From NCBI GenBank assembly GCA_905181785.1, contig CAJIZC010000004.1, positions 1-64,000 of the forward strand: DNA of 64,000 bases, in the 5' to 3' direction. The position numbers and the translations under genes were made by a program. Each line of letters starts with the position of its first letter. Positions within the stretch are counted from its first letter, which is position 1. Positions 1-64,000 of this stretch are shown here, in pieces. The stretch is from an uncultured Candidatus Poseidoniales archaeon. GTDB lineage: Archaea; Thermoplasmatota; Poseidoniia; Poseidoniales; Poseidoniaceae. The notes under the pieces are model-generated. The model worked only from the letters and a program-made list of their open reading frames with translations. It had not been told where the DNA came from and ran no database searches.

Positions 1-50
1 AACTGATGCTACGGGCAAGTGAATCTGAGTTTGATTCAGGGTTGTTTTGG

Positions 51-1421
51 TCACATGCCGAAGGAAGACGGGTCCATATCCATCTCGCCGTCCTTCATCA
101 TCTTCCGCATTTGCTTGTTGAGTTTACGATTGCCACCCATACCCTTCATCATTTTGCGCGAACGGTTCCACTGAGCGATGAGTTCGCGTACGTCTTTTTC
201 TCGCACGCCTGAGCCACGAGCGACGCGGCGGATTCGATCGGCTTTGATCTTAGCAGGTTCATTCTTTTCCCAAGCCGTCATGCTGTCCATGATGGTTCGG
301 TATCGGTCAAGGTTGCCTTGCATGGCTTCTTTTTGACCCTTTGACATGGCGCCCATACCTCCAAGCATGCTGCCTGGTAAAAACGACATAAGCTTGTCAA
401 TGGTCCCAACTTTGGACATCATTTCCATCTGCTTATACATGTCATTGAGGGTGAACCGCCCACTCATCAATCGTTGAGTGAGTCGCATGGCTTCCTCTTC
501 ATCCATGTCTTCGGGTGCCAAATCAATGAGCCCCTGAATATCGCCCATTCCAAGGAGGCGTGAGATGAAACGATCGGATTCAAACTTCTCCAAATCCCCA
601 ATGTTTTCACCAACACCGATGTGAACAATAGGTGCTCCAGTTGCTGCAACCGCAGAAAGTGCTCCACCACCGCGTGCCGTACCATCCAGTTTGGTGATGA
701 CAATGCCCGTGACGCCAGCAAGGGTGTGGAAGGAAGCCGCCACTGGGCCTGCTGCTTGACCAACTTGAGCGTCAATCACAAGCCAGCGTTCATTGGCACG
801 AGTGAGCCCTGAAATTTGTTCTAATTCATCCACCAGTTCTTGATCGAGTTGGTGGCGACCTGCAGTATCAACAATAACCAGGTCGGCGGCTGCACAAGCC
901 TTGAGGCCGTTACGAACAATGGTGGGTGCGTCTTTGGTATCTGGTTCACCGTACACTTGTACCGAACTGTCTTCAAGGAGTTGAGTTAATTGAGCGTAAG
1001 CACCAGGTCGGTGAACGTCGGCTTCAATGACCGCAACACGAAGACCGTGCTTCTTGCGGTACCATTCGGCAAGTTTTGCGGTTGTTGTCGTTTTACCTTG
1101 ACCGTAGAGGCCGACCAAAAGAAGGGTTGCGCCATGGGGCTGAAATTCGTGAGCCGGTCCTAAGAGGCGGACAAGTTCGGTGTAGAGGATGTTCATGGCG
1201 TGGGTCTGCATGGTGATGCCGGAACGAGGAGGTTCTTCGCGAAGTCGCGATTCCATTCGCTCAACGATCTCTTTTGTCTGCCGTACGTTAAAGTCAGCCT
1301 CTTGCAACGCACGGCGCAAACTTCGTGTCATTTCACGTAGTTCTTCATCGTCCAACTTTCGCTTATTCTTGAGCAAGCCAATGGAGCGGAAAATACCCCG
1401 AGAAAGGCCTTCAAGTGCCAT
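51..1421 (-). CDS. srp54: Signal recognition particle GTPase SRP54 (Ffh)
   Basis: This is the signal recognition particle GTPase that binds hydrophobic signal and membrane segments on nascent chains and docks them at the membrane through FtsY. The 456-residue protein has the normal family length. It shows the N domain (residues 1-90), then the G domain with the P-loop GLYGQGKT at 104-111, DTAGR at 185-189 and TKLDG at 243-247, and a methionine-rich M domain from about 300 to the end containing several MxxM clusters. The ATG start gives a typical N-domain beginning. It lies 51 bases downstream of the Get3/ArsA-like gene on the same strand, so the two membrane-targeting ATPase/GTPase genes are probably co-transcribed. 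No SRP RNA or SRP19 gene is seen in the window. Identification is secure. Confidence 0.97.
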   Translation of the reverse strand: MALEGLSRGIFRSIGLLKNKRKLDDEELREMTRSLRRALQEADFNVRQTKEIVERMESRLREEPPRSGITMQTHAMNILYTELVRLLGPAHEFQPHGATLLLVGLYGQGKTTTTAKLAEWYRKKHGLRVAVIEADVHRPGAYAQLTQLLEDSSVQVYGEPDTKDAPTIVRNGLKACAAADLVIVDTAGRHQLDQELVDELEQISGLTRANERWLVIDAQVGQAAGPVAASFHTLAGVTGIVITKLDGTARGGGALSAVAATGAPIVHIGVGENIGDLEKFESDRFISRLLGMGDIQGLIDLAPEDMDEEEAMRLTQRLMSGRFTLNDMYKQMEMMSKVGTIDKLMSFLPGSMLGGMGAMSKGQKEAMQGNLDRYRTIMDSMTAWEKNEPAKIKADRIRRVARGSGVREKDVRELIAQWNRSRKMMKGMGGNRKLNKQMRKMMKDGEMDMDPSSFGM

Positions 1422-1472
1422 GTGTCACCCTAACGGCTTCCCCATTTGAATGCATTCATGCAGCGGCGAGAA

Positions 1473-2732
1473 TTATTCTTCATCCAGCGGAACATCAAGT
1501 CGGAGGACATCGCCCTCCAATTTGGCAGTGACGCGGCTTGCTTTGGTAGGAACGCTCGTGACGACTTCTCGCTCCCGTCCATTGAGGCCAACATAGAGGA
1601 TTCCATCTTCGCTGCGAAGCGAAAGATCATCCCGGTCGATCCCCGGATAATGCAACATAATACGTTCGATGTCCCCTTCTATCGACCTCGTCATACCTCG
1701 GTGTATAGAATGTTTAAGTGCGTCTCCAATGATGTGGGGTCCGAGGTCATCCGGGTGTTTTTGCACCTCACCGTACAGGCGTTGCCCTACATTCCTCAAG
1801 GAATCAATTCCAACCACTTCGTCATCGAGAAGCTCCATCGTTGCGATGTTTACATTTTCCATGAGGGTCTCCAGTTCTGAAACTCGATCCAGTTCTGCTG
1901 CTCTCCGATTGGCCAAGAAAGGATGATCAAATTCAGGTGTCAGTCGGTTGACGAGGCAATTGGGCACGGGAAGGTTGTATTCAGTAAGCGATTCATGCGC
2001 CCTCAGTGTTTCATTGATCCCCATTCGTTCAGGAATGGTCACCAGTGTAAACGATGTGAGTTCCTTGTTGGAAAGGACGCGACGGACATGAAGCACGCGC
2101 CGTCGGAACCGTTCCAATTCATCCTTCATAGCATCGCTTTCTTTGCGTCCAAACAGCATGGAGCGAAGACCACCTGAAACACGCATCATGCGAATCAAAC
2201 GATCAGACCACGATTCAATCAATTCTGGCAGCGATAAAAATCGAAGGGTATGACCTGTGGGGGCTGTATCAAACACAATCACGTCCCAAGTCGGGTCCTC
2301 GACATGCCGCAACAATTCGTCAAAGGCAAGCGCTTCATCAAGGCCTGGGATGACCATATCGGAGGTTTTTACTTCATCGCGAACGGATTCCATCTCTTCC
2401 TTGGCGTTGGGATCAAGCATCATGCTCAGGCTACCAAGGCCTCCAAGCCCGCCACTCCCGTTCATTCCATTCATCATTTCACCCATTTTGGGCAGAACGG
2501 ATGAGAGTTTTGATTCCGGATCCATTTCAAGGCCAAATAGACCGGGAACACCGTCGACCTCGGTTGGCTTTGGGCCCAATTCAACACCCAGTGAATCGGA
2601 TGTTGAGTGAGCAGGGTCGCTGGAAACTAAAAGCACGCGCAAACCGGCATCCGCAAGCCAGACTGCTGTTGCCGCAGAGGTTGTTGTTTTCCCTACGCCT
2701 CCTTTTCCACCAAACAACAGAAGCCTTGCCAT
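1473..2732 (-). CDS. Get3/ArsA-family ATPase with C-terminal HSP20-like domain
   Basis: A 419-residue ATPase of the ArsA/Get3 class, which targets tail-anchored membrane proteins or drives arsenite pumps. It opens with the deviant Walker A FGGKGGVGKTT (residues 7-17), including the signature lysine, followed by the switch motif DPAHS and the ArsA-type DTAPTGHTLRF. Residues 83-106 form a methionine/glycine-rich insert. The Get3 CxxC pair is not seen at its usual place. The last 60 residues look like the small heat-shock (HSP20-like) beta-sandwich found at the end of some ArsA proteins. The ATG at 2732 is chosen because it puts the P-loop near the N-terminus; an upstream start at 2816 would add 28 non-conserved residues. 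With SRP54 next downstream, a role in membrane-protein targeting is more likely than arsenite resistance; no ArsB or ArsR gene is near. Confidence 0.88.
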   Translation of the reverse strand: MARLLLFGGKGGVGKTTTSAATAVWLADAGLRVLLVSSDPAHSTSDSLGVELGPKPTEVDGVPGLFGLEMDPESKLSSVLPKMGEMMNGMNGSGGLGGLGSLSMMLDPNAKEEMESVRDEVKTSDMVIPGLDEALAFDELLRHVEDPTWDVIVFDTAPTGHTLRFLSLPELIESWSDRLIRMMRVSGGLRSMLFGRKESDAMKDELERFRRRVLHVRRVLSNKELTSFTLVTIPERMGINETLRAHESLTEYNLPVPNCLVNRLTPEFDHPFLANRRAAELDRVSELETLMENVNIATMELLDDEVVGIDSLRNVGQRLYGEVQKHPDDLGPHIIGDALKHSIHRGMTRSIEGDIERIMLHYPGIDRDDLSLRSEDGILYVGLNGREREVVTSVPTKASRVTAKLEGDVLRLDVPLDEE

Positions 2733-2821
2733 GCTCCCTGCTGCGCATCGAGGTCTTTGAATCCAACGATGCTCAATTGTTGAGCCAACGCTTTGATGAA
2801 GGGCACCGTTTACCAACGCTC

Positions 2822-3586
2822 ATGGCCTCAACCTTTCTGTTGTTTCAGGCTGCGGCCGTAACCTCGCTGGTCGGCATGACATTGGGTTGGCGTGGAGTGA
2901 TGACCAAGTACTCCGGATTCTATGATTTACCCACCGCCTGGAGCAATGTCTTCTGGGGCATCTTAGTCGGTGGCGTCTACGCTTCCACTTCGCATAATTT
3001 CATTCTGCTGCCTTACCTTGAATTTATTGCGGATGATGCAAATGCCGTTGTAAATCCGATTAACTTGCTGTTCGTCTGCCTTGCTACATCGGTTGCCGCA
3101 CATTTGTTGCTTCGAAGAGAAAGGGTACGCTCAGGTTCATCACACCCAACAAGTGGCTGGGCGCTTGGGTTAGCAATTGGCGCTATGGTTGGTATGATTC
3201 ATCTTTACAGGGTGTTCGAGATTTATGATTCCCTCTTGAGCCTAAAGTTGTGGGTGACAGTGGCAGGGTTTGCCATTTTTGCACCAAGAACAGAAGCGCT
3301 AATTTGCTGTTTCCACGGCCAGCTCATGCTACAAGGACGTCGATGGGGTGCTGTTCTTCGATCAACATTCTGGCGTTGCGCATACTTGGTCATGTTCGCC
3401 TATGCTGTTGTCGATCCTTTAGCGTGGGTGTTCATCATTCCTTTCGCCCTGTTGGTCAACAGACGAGCCGATGAATGGATTTGGGATTCCATCCCAAGCG
3501 AATCAAAAAAGAGGTTGCGTAAAATGTGGGCGCGCCAAGTTCGCGAACAGCGGGAATCACTGCAACAGGCCCACGAGAGTGAGTAA
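2822..3586 (+). CDS. Polytopic membrane protein of unknown function
   Basis: I do not recognise a family. From the ATG at 2822 the protein is 254 residues with about six hydrophobic segments: near the N-terminus, a VFWGILVGGVYAS stretch, a LLFVCLATSVAAHLLL stretch, a GLAIGAMVGMIHL stretch, a valine-rich one and a MFAYAVVDPLAWVFIIPFALL pair. The C-terminus is short, basic and charged (RKMWARQVREQRES), probably cytoplasmic. The open frame extends upstream into the divergent Get3-like gene, but those residues are antisense to it and are not credible. It is read divergently from the Get3/SRP54 pair, sharing about 90 bases of upstream DNA. Being a real gene is likely; its function is unknown. Confidence 0.7.
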   Translation: MASTFLLFQAAAVTSLVGMTLGWRGVMTKYSGFYDLPTAWSNVFWGILVGGVYASTSHNFILLPYLEFIADDANAVVNPINLLFVCLATSVAAHLLLRRERVRSGSSHPTSGWALGLAIGAMVGMIHLYRVFEIYDSLLSLKLWVTVAGFAIFAPRTEALICCFHGQLMLQGRRWGAVLRSTFWRCAYLVMFAYAVVDPLAWVFIIPFALLVNRRADEWIWDSIPSESKKRLRKMWARQVREQRESLQQAHESE

Positions 3587-3650
3587 ATTAAGTTATTATT
3601 TGCTTACTAAGGGCCTAGCGTGAGAAAATAATAGAAAAAACCATCCTTCC

Positions 3651-3665
3651 CAAATAAACATTTAT
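3651..3665 (+). promoter_or_regulatory. Candidate TATA element upstream of the transglutaminase gene
   Basis: An A/T-rich block CCAAATAAACATTTAT lies about 50-65 bases before the ATG at 3716 in an otherwise ordinary spacer. Position and composition fit an archaeal TATA box with a leader of about 30 bases. No transcription data; low confidence. Confidence 0.3.
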
Positions 3666-3715
3666 GGGGCCTTCCGCACACAACGGTTATACAACGCCCG
3701 CACAGCCAAAGGGTC

Positions 3716-5308
3716 ATGGGTTCTTGCCCTTATTGCCAAAGTGTCACCTATCCCGGTGATACGATTTGCTATTCATGCGGTCGGGTGTTGGCAAACACTC
3801 GCTCCAAAACGTTCGCAATGGAGCAGCAATTCAACCAAGGTTCGGCAGACACAACCTACAAAATGACCAATCGCCCAACAGGGAGGGGTGTCATTCAAAC
3901 TCATACGGGTCGCTCTAAGAACATCATGAAGCGGACGCGTAACAAATCTCGTATGATCGTCATGGTTTTTTTCATTGCTTTCGTGTTCACGTCTCCGGCT
4001 GTTCAGGAAATGTCTTTGGCCAAGTTTGCTTCAATTAAGGAAACGGTCATGCTCCAAGCAATGCCGGCCCGTGAATACCCTCTAGAGACCGAATATACCG
4101 TTTCAAAAACAATTTCTGCAGAAGCCGTAGGTGGCGACGGCACCCTGCTTGAAAACCTAATCGTCCCTTCAGATGTTCTATCACTCGACGGGTCCCCTAC
4201 AATGTTTAGCTACACTGATGGCACGGAATCAGTAGACAGTTCCACCTTGCAAAAGATTAACAAAATTACAATCAAAATCGACCAGGAGGAATTTAACGTT
4301 CCGCTCAATGCACTCCCAGTAAAATCTGTGGCCGACAAATTGGTCACAACCAACGGCCACGAAATATGGTGGCCAGGCTACGGAACCGGGAATGATTATT
4401 GCAGTGTCAGTTCTTGCGTTAAGGTAAAACTAAACCTCCAATACGGTGAAACTTCCACAATTGTATACAAAGTGTCCCTTACCAGTACAGCGTATTCATG
4501 GTGGGATAATGGTCGTGTTGACTCGCGTATTGATGGTTCGGATATGGGAATTAGCGTGGAAAATAGCGGAACTTTCGATGACGTCATTCAGCGCGATGTT
4601 TCAGGTGAATCCCAGACCTATTTGACACCAAATAAAAAATGGTACGACGCAGGTACTCCAGGTGTTATGGATTCTCGATCGCAGGGTGGATGGAGGGTCA
4701 ACGGCCAAGATGACACCATCACAACAGCTTCCAACATCATCTCCCAAAGCCTCCCCGAAGGCGAAAGCGAGAACGCTTATGCCTATGCTCGGGCTGCATT
4801 TGATTACATGCACAAGCACGTTGAGTACGTCAAAGGGATCGATTTCCCTCGCAGCGGCCCTGAATGCCTCTCCTCCGGCATGGGAGATTGCGACGAACAA
4901 ACGAACGCTTTCCTGTCCTTATTGCGTGTGAAAGGCTTGCCAGGCTGGTACGCCTTTGGCGCCCTCACTGGTCTTGATTTCGAGGAATGGGAGGCCCACG
5001 CATGGGGCTACATACAGTTGCCACTCAGCGAAGAGTACTGCAATGAAAATAAAATTGTGTTGGACGAATGTTATGTGCAAGGTTCTGTGGATGTGAACAA
5101 TAATAGATGGTTGCTCCACACACCCACCGCCTACATCGCATGGATTGAACAACCAGATCCAAGTGGGGATTTACTCAATGCCTATTTCCACCCATCTTTG
5201 AGTTCGAGCACCATCAAGCGCTTGCCACCTATGTACACAACAGATGGCGACCATGATTCCAAGGGTGGCGTCTTCAGAGTACCAGTTGTTGCGGAGAACC
5301 TCGGGTGA
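3716..5308 (+). CDS. Zinc ribbon - transmembrane - transglutaminase-like protein
   Basis: A 530-residue protein with three parts. Residues 4-21 form a zinc ribbon (CPYC...CYSC). Residues 80-95 form one membrane segment after a basic stretch (KRTRNKSRM), which predicts a cytoplasmic N-terminus and an outside C-terminus. The C-terminal region (about 340-490) is transglutaminase-like: catalytic Cys392 in GMGDCDEQTNAF and His428 in WEAHAWGY, with a likely third residue in the VDVNNNRWLLHTP segment around 459-463. Such domains usually act as cysteine proteases or peptide cross-linking enzymes; the substrate is unknown. The stop overlaps the possible GTG start of trkA, so the gene looks translationally coupled to the potassium-uptake genes. 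Domain calls are firm; biological role is open. Confidence 0.85.
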   Translation: MGSCPYCQSVTYPGDTICYSCGRVLANTRSKTFAMEQQFNQGSADTTYKMTNRPTGRGVIQTHTGRSKNIMKRTRNKSRMIVMVFFIAFVFTSPAVQEMSLAKFASIKETVMLQAMPAREYPLETEYTVSKTISAEAVGGDGTLLENLIVPSDVLSLDGSPTMFSYTDGTESVDSSTLQKINKITIKIDQEEFNVPLNALPVKSVADKLVTTNGHEIWWPGYGTGNDYCSVSSCVKVKLNLQYGETSTIVYKVSLTSTAYSWWDNGRVDSRIDGSDMGISVENSGTFDDVIQRDVSGESQTYLTPNKKWYDAGTPGVMDSRSQGGWRVNGQDDTITTASNIISQSLPEGESENAYAYARAAFDYMHKHVEYVKGIDFPRSGPECLSSGMGDCDEQTNAFLSLLRVKGLPGWYAFGALTGLDFEEWEAHAWGYIQLPLSEEYCNENKIVLDECYVQGSVDVNNNRWLLHTPTAYIAWIEQPDPSGDLLNAYFHPSLSSSTIKRLPPMYTTDGDHDSKGGVFRVPVVAENLG

Positions 5309-5313
5309 ATGTC

Positions 5314-6732
5314 ATGAGAATCATAATTGGTGGTGCGGGGCGAGTTGGTACCGATTTGGCGAAAGCATTGCGCGCTGAAGACATCGATGTTGTGCTTGTA
5401 GACTCTGATTCACGTGCGGTCAAAAACGCTCAGAACCTTGACGTATTGGTGATTCACGGGGATTTGACAACGAGAGATAAATTGCATGAAGCTGGCATTG
5501 GAATCTCCTCAGTTTTTGTTGCGGCAACCAATTCCGATGAGCGGAATTTGCTTGCCTGTGCCCTTGCGAATCATGTGTACGAAGAAACGGCTGGAGACCA
5601 GGCAGAACCTTTGCTCTCCATCTGCCGAGTGAGGGACATGAACTTCATCGAGGAACAAAACAACGGATACCTCAGTCAATGGGCTAAGGTAAACCACGTG
5701 ATTAACCCACTCGACGGAGCCATCAAACGCCTGCATTCCGGATTGCGCTCTTCTGCAATCGAAGAAGTTATTCCGTTCGGCCACGATGCTTACATCATTG
5801 AACTTGACGTTACAAGCCAAGCTAAAACCGTGGTGTTCCAAACGCTAAGAGATGCCTCAAACCATATTGAAGGTGGTATGCCGTTGATTGTTGGCCTGAA
5901 ACGCGATGGCGAGAAAAGCATCGTCCCTGATGGCGATTTCATGCTCGTGCCAAACGACCGTATTGCCGTGGCTACAACCGGTTTGGCGAGTTTTAATCGT
6001 ATTCTTGGTATTTTTGGCCACGTAGCGACGGATTTCCCAGTGAGCCCTCGGGTTGCCGTGATTGGTGCAAACCACATCGGGAGGCGAATTGCTGATGATT
6101 GGCTTCAATCGGGTGCTGCAGTCACCGTGATTGAACGAGACCTTCAGTTGGCCAATGACCTCTCGGGATCTAAAACTGGAGCGCATCCGAATTTGGAAGT
6201 GATCCACGGGGACCACCTCGATCGGGACATCCTCACTGAAATTGGAATTCCAGATCACCACATCGCTATTGCAGCCCTCCCCGACGACCTCGCTAGCATC
6301 GCTGCGGCCTTATTGGCAAGTGACATGGGCGTGAATCGAACCGGTTTGCTGCTCTATGATGCAGATTTAGTCAAGGTCACTCAGCGAATGGGAATCACCT
6401 TCGCCGTCGACCGTAAGCGAGTCGCTGTCGACAATATTTTGGCTCAAATCCACACCAAAACAGCCGGCGTGTACGCCCTACTCACCAACATTCCAAACAT
6501 TGTTGGTGTCAGCATGGAAGTCACCGAACGAGCGCACTTCTCGGGCAAGCGAATCATTGAAGCTGGTTTTCCCGATTGGATGAGGGTCGCCTTCATTCAA
6601 CGGCGCAACACAGCAAGAATGTGGGAATCACTGCGACCTTCACCTGACAAAACGCTCCTCGATGGCGATCGCTTGATCGTGTTCTGCACGCCAGATCGAA
6701 TCACAGACATCGAAAAACGATTTAGGGCGTGA
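5314..6732 (+). CDS. trkA: Trk potassium uptake regulatory subunit TrkA
   Basis: This is the cytoplasmic NAD-binding gating subunit of a Trk/Ktr potassium uptake system. It has two tandem RCK units: the first begins at once with a Rossmann motif (GGAGRVGTDLA, ending with VDSD at the second strand), the second near residue 245 (VIGANHIGRRIADDW ... VIERD). Each is followed by a TrkA-C-like region. The ATG at 5314 is chosen because it begins exactly at the first beta strand (MRIIIGGAG); a GTG at 5305 would add three residues and overlap the upstream stop. The length of about 472 residues is normal for a double-RCK TrkA. The channel subunit TrkH follows immediately. Confidence 0.93.
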   Translation: MRIIIGGAGRVGTDLAKALRAEDIDVVLVDSDSRAVKNAQNLDVLVIHGDLTTRDKLHEAGIGISSVFVAATNSDERNLLACALANHVYEETAGDQAEPLLSICRVRDMNFIEEQNNGYLSQWAKVNHVINPLDGAIKRLHSGLRSSAIEEVIPFGHDAYIIELDVTSQAKTVVFQTLRDASNHIEGGMPLIVGLKRDGEKSIVPDGDFMLVPNDRIAVATTGLASFNRILGIFGHVATDFPVSPRVAVIGANHIGRRIADDWLQSGAAVTVIERDLQLANDLSGSKTGAHPNLEVIHGDHLDRDILTEIGIPDHHIAIAALPDDLASIAAALLASDMGVNRTGLLLYDADLVKVTQRMGITFAVDRKRVAVDNILAQIHTKTAGVYALLTNIPNIVGVSMEVTERAHFSGKRIIEAGFPDWMRVAFIQRRNTARMWESLRPSPDKTLLDGDRLIVFCTPDRITDIEKRFRA

Positions 6733-6737
6733 AGGCA

Positions 6738-8363
6738 ATGCGCTCTGATGTGCTCTTTCTCATCTTGGGTTGGACCCTTGTTGCCCTTACGTTTCCATTG
6801 TTGGTATGTGGTCTGATCACAGCATGGATTGATTCAATCGCTCTGGCTCTGAGGGCGTTTGCCTTACCGAGCATGATTTCCCTTTTTGCAGGATTGATGA
6901 TGTTGAGTTTTGGAACCCGTACAAACACGAATGAGCGTTTAAGGGACAAAGAAGCATTTGCAGGTGTGGCCTTGGTTTGGCCCATCGCAGTGTTCATTGG
7001 AGCGCTACCGTATTGGCTGGGGGGCGTCTTCAATGGACCTTTCACACCTGATGCAGCCCTCATCGACATCGCCCGTGGGGCGATCAACTCTTGGTTTGAA
7101 TCGATGTCAGGATTCACCACAACTGGGGCAACCGTCATCGCTCCAGCCATGAGTCCAAACTGCATTCCAGGCGTAACAGCAGACTGCATCAACAGTCAGC
7201 CAAAGGGTCTTTTGTTGTGGCGCTCGTTGACCCAATGGTTTGGCGGCATGGGGATCATCATGCTTGGAATGATGATTTTATCGCGGGTCATTGGTGGCGG
7301 CATGGCGCTTGCTCGTGCTGAATTAACAGGCCCATCGCTCTCGAGGTTGCGACCTAAACTAAAATCAACCGCGATTTCGCTTTGGACGCTCTACGTTGTC
7401 CTGACAGTGGCAGAGATTATTCTGTTGGCTTCGACGGGCGCCATGTCCCTGTTTGATGCAATCAACCATTCACTGACGACCATGCCTTCAGGGGGTTTTT
7501 CCACCCACGATGCAAGCATTGGCTACTTTGACTCCTTCCTTGTTGAGGCGATCATCATCGTGTTCATGTTCCTTGCAGGGGTTAACTTCGCACTCCTGTG
7601 GTTCATCAAGGAAGGGGAAATCAAGAAAGCCTTCGATGATGAGGAATTTAGGTACTACACAATTTATGTGGCGGTTGCAATTATGGCTATTGCGGGTGCG
7701 TTAATTGCATCGGGTACATCCGTGGGTAAGGCATTGCGAGAAAGCACCTTCACAGTTATTTCTATGGGGACATCCACAGGGTTTGCGATCACCGATTATA
7801 CGGGCCCAACTTGGCCGCTTGTAACCCATCTTGTCATCTTCGTTCTGATGATCGTTGGCGCCAGTGCGGGCTCAACCGCTGGTGGATTGAAACTGCTACG
7901 CGTCACTTTGGCGTTCAAGGTTGCAATGCGTGAATTGGTTCGAATTGCGCAGCCGCGTAAAATTGACCGCCTTCGTATGAATGGGGAGGTCGTCGAACGA
8001 AATCAACTTGGCCTGATTGTTGGCATGCTGTTTGTTTGGGTAGGATTGTTTGGTATTTCCAGCATCATTCTCGCTATTTTCATGCCCGGTGAAACCTTTG
8101 AGAGCGTCATAACGGTGGTTGCATCTTCTCTTGGGAACACCGGACCTGCTCTGGGTGACTATGGTCCATCAAACACATGGGCTGGTATGAATTCAGGCGC
8201 CCTGTTGATCACCTCTGTCTTGATGTGGTTTGGCCGGTTAGAATTGCTTACAGCCGTTATTCTGATCCACCCTCACACTTGGCGAAGGGAAGAAAAGGTT
8301 CAGTCGGATCGAGCGGCGATTGCGCTGTTCCGTCGAATAATGGATGATGAAGAAAAAGAGTGA
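6738..8363 (+). CDS. trkH: Trk potassium transporter membrane subunit TrkH
   Basis: The ion-conducting membrane subunit that pairs with TrkA. The protein is 541 residues with about ten or more hydrophobic segments and four selectivity-filter loops of the Trk/Ktr/HKT type: MSGFTTTGATV, TMPSGGFSTHDAS, GTSTGFAITDYTG and SSLGNTGPALGDYG. Glycine is kept at the filter position in each loop, the pattern expected of a potassium-selective pore. The ATG at 6738 is preferred; a GTG at 6729 overlaps the trkA stop in a GTGA arrangement and would add three residues. Either way translation is coupled to trkA. It ends convergently two bases from rfcL. Confidence 0.93.
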   Translation: MRSDVLFLILGWTLVALTFPLLVCGLITAWIDSIALALRAFALPSMISLFAGLMMLSFGTRTNTNERLRDKEAFAGVALVWPIAVFIGALPYWLGGVFNGPFTPDAALIDIARGAINSWFESMSGFTTTGATVIAPAMSPNCIPGVTADCINSQPKGLLLWRSLTQWFGGMGIIMLGMMILSRVIGGGMALARAELTGPSLSRLRPKLKSTAISLWTLYVVLTVAEIILLASTGAMSLFDAINHSLTTMPSGGFSTHDASIGYFDSFLVEAIIIVFMFLAGVNFALLWFIKEGEIKKAFDDEEFRYYTIYVAVAIMAIAGALIASGTSVGKALRESTFTVISMGTSTGFAITDYTGPTWPLVTHLVIFVLMIVGASAGSTAGGLKLLRVTLAFKVAMRELVRIAQPRKIDRLRMNGEVVERNQLGLIVGMLFVWVGLFGISSIILAIFMPGETFESVITVVASSLGNTGPALGDYGPSNTWAGMNSGALLITSVLMWFGRLELLTAVILIHPHTWRREEKVQSDRAAIALFRRIMDDEEKE

Positions 8364-8365
8364 AG

Positions 8366-9910
8366 TCAAAACAGCTTCATTTGACCTGGTGGGCTTCCGC
8401 TGTCTTCGTCGTTCTCTTCTGTCTCAATTGCATCCATTGGTGTTCGTTCATCGATTGTGGGTTGTTCGGTCGGTTGTTCTTGAGCATCAAGGAACGCTTC
8501 CAATTCAACATTGTAGGCCTTAATGAGGTCTTTTGTTGACCTTCGAGACGGAGGCATACCCGCCATGGAAGCATGTTCTTCACCGGAAAACCCAAGCCGA
8601 ATGGAAAGACCAAATTCTGAGGCGTCTCCTATGTTGGGTGCATCCCTCACCATCGCAGCCAAAAGTGGCATCAGTTCATCTCGAGCCGCTGCTTTACTCG
8701 ATCCAGAAAATTGGGTCAAACGGTCAACAATGGCAGGACGAACCCAGGAAGCTTGCCGCCGCAAAAAGGAAGGGTAGGATGAATAAATTCGATCCCTAAA
8801 CGGAACTTTATTCGGGACTGAAGCAGAAAGACTTGCTAACTGACCGCTCCAATACCATGAGCGATGAGCTGTATTTTGGTACTGACCCATCAGCATTTTA
8901 GCGGCAACAGAAAGCGTTTGGTTGGCCCGAGCAATCGATTCTTTTTCAGGAAACAAGGATGCATTATTCCAATGAACCCAGTTGATCAATTCACTTGGTG
9001 GCTTGTCGATCAATCGTCCGAGAGCAACCGCTTGTTCTGCTTCATTCGACCGGTAAAGGGCGTCCAATCCAGGGAACACTTCCAACGTCGAATCCCTTCG
9101 TCCAGATTCGGCTTGATTCTCAACCATTGCTTTAGTGATGCTTCCATCTGCGGTTGAGGCAAGAACTTGCAAATCACGGACGAGAGCGCGAAGGTCACCA
9201 GGGTTGCTGTCAACCATCGCTTGGACAGCAGCGTCGTCAAAATCCAAACCCTCTTCGCGCAAAACACGTTTGGCAATTCTGCGCAATGCTTCGTTGCTGG
9301 CGCGTTCAAAGGTGATGATTTCCATGTGCGGCTTGAATCGATCCCTCGTGGAGCGCCAACTTGAGGATTTACCCCAAAGACCCATCACTTCGTTGCAGGC
9401 GAGAATGACCGGCTGTTTCGTGTTGGCAACAAGGTTGAGCAATTCTGCTTTGCCACCGGAGTCCCCAGAAAGAGTGACATCGCGCCCAGCGTCATCTTGA
9501 CCCTGCATCGCTTTCTCGATCCGATCCTGGCTGACGGCTCTCAAGCCACCGGAGATGTGGTCAACTTCGTCAAGTAAAATCAGCGTACGTTGTTTTTTGG
9601 CGTTCGGATCGTGGAACAGCGAACGGTGCGTGCTCCCCTGAGTCGCTGCCTTCCGAATCGCTGCCGCGTTTCGAGCGTCTGATGCGTTGAGTTCAATCAC
9701 ATTCCACCCAAGGTCTTGGGCGATGGCACGGGCTACGGAAGTTTTGCCAACGCCGGGTGGACCAACGAGTAAGATGGATTTTCTTCGCGGCGTTCCGTTT
9801 TGCCAATCGTCAAGCCATGCCCGGATTTTCCGCCGTTGCACTTCATTGCCTTCCAAATGGCGCTCTGAGGTAGGGCGGTGGCGTTCGGTCCAATCGCTCA
9901 CCTCAGGCAT
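8366..9910 (-). CDS. rfcL: Replication factor C large subunit (clamp loader)
   Basis: Large subunit of the clamp loader that places PCNA on primed DNA. The AAA+ module shows Walker A GPPGVGKT (residues 50-57), Walker B ending DEVD (114-117) and an RFC-type collar region. The C-terminus is GQMKLF, resembling a short PCNA-interacting motif, which is usual for archaeal RfcL. The ATG at 9910 is chosen because it gives MPEVSDWTERHRP, matching the family's typical W-T-E-[KR]-[YH]-R-P opening. An in-frame TTG at 9979 that overlaps the glyS stop (TTGA) would add 23 low-complexity residues and cannot be excluded. The acidic linker before the tail (DAIETEENDEDS) is also typical. RFC small subunit is not in the window. 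Confidence 0.93.
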   Translation of the reverse strand: MPEVSDWTERHRPTSERHLEGNEVQRRKIRAWLDDWQNGTPRRKSILLVGPPGVGKTSVARAIAQDLGWNVIELNASDARNAAAIRKAATQGSTHRSLFHDPNAKKQRTLILLDEVDHISGGLRAVSQDRIEKAMQGQDDAGRDVTLSGDSGGKAELLNLVANTKQPVILACNEVMGLWGKSSSWRSTRDRFKPHMEIITFERASNEALRRIAKRVLREEGLDFDDAAVQAMVDSNPGDLRALVRDLQVLASTADGSITKAMVENQAESGRRDSTLEVFPGLDALYRSNEAEQAVALGRLIDKPPSELINWVHWNNASLFPEKESIARANQTLSVAAKMLMGQYQNTAHRSWYWSGQLASLSASVPNKVPFRDRIYSSYPSFLRRQASWVRPAIVDRLTQFSGSSKAAARDELMPLLAAMVRDAPNIGDASEFGLSIRLGFSGEEHASMAGMPPSRRSTKDLIKAYNVELEAFLDAQEQPTEQPTIDERTPMDAIETEENDEDSGSPPGQMKLF

Positions 9911-9975
9911 AGCAGAACCTTGGTCCGAGGGTTCTTCAACCTTGATGATGGATTCGGCTGAGGGCGAAGGTTCCT

Positions 9976-11646
9976 TCAAATCAAGTCGTCGATATGAACG
10001 CGGTGTTGTTCGCCCGTATCCCTGTCCCGAACCGTTACAGTTTGATCCTTAACCGACTGGTGATCGACCGTTAAACAGCGTGGAACTCCAATCTCATCCG
10101 CTCTTGCATAGCGCCGACCAATCGAGCCGCTGCTGTCGTAAATTGAAACAACGCCCGAAGTTGCAGAGAGCTTCTTGTGAAGTGTTCGTGCAAGTTCACC
10201 CATCCCTTCCTTTTCGAATAAGGGGAACACGCAGTAGTTCACTGGTGCAACATCGTCGCTCAACCGCAACACGGTGTAAGCATCGCCATCTTTCGCCGTG
10301 TCGTCATAGGCGTGGTCCAACACATGCCAAATGATTCTGTCAATTCCAAACGCAGGTTCAACGACGTGTGGTATGTACCATTCTCCAGAGATGGTTTCGG
10401 TGCGTTGAACGCGTTTCACATGCTCAGAAAGGACCTCGACTTTTTCACCGTTCTCAAGGGTGACCATGCAAGGGAATGTGGCGTCAGCTGCTAATGATTC
10501 AACTGATTGCTTAACCGCTCCTGCAAGGGCTCTAAACGCCGGACCTGCCGTGGCACCGTTCATGGTCCAGCCGTCAATTTCGATGACTTTAGGTTCTGAA
10601 AATTCACGGCGAGCGCGCAATGTTTTCCCGGTTGCCTTTTCATGAGATTCTAAATCAAAGCAACCCCGATGAGCAATGCCTACGCATTCAATCCATCCAT
10701 ATGAGCCCAAGATTTCTGCATCCCAGCAATCACTGGCGTAGTGTGCCATCTCATCCGCTTCATGTTGGCGGAATCGCAGCCGTTTTGGATCGATGCCCAC
10801 TTTGACCAAAAAATCGTAGGTTTGAACCATGAAATAGGCAACGGTTTCATGACGGACGATGGAAGCGTCCAATGCGGATTGAATCGTCATGCGGGTCTCA
10901 TCGCCTTCATCTGGAACCAGGGACAGTTCCACCTCCGACCAAGAATCAAAATCATGCTGTTGATCTTCATGTGGATTGAAGAAGTACTCCAATTCAGCCA
11001 TATTGAATTCCCGCAAGCGTATCATGCCTTGGCGGGGGGAAATTTCGTTTCGGTAACCCTTGCCCACTTGGATGGCTCCAAAGGGAAGTCGGTCTCGGTT
11101 GTGACGAAGGAGGGCTGGAAAAGATGTAAACATCCCTTGGGCGGTTTCGGGCCGTAAGAATCCAGGGCGTCCTGAACTTCCTGCGCCAATTGTTGTGTTG
11201 AACATCAAATTCTGTGCGGTAACTTCGCTCCATGCTTGCTCGTTGCAGTTGGGGCAAGGTGGGTTGGAATCAAAGAGGAGGTGTTGAAGTTCGCTTTGAG
11301 ACAATGCATCAGGATTGGCGTGAAATGATTCCAACAGCGTGTCAGCGCGGCTTGCTTCTTCGCATTTGGTGCACACGGTCATGAAATCTGAAAATTCCCC
11401 AACGTGGCCCGATGCTTCAAGGACGGCATAGGGCGTTACGGTTGGGCATGAAAGTTCAACGATGTTACCAAGGGCAAGCCAATGATCGATCCAAGTTTGA
11501 TTGACCCTGTTTCGCAGGCGCCCACCAACGGGGCCGAAATCATAGAGACCCTTTGCGCCCCCGTGGATTTCAAAGGCTGGTAAGATGATGCCCCTGCGCT
11601 TGAGCATTCCAGACATCCGTTCGAGCCGTTCTGGGTCTTGTTGCAT
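9976..11646 (-). CDS. glyS: Glycyl-tRNA synthetase, archaeal/eukaryotic dimeric type
   Basis: Charges tRNA-Gly. The class II core is evident: the N-terminal glycine-specific segment (RRGIILPAFEIHGG, then GLYDFGPVG), motif 2 in the YRNEISPRQGMIRLREFNMAE region, and an anticodon-binding domain in the last 110 residues (VAPVNYCVFPL ... GRRYARADEIGVP). Two cysteine pairs (CTKC and CPNC) in the insertion suggest a zinc site. The 556-residue length suits the archaeal alpha-2 enzyme. The ATG at 11646 is preferred over a TTG at 11661. It lies directly upstream of rfcL on the minus strand, with no gap if the rfcL TTG start is used. Confidence 0.96.
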   Translation of the reverse strand: MQQDPERLERMSGMLKRRGIILPAFEIHGGAKGLYDFGPVGGRLRNRVNQTWIDHWLALGNIVELSCPTVTPYAVLEASGHVGEFSDFMTVCTKCEEASRADTLLESFHANPDALSQSELQHLLFDSNPPCPNCNEQAWSEVTAQNLMFNTTIGAGSSGRPGFLRPETAQGMFTSFPALLRHNRDRLPFGAIQVGKGYRNEISPRQGMIRLREFNMAELEYFFNPHEDQQHDFDSWSEVELSLVPDEGDETRMTIQSALDASIVRHETVAYFMVQTYDFLVKVGIDPKRLRFRQHEADEMAHYASDCWDAEILGSYGWIECVGIAHRGCFDLESHEKATGKTLRARREFSEPKVIEIDGWTMNGATAGPAFRALAGAVKQSVESLAADATFPCMVTLENGEKVEVLSEHVKRVQRTETISGEWYIPHVVEPAFGIDRIIWHVLDHAYDDTAKDGDAYTVLRLSDDVAPVNYCVFPLFEKEGMGELARTLHKKLSATSGVVSIYDSSGSIGRRYARADEIGVPRCLTVDHQSVKDQTVTVRDRDTGEQHRVHIDDLI

Positions 11647-11756
11647 CAAATCCAACCTCAACCCTCGTACAGCAAGTCACCTTTCAACCTCACCGTCAAA
11701 TCAAAGGTCAAAACGCCGAAGCGTAGCGTTAAGAAGCATGGCGGCTTGCCAAATTT

Positions 11757-12071
11757 ATGGGCCAATCGATGGTAGCAATCATCGAATCAGATTGCACTGG
11801 GTGCGATTTGTGCATCCCACATTGTCCATTTGAAGCACTGCTGCCCTTGCTTGTGTCACCTCCAGAGCGAACAAAGGCGAAACGTCCCGTTGTTGTCGTC
11901 GAAGAACAATGCGTTGGATGCTTGTCCTGCATTGGCTCTTGTCCCACCCAGGCTTTGCACGAAATTAAGGCTCCACCAAGCGCCGTCAACTCCCCGCTAC
12001 TTCACCCACCAAAGCGCCCAGTGACCGAGGCGGTCAATCGATGGAAAAAGGGGGGACTGCGCTGGGCTTGA
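11757..12071 (+). CDS. Small ferredoxin with two [4Fe-4S] motifs
   Basis: A 104-residue protein with two cluster motifs, CTGCDLCIPHCP near residue 15 and CVGCLSCIGSCP near residue 55, the classical pattern for 2[4Fe-4S] electron carriers. The stretch between them (SPPERTKAKRPVVVV) is longer than in clostridial ferredoxins, and a basic tail of about 30 residues follows (KRPVTEAVNRWKKGG). An internal ATG at 11769 gives MVAIIESDC and is an equally good start. It sits alone between the divergent glyS and the downstream Lhr gene, so its redox partner cannot be guessed from context. Confidence 0.87.
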   Translation: MGQSMVAIIESDCTGCDLCIPHCPFEALLPLLVSPPERTKAKRPVVVVEEQCVGCLSCIGSCPTQALHEIKAPPSAVNSPLLHPPKRPVTEAVNRWKKGGLRWA

Positions 12072-12167
12072 GCCTCGCACAGGACAGGTTTCCACATACC
12101 CCTGATAACAACAAGTTCATTTACTCCTTTCGATGCCTTGCGACTCACGGGCAAGTGAGAAAAAAAT

Positions 12168-15100
12168 ATGGCAGATATACATTATCTCGAAACACCTCTG
12201 GAAACAGAGGCTCTGTTGGAGATGCTATGCCCCCCAGTTCGCAACTGGTTCAAGGATAAGTTCCCTGATTTCACGCGTCCCCAGAAATTGGCGATTCCAG
12301 CCATTATCCAACAGGAACACCTGTTGCTCTGCTCACCTACAGGGTCTGGAAAAACATTGACAGCCTTTTTGTCAATCATCGATCAACTCGTGCGCCGTGC
12401 ACTGGAGGGTAACCTCGAAAAGCGTGTCTACTGCGTCTATATTTCACCGATCAAGGCGTTGGCAAACGACATTGAGCGCAACCTGCTCGGTCCGTTGAAG
12501 GAAATATCAGACCGCTACCTTCCCGACAGGGCACAAGAGATTCGTGTGGGCTTGCGAACAGGTGACACGCCTCAAAACGAGCGCCAAAAGATGCTGCGCA
12601 ATCCCCCACATATTCTGATTACAACCCCCGAAAGTCTGGCTATTGCGATCACTTCGCCGCGATTCCAACCCATTGTCAGTGAAGTTGAATACATGATCAT
12701 CGACGAATTGCACTCCTTGGTACCAACCAAACGTGGTGTTCACCTCGCCCTCACGCTCTCTTACCTCGACACCCTCCTCACTCGGCCAGTTCAACGAATT
12801 GGTATCTCTGCAACCATGGAACCCTTGGAAACAGTTGCCGAATTCCTTGTCGCAAGCGATGACCAGGAAAGCCGGACTGAGGCAACAAAGGTGTGCATCG
12901 CTAAAGTTTCAGGTTCAAGGGAACTCGATCTGGATATTTTGCTCACCGACCCGAAATTCAGCGACTTATCCGTGATGAAAATTTTCGATAAGAACATCGA
13001 GGCGATTGCTGACTTCATTGCGGCACACAACACCACATTGGTGTTTGCAAACACCCGTAAAATGACAGAGAACATCGTCCTAAAATTGAGGCCATACCTT
13101 GGGGACCTCGTTGCCGGCCACCACGGTTCAATGGATAAGAAAATCCGGCTCGATGTGGAAAAGAAACTCAAGCATGGTCACCTTCGAGCGGTTGTCACAT
13201 CATCCTCGTTGGAAATGGGAATTGACATCGGGTCTGTGGATTTAGTTCTGCAAATTGGTAGCCCCGGTGACATTGCAACGGCGCTTCAGCGAATTGGTCG
13301 TGCAGGTCACCACGTAGGTGGTATTCCGAGGGCGAGGTTCCTTCCAACAAGCGTAGACGACCTTTTGGAATTAGCAGCCCTACAAGCAGCAATCCAAACC
13401 GGTGATATGGATCGGTTGGATTTCCCTGAAAATTGCTTAGATGTCGTTGCTCAATTCATGATTGGATTGGTCATCATCAATCAACTCGACATCGATGAGG
13501 CCTACGAAATTATTGTCAACGCATGGTCGTACAGGAACTTCAAGTACGATGATTTCATTGAAGTGTTGGACATGCTCGAAGAAGAACGACGTGTTTGGGT
13601 TGACTGGGAAGAGAATATTTACGGCAAGCGCGGCTATTCAAGGATGATTTATTACACCAACATCGGAACAATTGCCCCCGATAACTCCTACCTTGTCTTC
13701 AATGCAGAAGGCTCCATTCTTGGACAACTTTCAGGCTCCTTCGTATCGAACCTGCGAGGTGGAGACGTCATCTTGCTCGGCGGTTCAACATACAGGGTCA
13801 CCAACATCCAAGGAACCCGAGTCAACGTAGCGTCGGTGACCGGCCACCGCCCAACTGTACCATCATGGTCTGGTGAAGCCAGATCGCGTTCCCGGGAACT
13901 CTCCAACGCCCTGCTGGACTTAATCGGCCATTGCATTGTTTCCTTGCGAAGGGAAGAAGACCCTCGTATTGTGTTGCGAGATGCCTATGGATTGTCAAAT
14001 GATGTTGCCAACGCGATAGCTCGTCATTTGGAAGAACACAGCCTTGATTCGTTCCAAGTCCCAGATCCAAACCGGATCCTCGTCGAACAAGTGATTTCAG
14101 GAGGTCATCCAACCTACATGATCACGACTTGCAGGGGTCGAGGCTTCAACACCGCTCTTGGCTACTTCATGGCAGGGCTTGCTGAATCGAACAACATCGC
14201 CGTCATTGAGATGTCCTTTGATGAAAACGGCTTGTTAATTCGAACCTCGGAAGAAGTCGACCCGGGGCAAATGTACAGCGCTTTCAGAAACAACAACCAC
14301 AACGAAGTCATCGAACGTTATGTGGTCAACACACAAATTTTTGCCAAGCGATTTAGAGAGGTTGCAGGCCGTTCCATGATTATTCCAAAGCGCATTGGTG
14401 CCGAAGAGATCAGCCCACAGCAATTCCAGCAAAAAGCAGAAGCACTGCTCAACAAGCATCGAACAACCGATGACAGCCTCTTGATGAGGGAAGCCAAAAA
14501 TGAAATCATGTTTGGCGACATTGATATGAAAAGTTTGGAAGTGTTCCTCGAATCATGCGTTCAAGGCGATGCAAGAATCGTTCACAACAAGGTGACGGTC
14601 CCATCAAGGCTTGGCATGTCGTTGTTCATGTCGGCGTTTGAAGACCTAATGGCCATGAAAACCAGAGCCTACCTCGTCAAGGACATCGACCCCGCAATCC
14701 TTCGCCGATTGCTCGGCACTCGTAGTTTAGCCACTGAATTAACCTCTGAACAGTTGGACAAATTCTACCTCGATAAGGCACCTATTCCACAAAACGCCAA
14801 GGAATTGATGACGCTCATGTCTCACGGAGGTGGACTCGATCCTGAATTCCATAACCCCCTCTACAAGGAAAAACTCGCAGGCATCGACTTGGACACAATT
14901 CGTGGATGGGTTACTCAATTGTGTGCGGAGGAAAAAATTACCAAACTCGATGGAACCGGGTCACCCCAACTTGATGGAAAGTGGTTCTCCCCATTCATGG
15001 CTGAGATCCACGGCACCTTAGGGTGCTTAGCTGTCAACGGTGGAAAAGACGTCACCGACCTCCGTGAACTTCACACGCGTGGCTTGTCGTACTCCATTGC

Positions 15101-17450
15101 AACCGCTTTTGATGAACGGACACCCACAGAATGGACAAAGCAATCTTTGGGCGACCCCCACGAAGCAATGAGGGTGAAAATCATCGAAATGCTTGGCAGC
15201 GAAGGCCCACAAACTGGTGACCAATTGGAAGAACGATTGCCGTTCCCACGGGCCATGGTTGACAAAATCCTTCACGAATTAGAAACAAGAAATGTGTTGT
15301 CTGTTGGATTCTATAAACAAACAGACGAAGCCGAATATATTCTCAAAATTGACGAACATAGACTCGTTGACAGTTCCGAAGATGTTGTTGAATACCGTTG
15401 GGTTCAGAACCTCGTTCTGGACAAAACATTCCAACAATATGAAGACGGTTTTTCAGCCTTTGATTCCCACGTCTTGTTCCAGAAGCAGCAAGAACTGCTC
15501 TACAGAATTACGGATTTCAGATTCAAAGACTGGCAAGACATGCAACTTGATTCCGATGTCATCATGGGTCGCTTGCTCCACAATCGAATGGGGTACACAA
15601 CAAAGGACACGATTCCGATGTTGCTTGGTCTAAAACCAGAACCCTGGGTTGGACCGATGGAAGAAGAGTTGCTCAAGCGAATCCCAATTGGAGAGAACGT
15701 CACCCGCCAGGAGATCATGGCAGATTTCCCCAAGGGCGACGAACATCGCTCGCTCCAGCGTGACATCAAGTACGCCATGTCCAATCTTGAACGCCAAATG
15801 CTTGTGGTAAAACAGTTCGAAGACGTACCTGGTCGGCGAAGAAGGCTTTCTTTGTTCCACAGGGTTCACGATGTCTACGAACCAATGGATTTCGAAAGCG
15901 CACTTGTCGACGTGATTCGAAGAATGGGCCCAGTGAAAGGCAACACGCTCCGATTCTATGTGACTCGGGCCTTTGAGGACCTCACTTTGGCCTTGATGAA
16001 CCTCGAAAAAGATGGAAGAATCGCCAAAGTCATGGCGTTGGTTCCCGACCCAGAAGCCTTCTACTGCATGCCAGAAGAAGTGGAATTGTTGCAGCAACCC
16101 CGCCGCGAAGACCGTACAATGCGAATTCTTACTCAATCCGATCCCTATGTATCCCGGTTCATCTGGGAAGTTCGTAGCGTTCTTGATCGAGGATGGTATC
16201 TTCCAGTCTTCAAGGGCATCGATCCCATTGGCAAGGTGCTGATGTTCAAGGTGAATGATTACTTGGTGATCAAAGACTTGCACGTCCCTACAGCCTATAT
16301 TGATGAATTCTGCGAGGCTTTCGAATTGCTGTTGGAAAATCACGCAGACCAACTGGTCGACGTGGCGGTGTTGTCAAACTTCAACAGCGAACCCGTTTCA
16401 AGCATCAATGAAAACACCCGCCAAGCCTTGGAAAGAATAGGCTTCAAGATGACCGGTGAACGAATGATTCGCGGAGGTGTCGTTGACCCACAGCCTCGTG
16501 AAATCGCAGAACGAGCGCTGTTCCACCGCCATAACCTCCACCAAAAAACAAGAATGGAAAATGAAGTCATGGCGCTCAAAGAAGTCACTGAGATTCGCGA
16601 TGACTTCGCACTCCGTGGCCGTTGCGAATTGTACAGGGTTGACCTCAAAAGCATGGCAAGCGCCAACCGTATGCACCAAGGCATCAACCTCCGCGGCCAT
16701 CAAGTATGGGCCTCATACGAGCATTTCCAAAACCTATTGGCCATCCGTGGTGAACCATCTGATGATGAATTATGGGACATCGTAGAATTCTTCAGCAGCA
16801 ACTCTGATCCCAACTTGTTCAAAGAACGTCACGCTTTGACTCAATCGGAATTCCGTAAGTTGGTGCAACCCTTGATTCGTTCAGGCCACATCGTTCAAGA
16901 CTTCCGCGGTGGCTTCAGAACCGTGAAACTGGAACCTGGAGTCGATCCGGTTGAATTGCGCCGGGAGTACATTCGCTCTCTTGTCAAGGATTTCCCAGTG
17001 ATTACGCTCAAGCAATTGCTGCGACTCGCAGGAACCCCATTCAAACCAGAGGAAATCAAAGCCGTTCTCACCTCCTTCGAAGAGGATGGTACCCTTGTCA
17101 AGGGCTTTTTGATCGAAGAACTCGACCAAGTCTGTTGGGGTCGCAAAAACCTTCTGGAAGAAGCCAAGGACATCCCTCCAATCCGTGATTTCGTGCTACC
17201 GCCAAGCGATCCAATCGCCCCCTATTTTGCTGACATCATGAAGGAACGCTTCGGTTTCGGTTCGGCTTATTTGGTGTTCAAGAACGCTGAACCAATCGCC
17301 GCCTTCAAGGCCAACACTCGGAACAAGATCATCGATGTAAAAGACTACGAAGGTTCGGAAAAGGCTTGGAGAATTGTCAAGGAATTTGCATGGGAACATC
17401 AAATGCCTTTGCAGACTGAGTTGAGAATCGGCGGAAAGCGCCTCAAGTGA
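12168..17450 (+). CDS. lhr: Lhr-family ATP-dependent helicase, long form
   Basis: A superfamily 2 DNA helicase of the Lhr class, associated with DNA repair. The first 800 or so residues carry the whole core: Q-motif-like RPQKLAIPAI, Walker A SPTGSGKT (56-63), DELH box, SATM motif III, HHGSMD, TSSSLEMGIDIG (motif V) and QRIGRAGH (motif VI), followed by the winged-helix and Lhr-specific region. The protein is 1760 residues. Archaeal Lhr proteins are usually near 900, so half of this one is extra C-terminal sequence; bacterial Lhr of about 1500 residues also carries a long C-terminal part. There is no internal stop or frame change. The start (ATG at 12168) follows a purine-rich stretch. It is probably its own transcript, with the next gene 70 bases on. 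Confidence 0.93.
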   Translation: MADIHYLETPLETEALLEMLCPPVRNWFKDKFPDFTRPQKLAIPAIIQQEHLLLCSPTGSGKTLTAFLSIIDQLVRRALEGNLEKRVYCVYISPIKALANDIERNLLGPLKEISDRYLPDRAQEIRVGLRTGDTPQNERQKMLRNPPHILITTPESLAIAITSPRFQPIVSEVEYMIIDELHSLVPTKRGVHLALTLSYLDTLLTRPVQRIGISATMEPLETVAEFLVASDDQESRTEATKVCIAKVSGSRELDLDILLTDPKFSDLSVMKIFDKNIEAIADFIAAHNTTLVFANTRKMTENIVLKLRPYLGDLVAGHHGSMDKKIRLDVEKKLKHGHLRAVVTSSSLEMGIDIGSVDLVLQIGSPGDIATALQRIGRAGHHVGGIPRARFLPTSVDDLLELAALQAAIQTGDMDRLDFPENCLDVVAQFMIGLVIINQLDIDEAYEIIVNAWSYRNFKYDDFIEVLDMLEEERRVWVDWEENIYGKRGYSRMIYYTNIGTIAPDNSYLVFNAEGSILGQLSGSFVSNLRGGDVILLGGSTYRVTNIQGTRVNVASVTGHRPTVPSWSGEARSRSRELSNALLDLIGHCIVSLRREEDPRIVLRDAYGLSNDVANAIARHLEEHSLDSFQVPDPNRILVEQVISGGHPTYMITTCRGRGFNTALGYFMAGLAESNNIAVIEMSFDENGLLIRTSEEVDPGQMYSAFRNNNHNEVIERYVVNTQIFAKRFREVAGRSMIIPKRIGAEEISPQQFQQKAEALLNKHRTTDDSLLMREAKNEIMFGDIDMKSLEVFLESCVQGDARIVHNKVTVPSRLGMSLFMSAFEDLMAMKTRAYLVKDIDPAILRRLLGTRSLATELTSEQLDKFYLDKAPIPQNAKELMTLMSHGGGLDPEFHNPLYKEKLAGIDLDTIRGWVTQLCAEEKITKLDGTGSPQLDGKWFSPFMAEIHGTLGCLAVNGGKDVTDLRELHTRGLSYSIATAFDERTPTEWTKQSLGDPHEAMRVKIIEMLGSEGPQTGDQLEERLPFPRAMVDKILHELETRNVLSVGFYKQTDEAEYILKIDEHRLVDSSEDVVEYRWVQNLVLDKTFQQYEDGFSAFDSHVLFQKQQELLYRITDFRFKDWQDMQLDSDVIMGRLLHNRMGYTTKDTIPMLLGLKPEPWVGPMEEELLKRIPIGENVTRQEIMADFPKGDEHRSLQRDIKYAMSNLERQMLVVKQFEDVPGRRRRLSLFHRVHDVYEPMDFESALVDVIRRMGPVKGNTLRFYVTRAFEDLTLALMNLEKDGRIAKVMALVPDPEAFYCMPEEVELLQQPRREDRTMRILTQSDPYVSRFIWEVRSVLDRGWYLPVFKGIDPIGKVLMFKVNDYLVIKDLHVPTAYIDEFCEAFELLLENHADQLVDVAVLSNFNSEPVSSINENTRQALERIGFKMTGERMIRGGVVDPQPREIAERALFHRHNLHQKTRMENEVMALKEVTEIRDDFALRGRCELYRVDLKSMASANRMHQGINLRGHQVWASYEHFQNLLAIRGEPSDDELWDIVEFFSSNSDPNLFKERHALTQSEFRKLVQPLIRSGHIVQDFRGGFRTVKLEPGVDPVELRREYIRSLVKDFPVITLKQLLRLAGTPFKPEEIKAVLTSFEEDGTLVKGFLIEELDQVCWGRKNLLEEAKDIPPIRDFVLPPSDPIAPYFADIMKERFGFGSAYLVFKNAEPIAAFKANTRNKIIDVKDYEGSEKAWRIVKEFAWEHQMPLQTELRIGGKRLK

Positions 17451-17475
17451 ACCATTTTGAACTTCCCCTGTCCAA

Positions 17476-17495
17476 TCAATACACCAATGTATTGA
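17476..17495. repeat. Perfect 8-bp inverted repeat before the surface-protein gene
   Basis: TCAATACA and TGTATTGA flank a four-base CCAA loop, 26 bases before the ATG at 17521 and 26 bases after the lhr stop. It could be an operator, an RNA hairpin in the leader, or the lhr 3' end. The symmetry is seen directly; the function is not known. Confidence 0.45.
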
Positions 17496-17520
17496 AGAAC
17501 ATCGGTTTGATAGAAAAATC

Positions 17521-20500
17521 ATGCGTAGCAAAGCGATGGTGCTTGTTAGCCTCTTTTTTATCAGCCTGATGGTGCCGCTCGTAGCCACTTCAAGCGCTCA
17601 ACAGCCTCAAGATGTTGAGGTGCTTCAAACGGCAGTCAATCCGGCGAACAATCACACCTACCACCTGTTGAGCGAGAGTTCGTGGAGCACGGCAGCTGAG
17701 GTGGCTCGAGGCCTTGATGGGTTTTTGGTCACCGTGGATGACGCTGCAGAAAATCAATGGCTGTTCGACACCTTTGCGAATTGGGACAACCAGTCGCGTC
17801 ATCTCTGGACAGGCCTTTCAGATGTGGACAACGATGGTGGGTACAGGTGGCACAATGGCGCACCGTTTTACTACAGAGATTGGGGTGCAGATCAACCCTC
17901 AGCGAGCGATGACGAGGGGTACGTCCACATTGCAAGCACCAACATGGGAAACATCATGCCTGGTACTTGGAATGATTTGGAAAATGATCCTCAATACTTC
18001 CCGGTTTACGGCGTGGTTGAAATTGGTCCTGGTGCTGATTATTCATTGCGTTTCGCAGATGAGGGTGATCGGATAGAAATTCCACATGTTGACAGTTTAA
18101 ACATCACAGACAGCCTTGTGTTGTCGGCTTGGGTCCATCCTTACACCTCAGATGGTCTGCAGTTTATCGCAATGAAAGGTGACTATGGATGGGGTATGTA
18201 CCTCAACGAGGGTAGGCTAGCCTACGCATCGGAATACAGTCTATCGCAACACCCTACATCGAATCAAACCATTCCAGTGGATGCATGGGCACACATTGAG
18301 ATCGAAGTGGTCGAAGGCGTGGGTGGCGAGTTTAGAGTCAATGGAGAATCCGCAGGCATCATTTCCGCTGAAAAAGCGCTCATCCCGGCAGGGGACTTCG
18401 GCTCAAACGATTGCTTCACATCCGGTGATGACTGTGATGAATTGTTCATTGGCAGCATGGGAGCAGGTTGTGCATGCAATTACTTTAACGGAATGCTGGA
18501 CAATGTTTCCATCGGAACCAACCTTTCGACGAACGGTGAAGAACCAACATGGGTATCCAATTGGACCTTCCCTGAAGGCGAAGGCATGGACACAGCAGAT
18601 GTCTTGTCCGAAAATACGGGCCAGATATATGGTGCGGATTGGGTGATGCCTGACGGTACCATCGTGGCGCAAGCCGTGGAAATCAAAAACGGCGTTGAGG
18701 TTACAGGGATTTCGGGCCAATCCGGAGATAACCTGCTGTTCTTTGCCGAACTTGAGGCAATGACAAAACAAATCGATTTCAGCCTCTTCCCAACATCGTT
18801 CAAAGATGAAGAGATTGTCATCGATATTTACTTCAGCAACGATCGAGTTCCGAGTTCTTGGGACCACGACTATTCCATCGAAGCGTTTTGGGGCTTTGCC
18901 TTTGACCAATTCACGTGGCCGGAGGAAGGCACATGGTGGGTCTTGATGGTCCCTCAAACCGACATCGAGGGTTTCTCCTTAAGCGCAACATGGGAACTTG
19001 CTTCACCGCCGCCATCCGAGGATGACATGACGAAACTCCTCAATGGAATTCCCGTGACAGATCAATCCATTGACGTTGGGCGTCAAGCTGATTTCGAAGA
19101 CCGTGTCTTGTATTATTACGTCGATGTCGAACAAAACCTCAGCAGCCTCACTGTGAGCACCTATGGAGGCAATGGAAACATCGACCTTGGGCTTTCATGG
19201 GGTACCGTCCCCGACCCGTTCGAATTCTGGTTCTTTGAAGAACCGGCCGAATCTTCAGAATCAACGAACAATCCAAATCAAGGTAAAATCACCTACGCCT
19301 CTGGACAAGGCAACGACCACGACGCCACGCTCTATGACGTGGAGCCAGGCCGTTACTACGTCACTGCCTACACCTACGGGCGTGCGTTGGATTACACCAT
19401 TGTTGCAACCATGGCGTTTGCGCCTGATAACACCGAACCAGAAGATGCCATCGAACTTTCACCCGGTGTAGCCTATGGACCGCTCACGGGATACGACGGC
19501 CTTGATCAATACTTCAAAATTGAAGTTCCAGCTGGAACCGAACGGCTCGAAGTCGACCTCGCTGAAGGCTATGGCGAGGCCACCATGTACATGCGTTTGG
19601 AACAATTCCCAACGTCAGGTGAGTACGATATCCAATCTTCAACCCCTGGAGCAGGTGACAAAATTGGATTCAATGACCCAACACCAGGGATGTGGTACAT
19701 TCTTCTCACAACAGAGGATGTGTTTGCCAACACAATGATCACCGCATCCTTTGAAAACCGCTACATCTGGACCTATGATGGAACCCCAATTCAACTGTTC
19801 AACGGTGAGGAGATCAGTGGTCTTGAAGCACCAGCAGAGGAGTCTTTGTTGTTCTTTGTGGACCTAGAAAACCCAGGCGTGTTCCTCGAAGTCAACACCT
19901 ACGGCGGTCAAGGCACCTTGCTCTTGGAAGGAAACGGTAATGTTTTGTCGTTCAACTTTGATGGCTTTCCGCTCGATACAGACGACGACGCTCAAGCGAG
20001 TGGGCGTCAAGGTCGGCCCGGAAACAACGGGATGACAAGCCAAACAATCGAAGTGAGTTCCAAAGGGGAGGGCACAGAGCACACGCTTTACATCGAGATG
20101 CCGGCCAACGGTCGCTTTGACATTACCATAAAAACCGTAGATGCAATCAGTGATGTGAGCATCGTTGCAGTTTGGGAAGACTCTCAACTACCACCAATTG
20201 ACGAACCAGAGGAACCAATCGACAATGGACCAATCGAGGTTTCATGTGAAGAGGAAGCCAAAATAATCTTCACGGAAACCGATCGCAACGCTGACGGTGT
20301 CGTTGATGAACGCGAATTAAGCAATCAAGGGGAAACGGGTGATCTTGCTTTCTCTGAAATTGATCTCAATGGGGACGAGGAAATTGAATACAGAGAGGCT
20401 CTTCAAGCCTTTTGCTCATGTTCGAATGAACTTGGAATGTTATTAATTCAAATGCCTAATGATGGAGTGGGCATCAGCATAGAAGCGTTCAAGGAGCTTG

Positions 20501-21201
20501 ATCTCAAGAACACCTTCGACCTCGTGACGATGGACACCAACAAAGATAAGTATGTTTCAAGTGAAGAACTGGCCATAGGTGCAATCATTTGCACAACAAC
20601 CTTTGATGCATTTGACGCTGATGGCGATGGCGTGAACGATGAAGACGATGCTTTTCCTGACGATCCTAAGGAAACATTGGACACGGATGGCGATGGCGTT
20701 GGTGACAACGCAGACCTAGCGCCAAGCGTCGCTAATGATCTGATTTACGGATCCATTGGATTGATTGGTTCCGTGGTCTTCGTTGTTCTTCTTCTTGTTG
20801 GCCTCGGCTTTACCCGTGGCAATTCCGACCCGCTGGAAGCCAATGATTGGGACGAAATGAAACAACAAGACCTTGCTTCTCAAATGCTGGGCATGGAGGC
20901 CCCTCTGGAACAGGAGGAAGTGGCGGATCAAGCTGTTGTGCCTGACATGATGTACGCACCTCAGGCCTCGGTCAGCGAACCTTCAGGTTTCGAAGCAACC
21001 ATCGGCATGCAAACAGCAACCAACCCTAGTATGGAAGCCTTCAGCGACTTGTTGCAGCCACTTCAACAACACATTGAGCCACCTTCTCAACAGTTGATGG
21101 GAATGTTGGACGCAAACGGTAACGAGGTGCTTGAGTACCCTGCTGAAAGTGGCAACCAATGGACTCGATCTTCGCCGAGTGAACCTTGGCATCAACGCTA
21201 A
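17521..21201 (+). CDS. Secreted, membrane-anchored surface protein: C-type lectin, LamG-like, PPC and EF-hand domains
   Basis: A 1226-residue cell-surface protein. Residues 1-27 are a signal peptide. Residues 43-168 form a C-type lectin-like domain (WTGLSDVDNDGGYRW ... TWNDLEND ... YGVVEI). Residues 172 to about 350 look like a LamG/concanavalin fold (YSLRFADEGDRIEIP, then LVLSAWVHPY). About 500-890 holds repeated pre-peptidase (PPC)-like beta domains, and 900-1070 has EF-hand and thrombospondin type 3-like calcium loops (DRNADGVVDERE, DLNGDEEIEYRE, DADGDGVNDEDD). One membrane helix (about 1074-1097) is followed by a 128-residue, Gln/Met/Glu-rich tail, presumably cytoplasmic. Glycan or particle binding is the likely job. 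It lacks the PGF-CTERM-type end expected of an archaeosortase substrate, although an archaeosortase is next door. Confidence 0.88.
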   Translation: MRSKAMVLVSLFFISLMVPLVATSSAQQPQDVEVLQTAVNPANNHTYHLLSESSWSTAAEVARGLDGFLVTVDDAAENQWLFDTFANWDNQSRHLWTGLSDVDNDGGYRWHNGAPFYYRDWGADQPSASDDEGYVHIASTNMGNIMPGTWNDLENDPQYFPVYGVVEIGPGADYSLRFADEGDRIEIPHVDSLNITDSLVLSAWVHPYTSDGLQFIAMKGDYGWGMYLNEGRLAYASEYSLSQHPTSNQTIPVDAWAHIEIEVVEGVGGEFRVNGESAGIISAEKALIPAGDFGSNDCFTSGDDCDELFIGSMGAGCACNYFNGMLDNVSIGTNLSTNGEEPTWVSNWTFPEGEGMDTADVLSENTGQIYGADWVMPDGTIVAQAVEIKNGVEVTGISGQSGDNLLFFAELEAMTKQIDFSLFPTSFKDEEIVIDIYFSNDRVPSSWDHDYSIEAFWGFAFDQFTWPEEGTWWVLMVPQTDIEGFSLSATWELASPPPSEDDMTKLLNGIPVTDQSIDVGRQADFEDRVLYYYVDVEQNLSSLTVSTYGGNGNIDLGLSWGTVPDPFEFWFFEEPAESSESTNNPNQGKITYASGQGNDHDATLYDVEPGRYYVTAYTYGRALDYTIVATMAFAPDNTEPEDAIELSPGVAYGPLTGYDGLDQYFKIEVPAGTERLEVDLAEGYGEATMYMRLEQFPTSGEYDIQSSTPGAGDKIGFNDPTPGMWYILLTTEDVFANTMITASFENRYIWTYDGTPIQLFNGEEISGLEAPAEESLLFFVDLENPGVFLEVNTYGGQGTLLLEGNGNVLSFNFDGFPLDTDDDAQASGRQGRPGNNGMTSQTIEVSSKGEGTEHTLYIEMPANGRFDITIKTVDAISDVSIVAVWEDSQLPPIDEPEEPIDNGPIEVSCEEEAKIIFTETDRNADGVVDERELSNQGETGDLAFSEIDLNGDEEIEYREALQAFCSCSNELGMLLIQMPNDGVGISIEAFKELDLKNTFDLVTMDTNKDKYVSSEELAIGAIICTTTFDAFDADGDGVNDEDDAFPDDPKETLDTDGDGVGDNADLAPSVANDLIYGSIGLIGSVVFVVLLLVGLGFTRGNSDPLEANDWDEMKQQDLASQMLGMEAPLEQEEVADQAVVPDMMYAPQASVSEPSGFEATIGMQTATNPSMEAFSDLLQPLQQHIEPPSQQLMGMLDANGNEVLEYPAESGNQWTRSSPSEPWHQR

Positions 21202-21209
21202 TGCAGATT

Positions 21210-22133
21210 CTATTTCGGCTGCAACAACCCAAGTGGTTTGAGCAAGCGAACGATGTGGCGGTGCAATTCTGGCAACAAATCAAACATGATTAAGGCCATG
21301 AGGAACATCGCAAACAACGATACAAAGCGTGCGACGTAACTGTGTCCGAATTCAAACACCGACATGCCAAGGAGCGTCCAATCCACGTAAGTGCTGTGCA
21401 ACCAAATGAGTCCGGCATTGCGGAACAGGTTGAGCACGTGAATCAATGGGACGGTGAGGAACAAAACCCTGCATCGACGGCGCCAATCAATGTCAAGAAC
21501 CGCAATGGCCCCGATGAAGATGACCATGGATTGAAGCGCTGTGCAAGCCAAGACAAAGTTGATTCCAATTGAAGCTCCACCATCAGCGAGAAGAAGTTCG
21601 GTTTGGAACATGTACTCTTCTGTAGATGAACCCATGAACCAGCGGTTCCCATCAAACTCTTCCCATGTGACTTGGCCTTGAGAGGTGTTCACCCAAGTTT
21701 CACCCATCTCGATATGATCCCCTCCGGAAAACCGCAGAAACACAGCAGCCTGTGCTGCTACAAACCATATTGCCAGCACGCTAAGCCACGGAACATGAGC
21801 AATGAGAAGGTAAGGTCCACCAGCGTAAGCAACGGCACCACGAGCCCATGTCAGCGAAGCGAGGGTGCGTTCATCTTCTGCTCGACCTTCCCAGATGGCC
21901 ATGCCTACAGCCATTGGAAGCGCCATGACAGAAAACAGTGTCAAAATAAGATCTTCATGGGCGAGGTAAACGCTTGCATCGTTGAAAAAGTACAATCCAA
22001 CACAAACCCAACCAACCTGAGAGAGTCGGACGGGTGAGGATGACCTTCGATGCCATGAAACGGCCAAGGCGACCAATCCGATTGCACCGATGATTGAAAT
22101 CACCTCTTGGGAAACCAGCATTGGTTCCCCCAT
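21210..22133 (-). CDS. artA: Archaeosortase (ArtA-like) membrane cysteine transpeptidase
   Basis: Archaeosortases remove C-terminal sorting tails from surface proteins and attach them to lipid. From the ATG at 22133 the protein is 307 residues and polytopic. The catalytic Cys197 sits in VLACTALQSM, followed 41 residues later by Arg238 in LNLFRNAGL, and a third conserved zone FGHSYVARF (His264, Arg269). Order and spacing of the Cys-Thr and Asn-x-x-Arg motifs match the exosortase/archaeosortase family. A TTG at 22151 and an ATG at 22121 are alternative starts. It is convergent with the surface-protein gene (8 bases between stops) and divergent from the HAD phosphatase. No protein in the window shows a recognisable tripartite sorting tail, so its substrates lie elsewhere. 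Confidence 0.85.
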   Translation of the reverse strand: MGEPMLVSQEVISIIGAIGLVALAVSWHRRSSSPVRLSQVGWVCVGLYFFNDASVYLAHEDLILTLFSVMALPMAVGMAIWEGRAEDERTLASLTWARGAVAYAGGPYLLIAHVPWLSVLAIWFVAAQAAVFLRFSGGDHIEMGETWVNTSQGQVTWEEFDGNRWFMGSSTEEYMFQTELLLADGGASIGINFVLACTALQSMVIFIGAIAVLDIDWRRRCRVLFLTVPLIHVLNLFRNAGLIWLHSTYVDWTLLGMSVFEFGHSYVARFVSLFAMFLMALIMFDLLPELHRHIVRLLKPLGLLQPK

Positions 22134-22203
22134 TGGGCGGTGGCATTTCAACCAAACCCTAATTCAAGCAAAACGCCTTCATGTGGAGCGGCTACGCCCA
22201 GCC

Positions 22204-22866
22204 ATGGGGGAGGTCACGGTTCAATGCACACCAGCACCACTCCCTGCAGGGAGCCCCAACCATGGAGCCATTGCGTTCATCGATCGAGATGGCGTCATCA
22301 ACATTGGCAGTCCAAATTACATCAACGCACCTGACGAATTGGTGCTCTTTGACGGGGCTGCTGAGGCCATTGGTTCGCTGCGAAGGGGTGGTTATACCGT
22401 ATGCATTGTCACCAACCAATCACCCATCTCAAGAGGGCTGTGGGGTGTTGAGCGGATTCATTCCATTCACGATGCTCTAAGAGAAATGCTTCTGGCCATT
22501 GATTCAGATGCACATTTAGATGCTGTTCTTGTTTGCCCGCACCGACACAAGGACAGGTGCCATTGCAGAAAACCAATGCCAGGAATGCTCCGGCTTGGGG
22601 AACAACTGCTTCGTACGAGGGGTACAATCGAACAGCGAGCGCAAATCACCATCGAGGAAGGAACTAAGGTGAATTGGTGGAAGCCAAAAATTACCCCTTC
22701 ACACAACCTCGATGCCATGCTGGGTGACCGTGACAGCGACATGGGGGCAGGCTGGGCTCAAGGGGTTCGATGCTTCAAAGTCAATTGGAACCTTGGACTT
22801 TCAACCGTTGTGGACCGGGTTTTGGATGCTTCAGATAAGGGCGACCCTTTCGACCCGTTGAGGTGA
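22204..22866 (+). CDS. HAD phosphatase of the GmhB/histidinol-phosphatase type
   Basis: A 220-residue haloacid-dehalogenase phosphatase. Asp27 and Asp29 lie in the nucleophile motif FIDRDGVIN; VTNQS is motif II; a lysine follows in CRKPMPGML; GDRDSDMGAG is motif IV. The zinc-loop CPHRHKDRCHC is the hallmark of D-glycero-D-manno-heptose-1,7-bisphosphate phosphatase and the related histidinol-phosphate phosphatase. The substrate may therefore be a sugar bisphosphate for surface glycans, or histidinol phosphate. The ATG at 22204 is chosen because upstream residues would overlap the archaeosortase gene and are not conserved. An unusual insert (about 145-165, REQ...GTKVNWWKPKITPSHN) precedes motif IV. 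It is followed after four bases by tiaS. Confidence 0.85.
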   Translation: MGEVTVQCTPAPLPAGSPNHGAIAFIDRDGVINIGSPNYINAPDELVLFDGAAEAIGSLRRGGYTVCIVTNQSPISRGLWGVERIHSIHDALREMLLAIDSDAHLDAVLVCPHRHKDRCHCRKPMPGMLRLGEQLLRTRGTIEQRAQITIEEGTKVNWWKPKITPSHNLDAMLGDRDSDMGAGWAQGVRCFKVNWNLGLSTVVDRVLDASDKGDPFDPLR

Positions 22867-22870
22867 TTCA

Positions 22871-24088
22871 ATGGGCTGGCTTGGATTGGATGATACGGAC
22901 ACATTGTCCGAAGGCTGCACCACCTTCAGCCTGCATCTGTTGATTTCCAAATTACCAGAACACGTCGACGTCGGTGAAGTCCGCTTGGTCAGGTTGTGGC
23001 CATTTGCCCGTCAACGCACGCGAGGAAACGCAGCAGTAGCGGTCGAACTGACAACCGAAAATGAACATGATTTATTGCGCTTTTTGGAATCCTATTGGAA
23101 CAATGAACTCCAAGCCCTTGCTGGTGCAGTGGTTTTGGATGAACACAATCAACGCGAGCAATCACCTGCTGATCCGGGCATGGTGTGGTTCAGTGAATCA
23201 CCCCCTCCATCCAATTTTTATCAAAAAGCGGTGTCTTCCGAGGTGAAGATGAAAGACGTCCCGAAAGCCGACGCATCGTGGGGTGGCATGGGAATCATCG
23301 GCGCCACTGCAGCCGTGCTTTGGCCTCAAAACGATGTCACTTGGGAAGCCATTGGATGGCGAGAGCAACACCGTTGGCCTTCGGTGGAACGGTGTGTCTG
23401 TGAATCTGCACTGGCTGAAGTGGCTTCCATTGATGGGACGTTCCTCACCCGAGACCCAAGAACACAACGCAGCTTGATCTCCCCTCGCGGCACCTGCCCC
23501 GTCTTGTTCGGCGTGCGTGGAAGAACCATTCAAGCAGCTCAACAAGCGGCATCCATGCTGGTTGAAGCCAAATCGACAGAACGGGTGCTGGCTTGGAGGG
23601 TGTTTGCTACCAATCAAGCCACGGACGATCACCTCGGTATGACCCACACGGGTCGAGTGGAACAAGTGGAAGTGCTTGGTCGAGGAACAAGCGTCATCAC
23701 AACAGAACATGGTCGGTGGATGGCGTTTGCTGAAAGTGGGAATGTGAAGAGAATGGCCCAAACGCTGCAGCCGGGGGACGTCATTGAAGCCTTAGGCTTG
23801 GCACCTGAACTAGGTGTGCTTCACATCGAAAAAATGAGGGTGAAACACCGGGTTACGCAGAAAAAACGACCCCTTTGCGAAGCATGCCAACGAACCATGA
23901 AGTCCATGGGAAGCGGGCAAGGGGTGCGGTGCCCAGTGTGCAAACAACGCCAATCCATCGGTTGGGTCGAACTCCAGCCACATCTGGATTTAGGATGGGT
24001 GCAGCCACCGCCTGATGCTCGCCGTCACCTTGCTAAACCCCTCGAATGGTATTTGAACAAAACACCGTCCGATACGCACAATGGCTAA
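22871..24088 (+). CDS. tiaS: tRNA(Ile2) 2-agmatinylcytidine synthetase TiaS
   Basis: Modifies cytidine 34 of the CAU-anticodon tRNA-Ile with agmatine so that it reads AUA codons, an archaea-specific reaction. The N-terminus carries the family ATP-binding motif GLDDTDT...GCTTF (residues 5-18), then the ferredoxin-like domain, an OB-fold region (ATDDHLGMTHTGRVEQ) and a C-terminal zinc ribbon (CEAC ... CPVC). The 405-residue length is usual. The ATG start lies directly before the first motif. It overlaps nothing but starts four bases after the phosphatase stop, so the two are likely co-transcribed. Confidence 0.94.
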   Translation: MGWLGLDDTDTLSEGCTTFSLHLLISKLPEHVDVGEVRLVRLWPFARQRTRGNAAVAVELTTENEHDLLRFLESYWNNELQALAGAVVLDEHNQREQSPADPGMVWFSESPPPSNFYQKAVSSEVKMKDVPKADASWGGMGIIGATAAVLWPQNDVTWEAIGWREQHRWPSVERCVCESALAEVASIDGTFLTRDPRTQRSLISPRGTCPVLFGVRGRTIQAAQQAASMLVEAKSTERVLAWRVFATNQATDDHLGMTHTGRVEQVEVLGRGTSVITTEHGRWMAFAESGNVKRMAQTLQPGDVIEALGLAPELGVLHIEKMRVKHRVTQKKRPLCEACQRTMKSMGSGQGVRCPVCKQRQSIGWVELQPHLDLGWVQPPPDARRHLAKPLEWYLNKTPSDTHNG

Positions 24089-24112
24089 ATGCCGGTGTAG
24101 GCTCCTTAGAGC

Positions 24113-24367
24113 ATGGCCGATGAACAGACAACCAAGAACATCGCATACGTTATGCTCGCACTGCTGTTTGTCGCAATGGCTTGGTTCGTCGCTCGCCGAG
24201 CTGGTGAGAACCGAACCAACATGTTGGAAGCAAATGCACCAAAGGTCGCCGGTGAGGACATGCTAGAAGGCGGAGCAAAAAACCCAGGACAGTTCGATGA
24301 ACCCGATGATGACGCCCTTGAGGAAATGGCGGAGTTGCTGGGTGAAGACGATTCCGAGGAAAATTAG
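24113..24367 (+). CDS. Small single-span membrane protein, acidic tail
   Basis: An 84-residue protein of no recognised family. Residues 10-28 (IAYVMLALLFVAMAWFVA) form one membrane helix followed by two arginines, then an acidic C-terminal tail rich in Asp/Glu (EEMAELLGEDDSEE). A short cytoplasmic N-terminus seems likely. It follows tiaS by 24 bases on the same strand and overlaps the 3' end of the convergent RadB-like gene by four bases. Composition and clean start support a real small gene. Confidence 0.6.
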   Translation: MADEQTTKNIAYVMLALLFVAMAWFVARRAGENRTNMLEANAPKVAGEDMLEGGAKNPGQFDEPDDDALEEMAELLGEDDSEEN

Positions 24368-24954
24368 TTCTCCACGTAACCTGAGTCTTCGATTCGGCAT
24401 TCTTGGGCCTCATCGCCAATGGTAACCCTACGCATAGGGCCGTCCGCTGGTCGTTCTAATGTCCAAACTTGAAACCCACATTCCACCATACCTTTGCGCC
24501 CTCGGACGCTCATCGAAGCACCGCCATTGCCGGCATCGATGCCCGATTTGCTGATCAACAAGAGGGTGATGTTCGGGGTGAGCGCATCAGCCAACGCTCC
24601 TGCATCTTTGATCCTAGCAGCAGGTATTCGACCGCTTTCCGCACACCAGTCATCGAGAACGACGAGTTGAACACTTGGAAGCGAGGTCGATGTTTCAAGT
24701 AAAACTGCCACAGCCTGAGTGAGTGAACCTACCAAATTCATGGCATGAAAACGAGAGGAATCGGCGAGTGAAAGGTGCTCAAACAATTGACCAAACCTAA
24801 CGCCATCAGGCATTTCAGGCGACGCCCACAGCACACGGCCACCTTGCTCTATCGTGTCAGCAGCCATGTGCAGGCCAAGCGTTGTTCCACCGGTGCTGCC
24901 TTCGACAGCCAGGTGAATTTTGCCACCCTCAAGGGGGAACGCTTTGCGAGGCAT
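24364..24954 (-). CDS. RecA/RadB/KaiC-like protein with degenerate Walker A
   Basis: A 196-residue protein with the layout of a small RecA-fold ATPase. A glycine-rich loop (VEGSTGGTTLGLHMA) lies where Walker A should be; a hydrophobic strand ending in two aspartates (VQLVVLDDW) resembles Walker B; a C-terminal strand pair (CGFQVWTLERP) fits the RadB/KaiC fold. The P-loop has no lysine, so ATP hydrolysis is doubtful. The ATG at 24954 is used because it starts next to the first strand; upstream codons to 25008 look non-coding. It could be a RadB-like recombination accessory or an inactive KaiC relative. It stands alone on the minus strand. Confidence 0.6.
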   Translation of the reverse strand: MPRKAFPLEGGKIHLAVEGSTGGTTLGLHMAADTIEQGGRVLWASPEMPDGVRFGQLFEHLSLADSSRFHAMNLVGSLTQAVAVLLETSTSLPSVQLVVLDDWCAESGRIPAARIKDAGALADALTPNITLLLISKSGIDAGNGGASMSVRGRKGMVECGFQVWTLERPADGPMRRVTIGDEAQECRIEDSGYVEN

Positions 24955-25039
24955 GATTCCTCGTAATGTCCACCGTGCAATATACTTCCGATGTCCAACA
25001 TAGAGCAACCTTCATGCCCTACCAGCCCGACGCAAAACC

Positions 25040-25261
25040 ATGAGCGACAAACTTGTGGTCCGAGAAGGCGAACGAATCCCTCGACGTCCACTTCCAGAAT
25101 TTGAGGAAGCAGGATCGTTCAGGGAAGCAATCTCTCGCGACGGTTTCTTTGGTACTGCTGTGGCTGACAAGAATCAATACGGACCATTGGCCATGATGTT
25201 CTTGTTGCTGATTGTTGCTGGAATCACCGGGATCATCATCAAACTCGTAGCGTCGGCTTGA
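25040..25261 (+). CDS. Small single-span membrane protein
   Basis: A 73-residue protein. The first 45 residues are charged and hydrophilic (VREGERIPRRPLPEFEE); residues 50-70 form a C-terminal membrane helix (LAMMFLLLIVAGITGIIIKLV), which makes it tail-anchored in layout. No family recognised. The ATG start is clear. It lies between the RadB-like gene (divergent) and another small membrane protein gene. Tail-anchored topology would make it a candidate client of the Get3-like ATPase; that is inference only. Confidence 0.6.
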   Translation: MSDKLVVREGERIPRRPLPEFEEAGSFREAISRDGFFGTAVADKNQYGPLAMMFLLLIVAGITGIIIKLVASA

Positions 25262-25347
25262 CGGTGGAATCTAGCCCCTTCGCAAATCCCTCTATCGTGT
25301 TCACATCGATGGTAAACATCAAACCATGACCCCTTAATTGGAGCCCA

Positions 25348-25794
25348 ATGGATGAAAAATCGGTCAATGTTGAGAGTCGAACATCCTCCCAGGACAAACG
25401 CTGGACAATCATGGCGGCCTTATTGGGAACCAACACTGCATTTATGCTGTTTCAAGGCATTGAGCAGGAACGAAATTACACACTCATACGCGAAGTAGCG
25501 TTGACCATTATTGCTGTAGCCATTCCTTTTCAAGGCATATACTTCCTCATTTACACCTACCTTTTGGAACATGAAGGTCTAATCGGTGATGCGCATTTGT
25601 TGAGGTTGCGAAAGGCTTCAGCGGTCTGCCAAATGTTTGGATATGGCTCCCTGATTGGCGTTGCCTTGATGTGGTACAACATTTCCAATTACGTGGGTGT
25701 GTTCTTTGTTCTGTCCTCGGGCTGTTCGGTCATTTTGATCCGAACGGTTATGCGGCCGCTCGACAGCAAAGACAACGAATTACCTTCCCATTGA
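25348..25794 (+). CDS. Small polytopic membrane protein of unknown function
   Basis: A 148-residue protein with about four hydrophobic segments: MAALLGTNTAFMLF, a VALTIIAVAIPFQGIYFLIY stretch, FGYGSLIGVALMWY, and VFFVLSSGCSVILI. The N-terminal 17 residues are polar (SRTSSQDKRW). No enzyme motif seen and no family recognised. It precedes purB by 72 bases on the same strand. The open frame and membrane pattern make a real gene likely. Confidence 0.6.
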   Translation: MDEKSVNVESRTSSQDKRWTIMAALLGTNTAFMLFQGIEQERNYTLIREVALTIIAVAIPFQGIYFLIYTYLLEHEGLIGDAHLLRLRKASAVCQMFGYGSLIGVALMWYNISNYVGVFFVLSSGCSVILIRTVMRPLDSKDNELPSH

Positions 25795-25866
25795 GATTGT
25801 TCTGCCCTGTTGAAGTACAGAAAGACGGAAGGCAATGTTGATGAATCGAGGCGTGAGCCTCGTACC

Positions 25867-27216
25867 ATGTCCTTCTGCCCGCTCGACTACCGTTATGGCT
25901 GCCAAGACTTCAAGCACATCTGGTCCGAAGTTGGACGCCATGAACGACAACTCGAAGTTGAACGAGCGCTCATTTGGGCACACATGCAACTCGGACGTGT
26001 GTCGCAGTCAGATTACGACATCGTTGCCTCCATTGCCAACCCAACTTCCGTGACAAAAGAACGCGTATCAGAAATTGAAGCAGAAACCCGCCACGACATT
26101 ATGGCCTTGACCAAGGCCATGGCTGAGGCAGCTGGTGAAGCAGGATGGTGCATCCACCTTGGTGCCACTTCCAACGACATCGTCGATACGGCTGTTGCGC
26201 TTCAATTGCGCGACAGCATTGTGATGTTGCGTGAACAATTATGCCTCTTAATCGGCGTATGCGCTGATGTTGCAGAGCGAGAACGCGACACGGTCATGCT
26301 CGGCCGTACCCATGGACAGGCTGCTGTCCCGATTACGTTCGGATTGAAGGCTGCCGTTTGGCTTGATGAACTTCGACGTCAATTGATTCGACTCGATGAG
26401 GCAACACCGAGAATTGCAGTGGGTAAGTTCCTCGGTGCTGTTGGCACGGGAGCAGCACAGGGAGAAAATGCAAGAGAATTGCAACGCTTAATCCTCACAC
26501 ACCTTGGACTTGGCGTCCCATTGGCCACAACTCAGGTTGTCGGAAGGGACCGCTACATCGAATATGTGTCATGGCTCGCAAACATCGCAGCCACCTGCGA
26601 AAAGATCTTGCAGGAAGTCCGTAACCTTCAGCGTTCTGAAATTCAAGAAGCTGGAGAAGGATTTGACATTGAAAAGCAAGTGGGTTCTTCGACCATGGCT
26701 CACAAAAAGAACCCAATCAAGTCAGAAAACGCCTCTGGCTTGGCGCGCATTGTCCGTTCAATGATTATCCCAACGTACGAGAACGCTCTCTTGTGGCACG
26801 AACGTGACCTGGCAAACTCCAGCAGCGAGCGATTCACCCTTTCCCACGGCTCTGCGTTGTGCGAGGATGTTATTGCCAAAACACGAGATGTACTCACGAA
26901 CATGTGGGTCGATGCAGAACGTTGCATGGAGAACATCAAGGCTCAACGCGGCCTTGTGATGGCTGAGAAGGTCATGATCGATTTGGTCGAACACGGCATT
27001 GCTCGAGATGAAGCGCACGAAATTTTGCGCGAAGCTTCTTTCACAGCAGTTGCAAACAAGGAAGAACTCATCGATGTCTGCAGCCGTACACCGGCCATTG
27101 CAGCAGCATTTAGCGCCGAAGAACTCGAGGCTATGTTCGAACCTGCCAATCACATTGGAGTGTCCGGTGAACTTGTAGACGAGTGCGTTGCACTGGCTCG
27201 CGCTGCGATCAAGTGA
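25867..27216 (+). CDS. purB: Adenylosuccinate lyase
   Basis: Catalyses two steps of purine synthesis: SAICAR to AICAR and adenylosuccinate to AMP. The fumarase/aspartase superfamily signature is GSSTMAHKKNPIKSE, here with alanine in place of the usual Pro after Met. Other family blocks are RTHGQAAVPITFG and GATSNDIVDTA, which carry the catalytic histidine and substrate-binding residues. The 449-residue length is normal. The ATG at 25867 (MSFCPLDYRYG) is preferred to an upstream TTG at 25810. It converges with dph6, only three bases apart. Confidence 0.94.
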   Translation: MSFCPLDYRYGCQDFKHIWSEVGRHERQLEVERALIWAHMQLGRVSQSDYDIVASIANPTSVTKERVSEIEAETRHDIMALTKAMAEAAGEAGWCIHLGATSNDIVDTAVALQLRDSIVMLREQLCLLIGVCADVAERERDTVMLGRTHGQAAVPITFGLKAAVWLDELRRQLIRLDEATPRIAVGKFLGAVGTGAAQGENARELQRLILTHLGLGVPLATTQVVGRDRYIEYVSWLANIAATCEKILQEVRNLQRSEIQEAGEGFDIEKQVGSSTMAHKKNPIKSENASGLARIVRSMIIPTYENALLWHERDLANSSSERFTLSHGSALCEDVIAKTRDVLTNMWVDAERCMENIKAQRGLVMAEKVMIDLVEHGIARDEAHEILREASFTAVANKEELIDVCSRTPAIAAAFSAEELEAMFEPANHIGVSGELVDECVALARAAIK

Positions 27217-27219
27217 TGC

Positions 27220-27891
27220 TCAGTCTGCGTGAATCAAATTCACGGAATCAAACTCAAAGGTACCTCGCGTACCTTCCCAAAGCGGCGTACCATTCACCTC
27301 GAGGCGACCCTTGAGATGCGGCCCGCCGACAACGAGCGTTTCATATTCCCCACCTTCGCCATCAACGTTGAACCGGAATGTTGCTGCAAGTTCTTCAAGT
27401 TGAACCAGGGAATGTTCATCCAAGACACGCCCGATCCATTGAGCGTCCAATCCTTCACAACTGACTGAAGTCAGCATCACTTCAAACCCATGGTTGACAA
27501 GTCCACGCATGTGTTCGAGGCTGTTTTGGTGCCAGAGCGGCGTCCAACTTCGAACACCCAAACGCTCAGACATCCGTTCGAGTCTTGACTTTTGATAATC
27601 AGAGCGCAGCGCTCCGCTGACAATACCGTCGATGTCCAGTGTTGCGAGTGCGGTTTCCAAATCTGCAATCTCTTCTTCCTGAACGCCAGCGGTATCGACC
27701 CTCAACCATGGGACGCCTGCAAGGGCGGCCTGATGCTCGACGAGGTGCGTTCCCGGTATCTGAAACATCCATGAGTCATCGCCCGTGATGTTGACCGTAA
27801 CCAATGAGACAATGTCCCATCCTCTGCATTGAGCCCACCACCAAGCGGCAGCAGAATCCTTGCCACCAGAAGACAACACAGCGACTCGCAC
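27220..27891 (-). CDS. dph6: Diphthine-ammonia ligase Dph6
   Basis: Performs the last step of diphthamide synthesis, amidating diphthine on EF-2 with ATP and ammonia. The N-terminal PP-loop is SSGGKDSAAAWW (residues 7-18), and the family motif EGGEYETLV lies near residue 185. The protein has 223 residues, as in archaeal single-domain Dph6. The other diphthamide genes (dph2, dph5) are not in the window, but its substrate EF-2 is, and EF-2 has the target histidine at residue 602. It is divergent from psmA with about 170 bases between starts. Confidence 0.92.
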   Translation of the reverse strand: MRVAVLSSGGKDSAAAWWWAQCRGWDIVSLVTVNITGDDSWMFQIPGTHLVEHQAALAGVPWLRVDTAGVQEEEIADLETALATLDIDGIVSGALRSDYQKSRLERMSERLGVRSWTPLWHQNSLEHMRGLVNHGFEVMLTSVSCEGLDAQWIGRVLDEHSLVQLEELAATFRFNVDGEGGEYETLVVGGPHLKGRLEVNGTPLWEGTRGTFEFDSVNLIHAD

Positions 27892-28025
27892 GGTTGTCGC
27901 AACGGCCTCGTTGTCAAGAGGTTAGGGGTGATTCACCGTGTGAGGGTTCATATGAGGTGGGGTTCTCTCGCAAATGTCAGCGAACGAATTTGTGATGTGC
28001 GGGTCAACCGATTCTACCCTCATCC

Positions 28026-28033
28026 TCATAAAG
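28026..28033 (+). promoter_or_regulatory. TCATAAAG element, candidate TATA box for psmA
   Basis: The octamer TCATAAAG begins 39 bases before the psmA ATG. The same octamer occurs at the same 39-base distance before the actin-like gene (49708). The coincidence in sequence and spacing supports a core-promoter element with a short leader; no start-site data. Confidence 0.45.
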
Positions 28034-28064
28034 CGTCGATTGAACGACAAGATGAGGCAAAATT

Positions 28065-28787
28065 ATGCAACCAAGCGGAAGAGGATACGACCACGGCATC
28101 ACAACCTTCAGCCCAGACGGACGACTGTTCCAAGTGGAATACGCTCGAGAATCCGTTAAGCGGGGAACAACTACAGCAGGACTCAAGTTCCGAGACGGCG
28201 TCGTTCTTGTCTGTGACAAGCGCATTGTCAGCCGACTCATCATCCCTGAATCCATCGAAAAGATGTTCAAAATCGATAATCACATTGGTATCGCCACATC
28301 GGGACTTGTTGCCGATGCTCGCCAACTCGTTGCACGGGCTCGCGTTGAATCTCAAGTGAACCGCATCACCTATGCAGCCTCTGTCCCAGTGGACGTCCTC
28401 GTGAAGAAAATCTGCGACTTCAAGCAGTCCTTCACACAATACGGCGGTTCCCGCCCGTTCGGTACGGCCCTGCTCATTGGCGGCGTCGACGACAACGGAA
28501 TCCACCTCTACGAAACCGACCCGAGCGGTGCTTACCAATCCTACCATGCCGGTGCCATTGGCAGCGGCCGCAACACTGTGATTGAGCACTTTGAGTCAAA
28601 CTGGAAAGCTGGACTTACGCTCAACGCTGCTATGAAACTCGGACTCGAGGCCCTCCGAAGCGCAAACGACACCGAACTCAACCGAGAAGCAGTCGAAGTC
28701 ACCGTGATCGACAACGAAGGCTACCGTGTGCTCGACCGTGCAGAAGTGAACAAGCAAATCGACCGCTTGAAACCACTTGAAGAGTGA
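28065..28787 (+). CDS. psmA: Proteasome subunit alpha
   Basis: Forms the outer rings of the archaeal 20S proteasome. The alpha-type N-terminal signature YDHGITTFSPDGRLFQVEYARE (split here as YDHGITTF and SPDGRLFQVEYA) gates the pore; the conserved GTTTAGLKF strand and YGGSRPFGTALLIGG follow. The 240-residue length is normal. The alpha subunit has no catalytic threonine. No beta subunit or PAN ATPase is in the window. It heads the proteasome/exosome superoperon, with SBDS 55 bases downstream. Confidence 0.97.
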   Translation: MQPSGRGYDHGITTFSPDGRLFQVEYARESVKRGTTTAGLKFRDGVVLVCDKRIVSRLIIPESIEKMFKIDNHIGIATSGLVADARQLVARARVESQVNRITYAASVPVDVLVKKICDFKQSFTQYGGSRPFGTALLIGGVDDNGIHLYETDPSGAYQSYHAGAIGSGRNTVIEHFESNWKAGLTLNAAMKLGLEALRSANDTELNREAVEVTVIDNEGYRVLDRAEVNKQIDRLKPLEE

Positions 28788-28842
28788 AGTTTGACCGCCA
28801 GCATGAAAGGCCGCATTGGCCTCTTCTAACTGAGGAAGGCAA

Positions 28843-29529
28843 ATGGTGAGTCTCGACAAAGCAGTGCTTGCACGAATGGAAAAAGGCGGAAAACGCTACG
28901 AACTTTTAGTCGATCCTGATTTGGTTGAGAAGTTTAAAGCAGACCCAACTTCAGTTGACCTGAACGCATTTTTGGCCATGGATGAAGTCTTTCATGATGC
29001 ACGCGGTGGCGAGCGACCAACCGCTGAAGCCATCGAAAAGACGTTTGAAACTCAAGACATCCTGACCATCGCCACGGCGATCCTATCAAAGGGTAGCATC
29101 CAATTAACAACCAATCAGCGCAAAGCCATGGTGGAACGCATGCGCCAGCAAATCATTCATCAGATTCACGTGCAAGCGGTCGACCCTAAAACGAAGAGCC
29201 CGCACCCGAAAACCAGAATTGAGTTGGCGTTGGAAGAATCTCGCTACTCCGTTGACCCGTTCAAAGGGCTTGAAGACCAAGTCAAGGAGGCAATCGACCG
29301 GCTCAAACCCATGATCCCGCTCTCCTTCGAATCCGTTCGTCTTGCTTTCAAAGTTCCAGGCTCTGCCTACGGGCAAGTTTCGAGGATCTTACGCCCTTAC
29401 CAACAAAAGGAACAATGGCTCGAAAACGGCTCATGGGCCAGCGTCATCGAATGCCCAGCGGGAATGAAACCAGACCTCATCAGTCAGGTGATGCGTCAAA
29501 ATTCAGAATCTGAAGTCAAAGAACTCTGA
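28843..29529 (+). CDS. Ribosome maturation protein SBDS/Sdo1
   Basis: Archaeal SBDS, which works with EF-2-like GTPases in late large-subunit maturation and is linked to the exosome by conserved gene order. The N-terminal FYSH domain includes KGGKRYELLVDPD and the FETQDILTIATAILSKG block; the middle helical domain and C-terminal ferredoxin-like domain (IPLSFESVRLAFKVPGSAYG) follow. 228 residues, full length. It is placed between psmA and rrp4. Here the RNase P genes that often sit beside SBDS in archaea are missing. Confidence 0.95.
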   Translation: MVSLDKAVLARMEKGGKRYELLVDPDLVEKFKADPTSVDLNAFLAMDEVFHDARGGERPTAEAIEKTFETQDILTIATAILSKGSIQLTTNQRKAMVERMRQQIIHQIHVQAVDPKTKSPHPKTRIELALEESRYSVDPFKGLEDQVKEAIDRLKPMIPLSFESVRLAFKVPGSAYGQVSRILRPYQQKEQWLENGSWASVIECPAGMKPDLISQVMRQNSESEVKEL

Positions 29530-29621
29530 AATTTTAGCCCTGAAACATTCACGCATCGACAGTTGAGCCGAGGGTCGGCTTTATCATGGGATGGTTGGTG
29601 GCGCAGAATGGAGAGAAAGAA

Positions 29622-30317
29622 ATGTCCAACGGTCAAAACGGCGCCGAGCTGCGCCTCGTGACCCCAGGAATGGCCATCGGGCCAGTCGCTGGGAAGCGCG
29701 TAGGAAGCGGTGCAATCGCACAAAACGATACAATCATTGCCACCCGACTCGGGTGGACAAAAGAATTCAACAACACTGTTTCGGTTGACCCGATCAACAG
29801 TGCTTACATGCCACGGTCCGGCGACCTCATTGTTGCCGTTGTGGCTGAAGTCCGAAACAACCTCTGGTTCATGAACGTCAACGGACCGTTCCAAGGCCTT
29901 CTCCCAATGTCACTCGCACCTTGGAAGGTCGAGTTTGGCGCTGCACGCCAGCACATGGGCATCGGTGACGTTGTCCTGGCCCGTGTCCAAGAAGTCGATG
30001 AGTGCCACAACGTGGTCCTCACCATGAAAGGCGTCGGTTTGCGACGCTTGAACCAAGGAACCATTGTTTCCGTCCCAATCAACCACATCGACCGTCTGCG
30101 AGGCGAAGGCAACGCAACCGTTCAACGGCTACGAGATGCAGCAGACAGCCGCATCATCATCGGCGAAAACGGCAGAGTCTGGATCGACGGAAATGCAGAA
30201 GGCACCGCTTGGGCTCGCCAAGCCATCGCCTTGACTCAGGCCGTTGGCCACAAAACAACATTCGAAGCAGAATTGTCTGCTCTTGAACAAAATGCTCCGA
30301 AAAAAGGTGATGCTTGA
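29622..30317 (+). CDS. rrp4: Exosome RNA-binding cap protein Rrp4
   Basis: RNA-binding cap of the archaeal exosome. It has an N-terminal beta domain (RLVTPGMAIG), an S1 domain (PRSGDLIVAVVAEVRNNLW to VLARVQEVDE) and a C-terminal KH domain (GTIVSVPINHIDRLRGEGN ... IIIGENGRVWI, with IIGENG as the KH-type GxxG-like loop). 231 residues. The ATG at 29622 follows an AGAGAAAGAA stretch; an ATG at 29586 would add 12 residues. A CTTTATCA stretch 42 bases before 29622 might be an internal promoter. The stop overlaps the rrp41 ATG by one base. Confidence 0.94.
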   Translation: MSNGQNGAELRLVTPGMAIGPVAGKRVGSGAIAQNDTIIATRLGWTKEFNNTVSVDPINSAYMPRSGDLIVAVVAEVRNNLWFMNVNGPFQGLLPMSLAPWKVEFGAARQHMGIGDVVLARVQEVDECHNVVLTMKGVGLRRLNQGTIVSVPINHIDRLRGEGNATVQRLRDAADSRIIIGENGRVWIDGNAEGTAWARQAIALTQAVGHKTTFEAELSALEQNAPKKGDA

Positions 30318-31045
30318 TGGGTGGATATGGTGATGTACAACTGCTACGCGACGATGGGCTTCGGCTTGACGGACGCAAAATTGATGAAATGCGACCTGTG
30401 GAAATCGAAGCTGGTGTTTTGCCGGCTGCCGATGGATCTGCAATGGTGACCCACGGACTGAACGTGGCAGTCGCTGCTGTGTATGGCCCAATGGAAGCGC
30501 ACCCTCGAAAGATTCAGCGCCAAGACCGTGCTGTGATCGATGTCCGATACAACATGGCTCCGTTCTCAACAAGCGACCGTATCCGACCAGGTTTCAACCG
30601 ACGATCTCGAGAAATCTCCAAGGTAACAGCAGAAGCACTCGAATCCGTAGTGCTTGTTGAACGCTACCCTCGCTCGAAGATTCGAGTCGAAATTGAAATC
30701 CTCGCCGCAGAGGCTGGAACCCGATGCGTCGGTCTCACGGCCGCTGCTGTGGCTCTGGCTGACGCTGGAATCCCAATGCGTGACCTCATCGTAGGTGTGG
30801 CATCGGGCAAGGTCGAAGGCACTGTTGTGCTTGACCTCGACAAGGCAGAAGACAACTATGGTCAGGCTGACCTCCCTGTTGGAATCCTTCCAAACACCGG
30901 TGAAATTGCGTTCCTCCAAATGGACGGCGATCTTTCACCTGACGAATTCAATTTGGCGATGGAATACAACTTCAAAGCAGCAGCAGAAATTCATGAAATC
31001 ATGGTTGATGCTCTCAAGCGCCGATATGAAGGAGGTGAAAACTGA
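30317..31045 (+). CDS. rrp41: Exosome catalytic subunit Rrp41
   Basis: The active RNase PH-type subunit of the archaeal exosome hexamer, degrading RNA 3' to 5' with phosphate. Family features: LRLDGRKIDEMRP at the N-terminus, NMAPFSTSDRIRPG with phosphate and RNA-binding arginines, and the catalytic aspartates in VVLDLDKAEDNYGQADLP. 242 residues. The ATG at 30317 overlaps the rrp4 stop (TGATG); a TTG at 30314 is possible. It is followed by rrp42 with the same one-base overlap. Confidence 0.96.
   Translation: MGGYGDVQLLRDDGLRLDGRKIDEMRPVEIEAGVLPAADGSAMVTHGLNVAVAAVYGPMEAHPRKIQRQDRAVIDVRYNMAPFSTSDRIRPGFNRRSREISKVTAEALESVVLVERYPRSKIRVEIEILAAEAGTRCVGLTAAAVALADAGIPMRDLIVGVASGKVEGTVVLDLDKAEDNYGQADLPVGILPNTGEIAFLQMDGDLSPDEFNLAMEYNFKAAAEIHEIMVDALKRRYEGGEN
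31031..31037 (+). promoter_or_regulatory. Strong Shine-Dalgarno sequence for rrp42
   Basis: GGAGGTG lies seven bases before the rrp42 ATG, inside the end of rrp41. It shows that Shine-Dalgarno initiation is used for internal operon genes here and fixes the rrp42 start at the overlapping TGATG. Confidence 0.75.
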
Positions 31046-31830
31046 TGGTCGAACTCGTACCAACATTGCTCCGCCAAGAACTTGCTCGTCTTGCAGAAGA
31101 TGACCTACGACTCGACGGTCGAAAACAATGGGAAGGCCGTGAAGTCACCCTTGAAACCGATTGCTTGTACAACGCAGAAGGATCCGCAAAGGTTGTCCTT
31201 GGCGACACCATCGTTTACGCTGGTGTCAAGTTCGAACTCCGAACTCCTTGGCCAGACCGACCAGCACAAGGTTCCCTCATGTGTGGGGCTGAACTGCGAC
31301 CAGTGGCTCACCGAAAGTACGAGCCTGGCCCACCATCTCCACAATCCATCGAACTCGGTCGAGTTGTTGACCGTGGCATCCGCGAATCCGGTTGCATCGA
31401 TATGGAAAGCTTGTGCATTGTTCCTGGCGAGAAGGTCTGGGGTGTCATGATTGACATCCACGTTCTCTCTGATGGCGGCAACATCTTCGATGCTTGCGGA
31501 CTTGCAGCAATCGCAGCATTGCGAACCGCAATCGTTCCAGCAGAGCGCTTTGACGTCGGCGAAGATTACACCTTGAAGGTGAAGGGCACGCCAATCATGG
31601 CTTCCTTCACTCGAGTTGGTGGACGATACATCTACGATCCTTCCGAAGAGGAAGAATTGGGCGGCGATGAGCGCATTCACATTACACTGGGTGACGAAGG
31701 CCACCTCCATTCCTTGCAAAAGGGATTAAGAGGGGTGTTCACGCCCGCCGAATTTGCAGAGATATTCGAAGTGGCGCATCACCGATGCACCGAACTGCGA
31801 ACACTCGTTGCAAACCAGGAGGGGAACTGA
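31045..31830 (+). CDS. rrp42: Exosome subunit Rrp42
   Basis: The non-catalytic RNase PH-type partner that alternates with Rrp41 in the exosome ring. It has the LRLDGRKQWEGREVTLE opening, VLGDTIVYAGVKFELRTPWPDRP, and a degenerate active-site region (GVMIDIHVLSDGGNIFDACG). 261 residues, as usual. A strong ribosome-binding site and TGATG overlap couple it to rrp41. It is followed directly by the L37Ae gene. Confidence 0.95.
   Translation: MVELVPTLLRQELARLAEDDLRLDGRKQWEGREVTLETDCLYNAEGSAKVVLGDTIVYAGVKFELRTPWPDRPAQGSLMCGAELRPVAHRKYEPGPPSPQSIELGRVVDRGIRESGCIDMESLCIVPGEKVWGVMIDIHVLSDGGNIFDACGLAAIAALRTAIVPAERFDVGEDYTLKVKGTPIMASFTRVGGRYIYDPSEEEELGGDERIHITLGDEGHLHSLQKGLRGVFTPAEFAEIFEVAHHRCTELRTLVANQEGN
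31818..31824 (+). promoter_or_regulatory. Shine-Dalgarno site that fixes the L37Ae TTG start
   Basis: GGAGGGG lies six bases before the TTG at 31831. There is no ATG at a suitable place, and the encoded AKRTQKAG is the family N-terminus, so the TTG start is real. Confidence 0.75.
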
Positions 31831-32190
31831 TTGGCAAAGCGAACACAGAAAGCAGGCGCAACAGCACGATTTGGAGCTCGATACGGTGTATCCGTACGAC
31901 GAAACTCAGGTTCAGCCTTGGCAAAGAAGAACGCCAAGTACACCTGCCCAGTTTGCCAGTACCGAAAGGTCACTCGTAAGTCCCGGGGCATTTGGTCCTG
32001 CGGAAAGTGCGACCACACCTTCGCTGGTGGCGCATGGGAACCATTCACCCGAGCCTCCGATGCGAACAACAGAATTCTACGACGATCCGTTGAAGGCGCA
32101 ACTACCGCCGATATGGCTTACATCGCTCAACAAGCCGCTATGGACTATGAACGTGCATTGGCAGCAGGCGAAATCTCGGAAGAAGAGTGA
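31831..32190 (+). CDS. rpl37ae: Ribosomal protein L37Ae (eL43)
   Basis: Large-subunit zinc-ribbon protein. The motif CPVC followed 17 residues on by CGKC (residues about 39-59) matches eL43, as do GARYGVSVRR and the WSCGKCDHTFAGGAW end of the domain. Translation starts at TTG with a strong ribosome-binding site. The 119-residue protein is longer than most archaeal homologues (roughly 70-95) because of a C-terminal extension (YIAQQAAMDYERALAAGE). Its place between rrp42 and pcc1 is the classical archaeal arrangement, although rpoP (Rpo12), which often follows, is absent. Confidence 0.94.
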   Translation: MAKRTQKAGATARFGARYGVSVRRNSGSALAKKNAKYTCPVCQYRKVTRKSRGIWSCGKCDHTFAGGAWEPFTRASDANNRILRRSVEGATTADMAYIAQQAAMDYERALAAGEISEEE

Positions 32191-32205
32191 AGCATTCAAC
32201 CAACG

Positions 32206-32481
32206 GTGAACACCGTGAACGCAACATGGCGACTGACACTCCAAGTGGAGTCAACAGACAAAGACAACACAAAGGCCCTTGCGGACGCGTTGACCACAGA
32301 TGAAGCCATTGAGTGGGACGATGGGCAAACCTCCTTCCGATTTTCCATCGAAGAATCAAAGGCCAAAGATTTGCGAGCCATGTGGAACACAAGGGTTCGT
32401 GGTCTCATTGCGGTTGACAGCCTCCTGGGCATCATAAGCGATTCAAAGCAAGGCGAGCATTCATCAACGCAGACCAATTGA
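32206..32481 (+). CDS. pcc1: KEOPS complex subunit Pcc1
   Basis: A 91-residue protein resembling Pcc1, the small dimerising subunit of the KEOPS complex that makes t6A37 in tRNAs. Support is its size, the alternating beta-alpha pattern (TWRLTLQVES, then SFRFSIEESKAKDLRAMWNTRVRGLIAVDSLL, where the last part is the typical long helix), and its place between L37Ae and prefoldin beta, where archaea commonly keep pcc1. It starts with GTG at 32206 or 32215; no in-frame ATG is available. Kae1/Bud32 and Cgi121 are not in the window. Confidence 0.75.
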   Translation: MNTVNATWRLTLQVESTDKDNTKALADALTTDEAIEWDDGQTSFRFSIEESKAKDLRAMWNTRVRGLIAVDSLLGIISDSKQGEHSSTQTN

Positions 32482-32490
32482 GGGAACATA

Positions 32491-32805
32491 ATGGACAACA
32501 TGGAACAACTCCAAGCCGTGGTCAGCGAAGTGCAAGCAGCGCGTCAACAACTCGCTAATTTGCGCGCTCAGGTGATTGAATTAGAAACAACGGTAGACTC
32601 CGTAAAGAATCAACCTGCTGAACTCGCACTTCATCAACAGATGGGTGGAGTTTTAGTCGAAGTATCGGATCGAGTGGCGCTGCAGAAGGATTTGGAGCAA
32701 ACGCTGGTCACCCTCAACGAGCATCTCGCCCGTTTCGCTGAAAGGGAAGGTCAATTGATGGCCACATACGAACAACTGCAGGCCGTTCTCAAAGGATCGG
32801 AATGA
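32491..32805 (+). CDS. pfdB: Prefoldin subunit beta
   Basis: Subunit of the prefoldin chaperone, which passes unfolded proteins to the thermosome. The 104-residue protein has the family plan: an N-terminal coiled-coil helix (MEQLQAVVSEVQAARQQLANL), a short beta hairpin centre (HQQMGGVLVEVSDRVALQKDL) and a second coiled-coil helix (LVTLNEHLARFAEREGQL). Its stop overlaps the next start in ATGA fashion. Its place after L37Ae/Pcc1 matches other archaea. Confidence 0.9.
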   Translation: MDNMEQLQAVVSEVQAARQQLANLRAQVIELETTVDSVKNQPAELALHQQMGGVLVEVSDRVALQKDLEQTLVTLNEHLARFAEREGQLMATYEQLQAVLKGSE

Positions 32806-33812
32806 ACATGAAGGCATCTAAAGAAGCTGAACTTCATGCGTTTCATGCATGGTTGTCAGCGGCTTGTGAACGAGGCCCAGTCCCAGTCTTAACGGGAAAA
32901 AACGGCGACATGGACACCGTCGGCTCTGCCATTGCGCTCGCTGCTTCCAATCCAAACTTGATGGCATGTGGCGTACACCTCGGGCGAACCGCCAAGCGCG
33001 TGGTCGAGGAACTCCAAGCCCCTTTCAGAAAAATAGCACCCGAGCGAACCTCATGGCCACCCTCGATTGGAGGTATTGTCATCGTCGACGCAGCAGCAGC
33101 AGGCCAAGTGGGCGTTGATCTGCCTGAAGGCGTTCCTCTCTGCATCATCGATCATCATGCCACATCTGATTGGGCGCTGTCTGAAAACGACATCAACCTC
33201 CAATGGGACGTACGGGCTACGACTCAAATTATCGACAAATATTTGCTTAAATTTGCGCCAAAAGCCCGCTCTGAAGTCGTTCGAAAAATGCTTCTTGCAG
33301 GCCTTATTACCGACACGGGAAGGTTCCGCCACGCTGATGGTGGGGCCTTTGAATCCGCATCTCAATTGTTGGAAGAATCAGGCATAGACTACGCCTCATT
33401 CCTTCAGTTTATAGAATCTGAAAGCACCTCTCCAAGCGAGCGTGGAAGCCTTCTTCGAGGCCTTTCAAGAGCGAAATCGATCGAGTCTGGAAAATGGAAC
33501 ATCGTTCACACATATTCTGGAACCCTCGAGGGTCGTTTGGCGAGCATGCTTATTGGGACTGGGGCCGAAATTGCTCTTGTCAGTCGGTTTAGAGACGGTC
33601 AAACGCGTCTGACTGCAAGAGCGCCACGCTCGAGCACACAACATGGAGTTCACCTTGGCAACCTCATGGCTGCTGTCGCTGAGCGCATCGGTGGCGAAGG
33701 TGGCGGTCATGATGGAGCAGCCGGATGGTCAGGTAAGGCTGACCGCATTGCTGCTGAATCAGCGTTCATAGCCCAAGTGGCTATTGCAAACCGAAAGGAG
33801 GACGACTCATGA
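32802..33812 (+). CDS. DHH-family phosphoesterase (NrnA/RecJ-like)
   Basis: A manganese-dependent phosphoesterase or exonuclease of the DHH superfamily. Residues 34-41 (NGDMDTVG) are the first metal motif, VIVDAAAAG the second, IIDHHATSD (DHH at 117-119) the third, and LITDTGRFRHAD the fourth. The DHHA1 domain near the C-terminus has the GGEGGGHDGAAGW motif. The size of 336 residues fits nanoRNase/pAp phosphatases. In the exosome operon a role in finishing short RNA oligonucleotides is plausible. It overlaps the genes on both sides by four bases. Confidence 0.87.
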   Translation: MNMKASKEAELHAFHAWLSAACERGPVPVLTGKNGDMDTVGSAIALAASNPNLMACGVHLGRTAKRVVEELQAPFRKIAPERTSWPPSIGGIVIVDAAAAGQVGVDLPEGVPLCIIDHHATSDWALSENDINLQWDVRATTQIIDKYLLKFAPKARSEVVRKMLLAGLITDTGRFRHADGGAFESASQLLEESGIDYASFLQFIESESTSPSERGSLLRGLSRAKSIESGKWNIVHTYSGTLEGRLASMLIGTGAEIALVSRFRDGQTRLTARAPRSSTQHGVHLGNLMAAVAERIGGEGGGHDGAAGWSGKADRIAAESAFIAQVAIANRKEDDS

Positions 33813-34873
33813 GTGAAATCAACATGCCAACCGCACCTGGTTACTTCATTTCCAAATGGAGAGAGGAAGGACCTGTCGATCTTGATACACTGACCCAGTG
33901 GCGCAATGAAATGAATTGGTCTGAGTGGCTCCCCATGGCGGAGGCTGCACTCTACCTCGATGCTGCAGAATTGCTAGCTTTGATTCAACCAGAACTTTCA
34001 CCAGCCGAAGATGCGACACTCAACCTCGTCCGACGACGAATGCTGGGCGACCACCGCCTTGAATCTGCGATCAATGAGGCTTTGGAGATTTCACGAGCCA
34101 AGGACACACGAAACCTCGCGCTCGAGGGGCGCTTGCGCATGGAACGGGGTTTGACTCGGTATGAAATGGGCGACAGTGAAGGAGCGTCTGAAGATTTGAC
34201 TTGGGCTGAAACTCGATTAAGTTCTGTAGCCAAGGCAAGCCGAGATCACGACCTCTCACTGATCAATAAAGCCGCTTTCCACATGGCAGCCGGTGAACCT
34301 TTGATGGCCTTAACAACCTATTCGGAAATTCCACGAGACGGCGGTCATGCGCATGAAACCGTTGCCATCTCCCGTCTTGGTGCAAGCCGGATTCGTGCCG
34401 GTATGGGCCACATGTTCGATGCTGCACGACACGCATGGAACGCTCACACCCATGCCATGTTAGCGCATCAAACTCAAATGGCGGTTGAAGCCGGGGCTTT
34501 GTTCTTGGATTTCTCCAGCGATTGCGTTGTTGAAGATGCTGCCCGTATGCACATCCAAGTCGATGAAGCCAAGCCACGCAGTGTGGAGGACGAGGAACCT
34601 GTCCTCAGTGTTCATCCAGAGGACATCAAAGGCGTCTATGACTGGTGTTGCGCTCAGTTACCCGAATCCACGGCAGGGGCAGACCGACCTGATCTACGAG
34701 CCATGCTGACCTTGGCCCATCGATTGGATCGAATGGAAACCTTCGAAGCATTGCTCAACAATCCCGATGGGATCGAAGACCCAATGCTCGCTGCGGTTGC
34801 ACAAAGCTGCATCGACGATGAAGTTTTGAAAGAGGCATGGGGCGTACGATTGGCCACACTTACAATGCTTTGA
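33809..34873 (+). CDS. Helical repeat (TPR-like) protein, unknown
   Basis: A 354-residue, almost all-helical protein with alanine-rich repeat pairs (ALEGRLRMERGLTRYEMGD, LSLINKAAFHMAAGEPLMA, GASRIRAGMGHMFDAARHA) typical of tetratricopeptide-like repeats. No catalytic motif, signal peptide or membrane helix. A GGAGG lies seven bases before its ATG and it overlaps the DHH gene by four bases, so it is the last gene of the superoperon and is made together with it. A scaffold function is likely from the fold; partners are unknown. Confidence 0.65.
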   Translation: MSEINMPTAPGYFISKWREEGPVDLDTLTQWRNEMNWSEWLPMAEAALYLDAAELLALIQPELSPAEDATLNLVRRRMLGDHRLESAINEALEISRAKDTRNLALEGRLRMERGLTRYEMGDSEGASEDLTWAETRLSSVAKASRDHDLSLINKAAFHMAAGEPLMALTTYSEIPRDGGHAHETVAISRLGASRIRAGMGHMFDAARHAWNAHTHAMLAHQTQMAVEAGALFLDFSSDCVVEDAARMHIQVDEAKPRSVEDEEPVLSVHPEDIKGVYDWCCAQLPESTAGADRPDLRAMLTLAHRLDRMETFEALLNNPDGIEDPMLAAVAQSCIDDEVLKEAWGVRLATLTML

Positions 34874-35090
34874 GCAGACCTACGCCTGCAATTATCAACC
34901 CCTCGATAGCCAAGGTGGTTCAGACCATTCCACAATCGCATGGTATCTCAACGGGTCCTGTAACGGCCTTTACCGGAGAACGTTCAGCAATTCTGCTACC
35001 ATGATCGTAGCTCAAAATCTGAAGAGGTCGAAGCCTGAACCCATTCCAAGTCCAGTGGTCGAACTTGTCAAACCCCAACGGATGTACTAA
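34874..35090. other. Spacer without recognised gene
   Basis: 217 bases between the TPR gene and a membrane-protein gene. I checked it for tRNA arms, hairpins and short coding frames and saw none I would support. A minus-strand frame across it has no protein-like character. It presumably holds the end of the superoperon transcript and the next promoter. Confidence 0.4.
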
Positions 35091-35735
35091 ATGTACCACA
35101 TACAACCACACACCATGGCAAGAAATTCAGGCTTGATTGTATGGAGTTCTGTCGCATGCCTGCTGTTATCCTTAGTGTTGATAATTGTAAATCTAGAAAC
35201 TGAAACCGATCTCGAGGCAGAAGCTGTGTTCCGTGGAGATTCTGGCTCATTGAATGTAAGCGGTGGACACACTGTATACATTTCAGATGAATACGAGTGC
35301 TTTGCTGCCGCAGTTACCATCGCAAATGAAACAGAGGATTTCTTCAAGCCAGGGTGCGATGAAATTTACGATCAACCAGGGTGGCTTGTCATTGGAACGT
35401 TCCATCCGATGAGGGAAAGTCTGCTGTCCGTAAATTCCACCCACGAGATTCTAATCATCGATGATGCGAGTTACATCACCAGCGCAGGATATCTGGGGTG
35501 CGGTTTATGCTGTCTTGGCCTCATTGGACTGGTCGGGGGTTTAATCACCCGTTCCACCAGTCGAAAAAAGGTCAGCACACAGCAGACGGAAAACCCGTAT
35601 CAGTCAACTCAACAACCAGTGCAGCAACAGGCATATGGGCGTTATGCTCCAGTTGAAAGCCAGTACAAGGAAGATTTCATGCAGCAAGAGCAGAATTCAA
35701 CCGAGGCGGAAGAAACATCCTCGCCATGGGACTAA
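35091..35735 (+). CDS. Two-span membrane protein with extracytoplasmic loop
   Basis: A 214-residue protein. A first membrane helix (about residues 14-35, VWSSVACLLLSLVLIIV) is followed by an outside domain of about 110 residues with two cysteines (YECFAAA and PGCDEI), then a second helix (about 140-162, LGCGLCCLGLIGLVGGLI). A Gln/Pro/Tyr-rich tail follows (NPYQSTQQPVQQQAYGRY). No family recognised. An internal ATG at 35115 (MARNSG) is an alternative start. It converges on the Nudix gene with two bases between stops. Confidence 0.65.
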   Translation: MYHIQPHTMARNSGLIVWSSVACLLLSLVLIIVNLETETDLEAEAVFRGDSGSLNVSGGHTVYISDEYECFAAAVTIANETEDFFKPGCDEIYDQPGWLVIGTFHPMRESLLSVNSTHEILIIDDASYITSAGYLGCGLCCLGLIGLVGGLITRSTSRKKVSTQQTENPYQSTQQPVQQQAYGRYAPVESQYKEDFMQQEQNSTEAEETSSPWD

Positions 35736-35737
35736 CT

Positions 35738-36157
35738 TTACGATTCGGACTGTTGAGTTCCTTCGGAACACCAGCGCGAGAGATCCATGAATTCATCATG
35801 GGTCCATTCAACAAGCGGTGGAACGTCCTCCCACCATCGAACTTTGGCTACTTTTGTATCAGCCACGCGCCATTCGTGTTCATCTGTCGAATCAACGACA
35901 ACATGGGCGACCCAGCCCTTTGGATAGTATGTTTGGTTCCAATCCAGCACCTTCCCTTCCAGGCCAGTCTCTTCTTTTAGTTCCCTTAGCATTGCCTCCC
36001 CGGGTGTTTCACCGGGTTCAAGGTGACCCCCTGGAATCTCCCAACCCCGTTCAGGGTGTTCAACGAACAAAACGCGACCTCCTTTACCCATCAAGGTGCA
36101 CGCTTCCCCACGCACAGTGACCCACGCCAAGACAAACACAGGTCTTGCTTCTTCCAT
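35738..36157 (-). CDS. Nudix hydrolase
   Basis: A 139-residue pyrophosphohydrolase with a complete Nudix box, GGHLEPGETPGEAMLRELKEETGLEG (glycine, the REL, and the EE-x-G residues all kept), preceded by the usual ERGWEIPGG strand. Residues before and after fit the alpha/beta/alpha Nudix fold. The substrate cannot be read from sequence (an oxidised nucleotide, NDP-sugar or similar). The ATG at 36157 is chosen; a TTG at 36163 overlaps the upstream TPR gene stop. It is the last gene of a minus-strand run with the TPR and UbiD-family genes. Confidence 0.88.
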   Translation of the reverse strand: MEEARPVFVLAWVTVRGEACTLMGKGGRVLFVEHPERGWEIPGGHLEPGETPGEAMLRELKEETGLEGKVLDWNQTYYPKGWVAHVVVDSTDEHEWRVADTKVAKVRWWEDVPPLVEWTHDEFMDLSRWCSEGTQQSES

Positions 36158-36159
36158 GG

Positions 36160-37170
36160 TCAAGCCTCAAATGCAAGCTTGGCTTTCTCAACCCATGCTT
36201 CAGCCCAGGCTTCGCCTTGAGCAACAAGCCGGCGAGCAAAGAAAAACGCTTCTGAAGCATCACCTGCGTCCATCAGTGCTTCCAATCGAACCAGATCGGG
36301 GTCCTTTTGGACTTCTGAGTCCTGTGGTTCCATGACGGGTGCTGTCGCTACGGTTGTGGAAATCCTTTGAGTCAAGGATTGCATCTGTGTGAGGAATTCT
36401 GAACGCTTTTCAACCGAAGGGCGGGTCCACGGGCTTGTCTTGTCACCGTCCATTGCCTGCTTGAGCCGAACAAGGTACTCATCGCGTGGTTGGGTGTGCG
36501 GGCGTAGGCTTTGGACGTGGTCATAGCACGACCAAGCCTCATCGCTTTCGCCTCGGCGTTCAAACAGCCGCCCCATCTCCATCCAGAGTTCGTGGTTGTT
36601 GGGGCGGTGTGCCAACAGGTGCCTAGCCAGTTCAATAAAACGGTCTTCGCGCCCACTTGAGCGGATGCGTTCCAAGCGCCTTCCGTAGATGATGTTGGCG
36701 CGCTGGTCGCTGAAATCGAGTCGGCGGCATCGTTCTGCGAAGTCTTCTAAGGCCCCATCCGTGCTTTCCTTTTCGTCCATCAGAAGCCACCACGCGTCAG
36801 GTGCGAGTGGGTCGGCCATGAAGGCCGCTTCAAGCAATTCACCACCGACGAGGAGGAAGTCAATCCCCTTGAGTTGATCGACTTGGTCAGCGTCTCGACC
36901 AAGCACGACAAACAAATCTTCGAGCAAAGCAGCCAAACCATCGCTGTCGCTTAAAATGAGTTTCAAGTCTGCAAGGCATCGCCAATTCTCTTCGTCTGTG
37001 AAATCATGAAGCAACGCTTGGCGAGCGTTTTGTTCGGCCCATGCCATGTTTTCTTGAAATCGCGTATCGTCTTTGGCCGCTAGGCGAGCGAACTTCTGGG
37101 CTTGGGTTCGGTAGCGAGTCCCAAGGTTGCGCCGAGGGTGTTGCAGCAATGCGGCATTGTCCCCGGACAT
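36160..37170 (-). CDS. TPR-like helical repeat protein, unknown
   Basis: A 336-residue soluble, helical protein. The middle part (REDRFIELARHLLAHRPNNHELWMEMGRLFERRGESDEAWSCYDHV in three overlapping repeats) has clear tetratricopeptide spacing, and further helix pairs lie before (LADLKLILSDSDGLAALLEDL) and after (DAGDASEAFFFARRLVAQGEAWAEAW). No signal peptide. It resembles the TPR protein at 33809 in type but I see no close similarity. It lies between the UbiD-family and Nudix genes; function unknown. Confidence 0.68.
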   Translation of the reverse strand: MSGDNAALLQHPRRNLGTRYRTQAQKFARLAAKDDTRFQENMAWAEQNARQALLHDFTDEENWRCLADLKLILSDSDGLAALLEDLFVVLGRDADQVDQLKGIDFLLVGGELLEAAFMADPLAPDAWWLLMDEKESTDGALEDFAERCRRLDFSDQRANIIYGRRLERIRSSGREDRFIELARHLLAHRPNNHELWMEMGRLFERRGESDEAWSCYDHVQSLRPHTQPRDEYLVRLKQAMDGDKTSPWTRPSVEKRSEFLTQMQSLTQRISTTVATAPVMEPQDSEVQKDPDLVRLEALMDAGDASEAFFFARRLVAQGEAWAEAWVEKAKLAFEA

Positions 37171-37217
37171 GGTTTGAACTGAAGCGGTTTACCTAACAAA
37201 CCTGCGGCTTGCTGAAC

Positions 37218-38543
37218 TCATTGAACTGATTTGAAGCCCTCGTGGTCAACGCCCCAAGGCAAGGTGGCGTCGAAGCCGACCTTGGCGGTTAAGCCGTCGG
37301 TGTCACGAGATGGATCGAGGGAACTGCCTTTCTGATGAGACAAAATAATCGTGTCGATGTCAGGTTGCCAGCGAGTGACTTTTGCCCATTCGACGCGAAC
37401 AGGGTCGGTGATGTCGATGTCTTCGTCGACGATGGTGACCATCTTCATGCTTCGATGGCCTGCAAGTGCCGCCATGATTGCATTTCTTGGATCTTCTTCT
37501 TTTGTTCTGCGAATCTTGACAACGGCTGCGAGCCAACCGCAACCGCCTTCGGTCATGTGGACGTCGAGGCACTCACACACTTCGTTGATCGCCGCCTTGA
37601 TGGTCGGGGCTCGAGGCAGACCCATCAGGGTCTTATGTTCGGCTTCGCCAGGAATAAGGGCGTGGAAAATTGGGTTGTCGCGGTGAACGACACCTTCAAT
37701 TTCAATCACAGGCTCTTGTCGAACATCGTCCACGGTTCCAGTGATGTCCACGTAAGGCCCTTCATCGTCGTTTTCGCCGGTGATGCGGCCCCACAACACG
37801 TATTCTGCATCCGCCGGTGCGAGGACACCGTTTGGCATCCGCGTTAACCTGAGTGGTTTCCCATAGAGTTTCTCGTGAAGGGCGGCAGCGATGGTGAGTT
37901 CGTCGATGTTGTCATCAAAGGACATGGCTGCTGCGAGCAAGACGACGGGATCGGGTGCGTTGACGACAGCGATGTTTACTTCGCCGCCGGTTTCACGAGC
38001 GTTCATTGTCATGGTGCGAAGGTGGCGTGGCACGAGCCGAACGACGAGGTGGTTTTCATCCCGAACGAATTGGCGGTGGAACGACATGTTTCGGACGCCG
38101 TTGTCTTCGGCGATGATCACGCTTGCTGACGAGTAGCGTCCACGGTCTTGGGGCCAATGGTGAGGGATCGGTAGCGCTGTGATATCGACCACTTCCTGAA
38201 TGTTATCGAAGCATTCCGCTTCAGAGGCGTCGACAATGACCGGTTCGCTCGGGTTGGACATGGCCCATCCAAGAGTGTCGATGTAAGCTTCCGGCGTGAT
38301 GCCAATCGCCTTGCATAACCTGTCACGGGTGAGGATGTTCACCGCTGCTCGGTGGCCTGGGGTTTCAACCAAGTTGTCGAAGACGGTAAGGGCATGATTG
38401 GATGCCCGGGAATGCTCCCACATTCCGTGGATAATGCTCACGGGTGCGGTTTCAATTTGGGCAGCACCTAAGTGGTCACGAAACGCCATGGCTCGGCCAC
38501 CGGCCTTCGCCGCTTGAACTTTCTTTCGCAAATCGCTCAACAA
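37218..38543 (-). CDS. UbiD-family prenylated-FMN-dependent decarboxylase
   Basis: A 441-residue member of the UbiD family, which removes carboxylate groups using prenylated FMN. Family blocks: LPIPHHWPQDRGRYSSAS, NMSFHRQFVRDENHLVVRLVPRHL, the DAEYVLWGRI strand, EGPYVDITG and MGLPRAPTIKAAIN. The first glutamate of the usual E-x3-E pair is present, but the second position is tryptophan. In archaea a UbiD homologue decarboxylates trans-anhydromevalonate 5-phosphate on the route to isopentenyl phosphate; with isopentenyl phosphate kinase nearby this is a plausible role, unproven. It starts with TTG at 38543; the first ATG is at 38489 (MAFRDHL). It is divergent from the S12 gene. Confidence 0.85.
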   Translation of the reverse strand: MLSDLRKKVQAAKAGGRAMAFRDHLGAAQIETAPVSIIHGMWEHSRASNHALTVFDNLVETPGHRAAVNILTRDRLCKAIGITPEAYIDTLGWAMSNPSEPVIVDASEAECFDNIQEVVDITALPIPHHWPQDRGRYSSASVIIAEDNGVRNMSFHRQFVRDENHLVVRLVPRHLRTMTMNARETGGEVNIAVVNAPDPVVLLAAAMSFDDNIDELTIAAALHEKLYGKPLRLTRMPNGVLAPADAEYVLWGRITGENDDEGPYVDITGTVDDVRQEPVIEIEGVVHRDNPIFHALIPGEAEHKTLMGLPRAPTIKAAINEVCECLDVHMTEGGCGWLAAVVKIRRTKEEDPRNAIMAALAGHRSMKMVTIVDEDIDITDPVRVEWAKVTRWQPDIDTIILSHQKGSSLDPSRDTDGLTAKVGFDATLPWGVDHEGFKSVQ

Positions 38544-38642
38544 GGGGTGACTTCAGAAGGGGAGAATGCAGGGCGTTTGGGGATGATTTTTTACTAAAAC
38601 ATCACTTCTGATAAAATACCCATTCACCCTTGCGGATGGTTG

Positions 38643-38652
38643 TTATTAAATA
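38643..38652 (+). promoter_or_regulatory. Candidate TATA box for the S12-S7 genes
   Basis: TTATTAAATA lies 42-51 bases before the S12 ATG at 38694, in the spacer shared with the divergent UbiD-family gene. A second AT-rich block near 38610-38620 (GATAAAATAC) could serve the UbiD side. Position and composition fit archaeal promoters. Confidence 0.4.
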
Positions 38653-38693
38653 GGGGCTTCAAGTCGGCGAATTGCTTCAATGCAGTGATTATC

Positions 38694-39122
38694 ATGGGTA
38701 GAGGACTGTTCGCTGGTGCTAAGATGGCAAAAGACCGCCAAAAGTTTCGATGGTCGGACCGTCGATATAAGAAGCGAATGCTCAAACTTCGAGCTAAGCA
38801 CGACCCGCTTGCTGGGTCCACACAAGCCAAGGGTATCGTCATCGAAAAGGTAGGTATCGAGGCTAAACAACCAAACTCCGGAATCCGAAAGGCGGTCAAG
38901 ATCTCCTTGATTAAGAACGGAAATAAACTCACAGCTTTCGCTCCCGGCGACGGTGCAATCAACTTCATCGATGAACACGACGAAGTGATGGTCGAAGGTA
39001 TTGGCGGCCGCATGGGCCGTTCATACGGAGATATTCCTGGTGTCCGCTACAAGGTCATCCAAGTCAACGGCGTTTCACTCGATGAAATGGTCCGTGGCCG
39101 AAAGGAGAAGCCTATCCGCTGA
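38694..39122 (+). CDS. rps12: Ribosomal protein S12 (uS12), archaeal type
   Basis: Small-subunit decoding-centre protein. The archaeal/eukaryotic N-terminus [21 protein letters not shown] and the conserved loops [15 protein letters not shown] and [15 protein letters not shown] are clear. The ATG at 38694 is chosen because it gives the family N-terminus; the open frame upstream to 38640 is leader. About 142 residues. It is followed 10 bases later by S7, then EF-2, the str order. Confidence 0.96.
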
Positions 39123-39132
39123 GGTGTCCATT

Positions 39133-39762
39133 ATGTCCGAAACCGAAACTGTTACAGAAACCGTCGAAGAAGTCGAAGAAGTTCGACCTATCGCAGGAAT
39201 CGGAACCCTCGTCTTTGGAAAGTGGGATGTCTCTGACATCACCTGCAAGGATCCAGGTCTCGCACCTTACATCAACCTCGCAACCGTGGGCATGCCACAC
39301 ACTGGTGGCCGACACGCAAACGCTTGGTTTGGAAAGGCCAAACTCTCCGTCATTGAGCGCTACATCAACAAACTCATGCGAACCGGTCCATACACCGGAA
39401 AGAAGCAAGGCGCCATGAAGGCCTTCGAAACATCCCTCGACACCATCAATGCAAAGTCTGGCGACAACCCGTTGCAGACCTTCGTCAATGCTCTTTGCAA
39501 CGCAGCCCCAATGGAAGAAATCACTCGAATCAAATTCGGTGCAGTTTCCCAACCAAAGGCCGTTGACTCTTCACCATCCCGCCGACTCGACGTTGCGCTT
39601 CGCAACCTCGCCAAGGGGGCACAACAGGGAACTCACAAGTCAAAGCGAACCTTGACCAGTTGCATTACCAATGAACTGACCAAGGCAGCAGCTGGCGACG
39701 TGACATCCTACGCTGTGTCTAAGAAGGAAGAATTGGAGCGCATCGCTGCCTCCGCTCGCTGA
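39133..39762 (+). CDS. rps7: Ribosomal protein S7 (uS7)
   Basis: Small-subunit head protein that nucleates 16S 3' domain assembly. The family blocks are GRHANAWFGKAKLSVIERYINKLM, NPLQTFVNALCNAAPMEE, and SRRLDVALRNLAKGAQ. The acidic N-terminal 20 residues (TETETVTETVEEVEEV-like) are variable. 209 residues from ATG 39133. It sits between S12 and EF-2. Confidence 0.96.
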   Translation: MSETETVTETVEEVEEVRPIAGIGTLVFGKWDVSDITCKDPGLAPYINLATVGMPHTGGRHANAWFGKAKLSVIERYINKLMRTGPYTGKKQGAMKAFETSLDTINAKSGDNPLQTFVNALCNAAPMEEITRIKFGAVSQPKAVDSSPSRRLDVALRNLAKGAQQGTHKSKRTLTSCITNELTKAAAGDVTSYAVSKKEELERIAASAR

Positions 39763-39921
39763 TCCATTCGGCGACTTCCAATGCCCGGGATTCCCCCGGA
39801 GATTCCATCATCCGTGTGGAAACTTTGTTGGGGTACAGCACTGCTTTCTTTGGCTTCATAGCGAGTCACTTAAGAACCCCTTTCAGGTGGCCAAGATTGA
39901 CGAGAAGTCATAGGTGATTCC

Positions 39922-42129
39922 ATGGGACGAAAGGAAGACAACATCAAGAAGGCCACAGAGGTCATGCACATTTTACCACAAATCCGAAATCTGTGCATCG
40001 CAGCACACATTGACCACGGAAAGACCACGCTCTCCGACAACCTGATCGCAGGTGCCGGTATGATGTCCAGCGACCTTGCTGGTTCAGCACGTGTTCTGGA
40101 TTTTGACGAACAAGAATCTGCCCGTGGTATCACCATTAACGCAGCATCCGCTTCAATGGTCCACGCCGTTGAAGGCACGGACTACCTCATCAACCTCATC
40201 GACACACCAGGTCACGTTGACTTCGGTGGCGACGTCACACGTGCCATGCGTGCAGTCGACGGATGTTTCATCCTCGCTTGCGCTGTTGAAGGCCCAATGC
40301 CACAGACAGAAACTGTGGTCCGCCAAGCCCTCAAGGAAAAAGTGAAGCCTGTACTTTTCATTAACAAAGTGGACCGGCTAATCAATGAATTGCAAGTCAC
40401 CCCAGAAGACATGATGGCTCGTTTCACTGAAACCATCAAGAAGGTCAACCGACTGATCAAGCAATTCGCTCCTGAAGAATTCAAGAAGGCATGGCAAGTT
40501 TCCGTCGCAGACGGAACTGTGGCTTTCGGCTCGGCTTACCACAACTGGGGCATCACCGTTCCATACATGGCCAAGTCCAACATCTCCTTCAAGGAAATTT
40601 TCGAATACTGCAACAACGAAGACCAAAAAACCCTCGCTGAGAAGGCACCCGTTCACGAAGTTCTCTTGGACATGGCCGTTTCAAAACTGCCAGGCCCAGT
40701 TGAAGCACAACCCTACCGCGTCCCTAATATTTGGAGCGGCGACCTTGAGTCCGAAATCGGACAATCGATGATGAATTGCGACCCCGAAGCAGAACTTGCT
40801 ATGATGATCACCAAGATTTGGATGGACCCTCACGCAGGCGAAGTCGCTGTTGGTCGAATCTACTCTGGGGCAATCGCCATGGGTGAAACTGTTTACGCCA
40901 TCGGTGCTGCAAAGCCAGAGCGCGTCCAACAAGTGAGCATGATGGTCGGAGGCGACCGAATTACCGTTCCAAAGGTCGTTGCAGGAAACATCGCAGCTCT
41001 CACCGGTATTCGTTCAGCCGCTGCTGGTTTGACGCTCTCTCACGACAAAGACTTCGTACCATTCGAAGCCATTCGACACTATTCGGACCCTGTGGTCACC
41101 GTTGCTGTGGAACCAAAGAGCATGAAGGACCTTCCTAAGTTCATCGACGCACTTCGCTCCCTCGCCAAGGCTGACGCTTCTCTGCAAGTGACAACCAACG
41201 CTGAAACTGGTGAAGCGCTTCTTGCTGGAATGGGTGAACTCCACTTGGAGATCACCGTTTACCGTATTGAAGAAGAGCAGAACATCAAGGTCAAGGTCAG
41301 CCCGCCAATTGTGGTCTATCGAGAAGGTATCGAAGGCAGCAACCGAGGCAACGCTTTCGAAGGAAAGTCTCCAAACCGCCACAACCGCTTCTTCTTTGAA
41401 ATCGAACCGCTAACCGATGAAGTCGTTGCAGCTCTAAGGGCTGGCGACCTCGGTGATGGTGCAGTCCGATCGAACGACGCCAAGGAAATTGGAAACAAAT
41501 TCGGAGAACTGGGCATGAACAAGGATTTGATGCGTAAGATTTACGCAATTAACGGAAGCAACGTTCTGGTCAACGACACCAAGGGTATCCAAGGACTTCA
41601 CGAAACTCGTGAATTAATCATCGAAGCGTTCAACGCCGTTTGTGTCAAGGGACCAATCGCTGATGAACCAGTTCAGGGTATGTTTGTCCGACTTGTGGAC
41701 GCAAAGTTGCACGAAGACGCAATCCACCGTGGACCAGCTCAGACCATCCCTGCAGTTCGAAACGGAATCAAGGGCGCTATGCTCCGAGCACGCACCGTGT
41801 TGCTCGAGCCAATGCAGAAGGCCTTCGTCTCTGTGCCAAACGACTGGCTTGGTCAAGTGACCCGTGAAGTGACCAACCGACGTGGAATCATCGAAGACAT
41901 GCCGTCTGAGGGTGAAGTCACAACCGTTGTTGGTGTGCTCCCAATCGCAGAAACCTTCGGTTTCTCCAACGACATTCGTGCTGCCTCCCAAGGACGAGCT
42001 GTTTGGAACACCGAGAACCTCGGCTTCGAGCAACTTCCCCCGCAACTGTTCGACAAGGTCGTCGGTCAAATTCGAACCCGTAAGGGGCTCAAGCCAGAAC
42101 CTTACCCAGAATCGTACTACTCCGAGTGA
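39922..42129 (+). CDS. fusA: Translation elongation factor 2 (aEF-2)
   Basis: Translocation GTPase of the archaeal ribosome, 735 residues. G1 is AHIDHGKTT (28-36), the switch region has RGITINAAS, G3 is DTPGHVDF and G4 is NKVD. Domain IV carries the diphthamide site: His602 in HEDAIHRGPAQTIPAVR, modified by the Dph pathway whose last enzyme (Dph6) is also in this window. EF-1 alpha and S10, which follow EF-2 in many archaea, are not here; a MOSC protein follows instead. A spacer of 159 bases separates it from S7, so it may have its own promoter. Confidence 0.97.
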   Translation: MGRKEDNIKKATEVMHILPQIRNLCIAAHIDHGKTTLSDNLIAGAGMMSSDLAGSARVLDFDEQESARGITINAASASMVHAVEGTDYLINLIDTPGHVDFGGDVTRAMRAVDGCFILACAVEGPMPQTETVVRQALKEKVKPVLFINKVDRLINELQVTPEDMMARFTETIKKVNRLIKQFAPEEFKKAWQVSVADGTVAFGSAYHNWGITVPYMAKSNISFKEIFEYCNNEDQKTLAEKAPVHEVLLDMAVSKLPGPVEAQPYRVPNIWSGDLESEIGQSMMNCDPEAELAMMITKIWMDPHAGEVAVGRIYSGAIAMGETVYAIGAAKPERVQQVSMMVGGDRITVPKVVAGNIAALTGIRSAAAGLTLSHDKDFVPFEAIRHYSDPVVTVAVEPKSMKDLPKFIDALRSLAKADASLQVTTNAETGEALLAGMGELHLEITVYRIEEEQNIKVKVSPPIVVYREGIEGSNRGNAFEGKSPNRHNRFFFEIEPLTDEVVAALRAGDLGDGAVRSNDAKEIGNKFGELGMNKDLMRKIYAINGSNVLVNDTKGIQGLHETRELIIEAFNAVCVKGPIADEPVQGMFVRLVDAKLHEDAIHRGPAQTIPAVRNGIKGAMLRARTVLLEPMQKAFVSVPNDWLGQVTREVTNRRGIIEDMPSEGEVTTVVGVLPIAETFGFSNDIRAASQGRAVWNTENLGFEQLPPQLFDKVVGQIRTRKGLKPEPYPESYYSE

Positions 42130-42134
42130 GGCAG

Positions 42135-42605
42135 ATGTCAGGCTCAATTTTGGGCCTCTTCGCTTCACCCCAAGGTGGTGTGCCAAAGCCATCTGTGCAA
42201 ACCTTGTCGGTTTTGAAAGACGGTTGCGTTGGCGATCGACAAAACGACCTCAAACACCACGGTGGTCCAATGCGTGCTGTATGCATCATGTCCACCGAAG
42301 TCATGCAAGCCCTGCAAGATGAAGGACACCCCATCGAAGGCGGTACAACGGGTGAGAATTTGTTAATCGAAGGCATACCTTGGACCTCGTATGAGGTTGG
42401 AGCCATTCTACGCTCAGAAGATGTGACGTTGAGAATCACGGGTGATGCGCCACCATGCAAAACCATTCGAGCCTCTTTTACCAATGGGACGTTCAAGGCA
42501 TTGGCGCACAAATTAACCCCGCAGAAAACACGATGGTACGCTGAAGTTCTTCAGGAAGGAACCCTTGAGTGCGGTGATTTAATCCAAATCGAAGCCATCA
42601 GTTGA
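42135..42605 (+). CDS. MOSC-domain protein
   Basis: A 156-residue protein of the MOSC (molybdenum cofactor sulfurase C-terminal) type. Features: SVLKDGCVGDRQNDLKHHGGP at the N-terminus (the strand that carries GD and HGG), FTTGENLLIEGI-like segment (GGTTGENLLIEG) and a conserved cysteine in GDAPPCKTI. MOSC proteins act in sulfur transfer or reduction of N-hydroxylated bases. The ATG at 42135 is used; a GTG at 42126 overlaps the EF-2 stop, suggesting coupling. It overlaps the convergent isomerase-prenyltransferase gene by eight bases. Confidence 0.85.
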   Translation: MSGSILGLFASPQGGVPKPSVQTLSVLKDGCVGDRQNDLKHHGGPMRAVCIMSTEVMQALQDEGHPIEGGTTGENLLIEGIPWTSYEVGAILRSEDVTLRITGDAPPCKTIRASFTNGTFKALAHKLTPQKTRWYAEVLQEGTLECGDLIQIEAIS

Positions 42606-44355
42606 TTCGCTGAAGTTGGAAATCCGTCAATTCTCGCAAAGCCCGCAACGCTGGTCCTTCTGCAAGTTGATTCAAGCAATCATGCGCTTTTGCATGGTAA
42701 GCTTCTGCTCGCTCCCGAGCGTGTTGAATCGAGCCAAGATCGCCGAGGGCCTTGAGGCCCGCATCGATTTCTTCTTGAGTAGCGTCGTCTCCTTTTCCAA
42801 GAACACGCAGTAAAGTGGCTTTTGTTTCGCTATCCGGTTGCCTTAGAGCGTGAATCACCATCAGTGTGCGCTTGCCTTGGGCAATGTCAGAGCCTGCAGG
42901 CTTTCCGAGGGTTTCCGAGTCAGACAGTGCATCGATCAAGTCGTCCATCAGTTGGAAGCACAGACCGACAGCAAGCCCCCAGTCGTGCATGCATTGAACC
43001 GTTTCTTCATCAGCACCGGAGAGGTAAGCACCGATTTCGGCGCAGGTGAGGAACATCACAGCGGTTTTCCCGGTGATCATTTCGATGTACTGATCTTCAG
43101 ACACACTTTCCATTGATTCGAAATCGATGTCCAGTTGTTGGCCTTCAGAAACACGGCGGACCATGCGGCCGATCCGCTTCACCAAGAATGGGAGCATCGA
43201 ATGTTCGATGCCTTCTGCAACCGCCATGGCTTCGAAAGCAATAGCCAGCATTGCGTCACCTGCATTGATTGCTGTTGGTAAATCATATTCGATGTGAACA
43301 GCGTTTCTGCCACGGCGAATGTCATCGTCGTCCATGATGTCATCGTGAACGAGCGTAAAGTTGTGAATGGTTTCAATGGCAGCGCCAACGTCCAACAAGC
43401 CGGCGTGGGTATCGCCAACCGCCTTTGCTACCATCCAAGGCATGCACGCTCGAAGGCGCTTTCCTCCACCTTCAACCAGATGCATCATGGCACCCGAAAG
43501 TCGTTCATGAGAAGTGTGTGTAAGGGCCCGCTCAATGCGACCTTCAACAAGTGGTTTGATTTCAGCAAGCGCTGTCAACAAATCCGCACCGACTGCACCC
43601 GGGAGCATATGACTGACGTCGCCCATATCGTGAATCTTATCATCGACAAGAGCCGATAGGGCCTCAGGGTTGCCAACGGCTTGCCACCAGTCTTCATTCA
43701 TCACACTTGCAGCAATGCAGCGGAACCAGGGCGCTATGACACCAGCTTCAGCGGATTCATCGATGAGCATGGCTTCAAGTTCAGCTTCAGAAACCCACAT
43801 GACTTCTGAAATTTCATTGGGGTTGGGAGCCAAATCCACATCGGCTTTGATGACGAGAATGTGATCGATTTCCCGTTCTGTCCATGTCTCATTCATGCGA
43901 GCGCAGTAGCGCATCTTGGTGATGAAGTGGAATTGATCCAAGGGCACCTGTTCTGGTGCGATGCCCAATTCTTGTTCAAGTTTCCTTACGGCAGCACGCT
44001 TGACTCCAATGGCCTCTTGTTCGTCCATTTCCATCTCGCTGTGAAGTGGGTGGGAGCAACATGAGTTGGCCCAAACATTTGGGAACGTCACTTTGTCAGA
44101 TGCACGGCGTTGCAGCAACAACCGGTTTTGGCTATCGAAAAGAAGGACGCTGAAGGCTCGGTGATAGGAGCCAACACCTCTATGTGCGGCAATTTTTGAA
44201 CCTGGGCCGGTGACGTTATCCCATTCATCGGTGAGGATGATCGCCTCTGCCATGAGCGCAGATTGAGTCGAATCAGCACCGAGCGAAGTGAGCAAGTTTT
44301 GCTCGTCTTCGCCTAGGGCTATGTTGGGCACATCAGAAATACCGTACCCTACCAT
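42598..44355 (-). CDS. Fused type I IPP isomerase - geranylgeranyl diphosphate synthase
   Basis: One 585-residue chain with two enzymes of isoprenoid lipid synthesis. Residues about 30-225 are a type I (Nudix-fold) isopentenyl diphosphate isomerase: HRAFSVLLF, the catalytic-cysteine motif NSCCSHP (97-103) and the TEREIDHIL glutamates (160-162). Residues about 250-585 are a trans-prenyltransferase: GGGKRLR (296-302), the first aspartate-rich motif HDDIMDDDD (337-345) and the second MDDLID (470-475). Phe333 lies five residues before the first motif, as in short-chain C20 synthases. The product is probably GGPP for archaeal ether lipids. The frame is continuous through the linker, so the fusion is real in this sequence. 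Type II isomerases are more common in archaea. Confidence 0.93.
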   Translation of the reverse strand: MVGYGISDVPNIALGEDEQNLLTSLGADSTQSALMAEAIILTDEWDNVTGPGSKIAAHRGVGSYHRAFSVLLFDSQNRLLLQRRASDKVTFPNVWANSCCSHPLHSEMEMDEQEAIGVKRAAVRKLEQELGIAPEQVPLDQFHFITKMRYCARMNETWTEREIDHILVIKADVDLAPNPNEISEVMWVSEAELEAMLIDESAEAGVIAPWFRCIAASVMNEDWWQAVGNPEALSALVDDKIHDMGDVSHMLPGAVGADLLTALAEIKPLVEGRIERALTHTSHERLSGAMMHLVEGGGKRLRACMPWMVAKAVGDTHAGLLDVGAAIETIHNFTLVHDDIMDDDDIRRGRNAVHIEYDLPTAINAGDAMLAIAFEAMAVAEGIEHSMLPFLVKRIGRMVRRVSEGQQLDIDFESMESVSEDQYIEMITGKTAVMFLTCAEIGAYLSGADEETVQCMHDWGLAVGLCFQLMDDLIDALSDSETLGKPAGSDIAQGKRTLMVIHALRQPDSETKATLLRVLGKGDDATQEEIDAGLKALGDLGSIQHARERAEAYHAKAHDCLNQLAEGPALRALRELTDFQLQRIN

Positions 44356-44405
44356 TTCAATCCCTAATCCCTTCGATGCGCGGTCGCTACATGAAATGTT
44401 CTCTC

Positions 44406-44425
44406 AAAACCGCTAAAAATAGCGG
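44406..44425 (-). terminator. Hairpin plus T-run after the isopentenyl phosphate kinase gene
   Basis: On the minus strand a perfect six-base stem (CCGCTA/TAGCGG) with a TTTT loop is followed by TTTT, 11 bases after the kinase stop codon. It resembles an intrinsic terminator and would separate the kinase from the downstream isomerase-prenyltransferase transcript. Confidence 0.5.
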
Positions 44426-44435
44426 ATGGGGCTGC

Positions 44436-45248
44436 TCATCGAACCACGCGAGTCCCAAGGACTGGCAGGCCCATGCAGGCGTTGTAAACGCGGTCAGCGT
44501 AACCGCCGTTGACCATGTGGACTTCGACACCATGCGCTGCTGCTTGAGCGCCTCTTGCTGCTTTGAGACCAATACCGCCGGTCACATCGATTTCACTGTG
44601 GTGCGTGCCTTCGAACGCAATGGAGGGGGACCATTCTTCGATGAGGTCGTCTGATGTGGCCTGTTCAGGAGGCACTCGCAGCAATCCATCCACGCCTCCT
44701 ATAGCGAACACCAAGCGTTTCACACTTGGGACTTCGGTTGCTAAACGATACACCAAATCATCGCCGGAAAGAATGCCAAATAAGCGCTCGTCATCGGTGT
44801 CCACAACATCACCAAAGGTGACAGCAACGCAACCAGGGCTCACTGCAAAGCGATCGAGGTTCCCCGAAAAATTAGCGCCGGTTCCTTTGGCCCATTGGTG
44901 CGGGGGATGAACGGAGGTTGGGATGTCCAGAGCAGATAGAGCAGAGCACACATGGCTGTTCAGTTCCAGCATGTCTTTTCGAACACACATCACGGCTTCC
45001 TGTTGAGTTGTGCATTGCCCGTCGGGTGAAATTCCTTCAGCCACTCGTCCCTCGTTCAAGCGCCAATGCCTTGCTCTAAGGTGACCATAAGAACCAGCGC
45101 CGTGAACTAAAATCACGTCCACCCCATCGTCCACGCACTTTTTGACAGCCATGGCCAATTGATCGATGGTTGTCAACTGAGGCGTGCAAATTGTGGTTTT
45201 GTCAGTGATGAGGCCACCGCCCCACTTGATGACAACACGCTCACGCAT
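44436..45248 (-). CDS. ipk: Isopentenyl phosphate kinase
   Basis: Phosphorylates isopentenyl phosphate to IPP, the last step of the archaeal mevalonate route. It is an amino-acid-kinase-fold protein: KWGGGLITDK (lysines 8 and 17), VHGAGSYGH with the diagnostic catalytic His56, and a C-terminal nucleotide-binding part (TGGIGLKAARGAQAAAHG). The ATG at 45248 is used because it opens with the first strand (MRERVVIKWGG); upstream codons to 45311 are not conserved. 270 residues. It is read in the same direction as the isomerase-GGPP synthase, whose substrate it makes. Confidence 0.92.
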   Translation of the reverse strand: MRERVVIKWGGGLITDKTTICTPQLTTIDQLAMAVKKCVDDGVDVILVHGAGSYGHLRARHWRLNEGRVAEGISPDGQCTTQQEAVMCVRKDMLELNSHVCSALSALDIPTSVHPPHQWAKGTGANFSGNLDRFAVSPGCVAVTFGDVVDTDDERLFGILSGDDLVYRLATEVPSVKRLVFAIGGVDGLLRVPPEQATSDDLIEEWSPSIAFEGTHHSEIDVTGGIGLKAARGAQAAAHGVEVHMVNGGYADRVYNACMGLPVLGTRVVR

Positions 45249-45343
45249 GGCTGTGCGAGGGGGAAGCAATTGATGAGGTTGACCCAACGCTAAGGGCAAA
45301 AGATGCACCAAGCATTGATGAGGTTCGGCTGAGAGCGGCCTTC

Positions 45344-45679
45344 ATGGCAGAAGGACCGACACTGAGCGATTTCATGCGACACCTGCAAGCAGTGCTCGAG
45401 GAATCGACGCAAATCCCTGATGCTGAAGAACAGGAACAGCGTCAATGGCAAATTGAGGCTGCTATCCAAGAAGCCATCATTTTTGGCAACCGGTTTCGAG
45501 AACTTCAGGAACACGGGCTGGATCCACTTCGACTCATCAAGCCCAAAGGCAGTGACCCGGTTGCTCCACCCGTCAATAAAATCGAAGCACTCAACAGTGG
45601 AAGCATGCAGTGTGCAGGCTGCGGTTCGCACCTCGAAAATGACCTCACCTTCTGCCCGGCGTGCGGGCAAGAAAAGTAA
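45344..45679 (+). CDS. Small C-terminal zinc-ribbon protein
   Basis: A 111-residue protein of no recognised family. The first 80 residues are helical and acidic (EEQEQRQWQIEAAIQEAII), and residues about 88-108 are a zinc ribbon CAGC...CPAC. Nucleic-acid or protein contact is a reasonable guess from the ribbon. It starts with ATG at 45344, divergent from the kinase gene, and converges with kptA leaving three bases. Confidence 0.62.
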   Translation: MAEGPTLSDFMRHLQAVLEESTQIPDAEEQEQRQWQIEAAIQEAIIFGNRFRELQEHGLDPLRLIKPKGSDPVAPPVNKIEALNSGSMQCAGCGSHLENDLTFCPACGQEK

Positions 45680-45682
45680 GAC

Positions 45683-46378
45683 TCACTCTTCTTCTTGCTC
45701 TTCGATTTCCCATTGGGCAATCATTTCCAAAACCATAGGGTCGTCGCCCTCGATTTGGTAGAGGTATTCGCCTGGCATCTCGTCAACGAGGTACACAGTG
45801 GTACCGGCTCGGTAGATGACGTGGCCATCAGCGATGGCTCGAACTGTGTCCACTTCAAGGATTGCAGGTCGATGGATTCGAACGTGGCCTGCTTCCATTG
45901 CGTTGCTGATGGATTTCGACAAGTGAACGTGCTTTCGGTCGCCGGCGGTGATCCCGAGTTCCTTGATGGTCGAAACTTGTTCTTCTTCACAAGGCCAGTA
46001 GAGGGCTTCTGGGATGTCGTCGGTTGGGAGGTCGAGTTCCAATTCAATGGAATGGCCGTAGGTAGCTCGGAGCATCTCGCCCTCGACTTGGTAGCGCCCC
46101 TTGTCGTCGGCGCTTGCGATAGCGGAGAAGTGCCATCCACGCAACCAGTGGTAGTGACGGCGTTGCTTGGCGATGTTTTCTGAAAGTTCTCGGGAGTTGA
46201 CCCATCCGTTGATGTCCATTTCGACGTTGAACTTTTCTGGAGCGTGGCGCAAAACGAGGGCCAGCATGCGTCCAAGCGAGTTGGATTCACGGTCACTCAT
46301 GATGAATTTGCCTTCTTCGTTACAAGTTGGGCAGTTGGCTCCTTTGAAGTGGCCGTGGCGATTGCACTGTCTTAGCAT
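45683..46378 (-). CDS. kptA: RNA 2'-phosphotransferase KptA/Tpt1 with N-terminal zinc motif
   Basis: Transfers a 2'-phosphate from RNA to NAD, as in tRNA splicing by ligases that leave such a mark. The Tpt1 core is visible: LGRMLALVLRHAPEKFNVEMDINGWV, the LRATYGHS motif, KHVHLSKS, and YRAGTTVYLVDEMPGEYL. In front of the core (residues 1-25) is a small zinc-binding motif with Cys5, His8/10 and CPTC, so the protein (231 residues) is slightly longer than most. An inner ATG (MSDRES) would remove this finger, but the finger reads as a true motif. Located among lipid genes, with no clear operon partner. Confidence 0.9.
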   Translation of the reverse strand: MLRQCNRHGHFKGANCPTCNEEGKFIMSDRESNSLGRMLALVLRHAPEKFNVEMDINGWVNSRELSENIAKQRRHYHWLRGWHFSAIASADDKGRYQVEGEMLRATYGHSIELELDLPTDDIPEALYWPCEEEQVSTIKELGITAGDRKHVHLSKSISNAMEAGHVRIHRPAILEVDTVRAIADGHVIYRAGTTVYLVDEMPGEYLYQIEGDDPMVLEMIAQWEIEEQEEE

Positions 46379-46489
46379 GATTCAAGTGCGGCTGTGACCT
46401 GTTTTTAGTACCTACGCAGGATTGAGATTGTTTAGCCTCTCAAATACGCCAACCGACTCAATCAAATGCTGGCGCCTGTTGGCTGGTTC

Positions 46490-47662
46490 ATGGTCGATGT
46501 TGCCGTCATTGGAGCGGGGCAAACGAAGTATGGGAACCACCCATCGGGCTTGAAAGGAATGTGGGCCGAAGCCGCCGAGCAGGCCTTTGCTAGCGTGGAC
46601 CGTGACTTTGAACCACGCTGCGTCGATGAAGCATTCATTGGAAGTGTGGCGTTTGGTGGTGGCCAACTTGGCAACACTGCAGCGCTGCTCACAGAGCACT
46701 CAGGCATGGATGGCATTCCTGTACGACGCGTCGAAAACGCCTGTGCTTCCTCTGGCTTTGCGCTGAGGGATGCATGGATGGCGATCAAAAGTGGACAAGC
46801 AGATGTTGTCGTTGCTGGTGGCATTGAGAAAATGAATGATCTCTCCCCTGAACGCCGTAGGTTTTGGCTTGGCGTTTCTGGCGATACCGAATGGGAACGA
46901 TTAGCCGGACTGACCTTCCCAGGCACCTATGCCCTGATGGCCCGACGTCATTTCCATGAACACGGCTCAAACCATGATGACTTGGTCAACATCAGTGTCA
47001 AAAACCACATGCATGGTTTTGAAAATGAAATGGCTCACATTCGAAAAGAAGTTTCGTTCGAAAAAGCTCAAAGTGGATTCATGGTGGCCGACCCGTTGAC
47101 GCTGTACGACTGCTGTCCTACTTCCGACGGAGCATCAGCCGTGATCCTTGCAGCCGACCACGTTGTGCGCCAATTTACCGACGACCCGGTGTGGTTGCGC
47201 TCCTCGGGTGCTGGTTCCGACTTTTTGGCTCTGCATGACAGGCCAAGCATCACACAGGTGAAAGCGACACAACAAGCCTCCCAAGCAGCGTACAAAGCGG
47301 CAGGCATTACTGCGAAGGATGTAGATTTGGCTGAAGTCCATGATTGCTTTACCATCGCAGAACTGATGGCAACGGAAGACCTCGGCTTTGCTGCACGGGG
47401 CGAAGGTGGGATTTTTGCACGCAATCAACAGGGCGTTCGAAACCAAGGTGAAGTCTGCATCAACCCAAGTGGCGGCTTGAAATCAAAGGGCCATCCACTT
47501 GGCGCAACGGGCACAGGTCAAGCGGTTGAAGTGTTCAAGCAACTCAGAGGAAGCGTGGAAGCACCTCGCCAAATCCGCGACGCTGAAATCGGAATCACAC
47601 ACAACGTCGGCGGTTCAGGAGCCACTTGTGCAGTTCACGTGTTTGGGAGGGATCGAGCATGA
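46490..47662 (+). CDS. Archaeal thiolase (acetyl-CoA C-acetyltransferase type)
   Basis: A 390-residue thiolase of the archaeal/SCP2-like branch. Nucleophile Cys85 lies in VENACASSGFA; the second catalytic zone is EVHDCFTIAEL, the histidine is in GGLKSKGHPLGATG, and the C-terminus has the NVGGSGATCAVH segment. In many archaea this enzyme makes acetoacetyl-CoA for the mevalonate pathway in a complex with a DUF35 protein and HMG-CoA synthase. Here the DUF35-like gene overlaps its stop by four bases, but HMG-CoA synthase is not adjacent. A role in fatty-acid breakdown is the alternative. ATG 46490 gives the usual MVDVAVIGAG start. Confidence 0.9.
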   Translation: MVDVAVIGAGQTKYGNHPSGLKGMWAEAAEQAFASVDRDFEPRCVDEAFIGSVAFGGGQLGNTAALLTEHSGMDGIPVRRVENACASSGFALRDAWMAIKSGQADVVVAGGIEKMNDLSPERRRFWLGVSGDTEWERLAGLTFPGTYALMARRHFHEHGSNHDDLVNISVKNHMHGFENEMAHIRKEVSFEKAQSGFMVADPLTLYDCCPTSDGASAVILAADHVVRQFTDDPVWLRSSGAGSDFLALHDRPSITQVKATQQASQAAYKAAGITAKDVDLAEVHDCFTIAELMATEDLGFAARGEGGIFARNQQGVRNQGEVCINPSGGLKSKGHPLGATGTGQAVEVFKQLRGSVEAPRQIRDAEIGITHNVGGSGATCAVHVFGRDRA

Positions 47663-48507
47663 ATGAAGTGATCAATTGGAAGGGATACTTGGCCATGTTT
47701 GACGGTCAAGCCTTGATGATACAATCCCCGTTCATGCTGGATGATTCCATTGCGTTTGGTGCTGATTCTGATTACACAACCATGGCCATTGCGGGAATAA
47801 GCCTCATGGAAACCCGCGGCATCAACTTCACAACGGTTCGCAGCCTTCCGCTTGTCGACCCTCAAGCCGTCAAGAGCGCAACTGGTGTTGCTGTGTTGTA
47901 CGGAGATGATTCGGATGAAGAAGACTGTGAATGGAACTTGTTGGTCGGAGAAGAAGCCACTCTTGTGTTCACCAACGACCTTGAACGAAACCTTGGATTT
48001 CACGGACCATCAGACCTCGAAGTGCTCGACCCAACCTTTGCTGGAGACATTGCGGAGGCATGGTCATTGGAACTCAAAGCATCTCATGTTTCGCAAGGTG
48101 CTTATGTTTCCGAAGCGGCCTACCTTGAAGGCGCAAGTGCACGGCTCAACTTCATGGCTCAATCTCACACCACAGGATTGGTGTGGCCTCCTCGGCAACT
48201 CGATGCTGATGGAAAGCGAATTCCAGAACCTTCTGAATCGCTAACCGCAAGCGCAACAGTCGAGTCTTGGACCAAATTAAGCGCAGCTGGTGCGCCCTCT
48301 GAATTTGCTTTGCGAGCCCCAGTGCTTGGCGGCATCCAGACGGTGTTCGTTCGCTTCGACCAGGGCCCTTGCGGCGTGTTTTTGGTAGCGGATGATGAAC
48401 AGTACGAACCGAAGATCGGCGACAAAGTGACGTTTGCAGTCCGCCAAATTTATGCTCAAGAAGGCTTGATTCGCTACGGAATGAAAGCAATCCCTGTTCG
48501 TGACTGA
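47659..48507 (+). CDS. DUF35-like OB-fold partner of thiolase, zinc cysteines lost
   Basis: A 282-residue protein whose C-terminal 110 residues resemble the DUF35 OB-fold: a WPPR motif (176-179), an ESLTASATVESWTKL strand and the closing IGDKVTFAVRQIYAQEG block. DUF35 proteins bridge thiolase and HMG-CoA synthase. The zinc-ribbon cysteines that normally follow the PPR motif are absent (residues 180-192 have none), and an extra N-terminal 150 residues of unknown fold is present. The gene overlaps the thiolase stop (ATGA) with a GGGAGGG before the ATG, so the pair is made together. Family assignment rests on weak similarity plus context. Confidence 0.65.
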   Translation: MNEVINWKGYLAMFDGQALMIQSPFMLDDSIAFGADSDYTTMAIAGISLMETRGINFTTVRSLPLVDPQAVKSATGVAVLYGDDSDEEDCEWNLLVGEEATLVFTNDLERNLGFHGPSDLEVLDPTFAGDIAEAWSLELKASHVSQGAYVSEAAYLEGASARLNFMAQSHTTGLVWPPRQLDADGKRIPEPSESLTASATVESWTKLSAAGAPSEFALRAPVLGGIQTVFVRFDQGPCGVFLVADDEQYEPKIGDKVTFAVRQIYAQEGLIRYGMKAIPVRD

Positions 48508-48569
48508 ATCGGATTTGACCAACCATTCGAGCCAAAGTATTGATACAAAACCAACGGTGTGGGCTGGCT

Positions 48570-49586
48570 ATGGCAGGTCTTGGAGGCATCCGCAAAGGGC
48601 GCCGCGATGCGGTAGACAATTTACAATACACCGAAGGTGGCGATTGCCCTCGATGCGGTGGAGAAGCGCAGTCTTCAACCATGGCCGGTTACCTCATGTG
48701 CGTTGGATGCAACCATGAATGGGCGGATCCAAATCACGTTTCCACATCTGAACGGTTGCCACCCCCAACCTATCGACAAGACGCCGAAATGATTGAGGAA
48801 TTCAAGAAAGATGTAGCATCGGGAAGCCTTGCAGGCGTTCTTGGCGTCGATTCAAACCTTAGCGAAGAACAAGAAGCCTCTCTTGGCCGACTCGAAGACA
48901 AGTGGATGACCGGCATGCAAGGCCATTTCAACACGGCAACTGAAGACCGTAAACCATTGATGATCAGTTTCGATGACGAAGACAACATCGTATCGACTGA
49001 AGTTGCATCGCTCACCATTGTGGCCAATGGTTTTGATGGAGGAGAGGAGATTCGACTCGAATACCCAGGGAAAGGAACTGAATTTTACGAATTCAACGTC
49101 GCTGACCCGAATGGATGGCGAAAAGGTCCGACTGCAGAACACACCGCTCGGTCGATTTGCAACCTCATCAATAACAATTCAAAGTTAGTCTATGCTTCGC
49201 TGGACGGCGTACGGGTTTCATTTGAGTTGAGGGACCCGAAACTGAAGGCTGAATCCCTTGTGCTGTTTGTTGATGACCCTGGCGGCACAGATATTGTAGC
49301 TGAGAAAAACGGTGTTGTCCTCGACGCACGAGATGTTCAAGACTTCGAAGACTACCGAAGCGTTGTCGAACTTGTGCTGGAAGACGGAATCATCTCTCCA
49401 AGTGAGGATCAGCTGCTGTGGTCAATGCGCCAACAGCTCGGGATCGATGATGTGTACCACATCCAAATGGTGCTGGAAATTTGTGGTGAGAAAACCCTCA
49501 AAGAATGCACAGGATGTTCACAAATGGCTCCGCTTTATCCAGAGTACGCCGCTTGGTACTGCCAAACCTGCGAAGCCTGGTGTTGA
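48570..49586 (+). CDS. Protein with zinc ribbons at both ends, unknown
   Basis: From the ATG at 48570 this is 338 residues. An N-terminal ribbon (CPRC...CVGC near residue 26-47) and a C-terminal ribbon (CTGC...CQTC, ending WC) flank a middle region with beta-rich stretches (MISFDDEDNIVSTEVASLTIV; DGVRVSFELRDPKLKAESLVLFVDD) and a helical part resembling an EF-hand-free regulatory helix bundle (IISPSEDQLLWSMRQQLGIDD). No family recognised. A TTG at 48540 is a possible longer start. The next feature is a T-rich stretch and the actin-like gene. Confidence 0.62.
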   Translation: MAGLGGIRKGRRDAVDNLQYTEGGDCPRCGGEAQSSTMAGYLMCVGCNHEWADPNHVSTSERLPPPTYRQDAEMIEEFKKDVASGSLAGVLGVDSNLSEEQEASLGRLEDKWMTGMQGHFNTATEDRKPLMISFDDEDNIVSTEVASLTIVANGFDGGEEIRLEYPGKGTEFYEFNVADPNGWRKGPTAEHTARSICNLINNNSKLVYASLDGVRVSFELRDPKLKAESLVLFVDDPGGTDIVAEKNGVVLDARDVQDFEDYRSVVELVLEDGIISPSEDQLLWSMRQQLGIDDVYHIQMVLEICGEKTLKECTGCSQMAPLYPEYAAWYCQTCEAWC

Positions 49587-49635
49587 GGAGGACATGTCGC
49601 ATTTATTGCGCCCCTAGCACCGACTCTATAGGATA

Positions 49636-49641
49636 TTTTTT
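49636..49641 (+). terminator. T-tract after the double zinc-ribbon gene
   Basis: Six consecutive T followed by a pyrimidine-rich CTCTT about 50 bases after the stop at 49586. Oligo-T is the usual archaeal termination signal. Weak but suitably placed. Confidence 0.35.
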
Positions 49642-49707
49642 CTCTTCGAATAACGTCGATTAAGCCTCATAACCAAGCAGGTGAAATGGTCAACAGCGAG
49701 GTATGCT

Positions 49708-49715
49708 TCATAAAG
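49708..49715 (+). promoter_or_regulatory. TCATAAAG element, candidate TATA box for the actin-like gene
   Basis: TCATAAAG begins exactly 39 bases before the ATG at 49747, the same octamer at the same distance as before psmA (28026). Likely a core promoter with a short leader. Confidence 0.45.
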
Positions 49716-49746
49716 TAGGTCGAGATGGCAAGGGTAGGCGAGTGTT

Positions 49747-50772
49747 ATGGCAGAAGACGTATTATACATTGGAATTGATTTGGGAACCTTCCGCTCCGTG
49801 ATGGTTTCATCCGACAGTCACGAAGAAGAAGAGTTGACCGTGATTGGAACCCCAAAGGATCCAATTGCTCGCAATTTCCTCAAGCGAGACGTCTTGTTCG
49901 GCGAAGAAGCGCTCAAGAATCGACTTGCGCTCAACCTTTTCCGCCCGCTCGAACTTGGTGTCATCAAAGACACTCAAGAAGATCGAGATTTCATCGCTCA
50001 CTTCATCACTCACCTCATCGGTTTGTCAGACCCTGAAGAATACGACCGTGTGGTTGCTGTCATCGGCGCACCTGCTGAAGCATCCTATGTCGACAAGACC
50101 GCAATCTTTGACGCTGCTGCTGGCTCAGTCAACGCTGCTATGATCATCTCCGAACCGTTTGCAGTCGCTTACGCACTTGATATGATTGAGCACACATTGG
50201 TCATCGACATTGGCGCAGGAACTGCGGATCTTTGCCGAGTCTACGGAACCATCCCCGGACCTGAGGACCAAATGCACACCGGACACGCTGGCGACTTCAT
50301 CGACCGTGGCCTCATCAAGGAAATCCAATCCAAGTTCAACGGTGCGCAGATCACCAAGGACATGGCTCGCCGATGGAAGGAACAGTATTCCTTCGTTGGA
50401 ACCCACACCCCCGAAAACCCAATCATGGTCGACTTCTCAATTGAAGGCAAGGCCATGAACCTGGACATCACCGATTGTATGCAAGCTGCTTGCGAAGCAA
50501 TCGTCGAACCAATTGTCGACAACGTCAAGCAACTCATCGCCGGATCCAACCCTGAATACCACGACGAATTCCGTCGAAACATGGTTCTCGCTGGTGGCGG
50601 CTCAGGCATCAAGGGCCTCGGCGCAATGATTGAGCGACGACTCTCTGATATGGGCGATGTTAACGTTCACGTCGTCGACGACCCAGTCCGCCTCGGTGCT
50701 ATGGGTGGCCTTCGATTGGCAATGGAAGTCCCAGAAGAAATGTGGTCTTCCCTCACCCTCGCAACCCGCTGA
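49747..50772 (+). CDS. MamK/MreB-like bacterial-type actin
   Basis: A 341-residue ATPase of the actin superfamily. It shows phosphate-1 GIDLGTFRSVMV (9-20), connect-1 with the likely catalytic Glu136 in IISEPFAVAYA, phosphate-2 DIGAGTADLCRVYG (154-167), adenosine motif LAGGGSGIKG (281-290) and connect-2 RLGAMGGLRLA. The segment YGTIPGPEDQ followed by AGDFIDRGL resembles MamK more than crenactin. It is shorter than Hsp70 and has no substrate domain, so filament formation is plausible. Its role might be cell shape or internal positioning. It has its own promoter-like element and is followed after a hairpin by a small coiled-coil gene. No magnetosome genes are present. Confidence 0.88.
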   Translation: MAEDVLYIGIDLGTFRSVMVSSDSHEEEELTVIGTPKDPIARNFLKRDVLFGEEALKNRLALNLFRPLELGVIKDTQEDRDFIAHFITHLIGLSDPEEYDRVVAVIGAPAEASYVDKTAIFDAAAGSVNAAMIISEPFAVAYALDMIEHTLVIDIGAGTADLCRVYGTIPGPEDQMHTGHAGDFIDRGLIKEIQSKFNGAQITKDMARRWKEQYSFVGTHTPENPIMVDFSIEGKAMNLDITDCMQAACEAIVEPIVDNVKQLIAGSNPEYHDEFRRNMVLAGGGSGIKGLGAMIERRLSDMGDVNVHVVDDPVRLGAMGGLRLAMEVPEEMWSSLTLATR

Positions 50773-50777
50773 GGTCG

Positions 50778-50795
50778 CATAGCATCTTTGCTATG
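50778..50795. repeat. Perfect 7-bp hairpin between actin and coiled-coil genes
   Basis: CATAGCA and TGCTATG surround a TCTT loop just after the actin stop (50772) and before the ATG at 50824. No T-run follows. It may be a processing or attenuation signal that sets different levels of the two proteins; function is unknown. Confidence 0.4.
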
Positions 50796-50823
50796 AACCT
50801 GGTAAACAACATCAAAGGTAGGT

Positions 50824-51105
50824 ATGCATATGAAAGAACCAAAGGCTCTTCGTAAGGTAAAGAAATTGACTTCACGTTTGACGGAACGTATGGAAGAAAT
50901 ACGCGACCTCATGGACGACATGGAAATTGAATTTGAAATGCTGCAGAAGCAAATCATGGTCCTCGAGGGTCAATCTTCGAAGTCCACCGATTCACGGAAA
51001 CTTTCGAACGAGGAAAGTAAACAGGCTTCAATAGAAGAAGAAGACGATGACGAAGAACTGGATCTCGAAAACACATCTTCTGTGTTTGTCAAGCCTAAGT
51101 TTTGA
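50824..51105 (+). CDS. Small coiled-coil protein with acidic tail
   Basis: A 93-residue protein. Residues about 5-55 are a strong amphipathic coiled coil (LRKVKKLTSRLTERMEEIRDL then MEIEFEMLQKQIMVLEG) with basic start; the rest is Ser/Glu-rich and acidic (EEEDDDEELDLENTSS) and ends VFVKPKF. No family recognised. An ATG at 50830 is an alternative start. It lies 51 bases after the actin-like gene, same strand, so it may be a filament partner, like small coiled-coil proteins near bacterial actins; inference only. Confidence 0.62.
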   Translation: MHMKEPKALRKVKKLTSRLTERMEEIRDLMDDMEIEFEMLQKQIMVLEGQSSKSTDSRKLSNEESKQASIEEEDDDEELDLENTSSVFVKPKF

Positions 51106-51120
51106 ACCTCAGTGCAGGTC

Positions 51121-51729
51121 TCATTCTTGCTCATACTTAGCAGCAAGATTGTCGCTGACAAGTTGATTCTGACAATGGGGGCAGCGATCGCTTGAGTGGA
51201 GCATACCCGGACGAATTGCCAAAACTGCAAGGCAGGTCGGGCACGCAGCGTACATCTCGCCCGATTCCAACGGAAGATCGGGAATAATTTCAGTCGTGTT
51301 GTGGTAAGCGTGCTTGAAGCCAGGATGGAAGTGTGTCATCACCCTCCGAACAGAACCAAAGCAGGCCCAAATCATCAAGAAGGCAAACAAGTAATTGCCT
51401 ACATACAGCATTAAGAGGGCTTCTCCCAAGAAAAATAAGGCAGCCAACCCGATGATGAGAGGCGCAATCCAATAGCAGATTGTAGCCTTTTTACGGTAGC
51501 CAAGCCAATTCATGGTGAGGAGTGCCGCAGCCAACCCAAGAACCGCCTCTAGCCCTGATGGCAACAACGCTTGAACGAGGGTGTAGATCACGAACAGAAC
51601 GATCAGGCTGTCGATGAACAGAATGAAGGTTGTCCCACGGTGAACGGGATCGTAAGGACTTGAGGTGGTACCGAATGATTGTGGACGCATGCCTGCAACC
51701 ACCAAGTCATCGCCTCGGTCACCCGCCAT
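51121..51729 (-). CDS. Membrane protein with C-terminal zinc ribbon
   Basis: A 202-residue protein with four hydrophobic segments (FILFIDSLIVLFVIYTLV; AVLGLAAALLTMNWLG; ICYWIAPLIIGLAALFFLG; LLMLYVGNYLFAFLMIWACF) followed by a C-terminal zinc ribbon (CPTC ... CPHC, about residues 162-187) on one side of the membrane. No catalytic motif. Family not recognised. It is convergent with the coiled-coil gene (15 bases between stops) and divergent from coaBC. Confidence 0.65.
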   Translation of the reverse strand: MAGDRGDDLVVAGMRPQSFGTTSSPYDPVHRGTTFILFIDSLIVLFVIYTLVQALLPSGLEAVLGLAAALLTMNWLGYRKKATICYWIAPLIIGLAALFFLGEALLMLYVGNYLFAFLMIWACFGSVRRVMTHFHPGFKHAYHNTTEIIPDLPLESGEMYAACPTCLAVLAIRPGMLHSSDRCPHCQNQLVSDNLAAKYEQE

Positions 51730-51835
51730 GCTCCGACCACCAATGCGCCACCCTTGAGGCTATGGTTCAAGTGCCCATATCCAATTGAAGTTGTCCGCCG
51801 AAGCAATCATGTCGGTGTGCACGGTGGCCATCACC

Positions 51836-53026
51836 ATGGCGGTTCGTGATACGGACGTAAATGTGCAAGGCAGCGCTCTGGCTGGCCAGCACGTGCTGCT
51901 CGGTGTCACGGGCGGAATTGCAGCCGTTGATACCGTGCGGATTGCTCGAGAACTACGACGCCAAGGTGCCCGAATTACCGTCGTCATGACCCATGCTGCC
52001 CAACGCATCATCACGCCCCTGGCTGTTCGTTGGGCTACACAAGGGGAAGTCATCACCGATTGGGACGGCGACATGCAAGTGCTGGATGGCGTCGATGGTG
52101 TGCTGGTGGTCCCCACAACCCGTGATACCCTCGCATCTTACCTCCATGGTTTGCAAAATGGACCCCTCCTCATGGCGCTCAGTGTGGCAAGAAGCCGCGG
52201 CAACCCAATCATGATGGTACCGAGCATGCACATCGATTTGGCCAACGATCCAGTCACCGACGAACTCGTCGATCGAGCTCGTCACCAAGGGATCTGCATT
52301 CAATGGGGCAACGAAGAGGAAGGGAAGAGGAAGACACCCGCCCATGAACACACTGTGGCCTCCTTTTGCCACCTCATGAACACGAACCAGTCGAACCGTA
52401 AATCGGTTGTCATCACCCTTGGAGCAACTCAATCAGCAATCGATGATGTACGCTATGTGCAAAACTACAGCAGCGGAGCCACCGGGTTTAGCCTCGCTGA
52501 CGACCTCTACAGGCACGGTCATGATGTGACCTGCGTTGCAGGTGTAACGACTGCGGATCAACCTGCTTGGCTTCCACTTGTCATCAGAGCCCCTCAACCA
52601 GATCAAATGCTCAAGGAATTGCTGGCCCTCACCAACGATGACATCGACGCATGGGTGCATGCAGCAGCGGTTCTCGACTATGTCGTGGAGTCGCCTGCAG
52701 AAGGTAAAATCGCCAGCCAGCAAGGCTCACTCAGCGTCAACCTCGTCGAAAGCCAGAAGCACATCATGGCCTTACAGGATCGATGCAAAGATGCAATTCG
52801 CATTGGGTTCAAACTTGAATCTGGCATCAAGCAGAAAGATCTAATCTATCGAGCAACAGCACAAATCGAAAAAGCCGGCATGACGGCTGTTGTCGCCAAC
52901 CGGTTGGAAGATCTGCATGATGACACAAAACCACGTGGTTATCTTGTCGACGCTTATGGAAGCCATTTTGTCTTGGAAAATGAAGAAAAAATGTGCGAGG
53001 CAGTCCGCACCTTCATCGAACGTTGA
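51836..53026 (+). CDS. coaBC: Bifunctional phosphopantothenoylcysteine decarboxylase/synthetase CoaBC
   Basis: Converts 4'-phosphopantothenate through its cysteine adduct to 4'-phosphopantetheine for coenzyme A. The N-terminal flavoprotein half begins LLGVTGGIAAVDTVRIARELRR and has a VPSMHIDL motif where bacteria have PAMNxxM. The C-terminal synthetase half begins VVITLGATQSAIDDVRYVQNYSSGATGFSLA and ends with the ADAY-like nucleotide site. The lysine or arginine usually found after SSG is alanine here. About 397 residues from ATG 51836; ATG 51809 and TTG 51785 are alternatives. trmY follows after 11 bases. Confidence 0.92.
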   Translation: MAVRDTDVNVQGSALAGQHVLLGVTGGIAAVDTVRIARELRRQGARITVVMTHAAQRIITPLAVRWATQGEVITDWDGDMQVLDGVDGVLVVPTTRDTLASYLHGLQNGPLLMALSVARSRGNPIMMVPSMHIDLANDPVTDELVDRARHQGICIQWGNEEEGKRKTPAHEHTVASFCHLMNTNQSNRKSVVITLGATQSAIDDVRYVQNYSSGATGFSLADDLYRHGHDVTCVAGVTTADQPAWLPLVIRAPQPDQMLKELLALTNDDIDAWVHAAAVLDYVVESPAEGKIASQQGSLSVNLVESQKHIMALQDRCKDAIRIGFKLESGIKQKDLIYRATAQIEKAGMTAVVANRLEDLHDDTKPRGYLVDAYGSHFVLENEEKMCEAVRTFIER

Positions 53027-53037
53027 GGTGATGGCAA

Positions 53038-53700
53038 GTGCGACGGTTTGCAATCATTGGCCACAGGGCCATGAGCCAAGGAAAATTACCGCTCAATGAC
53101 ATGGCAAGCGCCGCAGGCCGGATGGATGTGCTCGTGCGTGCTTTGATGGCAGGCCTGATGACAAGCCATGGATTGCGCCATGATTCCGAAGTAGTGCTCC
53201 ATTTGATGGGCGGTCCTGGGCCAAGTCGAAGGATCAAGTTTGTTGGTTCTGAACTTCGTGGCGTTCATGCTGAAGAACGAGCGGTTGCTGGTCAAATCGG
53301 CAAGGTACTGAAGATCCCGCTGCCTGCGAGGGGCCACTGGATCGAACGGACTGTTGGCATCTATGACAGCGGAGGCGATATTACACACACTTTAGCGGAA
53401 TGGAAAACCTCTACAGTCATCGCCTTGGATGCAAACGCTCCAAGGCTTTGGGTGGACGATGCAGCCATACCTTCCGCAAGTTCACCACATTCCCAAGCGA
53501 AAGGAGAATACGGTGCATTTGAAATTGAAGGCATCGACATTGCCTTTGTGCTCAGCGATGACAAGCCTTTGCCACAAGAACTGAAGGACAATTTATTGTT
53601 GCGCTCATTAGGTGATGCATGGCTGCAAGGCCACATGGCCGTTGGCGTCTGCCATTTCTTGCTGGATGAAGGCGTAAAGTTGCGAATCGGTCAGCCATGA
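53038..53700 (+). CDS. trmY: tRNA pseudouridine(54) N1-methyltransferase TrmY
   Basis: SPOUT-class methyltransferase that converts pseudouridine 54 of archaeal tRNAs to N1-methylpseudouridine. The start MRRFAIIGHRA, the GRMDVLVRALMAGLM helix, the LMGGPGPSRRIKFVG strand-loop and the C-terminal knot region with GVCHFLLDEG fit the family. The start codon is GTG at 53038, 12 bases after the coaBC stop. 220 residues, slightly longer than many TrmY because of a loop at about 140-155 (SASSPHSQAKGEYG). Its 3' end overlaps the convergent surE by ten bases. Confidence 0.9.
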   Translation: MRRFAIIGHRAMSQGKLPLNDMASAAGRMDVLVRALMAGLMTSHGLRHDSEVVLHLMGGPGPSRRIKFVGSELRGVHAEERAVAGQIGKVLKIPLPARGHWIERTVGIYDSGGDITHTLAEWKTSTVIALDANAPRLWVDDAAIPSASSPHSQAKGEYGAFEIEGIDIAFVLSDDKPLPQELKDNLLLRSLGDAWLQGHMAVGVCHFLLDEGVKLRIGQP

Positions 53701-54692
53701 AGCCAAGCCGGATAGCCACCCTCAGATGCTTCGAGCACCCATTTGAGGAGAACATCGTCCAAAGCCAGTGGGTGAGTTTGAGGCCAAACGGGCAGGCAAC
53801 TAACGCTGGCTTGCCCAGCATCCACCGCATCGCAGTCGCTCTGTTGAACAGGGGTGTGGTCGATGGTAGCGCCACCAATGGTGAACAGCGCCGTCTCATC
53901 GTCTTCAATCGAACCAAAACTCACTGCGTTGCGGTACCATCGCATGCCCAAGCGGGTGGTGGTGACGGTGCCATCCCATACGGGAGCCACGTTGAGGTTA
54001 AGCATCAATTCCCCATGGCGAAACGCTGTTCTTAGCGCTTCTTTAGGATCGTCAACCCAAGCAGGGACATCTGGAATATCTGGCCAACGGGTGAGGTGGC
54101 TTGCAGAAACATCGACATGCGGGCGCCGTACGTTTTCAGGAACCAACGGCAACACACCGAGCGCAATTTCAACCAATTCGACGGTGGCTTGAACCGCTCC
54201 TGCCATGCCATCAAGTTCGAACGATCCAAGCGATGAAGCAAGCGCTGGCATACCGTAGAGGCCGGCTTCCCTTGCCGCACCCATCGTTCCGCTGTGGTAG
54301 GAGTCTTGCGACATGTTTGGTCCGAGGTTGACACCGGAAACGACCAAGCGAGGCACGACACCAGGCGCTACGTGTTCAAGACCGCCATCAAGGGCTACAA
54401 TCATTGTATCGCACGGTGTACCATCGAGTTCAAACAAACGAACAGGTGCTCGGTCTTCATCCAAGTCCCACGACGCTTTGAGGTCGTTTCGAGGGCGTAA
54501 TTTCATTGGTTGCATGAGGTTGATTCGCATGCCTGCAGCGGAGTTATTCTCAGAAGGGGCGAACGCAATGATGGCGTGGCCAGCTTTATTCAAAGCCTGA
54601 GCCAGCATTCGGAACCCGGGTGCTTCAATTCCATCGTCATTGGTGAGAAGAAGCCATCCGCCTTCGGGTGTGATTGTGGTCATGGTGCTCAT
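53691..54692 (-). CDS. surE: SurE-type nucleotide phosphatase
   Basis: Survival protein SurE, a 5'/3'-nucleotidase or exopolyphosphatase. The metal-binding motif LLLTNDDGIEAPG (Asp19, Asp20) and the SENNSAAG segment (47-54) are exact, followed by LDGTPCDTMIVAL and VVSGVNLGPNMSQDSYHSGTM. At 333 residues it is longer than the usual 250-265, mostly in the C-terminal part after the DHTPVQQSDCDAVDAG block that marks the normal end of the fold. It overlaps the EamA gene stop by four bases. Confidence 0.93.
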   Translation of the reverse strand: MSTMTTITPEGGWLLLTNDDGIEAPGFRMLAQALNKAGHAIIAFAPSENNSAAGMRINLMQPMKLRPRNDLKASWDLDEDRAPVRLFELDGTPCDTMIVALDGGLEHVAPGVVPRLVVSGVNLGPNMSQDSYHSGTMGAAREAGLYGMPALASSLGSFELDGMAGAVQATVELVEIALGVLPLVPENVRRPHVDVSASHLTRWPDIPDVPAWVDDPKEALRTAFRHGELMLNLNVAPVWDGTVTTTRLGMRWYRNAVSFGSIEDDETALFTIGGATIDHTPVQQSDCDAVDAGQASVSCLPVWPQTHPLALDDVLLKWVLEASEGGYPAWLHG

Positions 54693-55672
54693 GCTTCCTC
54701 AACAGTCGTTGTCGTTTGATTGTTCGTATCCTCGCTGTTGGGCAAAGCGGTAACGATCAACATCAATCCGAGCATCAGCACGCCCCCCCCAATCCACGTC
54801 CACAGACCCGGTAAATCCGTACCAAACGCCACATAACCGATGAACGAACCAATCACGGGTTCAAGCGTGACGCAAGCAGAAATAACCAATGGAGAGAGGT
54901 ACTTGAGGCAGGTGTTCAAACCCGTGTGGCCAAGCAATCCTGCAATCAAAGCCAATGCCAAGAACCAAGCGAAAAAGTTCGGCTCAAGCCAACCAAGAAC
55001 GCCATAGGTTGCGAAGTCGCTCTCAATCAGCCATGAGGCCGGTAGCAAAAGCAACGCACCCAACAACGTCACTGGGAAGGCGTAGAGAAAAATGGGCATC
55101 CAAGCGCGCAAAATGCGACCGCAAACAATGTAGCCAACGACGGTCAGTGCCCCGAGCAAAGCCAATGAGTCCCCAAGCAAGGTGACGGTGTTTTCACCTT
55201 GTTGAGTTCCCTCGTCCATGAGCGTCAGCGCCGCTCCAGTGAAGCCGATCAACGCTCCAAACAATTCTCGCCTGGTTGGTTGACGCACACCGGTGGCGAA
55301 CAAACCGAGCATGAACATACCACCGACCACAATCAATGGGTGAGCCGTGACAAAGAGCAGCGAATGCGTCAACGTTGTGTACTTCAGGCTGGCCACCCAC
55401 GCTCCAAAATGGAGCGCAAGAGCAAGGCCGCTTAGGCTAAGAATGCCAAGCGTTCGGGGTTCGAACATTTTCGCTTTGACATCCTCTGGTTGCTGCCTCC
55501 ATTGAAAAACCGCAAACGGCAGCAAGACAACCGCCGTCAGTTGAAGGCGCCATGAGGCTTTGAGCAACGGATCTAAATCGATTTGTTGGAGCAAGGTTCC
55601 CGCGCTTGATACGCCAAAAACCGCCGCAACGAGCAGCGCCCAAACCCAAAAGGGAGGCTTGGATGATACCAT
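54689..55672 (-). CDS. EamA/DMT-family transporter
   Basis: A 327-residue inner-membrane transporter with ten hydrophobic segments in two five-helix halves, typical of drug/metabolite transporters. The first half begins WALLVAAVFGVSSAGTLL; the second half begins with the ALLGALTVVGYIVCGRIL repeat, and the family signature around VISACVTLEPVIGSFIGY near the end. Substrate unknown. A short Thr/Asn/Glu tail (NSEDTNNQTTTT) follows. It lies between the OPT gene (11 bases upstream) and surE (overlapping) and is probably co-transcribed with both. Confidence 0.88.
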   Translation of the reverse strand: MVSSKPPFWVWALLVAAVFGVSSAGTLLQQIDLDPLLKASWRLQLTAVVLLPFAVFQWRQQPEDVKAKMFEPRTLGILSLSGLALALHFGAWVASLKYTTLTHSLLFVTAHPLIVVGGMFMLGLFATGVRQPTRRELFGALIGFTGAALTLMDEGTQQGENTVTLLGDSLALLGALTVVGYIVCGRILRAWMPIFLYAFPVTLLGALLLLPASWLIESDFATYGVLGWLEPNFFAWFLALALIAGLLGHTGLNTCLKYLSPLVISACVTLEPVIGSFIGYVAFGTDLPGLWTWIGGGVLMLGLMLIVTALPNSEDTNNQTTTTVEEA

Positions 55673-55682
55673 TCAATCACGC

Positions 55683-58004
55683 TCAGTTGTCAAGCACTGC
55701 ATCAACAGTATCTGAGCCACCGATCACGCCAGCTCGCTTGAACAAGAGGTAAATTCCGCCGCCAATGGCGACGTTCAAACCAATGAACCCGGCCATGCGG
55801 CCGATGTACCAACTCGCGCCATCAGGGTTGGGCACGAGGGTGTCAACGAAGGAAAGAATGCTTGACTCTGTACCGAAGAACGCTTCACCGGTCAACAATC
55901 CAGCGGCCACCATGAAGGTGCTGAGCAAGATGAGAGCCCTTTGCTTCTCAGCAACGGTCGTGCCTTCTTTTTCTTTGATGGCATCAATGCGAGGCTTGAG
56001 TTTCTTCTCTTCCCAAGAATCACGAGCAACACCACCAATCAGCATCGGGAGCGTGTGGGGTACATCCAAGTACATTCCAAGACCGAATGAAGTGCCCATT
56101 CCTGTGGCCCATTCAACAAACATTCCCAACAGGAATCCAAGCGCAAGGAGTGTGAGGTCGCCCTGGCCTTCTGCGAAAATCACTGAGAATGTTGCGAAAG
56201 CGTTGGCTTGTGGAGCCATGAGTGAAATGTTTCCATCAGCGAGTTGCTTTGAGAGGAAAATGGCGACTCCAGCCCCAATGATGGCACCAGGCACAACACC
56301 CATGATGTTGCCCTTGGAGATGTGGTAGGGTCGGTTTCCGATGTAAAGGCTGTTCTTGTAATCCCCGATGACCGTTCCCGACATGGAGATTGCAGAGCCA
56401 AACACGGTCGTACCAACGAGGCCGAGAAGAACTGCGTCTTGCGTGGTGAGATCGAGCAGGTCTTGGGCGTTGAGGAACACACCAAGAAGCATCAAGAGAA
56501 CAATGAATGAAGTTCCTGAAACGGGTTCAATACCAGTTTCGCCCATGACGCGAACCGCAATCGCACCAAGCAAGAAGGTGGTCATGATGAGCACCGTGGC
56601 AAAGACAAGCGAAGCGAGGATTGAGAATCCACCGACGGTGAAGATCAACAGCATAGCGAAGAAGGTCACGCCCATGAAGATTGGAATGTGCTTGAGTGGC
56701 CATTCGTACCACCCTTTGCCTTCCATGTATTCCTGACTTCCTTCACCCTTGAACGCAGTGCCAATGTCAGTGAAGATGTTGAGGAACGTCTTGTACATCT
56801 TGGCCAAGCCAAACATACCGCCGCCGACAATCGAACCAATTGCGATGGTGCGAACGGATTTGCTAAAGGCGATCATCTGGAGCGCAGCACCTTCGCCAGC
56901 AGCGTAACTCTGGATGGGCACGCTGGATTGGGACATAGCGTCGTAAATTGGGAAATTAAACCAGACGACAAGTGGAACGAGGAAAAACCATCCGACAAGG
57001 GTACCAAGGTTGACTAAAAAGGCAACTCGAGTTTTCATGAACCAGCCAATAGCGAACATCGAGGGCGTCAAAGCAATCCCGATGTAGGTGTAAGCAAACG
57101 GGTTCCATGCAGTCGATTCGGTCCAATGGGTGTACCCAAGGGAAATGCCTTCCGAGTCAATGCCAGAAGGTTGGTGAATTTTACCACTTGAATAGAAAGT
57201 AGCCAGTCCATAATCGCCGATGCTGAGGGTTTCAGCGACGTAATCCAGCAAGGCCAATTTCCTGTCGTTGACCCAGATGAGAGGGTACTCGACCAGGAAC
57301 AGACCAAACATGGTCAGGCTTGTCCAAACTCCAATCGTCTTGAGCGAGGCACGTGCGTGTTCAACCGCACCCGTATTGACATCTGAAGCGATGTCAAGCA
57401 TCTTGAGTGTGGCTTCGAAACCAGGCAGAGGAAGTGGATCTTCAACGAGCCAAACCCGTCGAAAGATGATGAAGTACATGATGCCGAGGAAACCGGCAAA
57501 CATACTCGCAACAATGCCGACGAAGGCTAAATTGAACGTATCTGCATTCGTAATCAGGGGGCCACTCGCCAGTTCATACCTCGCATCAGAAGCAAGCAAG
57601 AAAATGGCGGGGAAGGTGAAGATAAACCCGGTCGAAGCGTGAGTTGCACCGGTCGTTGCCGAGGTTGCGATGTTGACTTCGGAAGGCGACCACTTGAGGG
57701 CCATTCCGAGCAAGTAAGCAATGTACCACGCCGCAGAGATCGCCAAACCGAGTTTGAGACCAATGTAGGCAGTGACGCCTGAAAACACAGCGCCAATGGC
57801 GATTCCATAGAGCACCTTTGGAGTGTTCCAGTGAGAGACTTCGAAGGACTCTTGGAGGTTCTTTTCCTCGAGGTACTGTTCCAAAACCCCGGTGTTGAGG
57901 TTGTTGTACATGTCGTCGTCCAACCATGTCAATGTACCCTTCTCAATGGCCTTCAAACCTTGAGGGGTAACCGGTTGGCGGTATGCAGATTTTTCGACAC
58001 CCAT
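55683..58004 (-). CDS. OPT-family oligopeptide/metal-chelate transporter
   Basis: A 773-residue polytopic membrane protein of the oligopeptide transporter superfamily. The OPT signature at the N-terminus (VLYGIAIGAVFSGVTAYIGLKLG, then SATTGATHASTGF) and the central GETGIEPVSGTSFIVLLML region are clear; it has about 14-16 membrane segments. Homologues take up oligopeptides or metal chelates. It fits peptide scavenging in a heterotrophic archaeon. The N-terminal 60 residues are cytoplasmic. It is transcribed ahead of the EamA exporter and SurE. Confidence 0.92.
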   Translation of the reverse strand: MGVEKSAYRQPVTPQGLKAIEKGTLTWLDDDMYNNLNTGVLEQYLEEKNLQESFEVSHWNTPKVLYGIAIGAVFSGVTAYIGLKLGLAISAAWYIAYLLGMALKWSPSEVNIATSATTGATHASTGFIFTFPAIFLLASDARYELASGPLITNADTFNLAFVGIVASMFAGFLGIMYFIIFRRVWLVEDPLPLPGFEATLKMLDIASDVNTGAVEHARASLKTIGVWTSLTMFGLFLVEYPLIWVNDRKLALLDYVAETLSIGDYGLATFYSSGKIHQPSGIDSEGISLGYTHWTESTAWNPFAYTYIGIALTPSMFAIGWFMKTRVAFLVNLGTLVGWFFLVPLVVWFNFPIYDAMSQSSVPIQSYAAGEGAALQMIAFSKSVRTIAIGSIVGGGMFGLAKMYKTFLNIFTDIGTAFKGEGSQEYMEGKGWYEWPLKHIPIFMGVTFFAMLLIFTVGGFSILASLVFATVLIMTTFLLGAIAVRVMGETGIEPVSGTSFIVLLMLLGVFLNAQDLLDLTTQDAVLLGLVGTTVFGSAISMSGTVIGDYKNSLYIGNRPYHISKGNIMGVVPGAIIGAGVAIFLSKQLADGNISLMAPQANAFATFSVIFAEGQGDLTLLALGFLLGMFVEWATGMGTSFGLGMYLDVPHTLPMLIGGVARDSWEEKKLKPRIDAIKEKEGTTVAEKQRALILLSTFMVAAGLLTGEAFFGTESSILSFVDTLVPNPDGASWYIGRMAGFIGLNVAIGGGIYLLFKRAGVIGGSDTVDAVLDN

Positions 58005-58119
58005 GCTTCGTCACATCCAGCGTGCGCAAGGCGCACAGATGCTCGTAGAGAGAGGCACTTCAAGACCATTGCTGTTTGCTGGTTGGTTTAGGGTGCAGAA
58101 AGAAGGCGACGTTCAATGC

Positions 58120-58833
58120 TCAACGAGCAGAGGAATCCTTGATTTTACGGGCGGGGATTCCGCCCCAGACTTCACCTTCTGGGATGACCTTGTATTTGGG
58201 CACCACAGCTTGCGAAGCAATGACGGCGCCAGCACCAATTTGGACACCCGGTTGAATCATAACACCCGTTCCAATCAAGACGCCATCACCGATGGTGATC
58301 GGGCTGAAAATGAGTTCGCCCCGTTCGACCAAATGACCGTTGATCACCGCACCACCACCAATCACCACGTTTTCCCCGATGGTGAGAAGGCAAGGGTCGT
58401 TGATTTGAGCGGTGTTGATTTGCGCTCCAATGCTGATCGTAGCCCCTGATGCACGATAGTAGGCATTGGCCAAAAATGAAGGTACAAAGTGCTGCAGAGC
58501 AGGGCGAGTGCATCGAGCAATTTGACCGCAGAAGGCCCAACGTATGGTCGTGAAGGATTGCAAAGGAACAATGGTATGCTCCTTAATTCGCAGGTGCAGC
58601 AGGAATTGCAAGAAGCAACTGAATGCCAACATGGACACCATGTACACCACAGCCGCACTCGACAGAGCAAGCCCCGTATAGAGAGCATCAAGCCAAGCAT
58701 GGGGGGAATCGAACGCTTCGATGAACCAGTTGAAGTGCATTACTGCGGGCGCTGCAGGCACGCCCCAAACGAGGACCATCGCGCCAATCACAGCAAGCGA
58801 TCCGAGGGATTGTACAAGTGAAAACAACTTCAT
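58120..58833 (-). CDS. Membrane-anchored left-handed beta-helix acyltransferase
   Basis: A 237-residue protein. Residues 1-95 contain two hydrophobic segments (LGSLAVIGAMVLVWGVP; ALSSAAVVYMVSMLAFSCFL), and the last 110 residues form a hexapeptide-repeat helix (GATISIGAQINTAQI, IGENVVIGGGAVING, IGDGVLIGTGVMIQPG, IGAGAVIASQAVVPK) closing with VWGGIPARKIK. Such domains transfer acetyl or acyl groups, often to sugars or amino acids. The ATG at 58833 avoids overlap with the UMF1 gene. It may modify a lipid-linked or surface sugar; acceptor unknown. Confidence 0.85.
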   Translation of the reverse strand: MKLFSLVQSLGSLAVIGAMVLVWGVPAAPAVMHFNWFIEAFDSPHAWLDALYTGLALSSAAVVYMVSMLAFSCFLQFLLHLRIKEHTIVPLQSFTTIRWAFCGQIARCTRPALQHFVPSFLANAYYRASGATISIGAQINTAQINDPCLLTIGENVVIGGGAVINGHLVERGELIFSPITIGDGVLIGTGVMIQPGVQIGAGAVIASQAVVPKYKVIPEGEVWGGIPARKIKDSSAR

Positions 58834-58867
58834 GCATTCACCCTCGAACAGACCCCCGGGCAGCCGA

Positions 58868-60895
58868 TCACTCGGCTGGTTCTCCAAGAGAGCTTGATGG
58901 TTGAACGCCACCCTTTGCTCGTGCGATTCGGTCTTCTTCGGCAGCAACTCGGATACCCTCTTCGAGGTCAACTCGGCTGGTGAGGTATGTTCCTAGCAAA
59001 ATCACGATGGTGATGGTGAGGATCGCCACACGGCTGTCAAACAGACCGCTGGTGATACCATAGAGGAAAGTTCCAATCATAGCCGCAGACTTTCCGAGGA
59101 AGCCAAAGAACCCGAAGAATTCAGATGTCCGTGTTTCTGGAATGAGCATTGAGAACATCGAACGAGCCTGTGCTCCAGCTGCTCCCATGGCTACACCAAC
59201 GAACAAACCAAGAATGATCCATTGCAAGGAAACTGTGATGCCCATTGGAGCCCAAAGGTTGTTGCGCATGAAGTCGGCATAGCCGTCCACTGGCCCACCT
59301 TGGTCAACGATGGTTGGGTGCTGGTTCCCCACTTCGGAGGCTTGGTCTTGTGGACCACCAACGAAGAGAATGGAGAAACGGTGGTCTTCTGCATCATCAA
59401 ACGATGCTACGATAGCGGATGCGTCATCGGGCGTAATGAATTTGGTATTGGCTTCCGCTTCTGAGGCTTTGTCTGCTAAGATTGAAGCGCCAACCAGTCC
59501 GACGAGGACGACGAGAATGATGAGCAGTGCACCTGGGAAACCAAGTTCCTTACCCTGAATATAGACCATCGTACCGCCAAGCAATCCAAGCAAAATAAGG
59601 ATGAAGAGACAAACCAAGACACCGGTTCCTATGGTGCTGGCGCCTGCACTCTCTGTGCTGTAATCAGGTGTCGGGAAATTACCTTCGAACGCATCTCGGA
59701 ACTCATCGTCACCTGCAGATGATTCCCCAATCCATCCTTCATATCCACGATCATAGAGCGTCGTCATGTTGTACTGCTGTAGGTCTTCGTCCCACTCAAA
59801 GGTGAAGTCGTGACCAGAATCTTCAGCAGCAACATCAGTTTCAAGTTCAAGCGGTGCGAAGCCTGCTGCAATAACGGCCACACCACAGTAAATCATCAAC
59901 GAGAGCATGAGGGCAAACTTTGTGCCCTTTATGTTCGCAAGCTTGCCAAACAGGATCGTCATTGGAATAGCAACGACGTTCACAGTGAGCAACAAAAATA
60001 TGTTCATGGCGGGGTTCAGACGGAGCACAGATTCCCCAAAGGCGCTGGCCATGCTGGCGATGGTGTTCACGCCGTCATAGAACAGAAGGTAGGCTGCAAG
60101 GAAAAGCGCCAAGACCTTGAATTTCTTGATTTCCCTGAAGGTCTGGAACACTTGCCCGTACGCCAGTTTCGTGGCGTGGGATAGACCCTGCCACTCCATG
60201 TTGGATGGGATTTCTGGTTCAGGCGTCCACTTGAACATGAGCGCACCAAAGCCCCACCACCACAATGAGGAGGTGACAAAGATGGCAGCGAGTTTGAAGT
60301 TGGTGTCCCAATTAAACGGACCCAAGAGAATGATGAGGTGGAAGACGAGCAAGAGTGAACCACCCATGAAACCGTAGGCATAGCCGACGCTTGAGACATG
60401 GTCCATGCAACGCTTTTCTGCCATGTAAGGCATGAAAGAGTAGTAGATGACGTTACCACCCGTGAACCCGATGGTACCGATCGCATACATGACGGCAAGA
60501 ATCATGTAACCTTGAGAACCAAAGTAGGGCGCAGCACCCATTAATGCGGTGAAGATAACACCGGTAAAAGTGTACCACTTCAGTAATTTCTTTTTGATTG
60601 GCATCCGGTCTGCAATAACACCCAGAGCAGGCGCAGTGACCACAACAAGAAGCATGGATGCAGTGAGGATGTATGCATAGAAGGTATCACCTGATTGGGT
60701 ACCGGTGGCCAAGTTGTACAAGTTTGCCATGAGCGCTGGCGCAATCACGGTCATGACGGTCAGTGCGTAGGCTTGGTTGCCCCAATCGTACCAGTACCAA
60801 CCTTGGAGGGCTTTTTTATCGACTTCAGGCATATCCTGAAGGGCTTCTTTGACAGAAAATGTATCCACGGAATTCGGAGCAGCGACATCGGACAT
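58868..60895 (-). CDS. UMF1/Atg22-type major facilitator transporter, enlarged loops
   Basis: A 675-residue MFS protein of the UMF1/Atg22 family, recognised by the N-terminal GWYWYDWGNQAYALTVMT signature, APALGVIADRMPIKKK and the C-terminal RSMFSMLIPETRTSEFFGFF block. Relatives number about 430-500 residues; this one gains two soluble inserts (about 355-425 and 475-545) rich in Asp/Glu and a pair of extra helices between them. Substrate unknown; Atg22-like proteins export amino acids. It heads the minus-strand run to surE. Confidence 0.88.
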   Translation of the reverse strand: MSDVAAPNSVDTFSVKEALQDMPEVDKKALQGWYWYDWGNQAYALTVMTVIAPALMANLYNLATGTQSGDTFYAYILTASMLLVVVTAPALGVIADRMPIKKKLLKWYTFTGVIFTALMGAAPYFGSQGYMILAVMYAIGTIGFTGGNVIYYSFMPYMAEKRCMDHVSSVGYAYGFMGGSLLLVFHLIILLGPFNWDTNFKLAAIFVTSSLWWWGFGALMFKWTPEPEIPSNMEWQGLSHATKLAYGQVFQTFREIKKFKVLALFLAAYLLFYDGVNTIASMASAFGESVLRLNPAMNIFLLLTVNVVAIPMTILFGKLANIKGTKFALMLSLMIYCGVAVIAAGFAPLELETDVAAEDSGHDFTFEWDEDLQQYNMTTLYDRGYEGWIGESSAGDDEFRDAFEGNFPTPDYSTESAGASTIGTGVLVCLFILILLGLLGGTMVYIQGKELGFPGALLIILVVLVGLVGASILADKASEAEANTKFITPDDASAIVASFDDAEDHRFSILFVGGPQDQASEVGNQHPTIVDQGGPVDGYADFMRNNLWAPMGITVSLQWIILGLFVGVAMGAAGAQARSMFSMLIPETRTSEFFGFFGFLGKSAAMIGTFLYGITSGLFDSRVAILTITIVILLGTYLTSRVDLEEGIRVAAEEDRIARAKGGVQPSSSLGEPAE

Positions 60896-60916
60896 AGACT
60901 CCGATGAACTCTTTAT

Positions 60917-60924
60917 CCTTATGA
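60917..60924 (-). promoter_or_regulatory. TCATAAGG element upstream of the UMF1 gene
   Basis: On the minus strand TCATAAGG begins 29 bases before the ATG at 60895. It is one base different from the TCATAAAG elements at 28026 and 49708. The 29-base distance would suit a leaderless transcript. Confidence 0.3.
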
Positions 60925-61005
60925 ATACAATACCGGCTCAACATCGGAAATGTCTACAATCACAGGGAACCATACGGGGCCCGTTGATGAGAAGAATCAA
61001 CAATC

Positions 61006-61383
61006 TCAAATGATTTTGTATCGGCCAAGCGCTTCCATGTAGAGGATTTCAGTGCTTGGTTGAATGTCCATGCCCTCATCGAGGGGGAGGATCATCATGG
61101 AATGGTCTTTCATGTTCATGGCGTGGACTTCATCACCATCGATGTGAGTGACCATTGCCTTGCCCTTTTCGATCATTGGGACGTGAATGCTATCGGTCAC
61201 TGAGCCAACGTGAGACATTTTCTTTGAGGAAAAGAGGGAAATAAGTTCGATTCGAGCTTTCGCAGATCCGTGCTTCCCAGGTTTGGAAGTGGAGATGCTC
61301 AAAATCTTGTACGCTTCGTTGTCAACAACGCAAAAGCGTCCAACTTTTAAAGTTCGAATTTCGACACGGTCTGTTCCTGGCAT
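61006..61383 (-). CDS. eif5a: Translation factor aIF5A (hypusine-containing)
   Basis: Archaeal IF5A, which helps ribosomes through stalled stretches. The hypusination loop is STSKPGKHGSAKA with the target Lys37. The N-terminal SH3-like barrel and the C-terminal OB fold (DSIHVPMIEKGKAMVTHIDGDE) are full length, 125 residues in all. Deoxyhypusine synthase is not in the window. It is downstream of the SDR gene on the minus strand, with a 64-base spacer. Confidence 0.96.
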   Translation of the reverse strand: MPGTDRVEIRTLKVGRFCVVDNEAYKILSISTSKPGKHGSAKARIELISLFSSKKMSHVGSVTDSIHVPMIEKGKAMVTHIDGDEVHAMNMKDHSMMILPLDEGMDIQPSTEILYMEALGRYKII

Positions 61384-61447
61384 AGAATCCCTCTATCAGC
61401 GCCCTCATGGTGCTCGCTTATCACCCTTCGCTCTTTTTCGGCTCAAA

Positions 61448-62194
61448 TTAGAGGTCCCTGACATCAAAACGCATCCCTGATTGGTCCATTGAGTGCGCAG
61501 TGACCAATTCATACAATTGCTTAGCAACAACATCACTGGCCACAAGATTGCCGTCTTCATGAAGTCCAATGAAGGTTTCAAGCGATGGGAAATCCTCTGG
61601 TGGAACCGAGCGTATTTCACGCTGCATGCCTGTGTCGACAACGCCAGGTGCGACTGAAATCGAACTGATGTTGACGGCTCGACCCTCTTCAGCGAGGCAT
61701 CTTGACCACATGTCAAGGCCAGCCTTCGAAACGCAATAAGCAGACCATGAATGAACAGGTCGCAGCGAAGCGCCGCTTGAAATTACAGTGACCCGCGATT
61801 GGTGGTCTCCGCCAAGCATTGGTCGCAACTGTTGTGTCAAATCTTGAACCCCAATGAGGTTCACCTGAATGCTGCGAGCCCACATTGCACCCTCGACCTC
61901 AGCCATTGCTTTGACCGGCGCAATAGCGCCAGCGTTGTGAACGATACCTGCAAGTTGTTCGGTGTGTTCAGCGATGCGCTCAACAGCTTTTGCGATCGAA
62001 TCAGGCCTCGATAAGTCGCAAGCGATTGAGGCGGAACCGGGAGCGTGTTGGATCAACATCTGTTCAATGGAATCAAGCGCTTCTGATGGTCGAGCAAGCG
62101 CCAGGACGTTGTTTCCATTCTGGGCAAGCAACAGAGCCAAAGCACGCCCAAGTCCCTTGGAAGCACCCGTGACGAGGTAGCAAGATTCGGTCAT
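61448..62194 (-). CDS. Short-chain dehydrogenase/reductase
   Basis: A 248-residue classical SDR. TGASKGLGRALA is the cofactor-binding loop; ALARPS after the second strand favours NADPH; the catalytic triad is Ser in VISSGASL, then YCVSK with Tyr and Lys. The NNAG element is HNAGAI. The layout resembles sepiapterin reductase/benzil reductase types (VAPGVVDTGMQ, then RS..D). The ATG at 62194 is chosen because it puts the Rossmann strand at residue 6 (ESCYLVTGAS). Substrate unknown. It is next to a membrane protein gene read the same way. Confidence 0.88.
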   Translation of the reverse strand: MTESCYLVTGASKGLGRALALLLAQNGNNVLALARPSEALDSIEQMLIQHAPGSASIACDLSRPDSIAKAVERIAEHTEQLAGIVHNAGAIAPVKAMAEVEGAMWARSIQVNLIGVQDLTQQLRPMLGGDHQSRVTVISSGASLRPVHSWSAYCVSKAGLDMWSRCLAEEGRAVNISSISVAPGVVDTGMQREIRSVPPEDFPSLETFIGLHEDGNLVASDVVAKQLYELVTAHSMDQSGMRFDVRDL

Positions 62195-62238
62195 GGTGTT
62201 CCGAATGGGGGCCAGATATTGAGGGTGCCGCTGTTCAA

Positions 62239-63303
62239 TCAATGCCACGGCCTTGACAAAGGTGTCAAATCATGAATCGCATCATCAATTTCTTGTCGCA
62301 CTCGAGCGACCTCGACGGATCCCAAGTCACCCTCCAAGCGTCGAATGAGTTTTCTGCACCGTGGCGTAGCGTCCCCTGACATGCAAAAAAGGGCCAATAA
62401 GAAGCGATGCGCTCGCCGCTTTTCATCAACGGTACCGCTGGTTTTCGAAGGCGCTTCACTTGGGAGCATGAGCAGAAATCGAATTTGGTTTGGATGCATG
62501 AACCTTGCCGTGTGTATCTGCTCATTGAGGCCATCATACACCTCATGGTACAATCCGCCAGAAAGTCCGTCAAGACCTTCAGGGAACGCATGTTCAACTA
62601 ATTTTGGAGTCAAGTCGTGACCGACAAGGCGAGAGCGCATGTCCCTGATCATTGAACGGGTACCAAACATATTGAGGAGAATGAAAAACGGCAACGCTAC
62701 GACCATGGAATAGGCACGAACAGCGACCCTCCCCACCAAGCGGCCCCACATCCTGCGGAGAATAATTTTGAACATTGTAGCCGAAGCAACAACTCGAACT
62801 TTGGACAGCAACTTCCGAATGACATTGCCAAGTTTCCCGATGCGTGCAAGAGGATCGATACCGAACATCGTGGCCTTGAACCCAGGAGCCCCAAGCGCAG
62901 CGTGAATCAACCAGTGAGGGATGGAATGTTCCAACTCAACCGATTCCAAATCCTCGTTCGGAATACCAAGAATACTCGCCATCCGTGCTGCTGTTTGAAG
63001 TGCATCGCGATAAATGAACACCAATTCAAACGCAGTAGCCAGCGAACTGGCCAACGTCAAGGCAATGAACACCACGGTGGGGGATAATTCGGATGCTGCT
63101 GGATGTTCGTACAAAAAGAATGCCAAGCCGATGACAGCCATACCGGAGATAAGCCCCGCTAGACCCGCCCGAACGATGACCAAGTTCCCGATGAGATCCA
63201 GTCGTGCATCGGCTTCTTGACGGTTTTCAATGTGAACTTCCGGGTTCGAGGCTACTGCTCCAACAAAACGAGTAATCGCCCATTCTTGGAGTCGTGAGAT
63301 CAC
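62239..63303 (-). CDS. Membrane protein of unknown function
   Basis: A 354-residue protein with hydrophobic segments at about residues 42-65 (VIVRAGLAGLISGMAVIGLAFFL), 75-97 (VVFIALTLASSLATAFELVFIY) and 198-212 (MVVALPFFILLNMF). Between lies a basic, amphipathic region (LARIGKLGNVIRKLLSKVRVV), and the C-terminal 140 residues are helical and soluble (LPSEAPSKTSGTVDEKRRAHRF). I cannot name a family. It lies between the 3-hydroxyacyl-CoA dehydrogenase and the SDR on the minus strand. Confidence 0.6.
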   Translation of the reverse strand: MISRLQEWAITRFVGAVASNPEVHIENRQEADARLDLIGNLVIVRAGLAGLISGMAVIGLAFFLYEHPAASELSPTVVFIALTLASSLATAFELVFIYRDALQTAARMASILGIPNEDLESVELEHSIPHWLIHAALGAPGFKATMFGIDPLARIGKLGNVIRKLLSKVRVVASATMFKIILRRMWGRLVGRVAVRAYSMVVALPFFILLNMFGTRSMIRDMRSRLVGHDLTPKLVEHAFPEGLDGLSGGLYHEVYDGLNEQIHTARFMHPNQIRFLLMLPSEAPSKTSGTVDEKRRAHRFLLALFCMSGDATPRCRKLIRRLEGDLGSVEVARVRQEIDDAIHDLTPLSRPWH

Positions 63304-63318
63304 AGCGCTTTTTCCCCT

Positions 63319-64000
63319 TCAGTAGGTGTAAAACCCTTCGCCAGACTTCCGGCCAAGTTTCCCTTGTTCGACCATGTCGATGAGCAACTGGGCTGGAGCG
63401 TATTTGTCGTCACCCATGCCATCATGAAGCACGTTCATAATGTGAAGAACGGTGTCAAGGCCAATTAAATCACAGAGTGCAAGCGGTCCAATCGGGTGGT
63501 TCATTCCGAGTTTCATAATGCCGTCAATCGCTTCAGGCTGAGCAACGCCTTCTTGCAAGGTGAGAACGGCTTCGTTGAGCATGGGGCAGAGAATGCGGTT
63601 GGACACGAAACCGGGTGCATCGTTGCATGAAAGAGCGGTTTTGCCCATTGTTTCTGAGGCTTCAATCACGGAGGCGTTGGTGGCATCGCTGGTTTCTTTC
63701 CCGTTGATGATTTCAACAAGTTTCATGATTGGCACTGGATTCATGAAGTGCATTCCAATCACTCTGTCCGGCCTGCTCGTTGCTTCTGCGATGGTTGAGA
63801 TGGAGATGGAGGAGGTGTTGGAAGCGAGAATCGTTTCCGGCTTGCAAATGGCGTCTAATTCGGCAAAAATGCTTTGCTTAAGGGCGAGGATTTCAGGAAC
63901 CGCTTCAACGACAAGGTCACAATCTGCACATGCTGCTCGGTCAATAGCCGTTGATATTCGGCCTCTTGCTGCATCGGCATCCGCCTGAGTCATCCGTTCC
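63319..64000 (-). CDS. 3-hydroxyacyl-CoA dehydrogenase (5' end outside window)
   Basis: The 3' part of a 3-hydroxybutyryl/3-hydroxyacyl-CoA dehydrogenase, which interconverts 3-hydroxyacyl-CoA and 3-oxoacyl-CoA with NAD. The frame is open to the window edge, so the N-terminal Rossmann motif (GxGxMG) is not included. Visible are [19 protein letters not shown] with the catalytic Ser/Asn zone, [17 protein letters not shown] with the catalytic His, [12 protein letters not shown] and the C-terminal [19 protein letters not shown] helices and [11 protein letters not shown]. With the thiolase at 46490 it could serve short-chain acyl-CoA metabolism. Confidence 0.94.

Follow-up and report, generated by a model that had tools for sequence, protein, structure and literature searches.

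A MamK-type actin of Poseidoniales archaea, its conserved upstream neighbour and a second paralog

Genes and features at the actin locus

The window, the whole stretch of 64,000 nucleotides analysed here, belongs to f1, a family of the Poseidoniales (Marine Group II) whose relatives are named Poseidoniaceae. Families are denoted f1 and f2 and genera g1 to g22, and these genus codes are used throughout. The actin gene lies in the following order of features, with the evidence for each in brackets.

48570..49586, forward strand: 338-aa zinc-ribbon protein, kept upstream of actin A (synteny, alignment A3, Pfam, AF2)
49704..49715, forward strand: TATA-like element TGCTTCATAAAG, conserved (consensus TTCTTCATAAGG) and some 40 bases upstream of the actin start codon ATG
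49747..50772, forward strand: MamK-type actin ATPase, paralog A, 341 aa (intact ORF, PDB and NCBIfam matches)
50778..50796, no strand assigned: perfect hairpin CATAGC-ATCTTT-GCTATG between the actin and the coiled-coil gene (sequence)
50824..51105, forward strand: small coiled-coil protein, 93 aa, a lineage-specific neighbour of the actin (ORF, alignments A1 and A6, periodicity)

The nucleotide-binding motifs that the original prediction had reported are present in actin A: GIDLGT, DIGAGT and GGGS, for phosphate and adenosine, are all intact; and the segment YGTIPGPEDQ, which had been picked out as MamK-like, does align with KGTVPGPEDQ of MamK. Comparison with other genomes gave a dN/dS of 0.015-0.046, indicating strong purifying selection and therefore a functional gene.

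Relationship of actin A to known actin families

MamK is known from magnetosomes, magnetic organelles of bacteria, which this actin aligns. The top PDB match of actin A was MamK (5ljw; E=1e-74 with the single sequence and 1e-90 with a profile), followed by BeeR (1e-57) and then MreB (1e-20). Pairwise identity to paralog B was 49%; an archaeal protein of genome G309 reached 43%, MamK of strain AMB-1 38%, BeeR 31% and MreB 27-28%. PDB searches, NCBIfam and pairwise BLAST all gave MamK as the nearest named family, which bears out the earlier description of the actin as MamK-like. MamK of AMB-1 (PDB 5ljw, 5jyg) is also the nearest solved structure, colinear over the full length, and has the GT(I/V)PGPEDQ segment and the DIGAGT, EPF and GGGS motifs in common with actin A.

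For assignment to MamK the cut-off of NCBIfam model NF040964, 400 bits, was used. The window actin scored 358, another A copy 366 and a B copy 340 bits, all below the cut-off; as controls, MamK of AMB-1 reached 542 bits and the archaeal G309 protein passed with 435. Unlike MamK, actin A has an archaeal host and is one of two paralogs with their own neighbours, and Pfam and NCBIfam scans of the genes adjacent to A loci found no mam genes. Since the score is below the cut-off and magnetosome genes are absent from the neighbourhood, we conclude from sequence comparison that actin A is a MamK-superfamily actin and a relative of MamK, but not a certified MamK; with a score under this curated cut-off, any transfer of function from MamK is loose.

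The second-nearest family is BeeR, a three-stranded actin of Verrucomicrobiota (PDB 8r2n) marked by a disordered N-terminal extension of 30-50 aa (PMC11929497). BeeR resembles actin A in being a MamK relative in non-magnetotactic cells. However, actin A reached only 210 of the 530 bits needed for the BeeR model NF053558, and the protein, which begins MAEDVLYIGIDLG, lacks an extension of the BeeR type.

Other families were more distant. Salactin of Haloarchaea and Methanotecta is an archaeal actin which its authors place closest to MamK (PMC10746226); actin A passes the loose cut-off of Pfam Salactin (52 versus 27 bits), but scored 60 bits against 400 for the NCBIfam salactin model NF053533 and is far closer to MamK. 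Scores with the MreB models PRK13927 and TIGR00904 were 84 and 76 bits (cut-offs 293 and 366), with the Ta0583-type family PF21522 17 bits (gathering score 27.8), with Volactin PF25216 24 bits (gathering score 35) and with Pfam Actin only 29 bits. The best Pfam family was MreB_Mbl, there being no MamK model among the Pfam matches. Actin A is also not of the crenactin/arcade type, as by profile scores it lies on the MamK side and the small coiled-coil gene is linked to it in nine genomes only. The profile scores thus placed it within no well-studied archaeal actin family; together with the split from MreB in the tree they uphold the prediction of an actin distinct from crenactin, and the same holds for Ta0583, volactin, salactin and MreB.

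In that tree, A, B, MamK, BeeR and the G309 protein were set apart from MreB at 100/100. It took in one bacterial MamK and one BeeR, bacterial MamK being sampled by its PDB entries; with this single bacterial MamK, a constraint uniting A and B as one clade against MamK was not rejected (p-AU 0.077).

Distribution of the MamK-type actins

Copies of type A (73-100% identical to the window actin), type B (47-50%) or both were found in 145 of the 244 genomes of the order, usually two per genome, and in 15 of the 22 sampled genera. All 11 sampled genera of f1 had a match, and four of 11 in f2 (g15, g17, g19 and g22). The genome of the window, about 80% complete, yielded only type A. Because the genomes are incomplete MAGs, little weight can be given to any one absence; the pattern of absence is based on repetition at the genus level.

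Outside the Poseidoniales, only two of 390 Thermoplasmatota genomes gave a match, G309 and G439. The G439 match is an MreB-type gene in a genome with 8% contamination. The G309 match (L226:8628-9725, contig C140) is the MamK-family actin with 435 bits mentioned above, which has an extended N-terminus; this 5-Mb genome has 7% contamination, and the contig carries archaeal-looking genes such as those for TsaD and DUF531. A viral or plasmid origin of the actin was considered and rejected, as no relatives were found in viral contigs or PLSDB. In a single-contig relative (L228, G002:C1:1175441-1176456), the reading frame of the type A actin is broken in two at about residue 153, by a sequencing error or a real frameshift.

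The small coiled-coil gene and the hairpin

The 93-aa ORF downstream of actin A belongs to a family found in 77 of the 244 genomes of the order, and is therefore a real coding gene. A heptad helix at about residues 5-48, with a hydrophobic period of 3.5 residues in residues 8-45 (p=0.0005), is followed by an acidic variable linker and the C-terminal segment DLENTSSVFVKPKF, which is conserved in the family as DLENTSxVxVKPKF, the last residues being KF (alignments A1 and A6). The coiled-coil gene of the original prediction is thereby confirmed.

The gene adjoins actin A only in G000, G002, G012, G039, G093, G106, G108, G175 and G191; the actins of these nine genomes share about 95-100% identity with that of the window. 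In the other family-bearing genomes compared, it lies on another contig or far off, beside genes that differ by clade and are unrelated to actin. The family was detected in f1 genera g1, g2, g3, g5 and g7, but not in g4, g6 and g8-g11, though these keep the actin; in f2, a first profile gave weak partial matches and a wider profile none, though some f2 genera keep the actin. Synteny and distribution thus rule out the small protein as a conserved actin partner, and conservation of the pair fails beyond this one group of nine genomes. The original prediction had named such a failure as refuting it; this applies to the pair, though not to the actin.

A possible narrower role comes from comparison with arcadin-2, which works on crenactin and has a core, a non-conserved linker and a conserved C-terminal segment (PMC5173319). 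The 93-aa protein matches this anatomy in its conserved coil and C-terminus and its variable linker, so that it could still be a modulator. A true regulator of actin A of the arcadin-2 kind, with linkage lost in most lineages, is favoured by two observations: in the linked clade the gene is on the same strand as the actin with a gap of roughly 50 bases, and genomes with the coiled-coil family nearly all carry the actin. However, its non-detection in so many actin-keeping genera and the actin-unrelated neighbours in other clades make such a regulator unlikely; a mode of action in which the coil dimerises and the C-terminal peptide, on its flexible linker, docks on the actin has an equally small chance of being right. 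Crenactin, too, is an archaeal actin, but actin A differs from it in profile comparison, and the small gene is not kept beside actin A. We favour the reading that the 93-aa gene represents a Poseidoniaceae family which would have moved beside actin A in one small clade; its product may be a modulator or an unrelated coiled-coil protein. An AF2 model of a fused read-through chain of actin and 93-aa protein, made from too shallow an alignment, had a mean pLDDT of 44, too poor to reveal docking, and was informative only for one helix at residues 365-410.

The perfect hairpin between the two genes is present in the window as predicted, but is absent from the eight closest loci. A terminator or regulatory element was rejected on this lack of conservation; the hairpin is probably not functional, and is a chance or private feature.

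Upstream zinc-ribbon gene and promoter-like element

Downstream of actin A, many kinds of neighbour were found across loci. Upstream, the zinc-ribbon gene lay directly beside the actin and ran in the same direction in 86 of 87 testable loci (the exception being L129), even where the other flanks were rearranged. The gene starts at the ATG at 48570, not at the TTG at 48540. Its product has CxxC zinc ribbons at both ends, with cysteines invariant in alignment A3; its middle is beta-rich, and a helical stretch resembles TerB/ENT, although the Pfam Zn-ribbon, TerB and ENT matches were weak. The AF2 model is of moderate quality, with a mean pLDDT of 67; beyond about residue 141 most values exceed 70. 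Foldseek with this model returned flagellin FliC at E=8.6e-5 and a TM of about 0.2, along with phage tail proteins; these weak matches do not suffice to name the protein.

When the upstream regions of the compared loci are aligned, the TATA-like element falls at the same position in each. Since the window shows no clear enrichment of this word, the evidence for the element is its positional conservation. Paralog A would then probably be expressed from its own conserved promoter, and the zinc-ribbon gene and the actin need not form one operon. The zinc-ribbon protein may act together with actin A; alternatively, with a promoter-like element for the actin alone, the two genes may stay side by side simply because the genome rearranges slowly. 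Further upstream, at 47626-48507, is a gene for a 293-aa protein with no Pfam or NCBIfam match, which occupies this place in most f1 loci and is absent from the f2 loci read.

A second actin, paralog B

Most Poseidoniales with the actin have a second MamK-type copy, B. In all 11 loci read in detail, B lies in a block of three genes on the same strand, in the order subtilase, actin B and coiled-coil protein (L115:6305-12017, L118:6923-11669 and similar blocks in G082, G017 and others). The subtilase has a C-terminal hydrophobic stretch, read from its sequence and taken as a membrane anchor, and the coiled-coil protein is 385-426 aa long with long heptad-rich stretches. Most further B loci agree with this arrangement; L235 and L238 have an additional gene ahead of the coiled-coil gene. 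The coiled-coil protein has a weak match to the Crescentin rod (E=0.006).

Judged by gene order, B and its coiled-coil protein of about 400 aa are a better candidate for a conserved actin/coiled-coil module than the pair in the window. A coiled-coil gene as companion of a MamK-like actin is thus not borne out for the predicted pair, but does fit paralog B, outside the window. A MamK-type actin that acts with coiled-coil proteins has a precedent in Desulfovibrio magneticus, where MamK together with Mad28 and the coiled-coil proteins Mad20, Mad23, Mad25 and Mad26 places an organelle (PMC12748827); unlike the genes described here, however, this is a bacterial magnetosome system.

Proposed role of the two actins

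On the basis of homology, conservation, gene order and selection, we lean towards the view that actin A is an ATPase of the MamK superfamily that works in the cytoplasm and would polymerise into a scaffold or positioning track, that A and B are paralogs, and that the 93-aa protein is not a conserved partner. A and B would be two ancient Poseidoniales paralogs. MamK, whose filaments are double-stranded, and BeeR both form ATP-dependent filaments; A and B, as their homologues, should therefore also polymerise with ATP. An intracellular positioning or scaffolding filament is the most likely role, and the coiled-coil protein of about 400 aa would be the leading candidate for an adaptor dedicated to B filaments.

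We consider it quite unlikely that the actin is instead a cell-shape or membrane protein, an analogue of MreB in these wall-less archaea. The actin-bearing genera of f2 do tend to have larger genomes, and MreB_Mbl is the top Pfam family. Yet actin A is far nearer to MamK than to MreB, no mreC or mreD genes were seen beside it, and it has no N-terminal amphipathic or membrane helix, unlike MreB of E. coli; the last point makes a cytoplasmic scaffold or track likelier than a membrane-bound shape protein. Positioning of an archaellum or polar chemotaxis complex is very improbable: archaellin is carried by all f1 genera and by two of the four actin-bearing f2 genera, but within f2 the two occur independently of each other (g17 and g22 carry the actin but no detected archaellin, g14 and g21 the reverse). 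The archaellum is thus probably not strictly required, and a strict link was rejected.

Going beyond the positioning track, a two-actin MamK-type cytoskeleton that, in archaea not known to have magnetosomes, positions an as yet unrecognised structure inside the cell, B acting with its coiled-coil adaptor and the membrane-anchored subtilase and A with the zinc-ribbon protein, is a tentative and rather doubtful proposal. Poseidoniales are among the most abundant archaea of the surface ocean, and archaeal actin cytoskeletons already include those of crenactin, salactin, volactin and the Asgard actins. If true, a conserved two-paralog MamK-type system would add a further one and widen the known roles of this actin branch; searches of an open-access library, with the terms used, found no paper on it. 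Both filament formation and the partnership of B with its coiled-coil protein are open to direct test, as the proteins are ready to express and ordinary in size.

Elsewhere in the window, a 585-aa ORF at 42598-44355 reads like an isopentenyl-diphosphate isomerase fused to a prenyl-diphosphate synthase.
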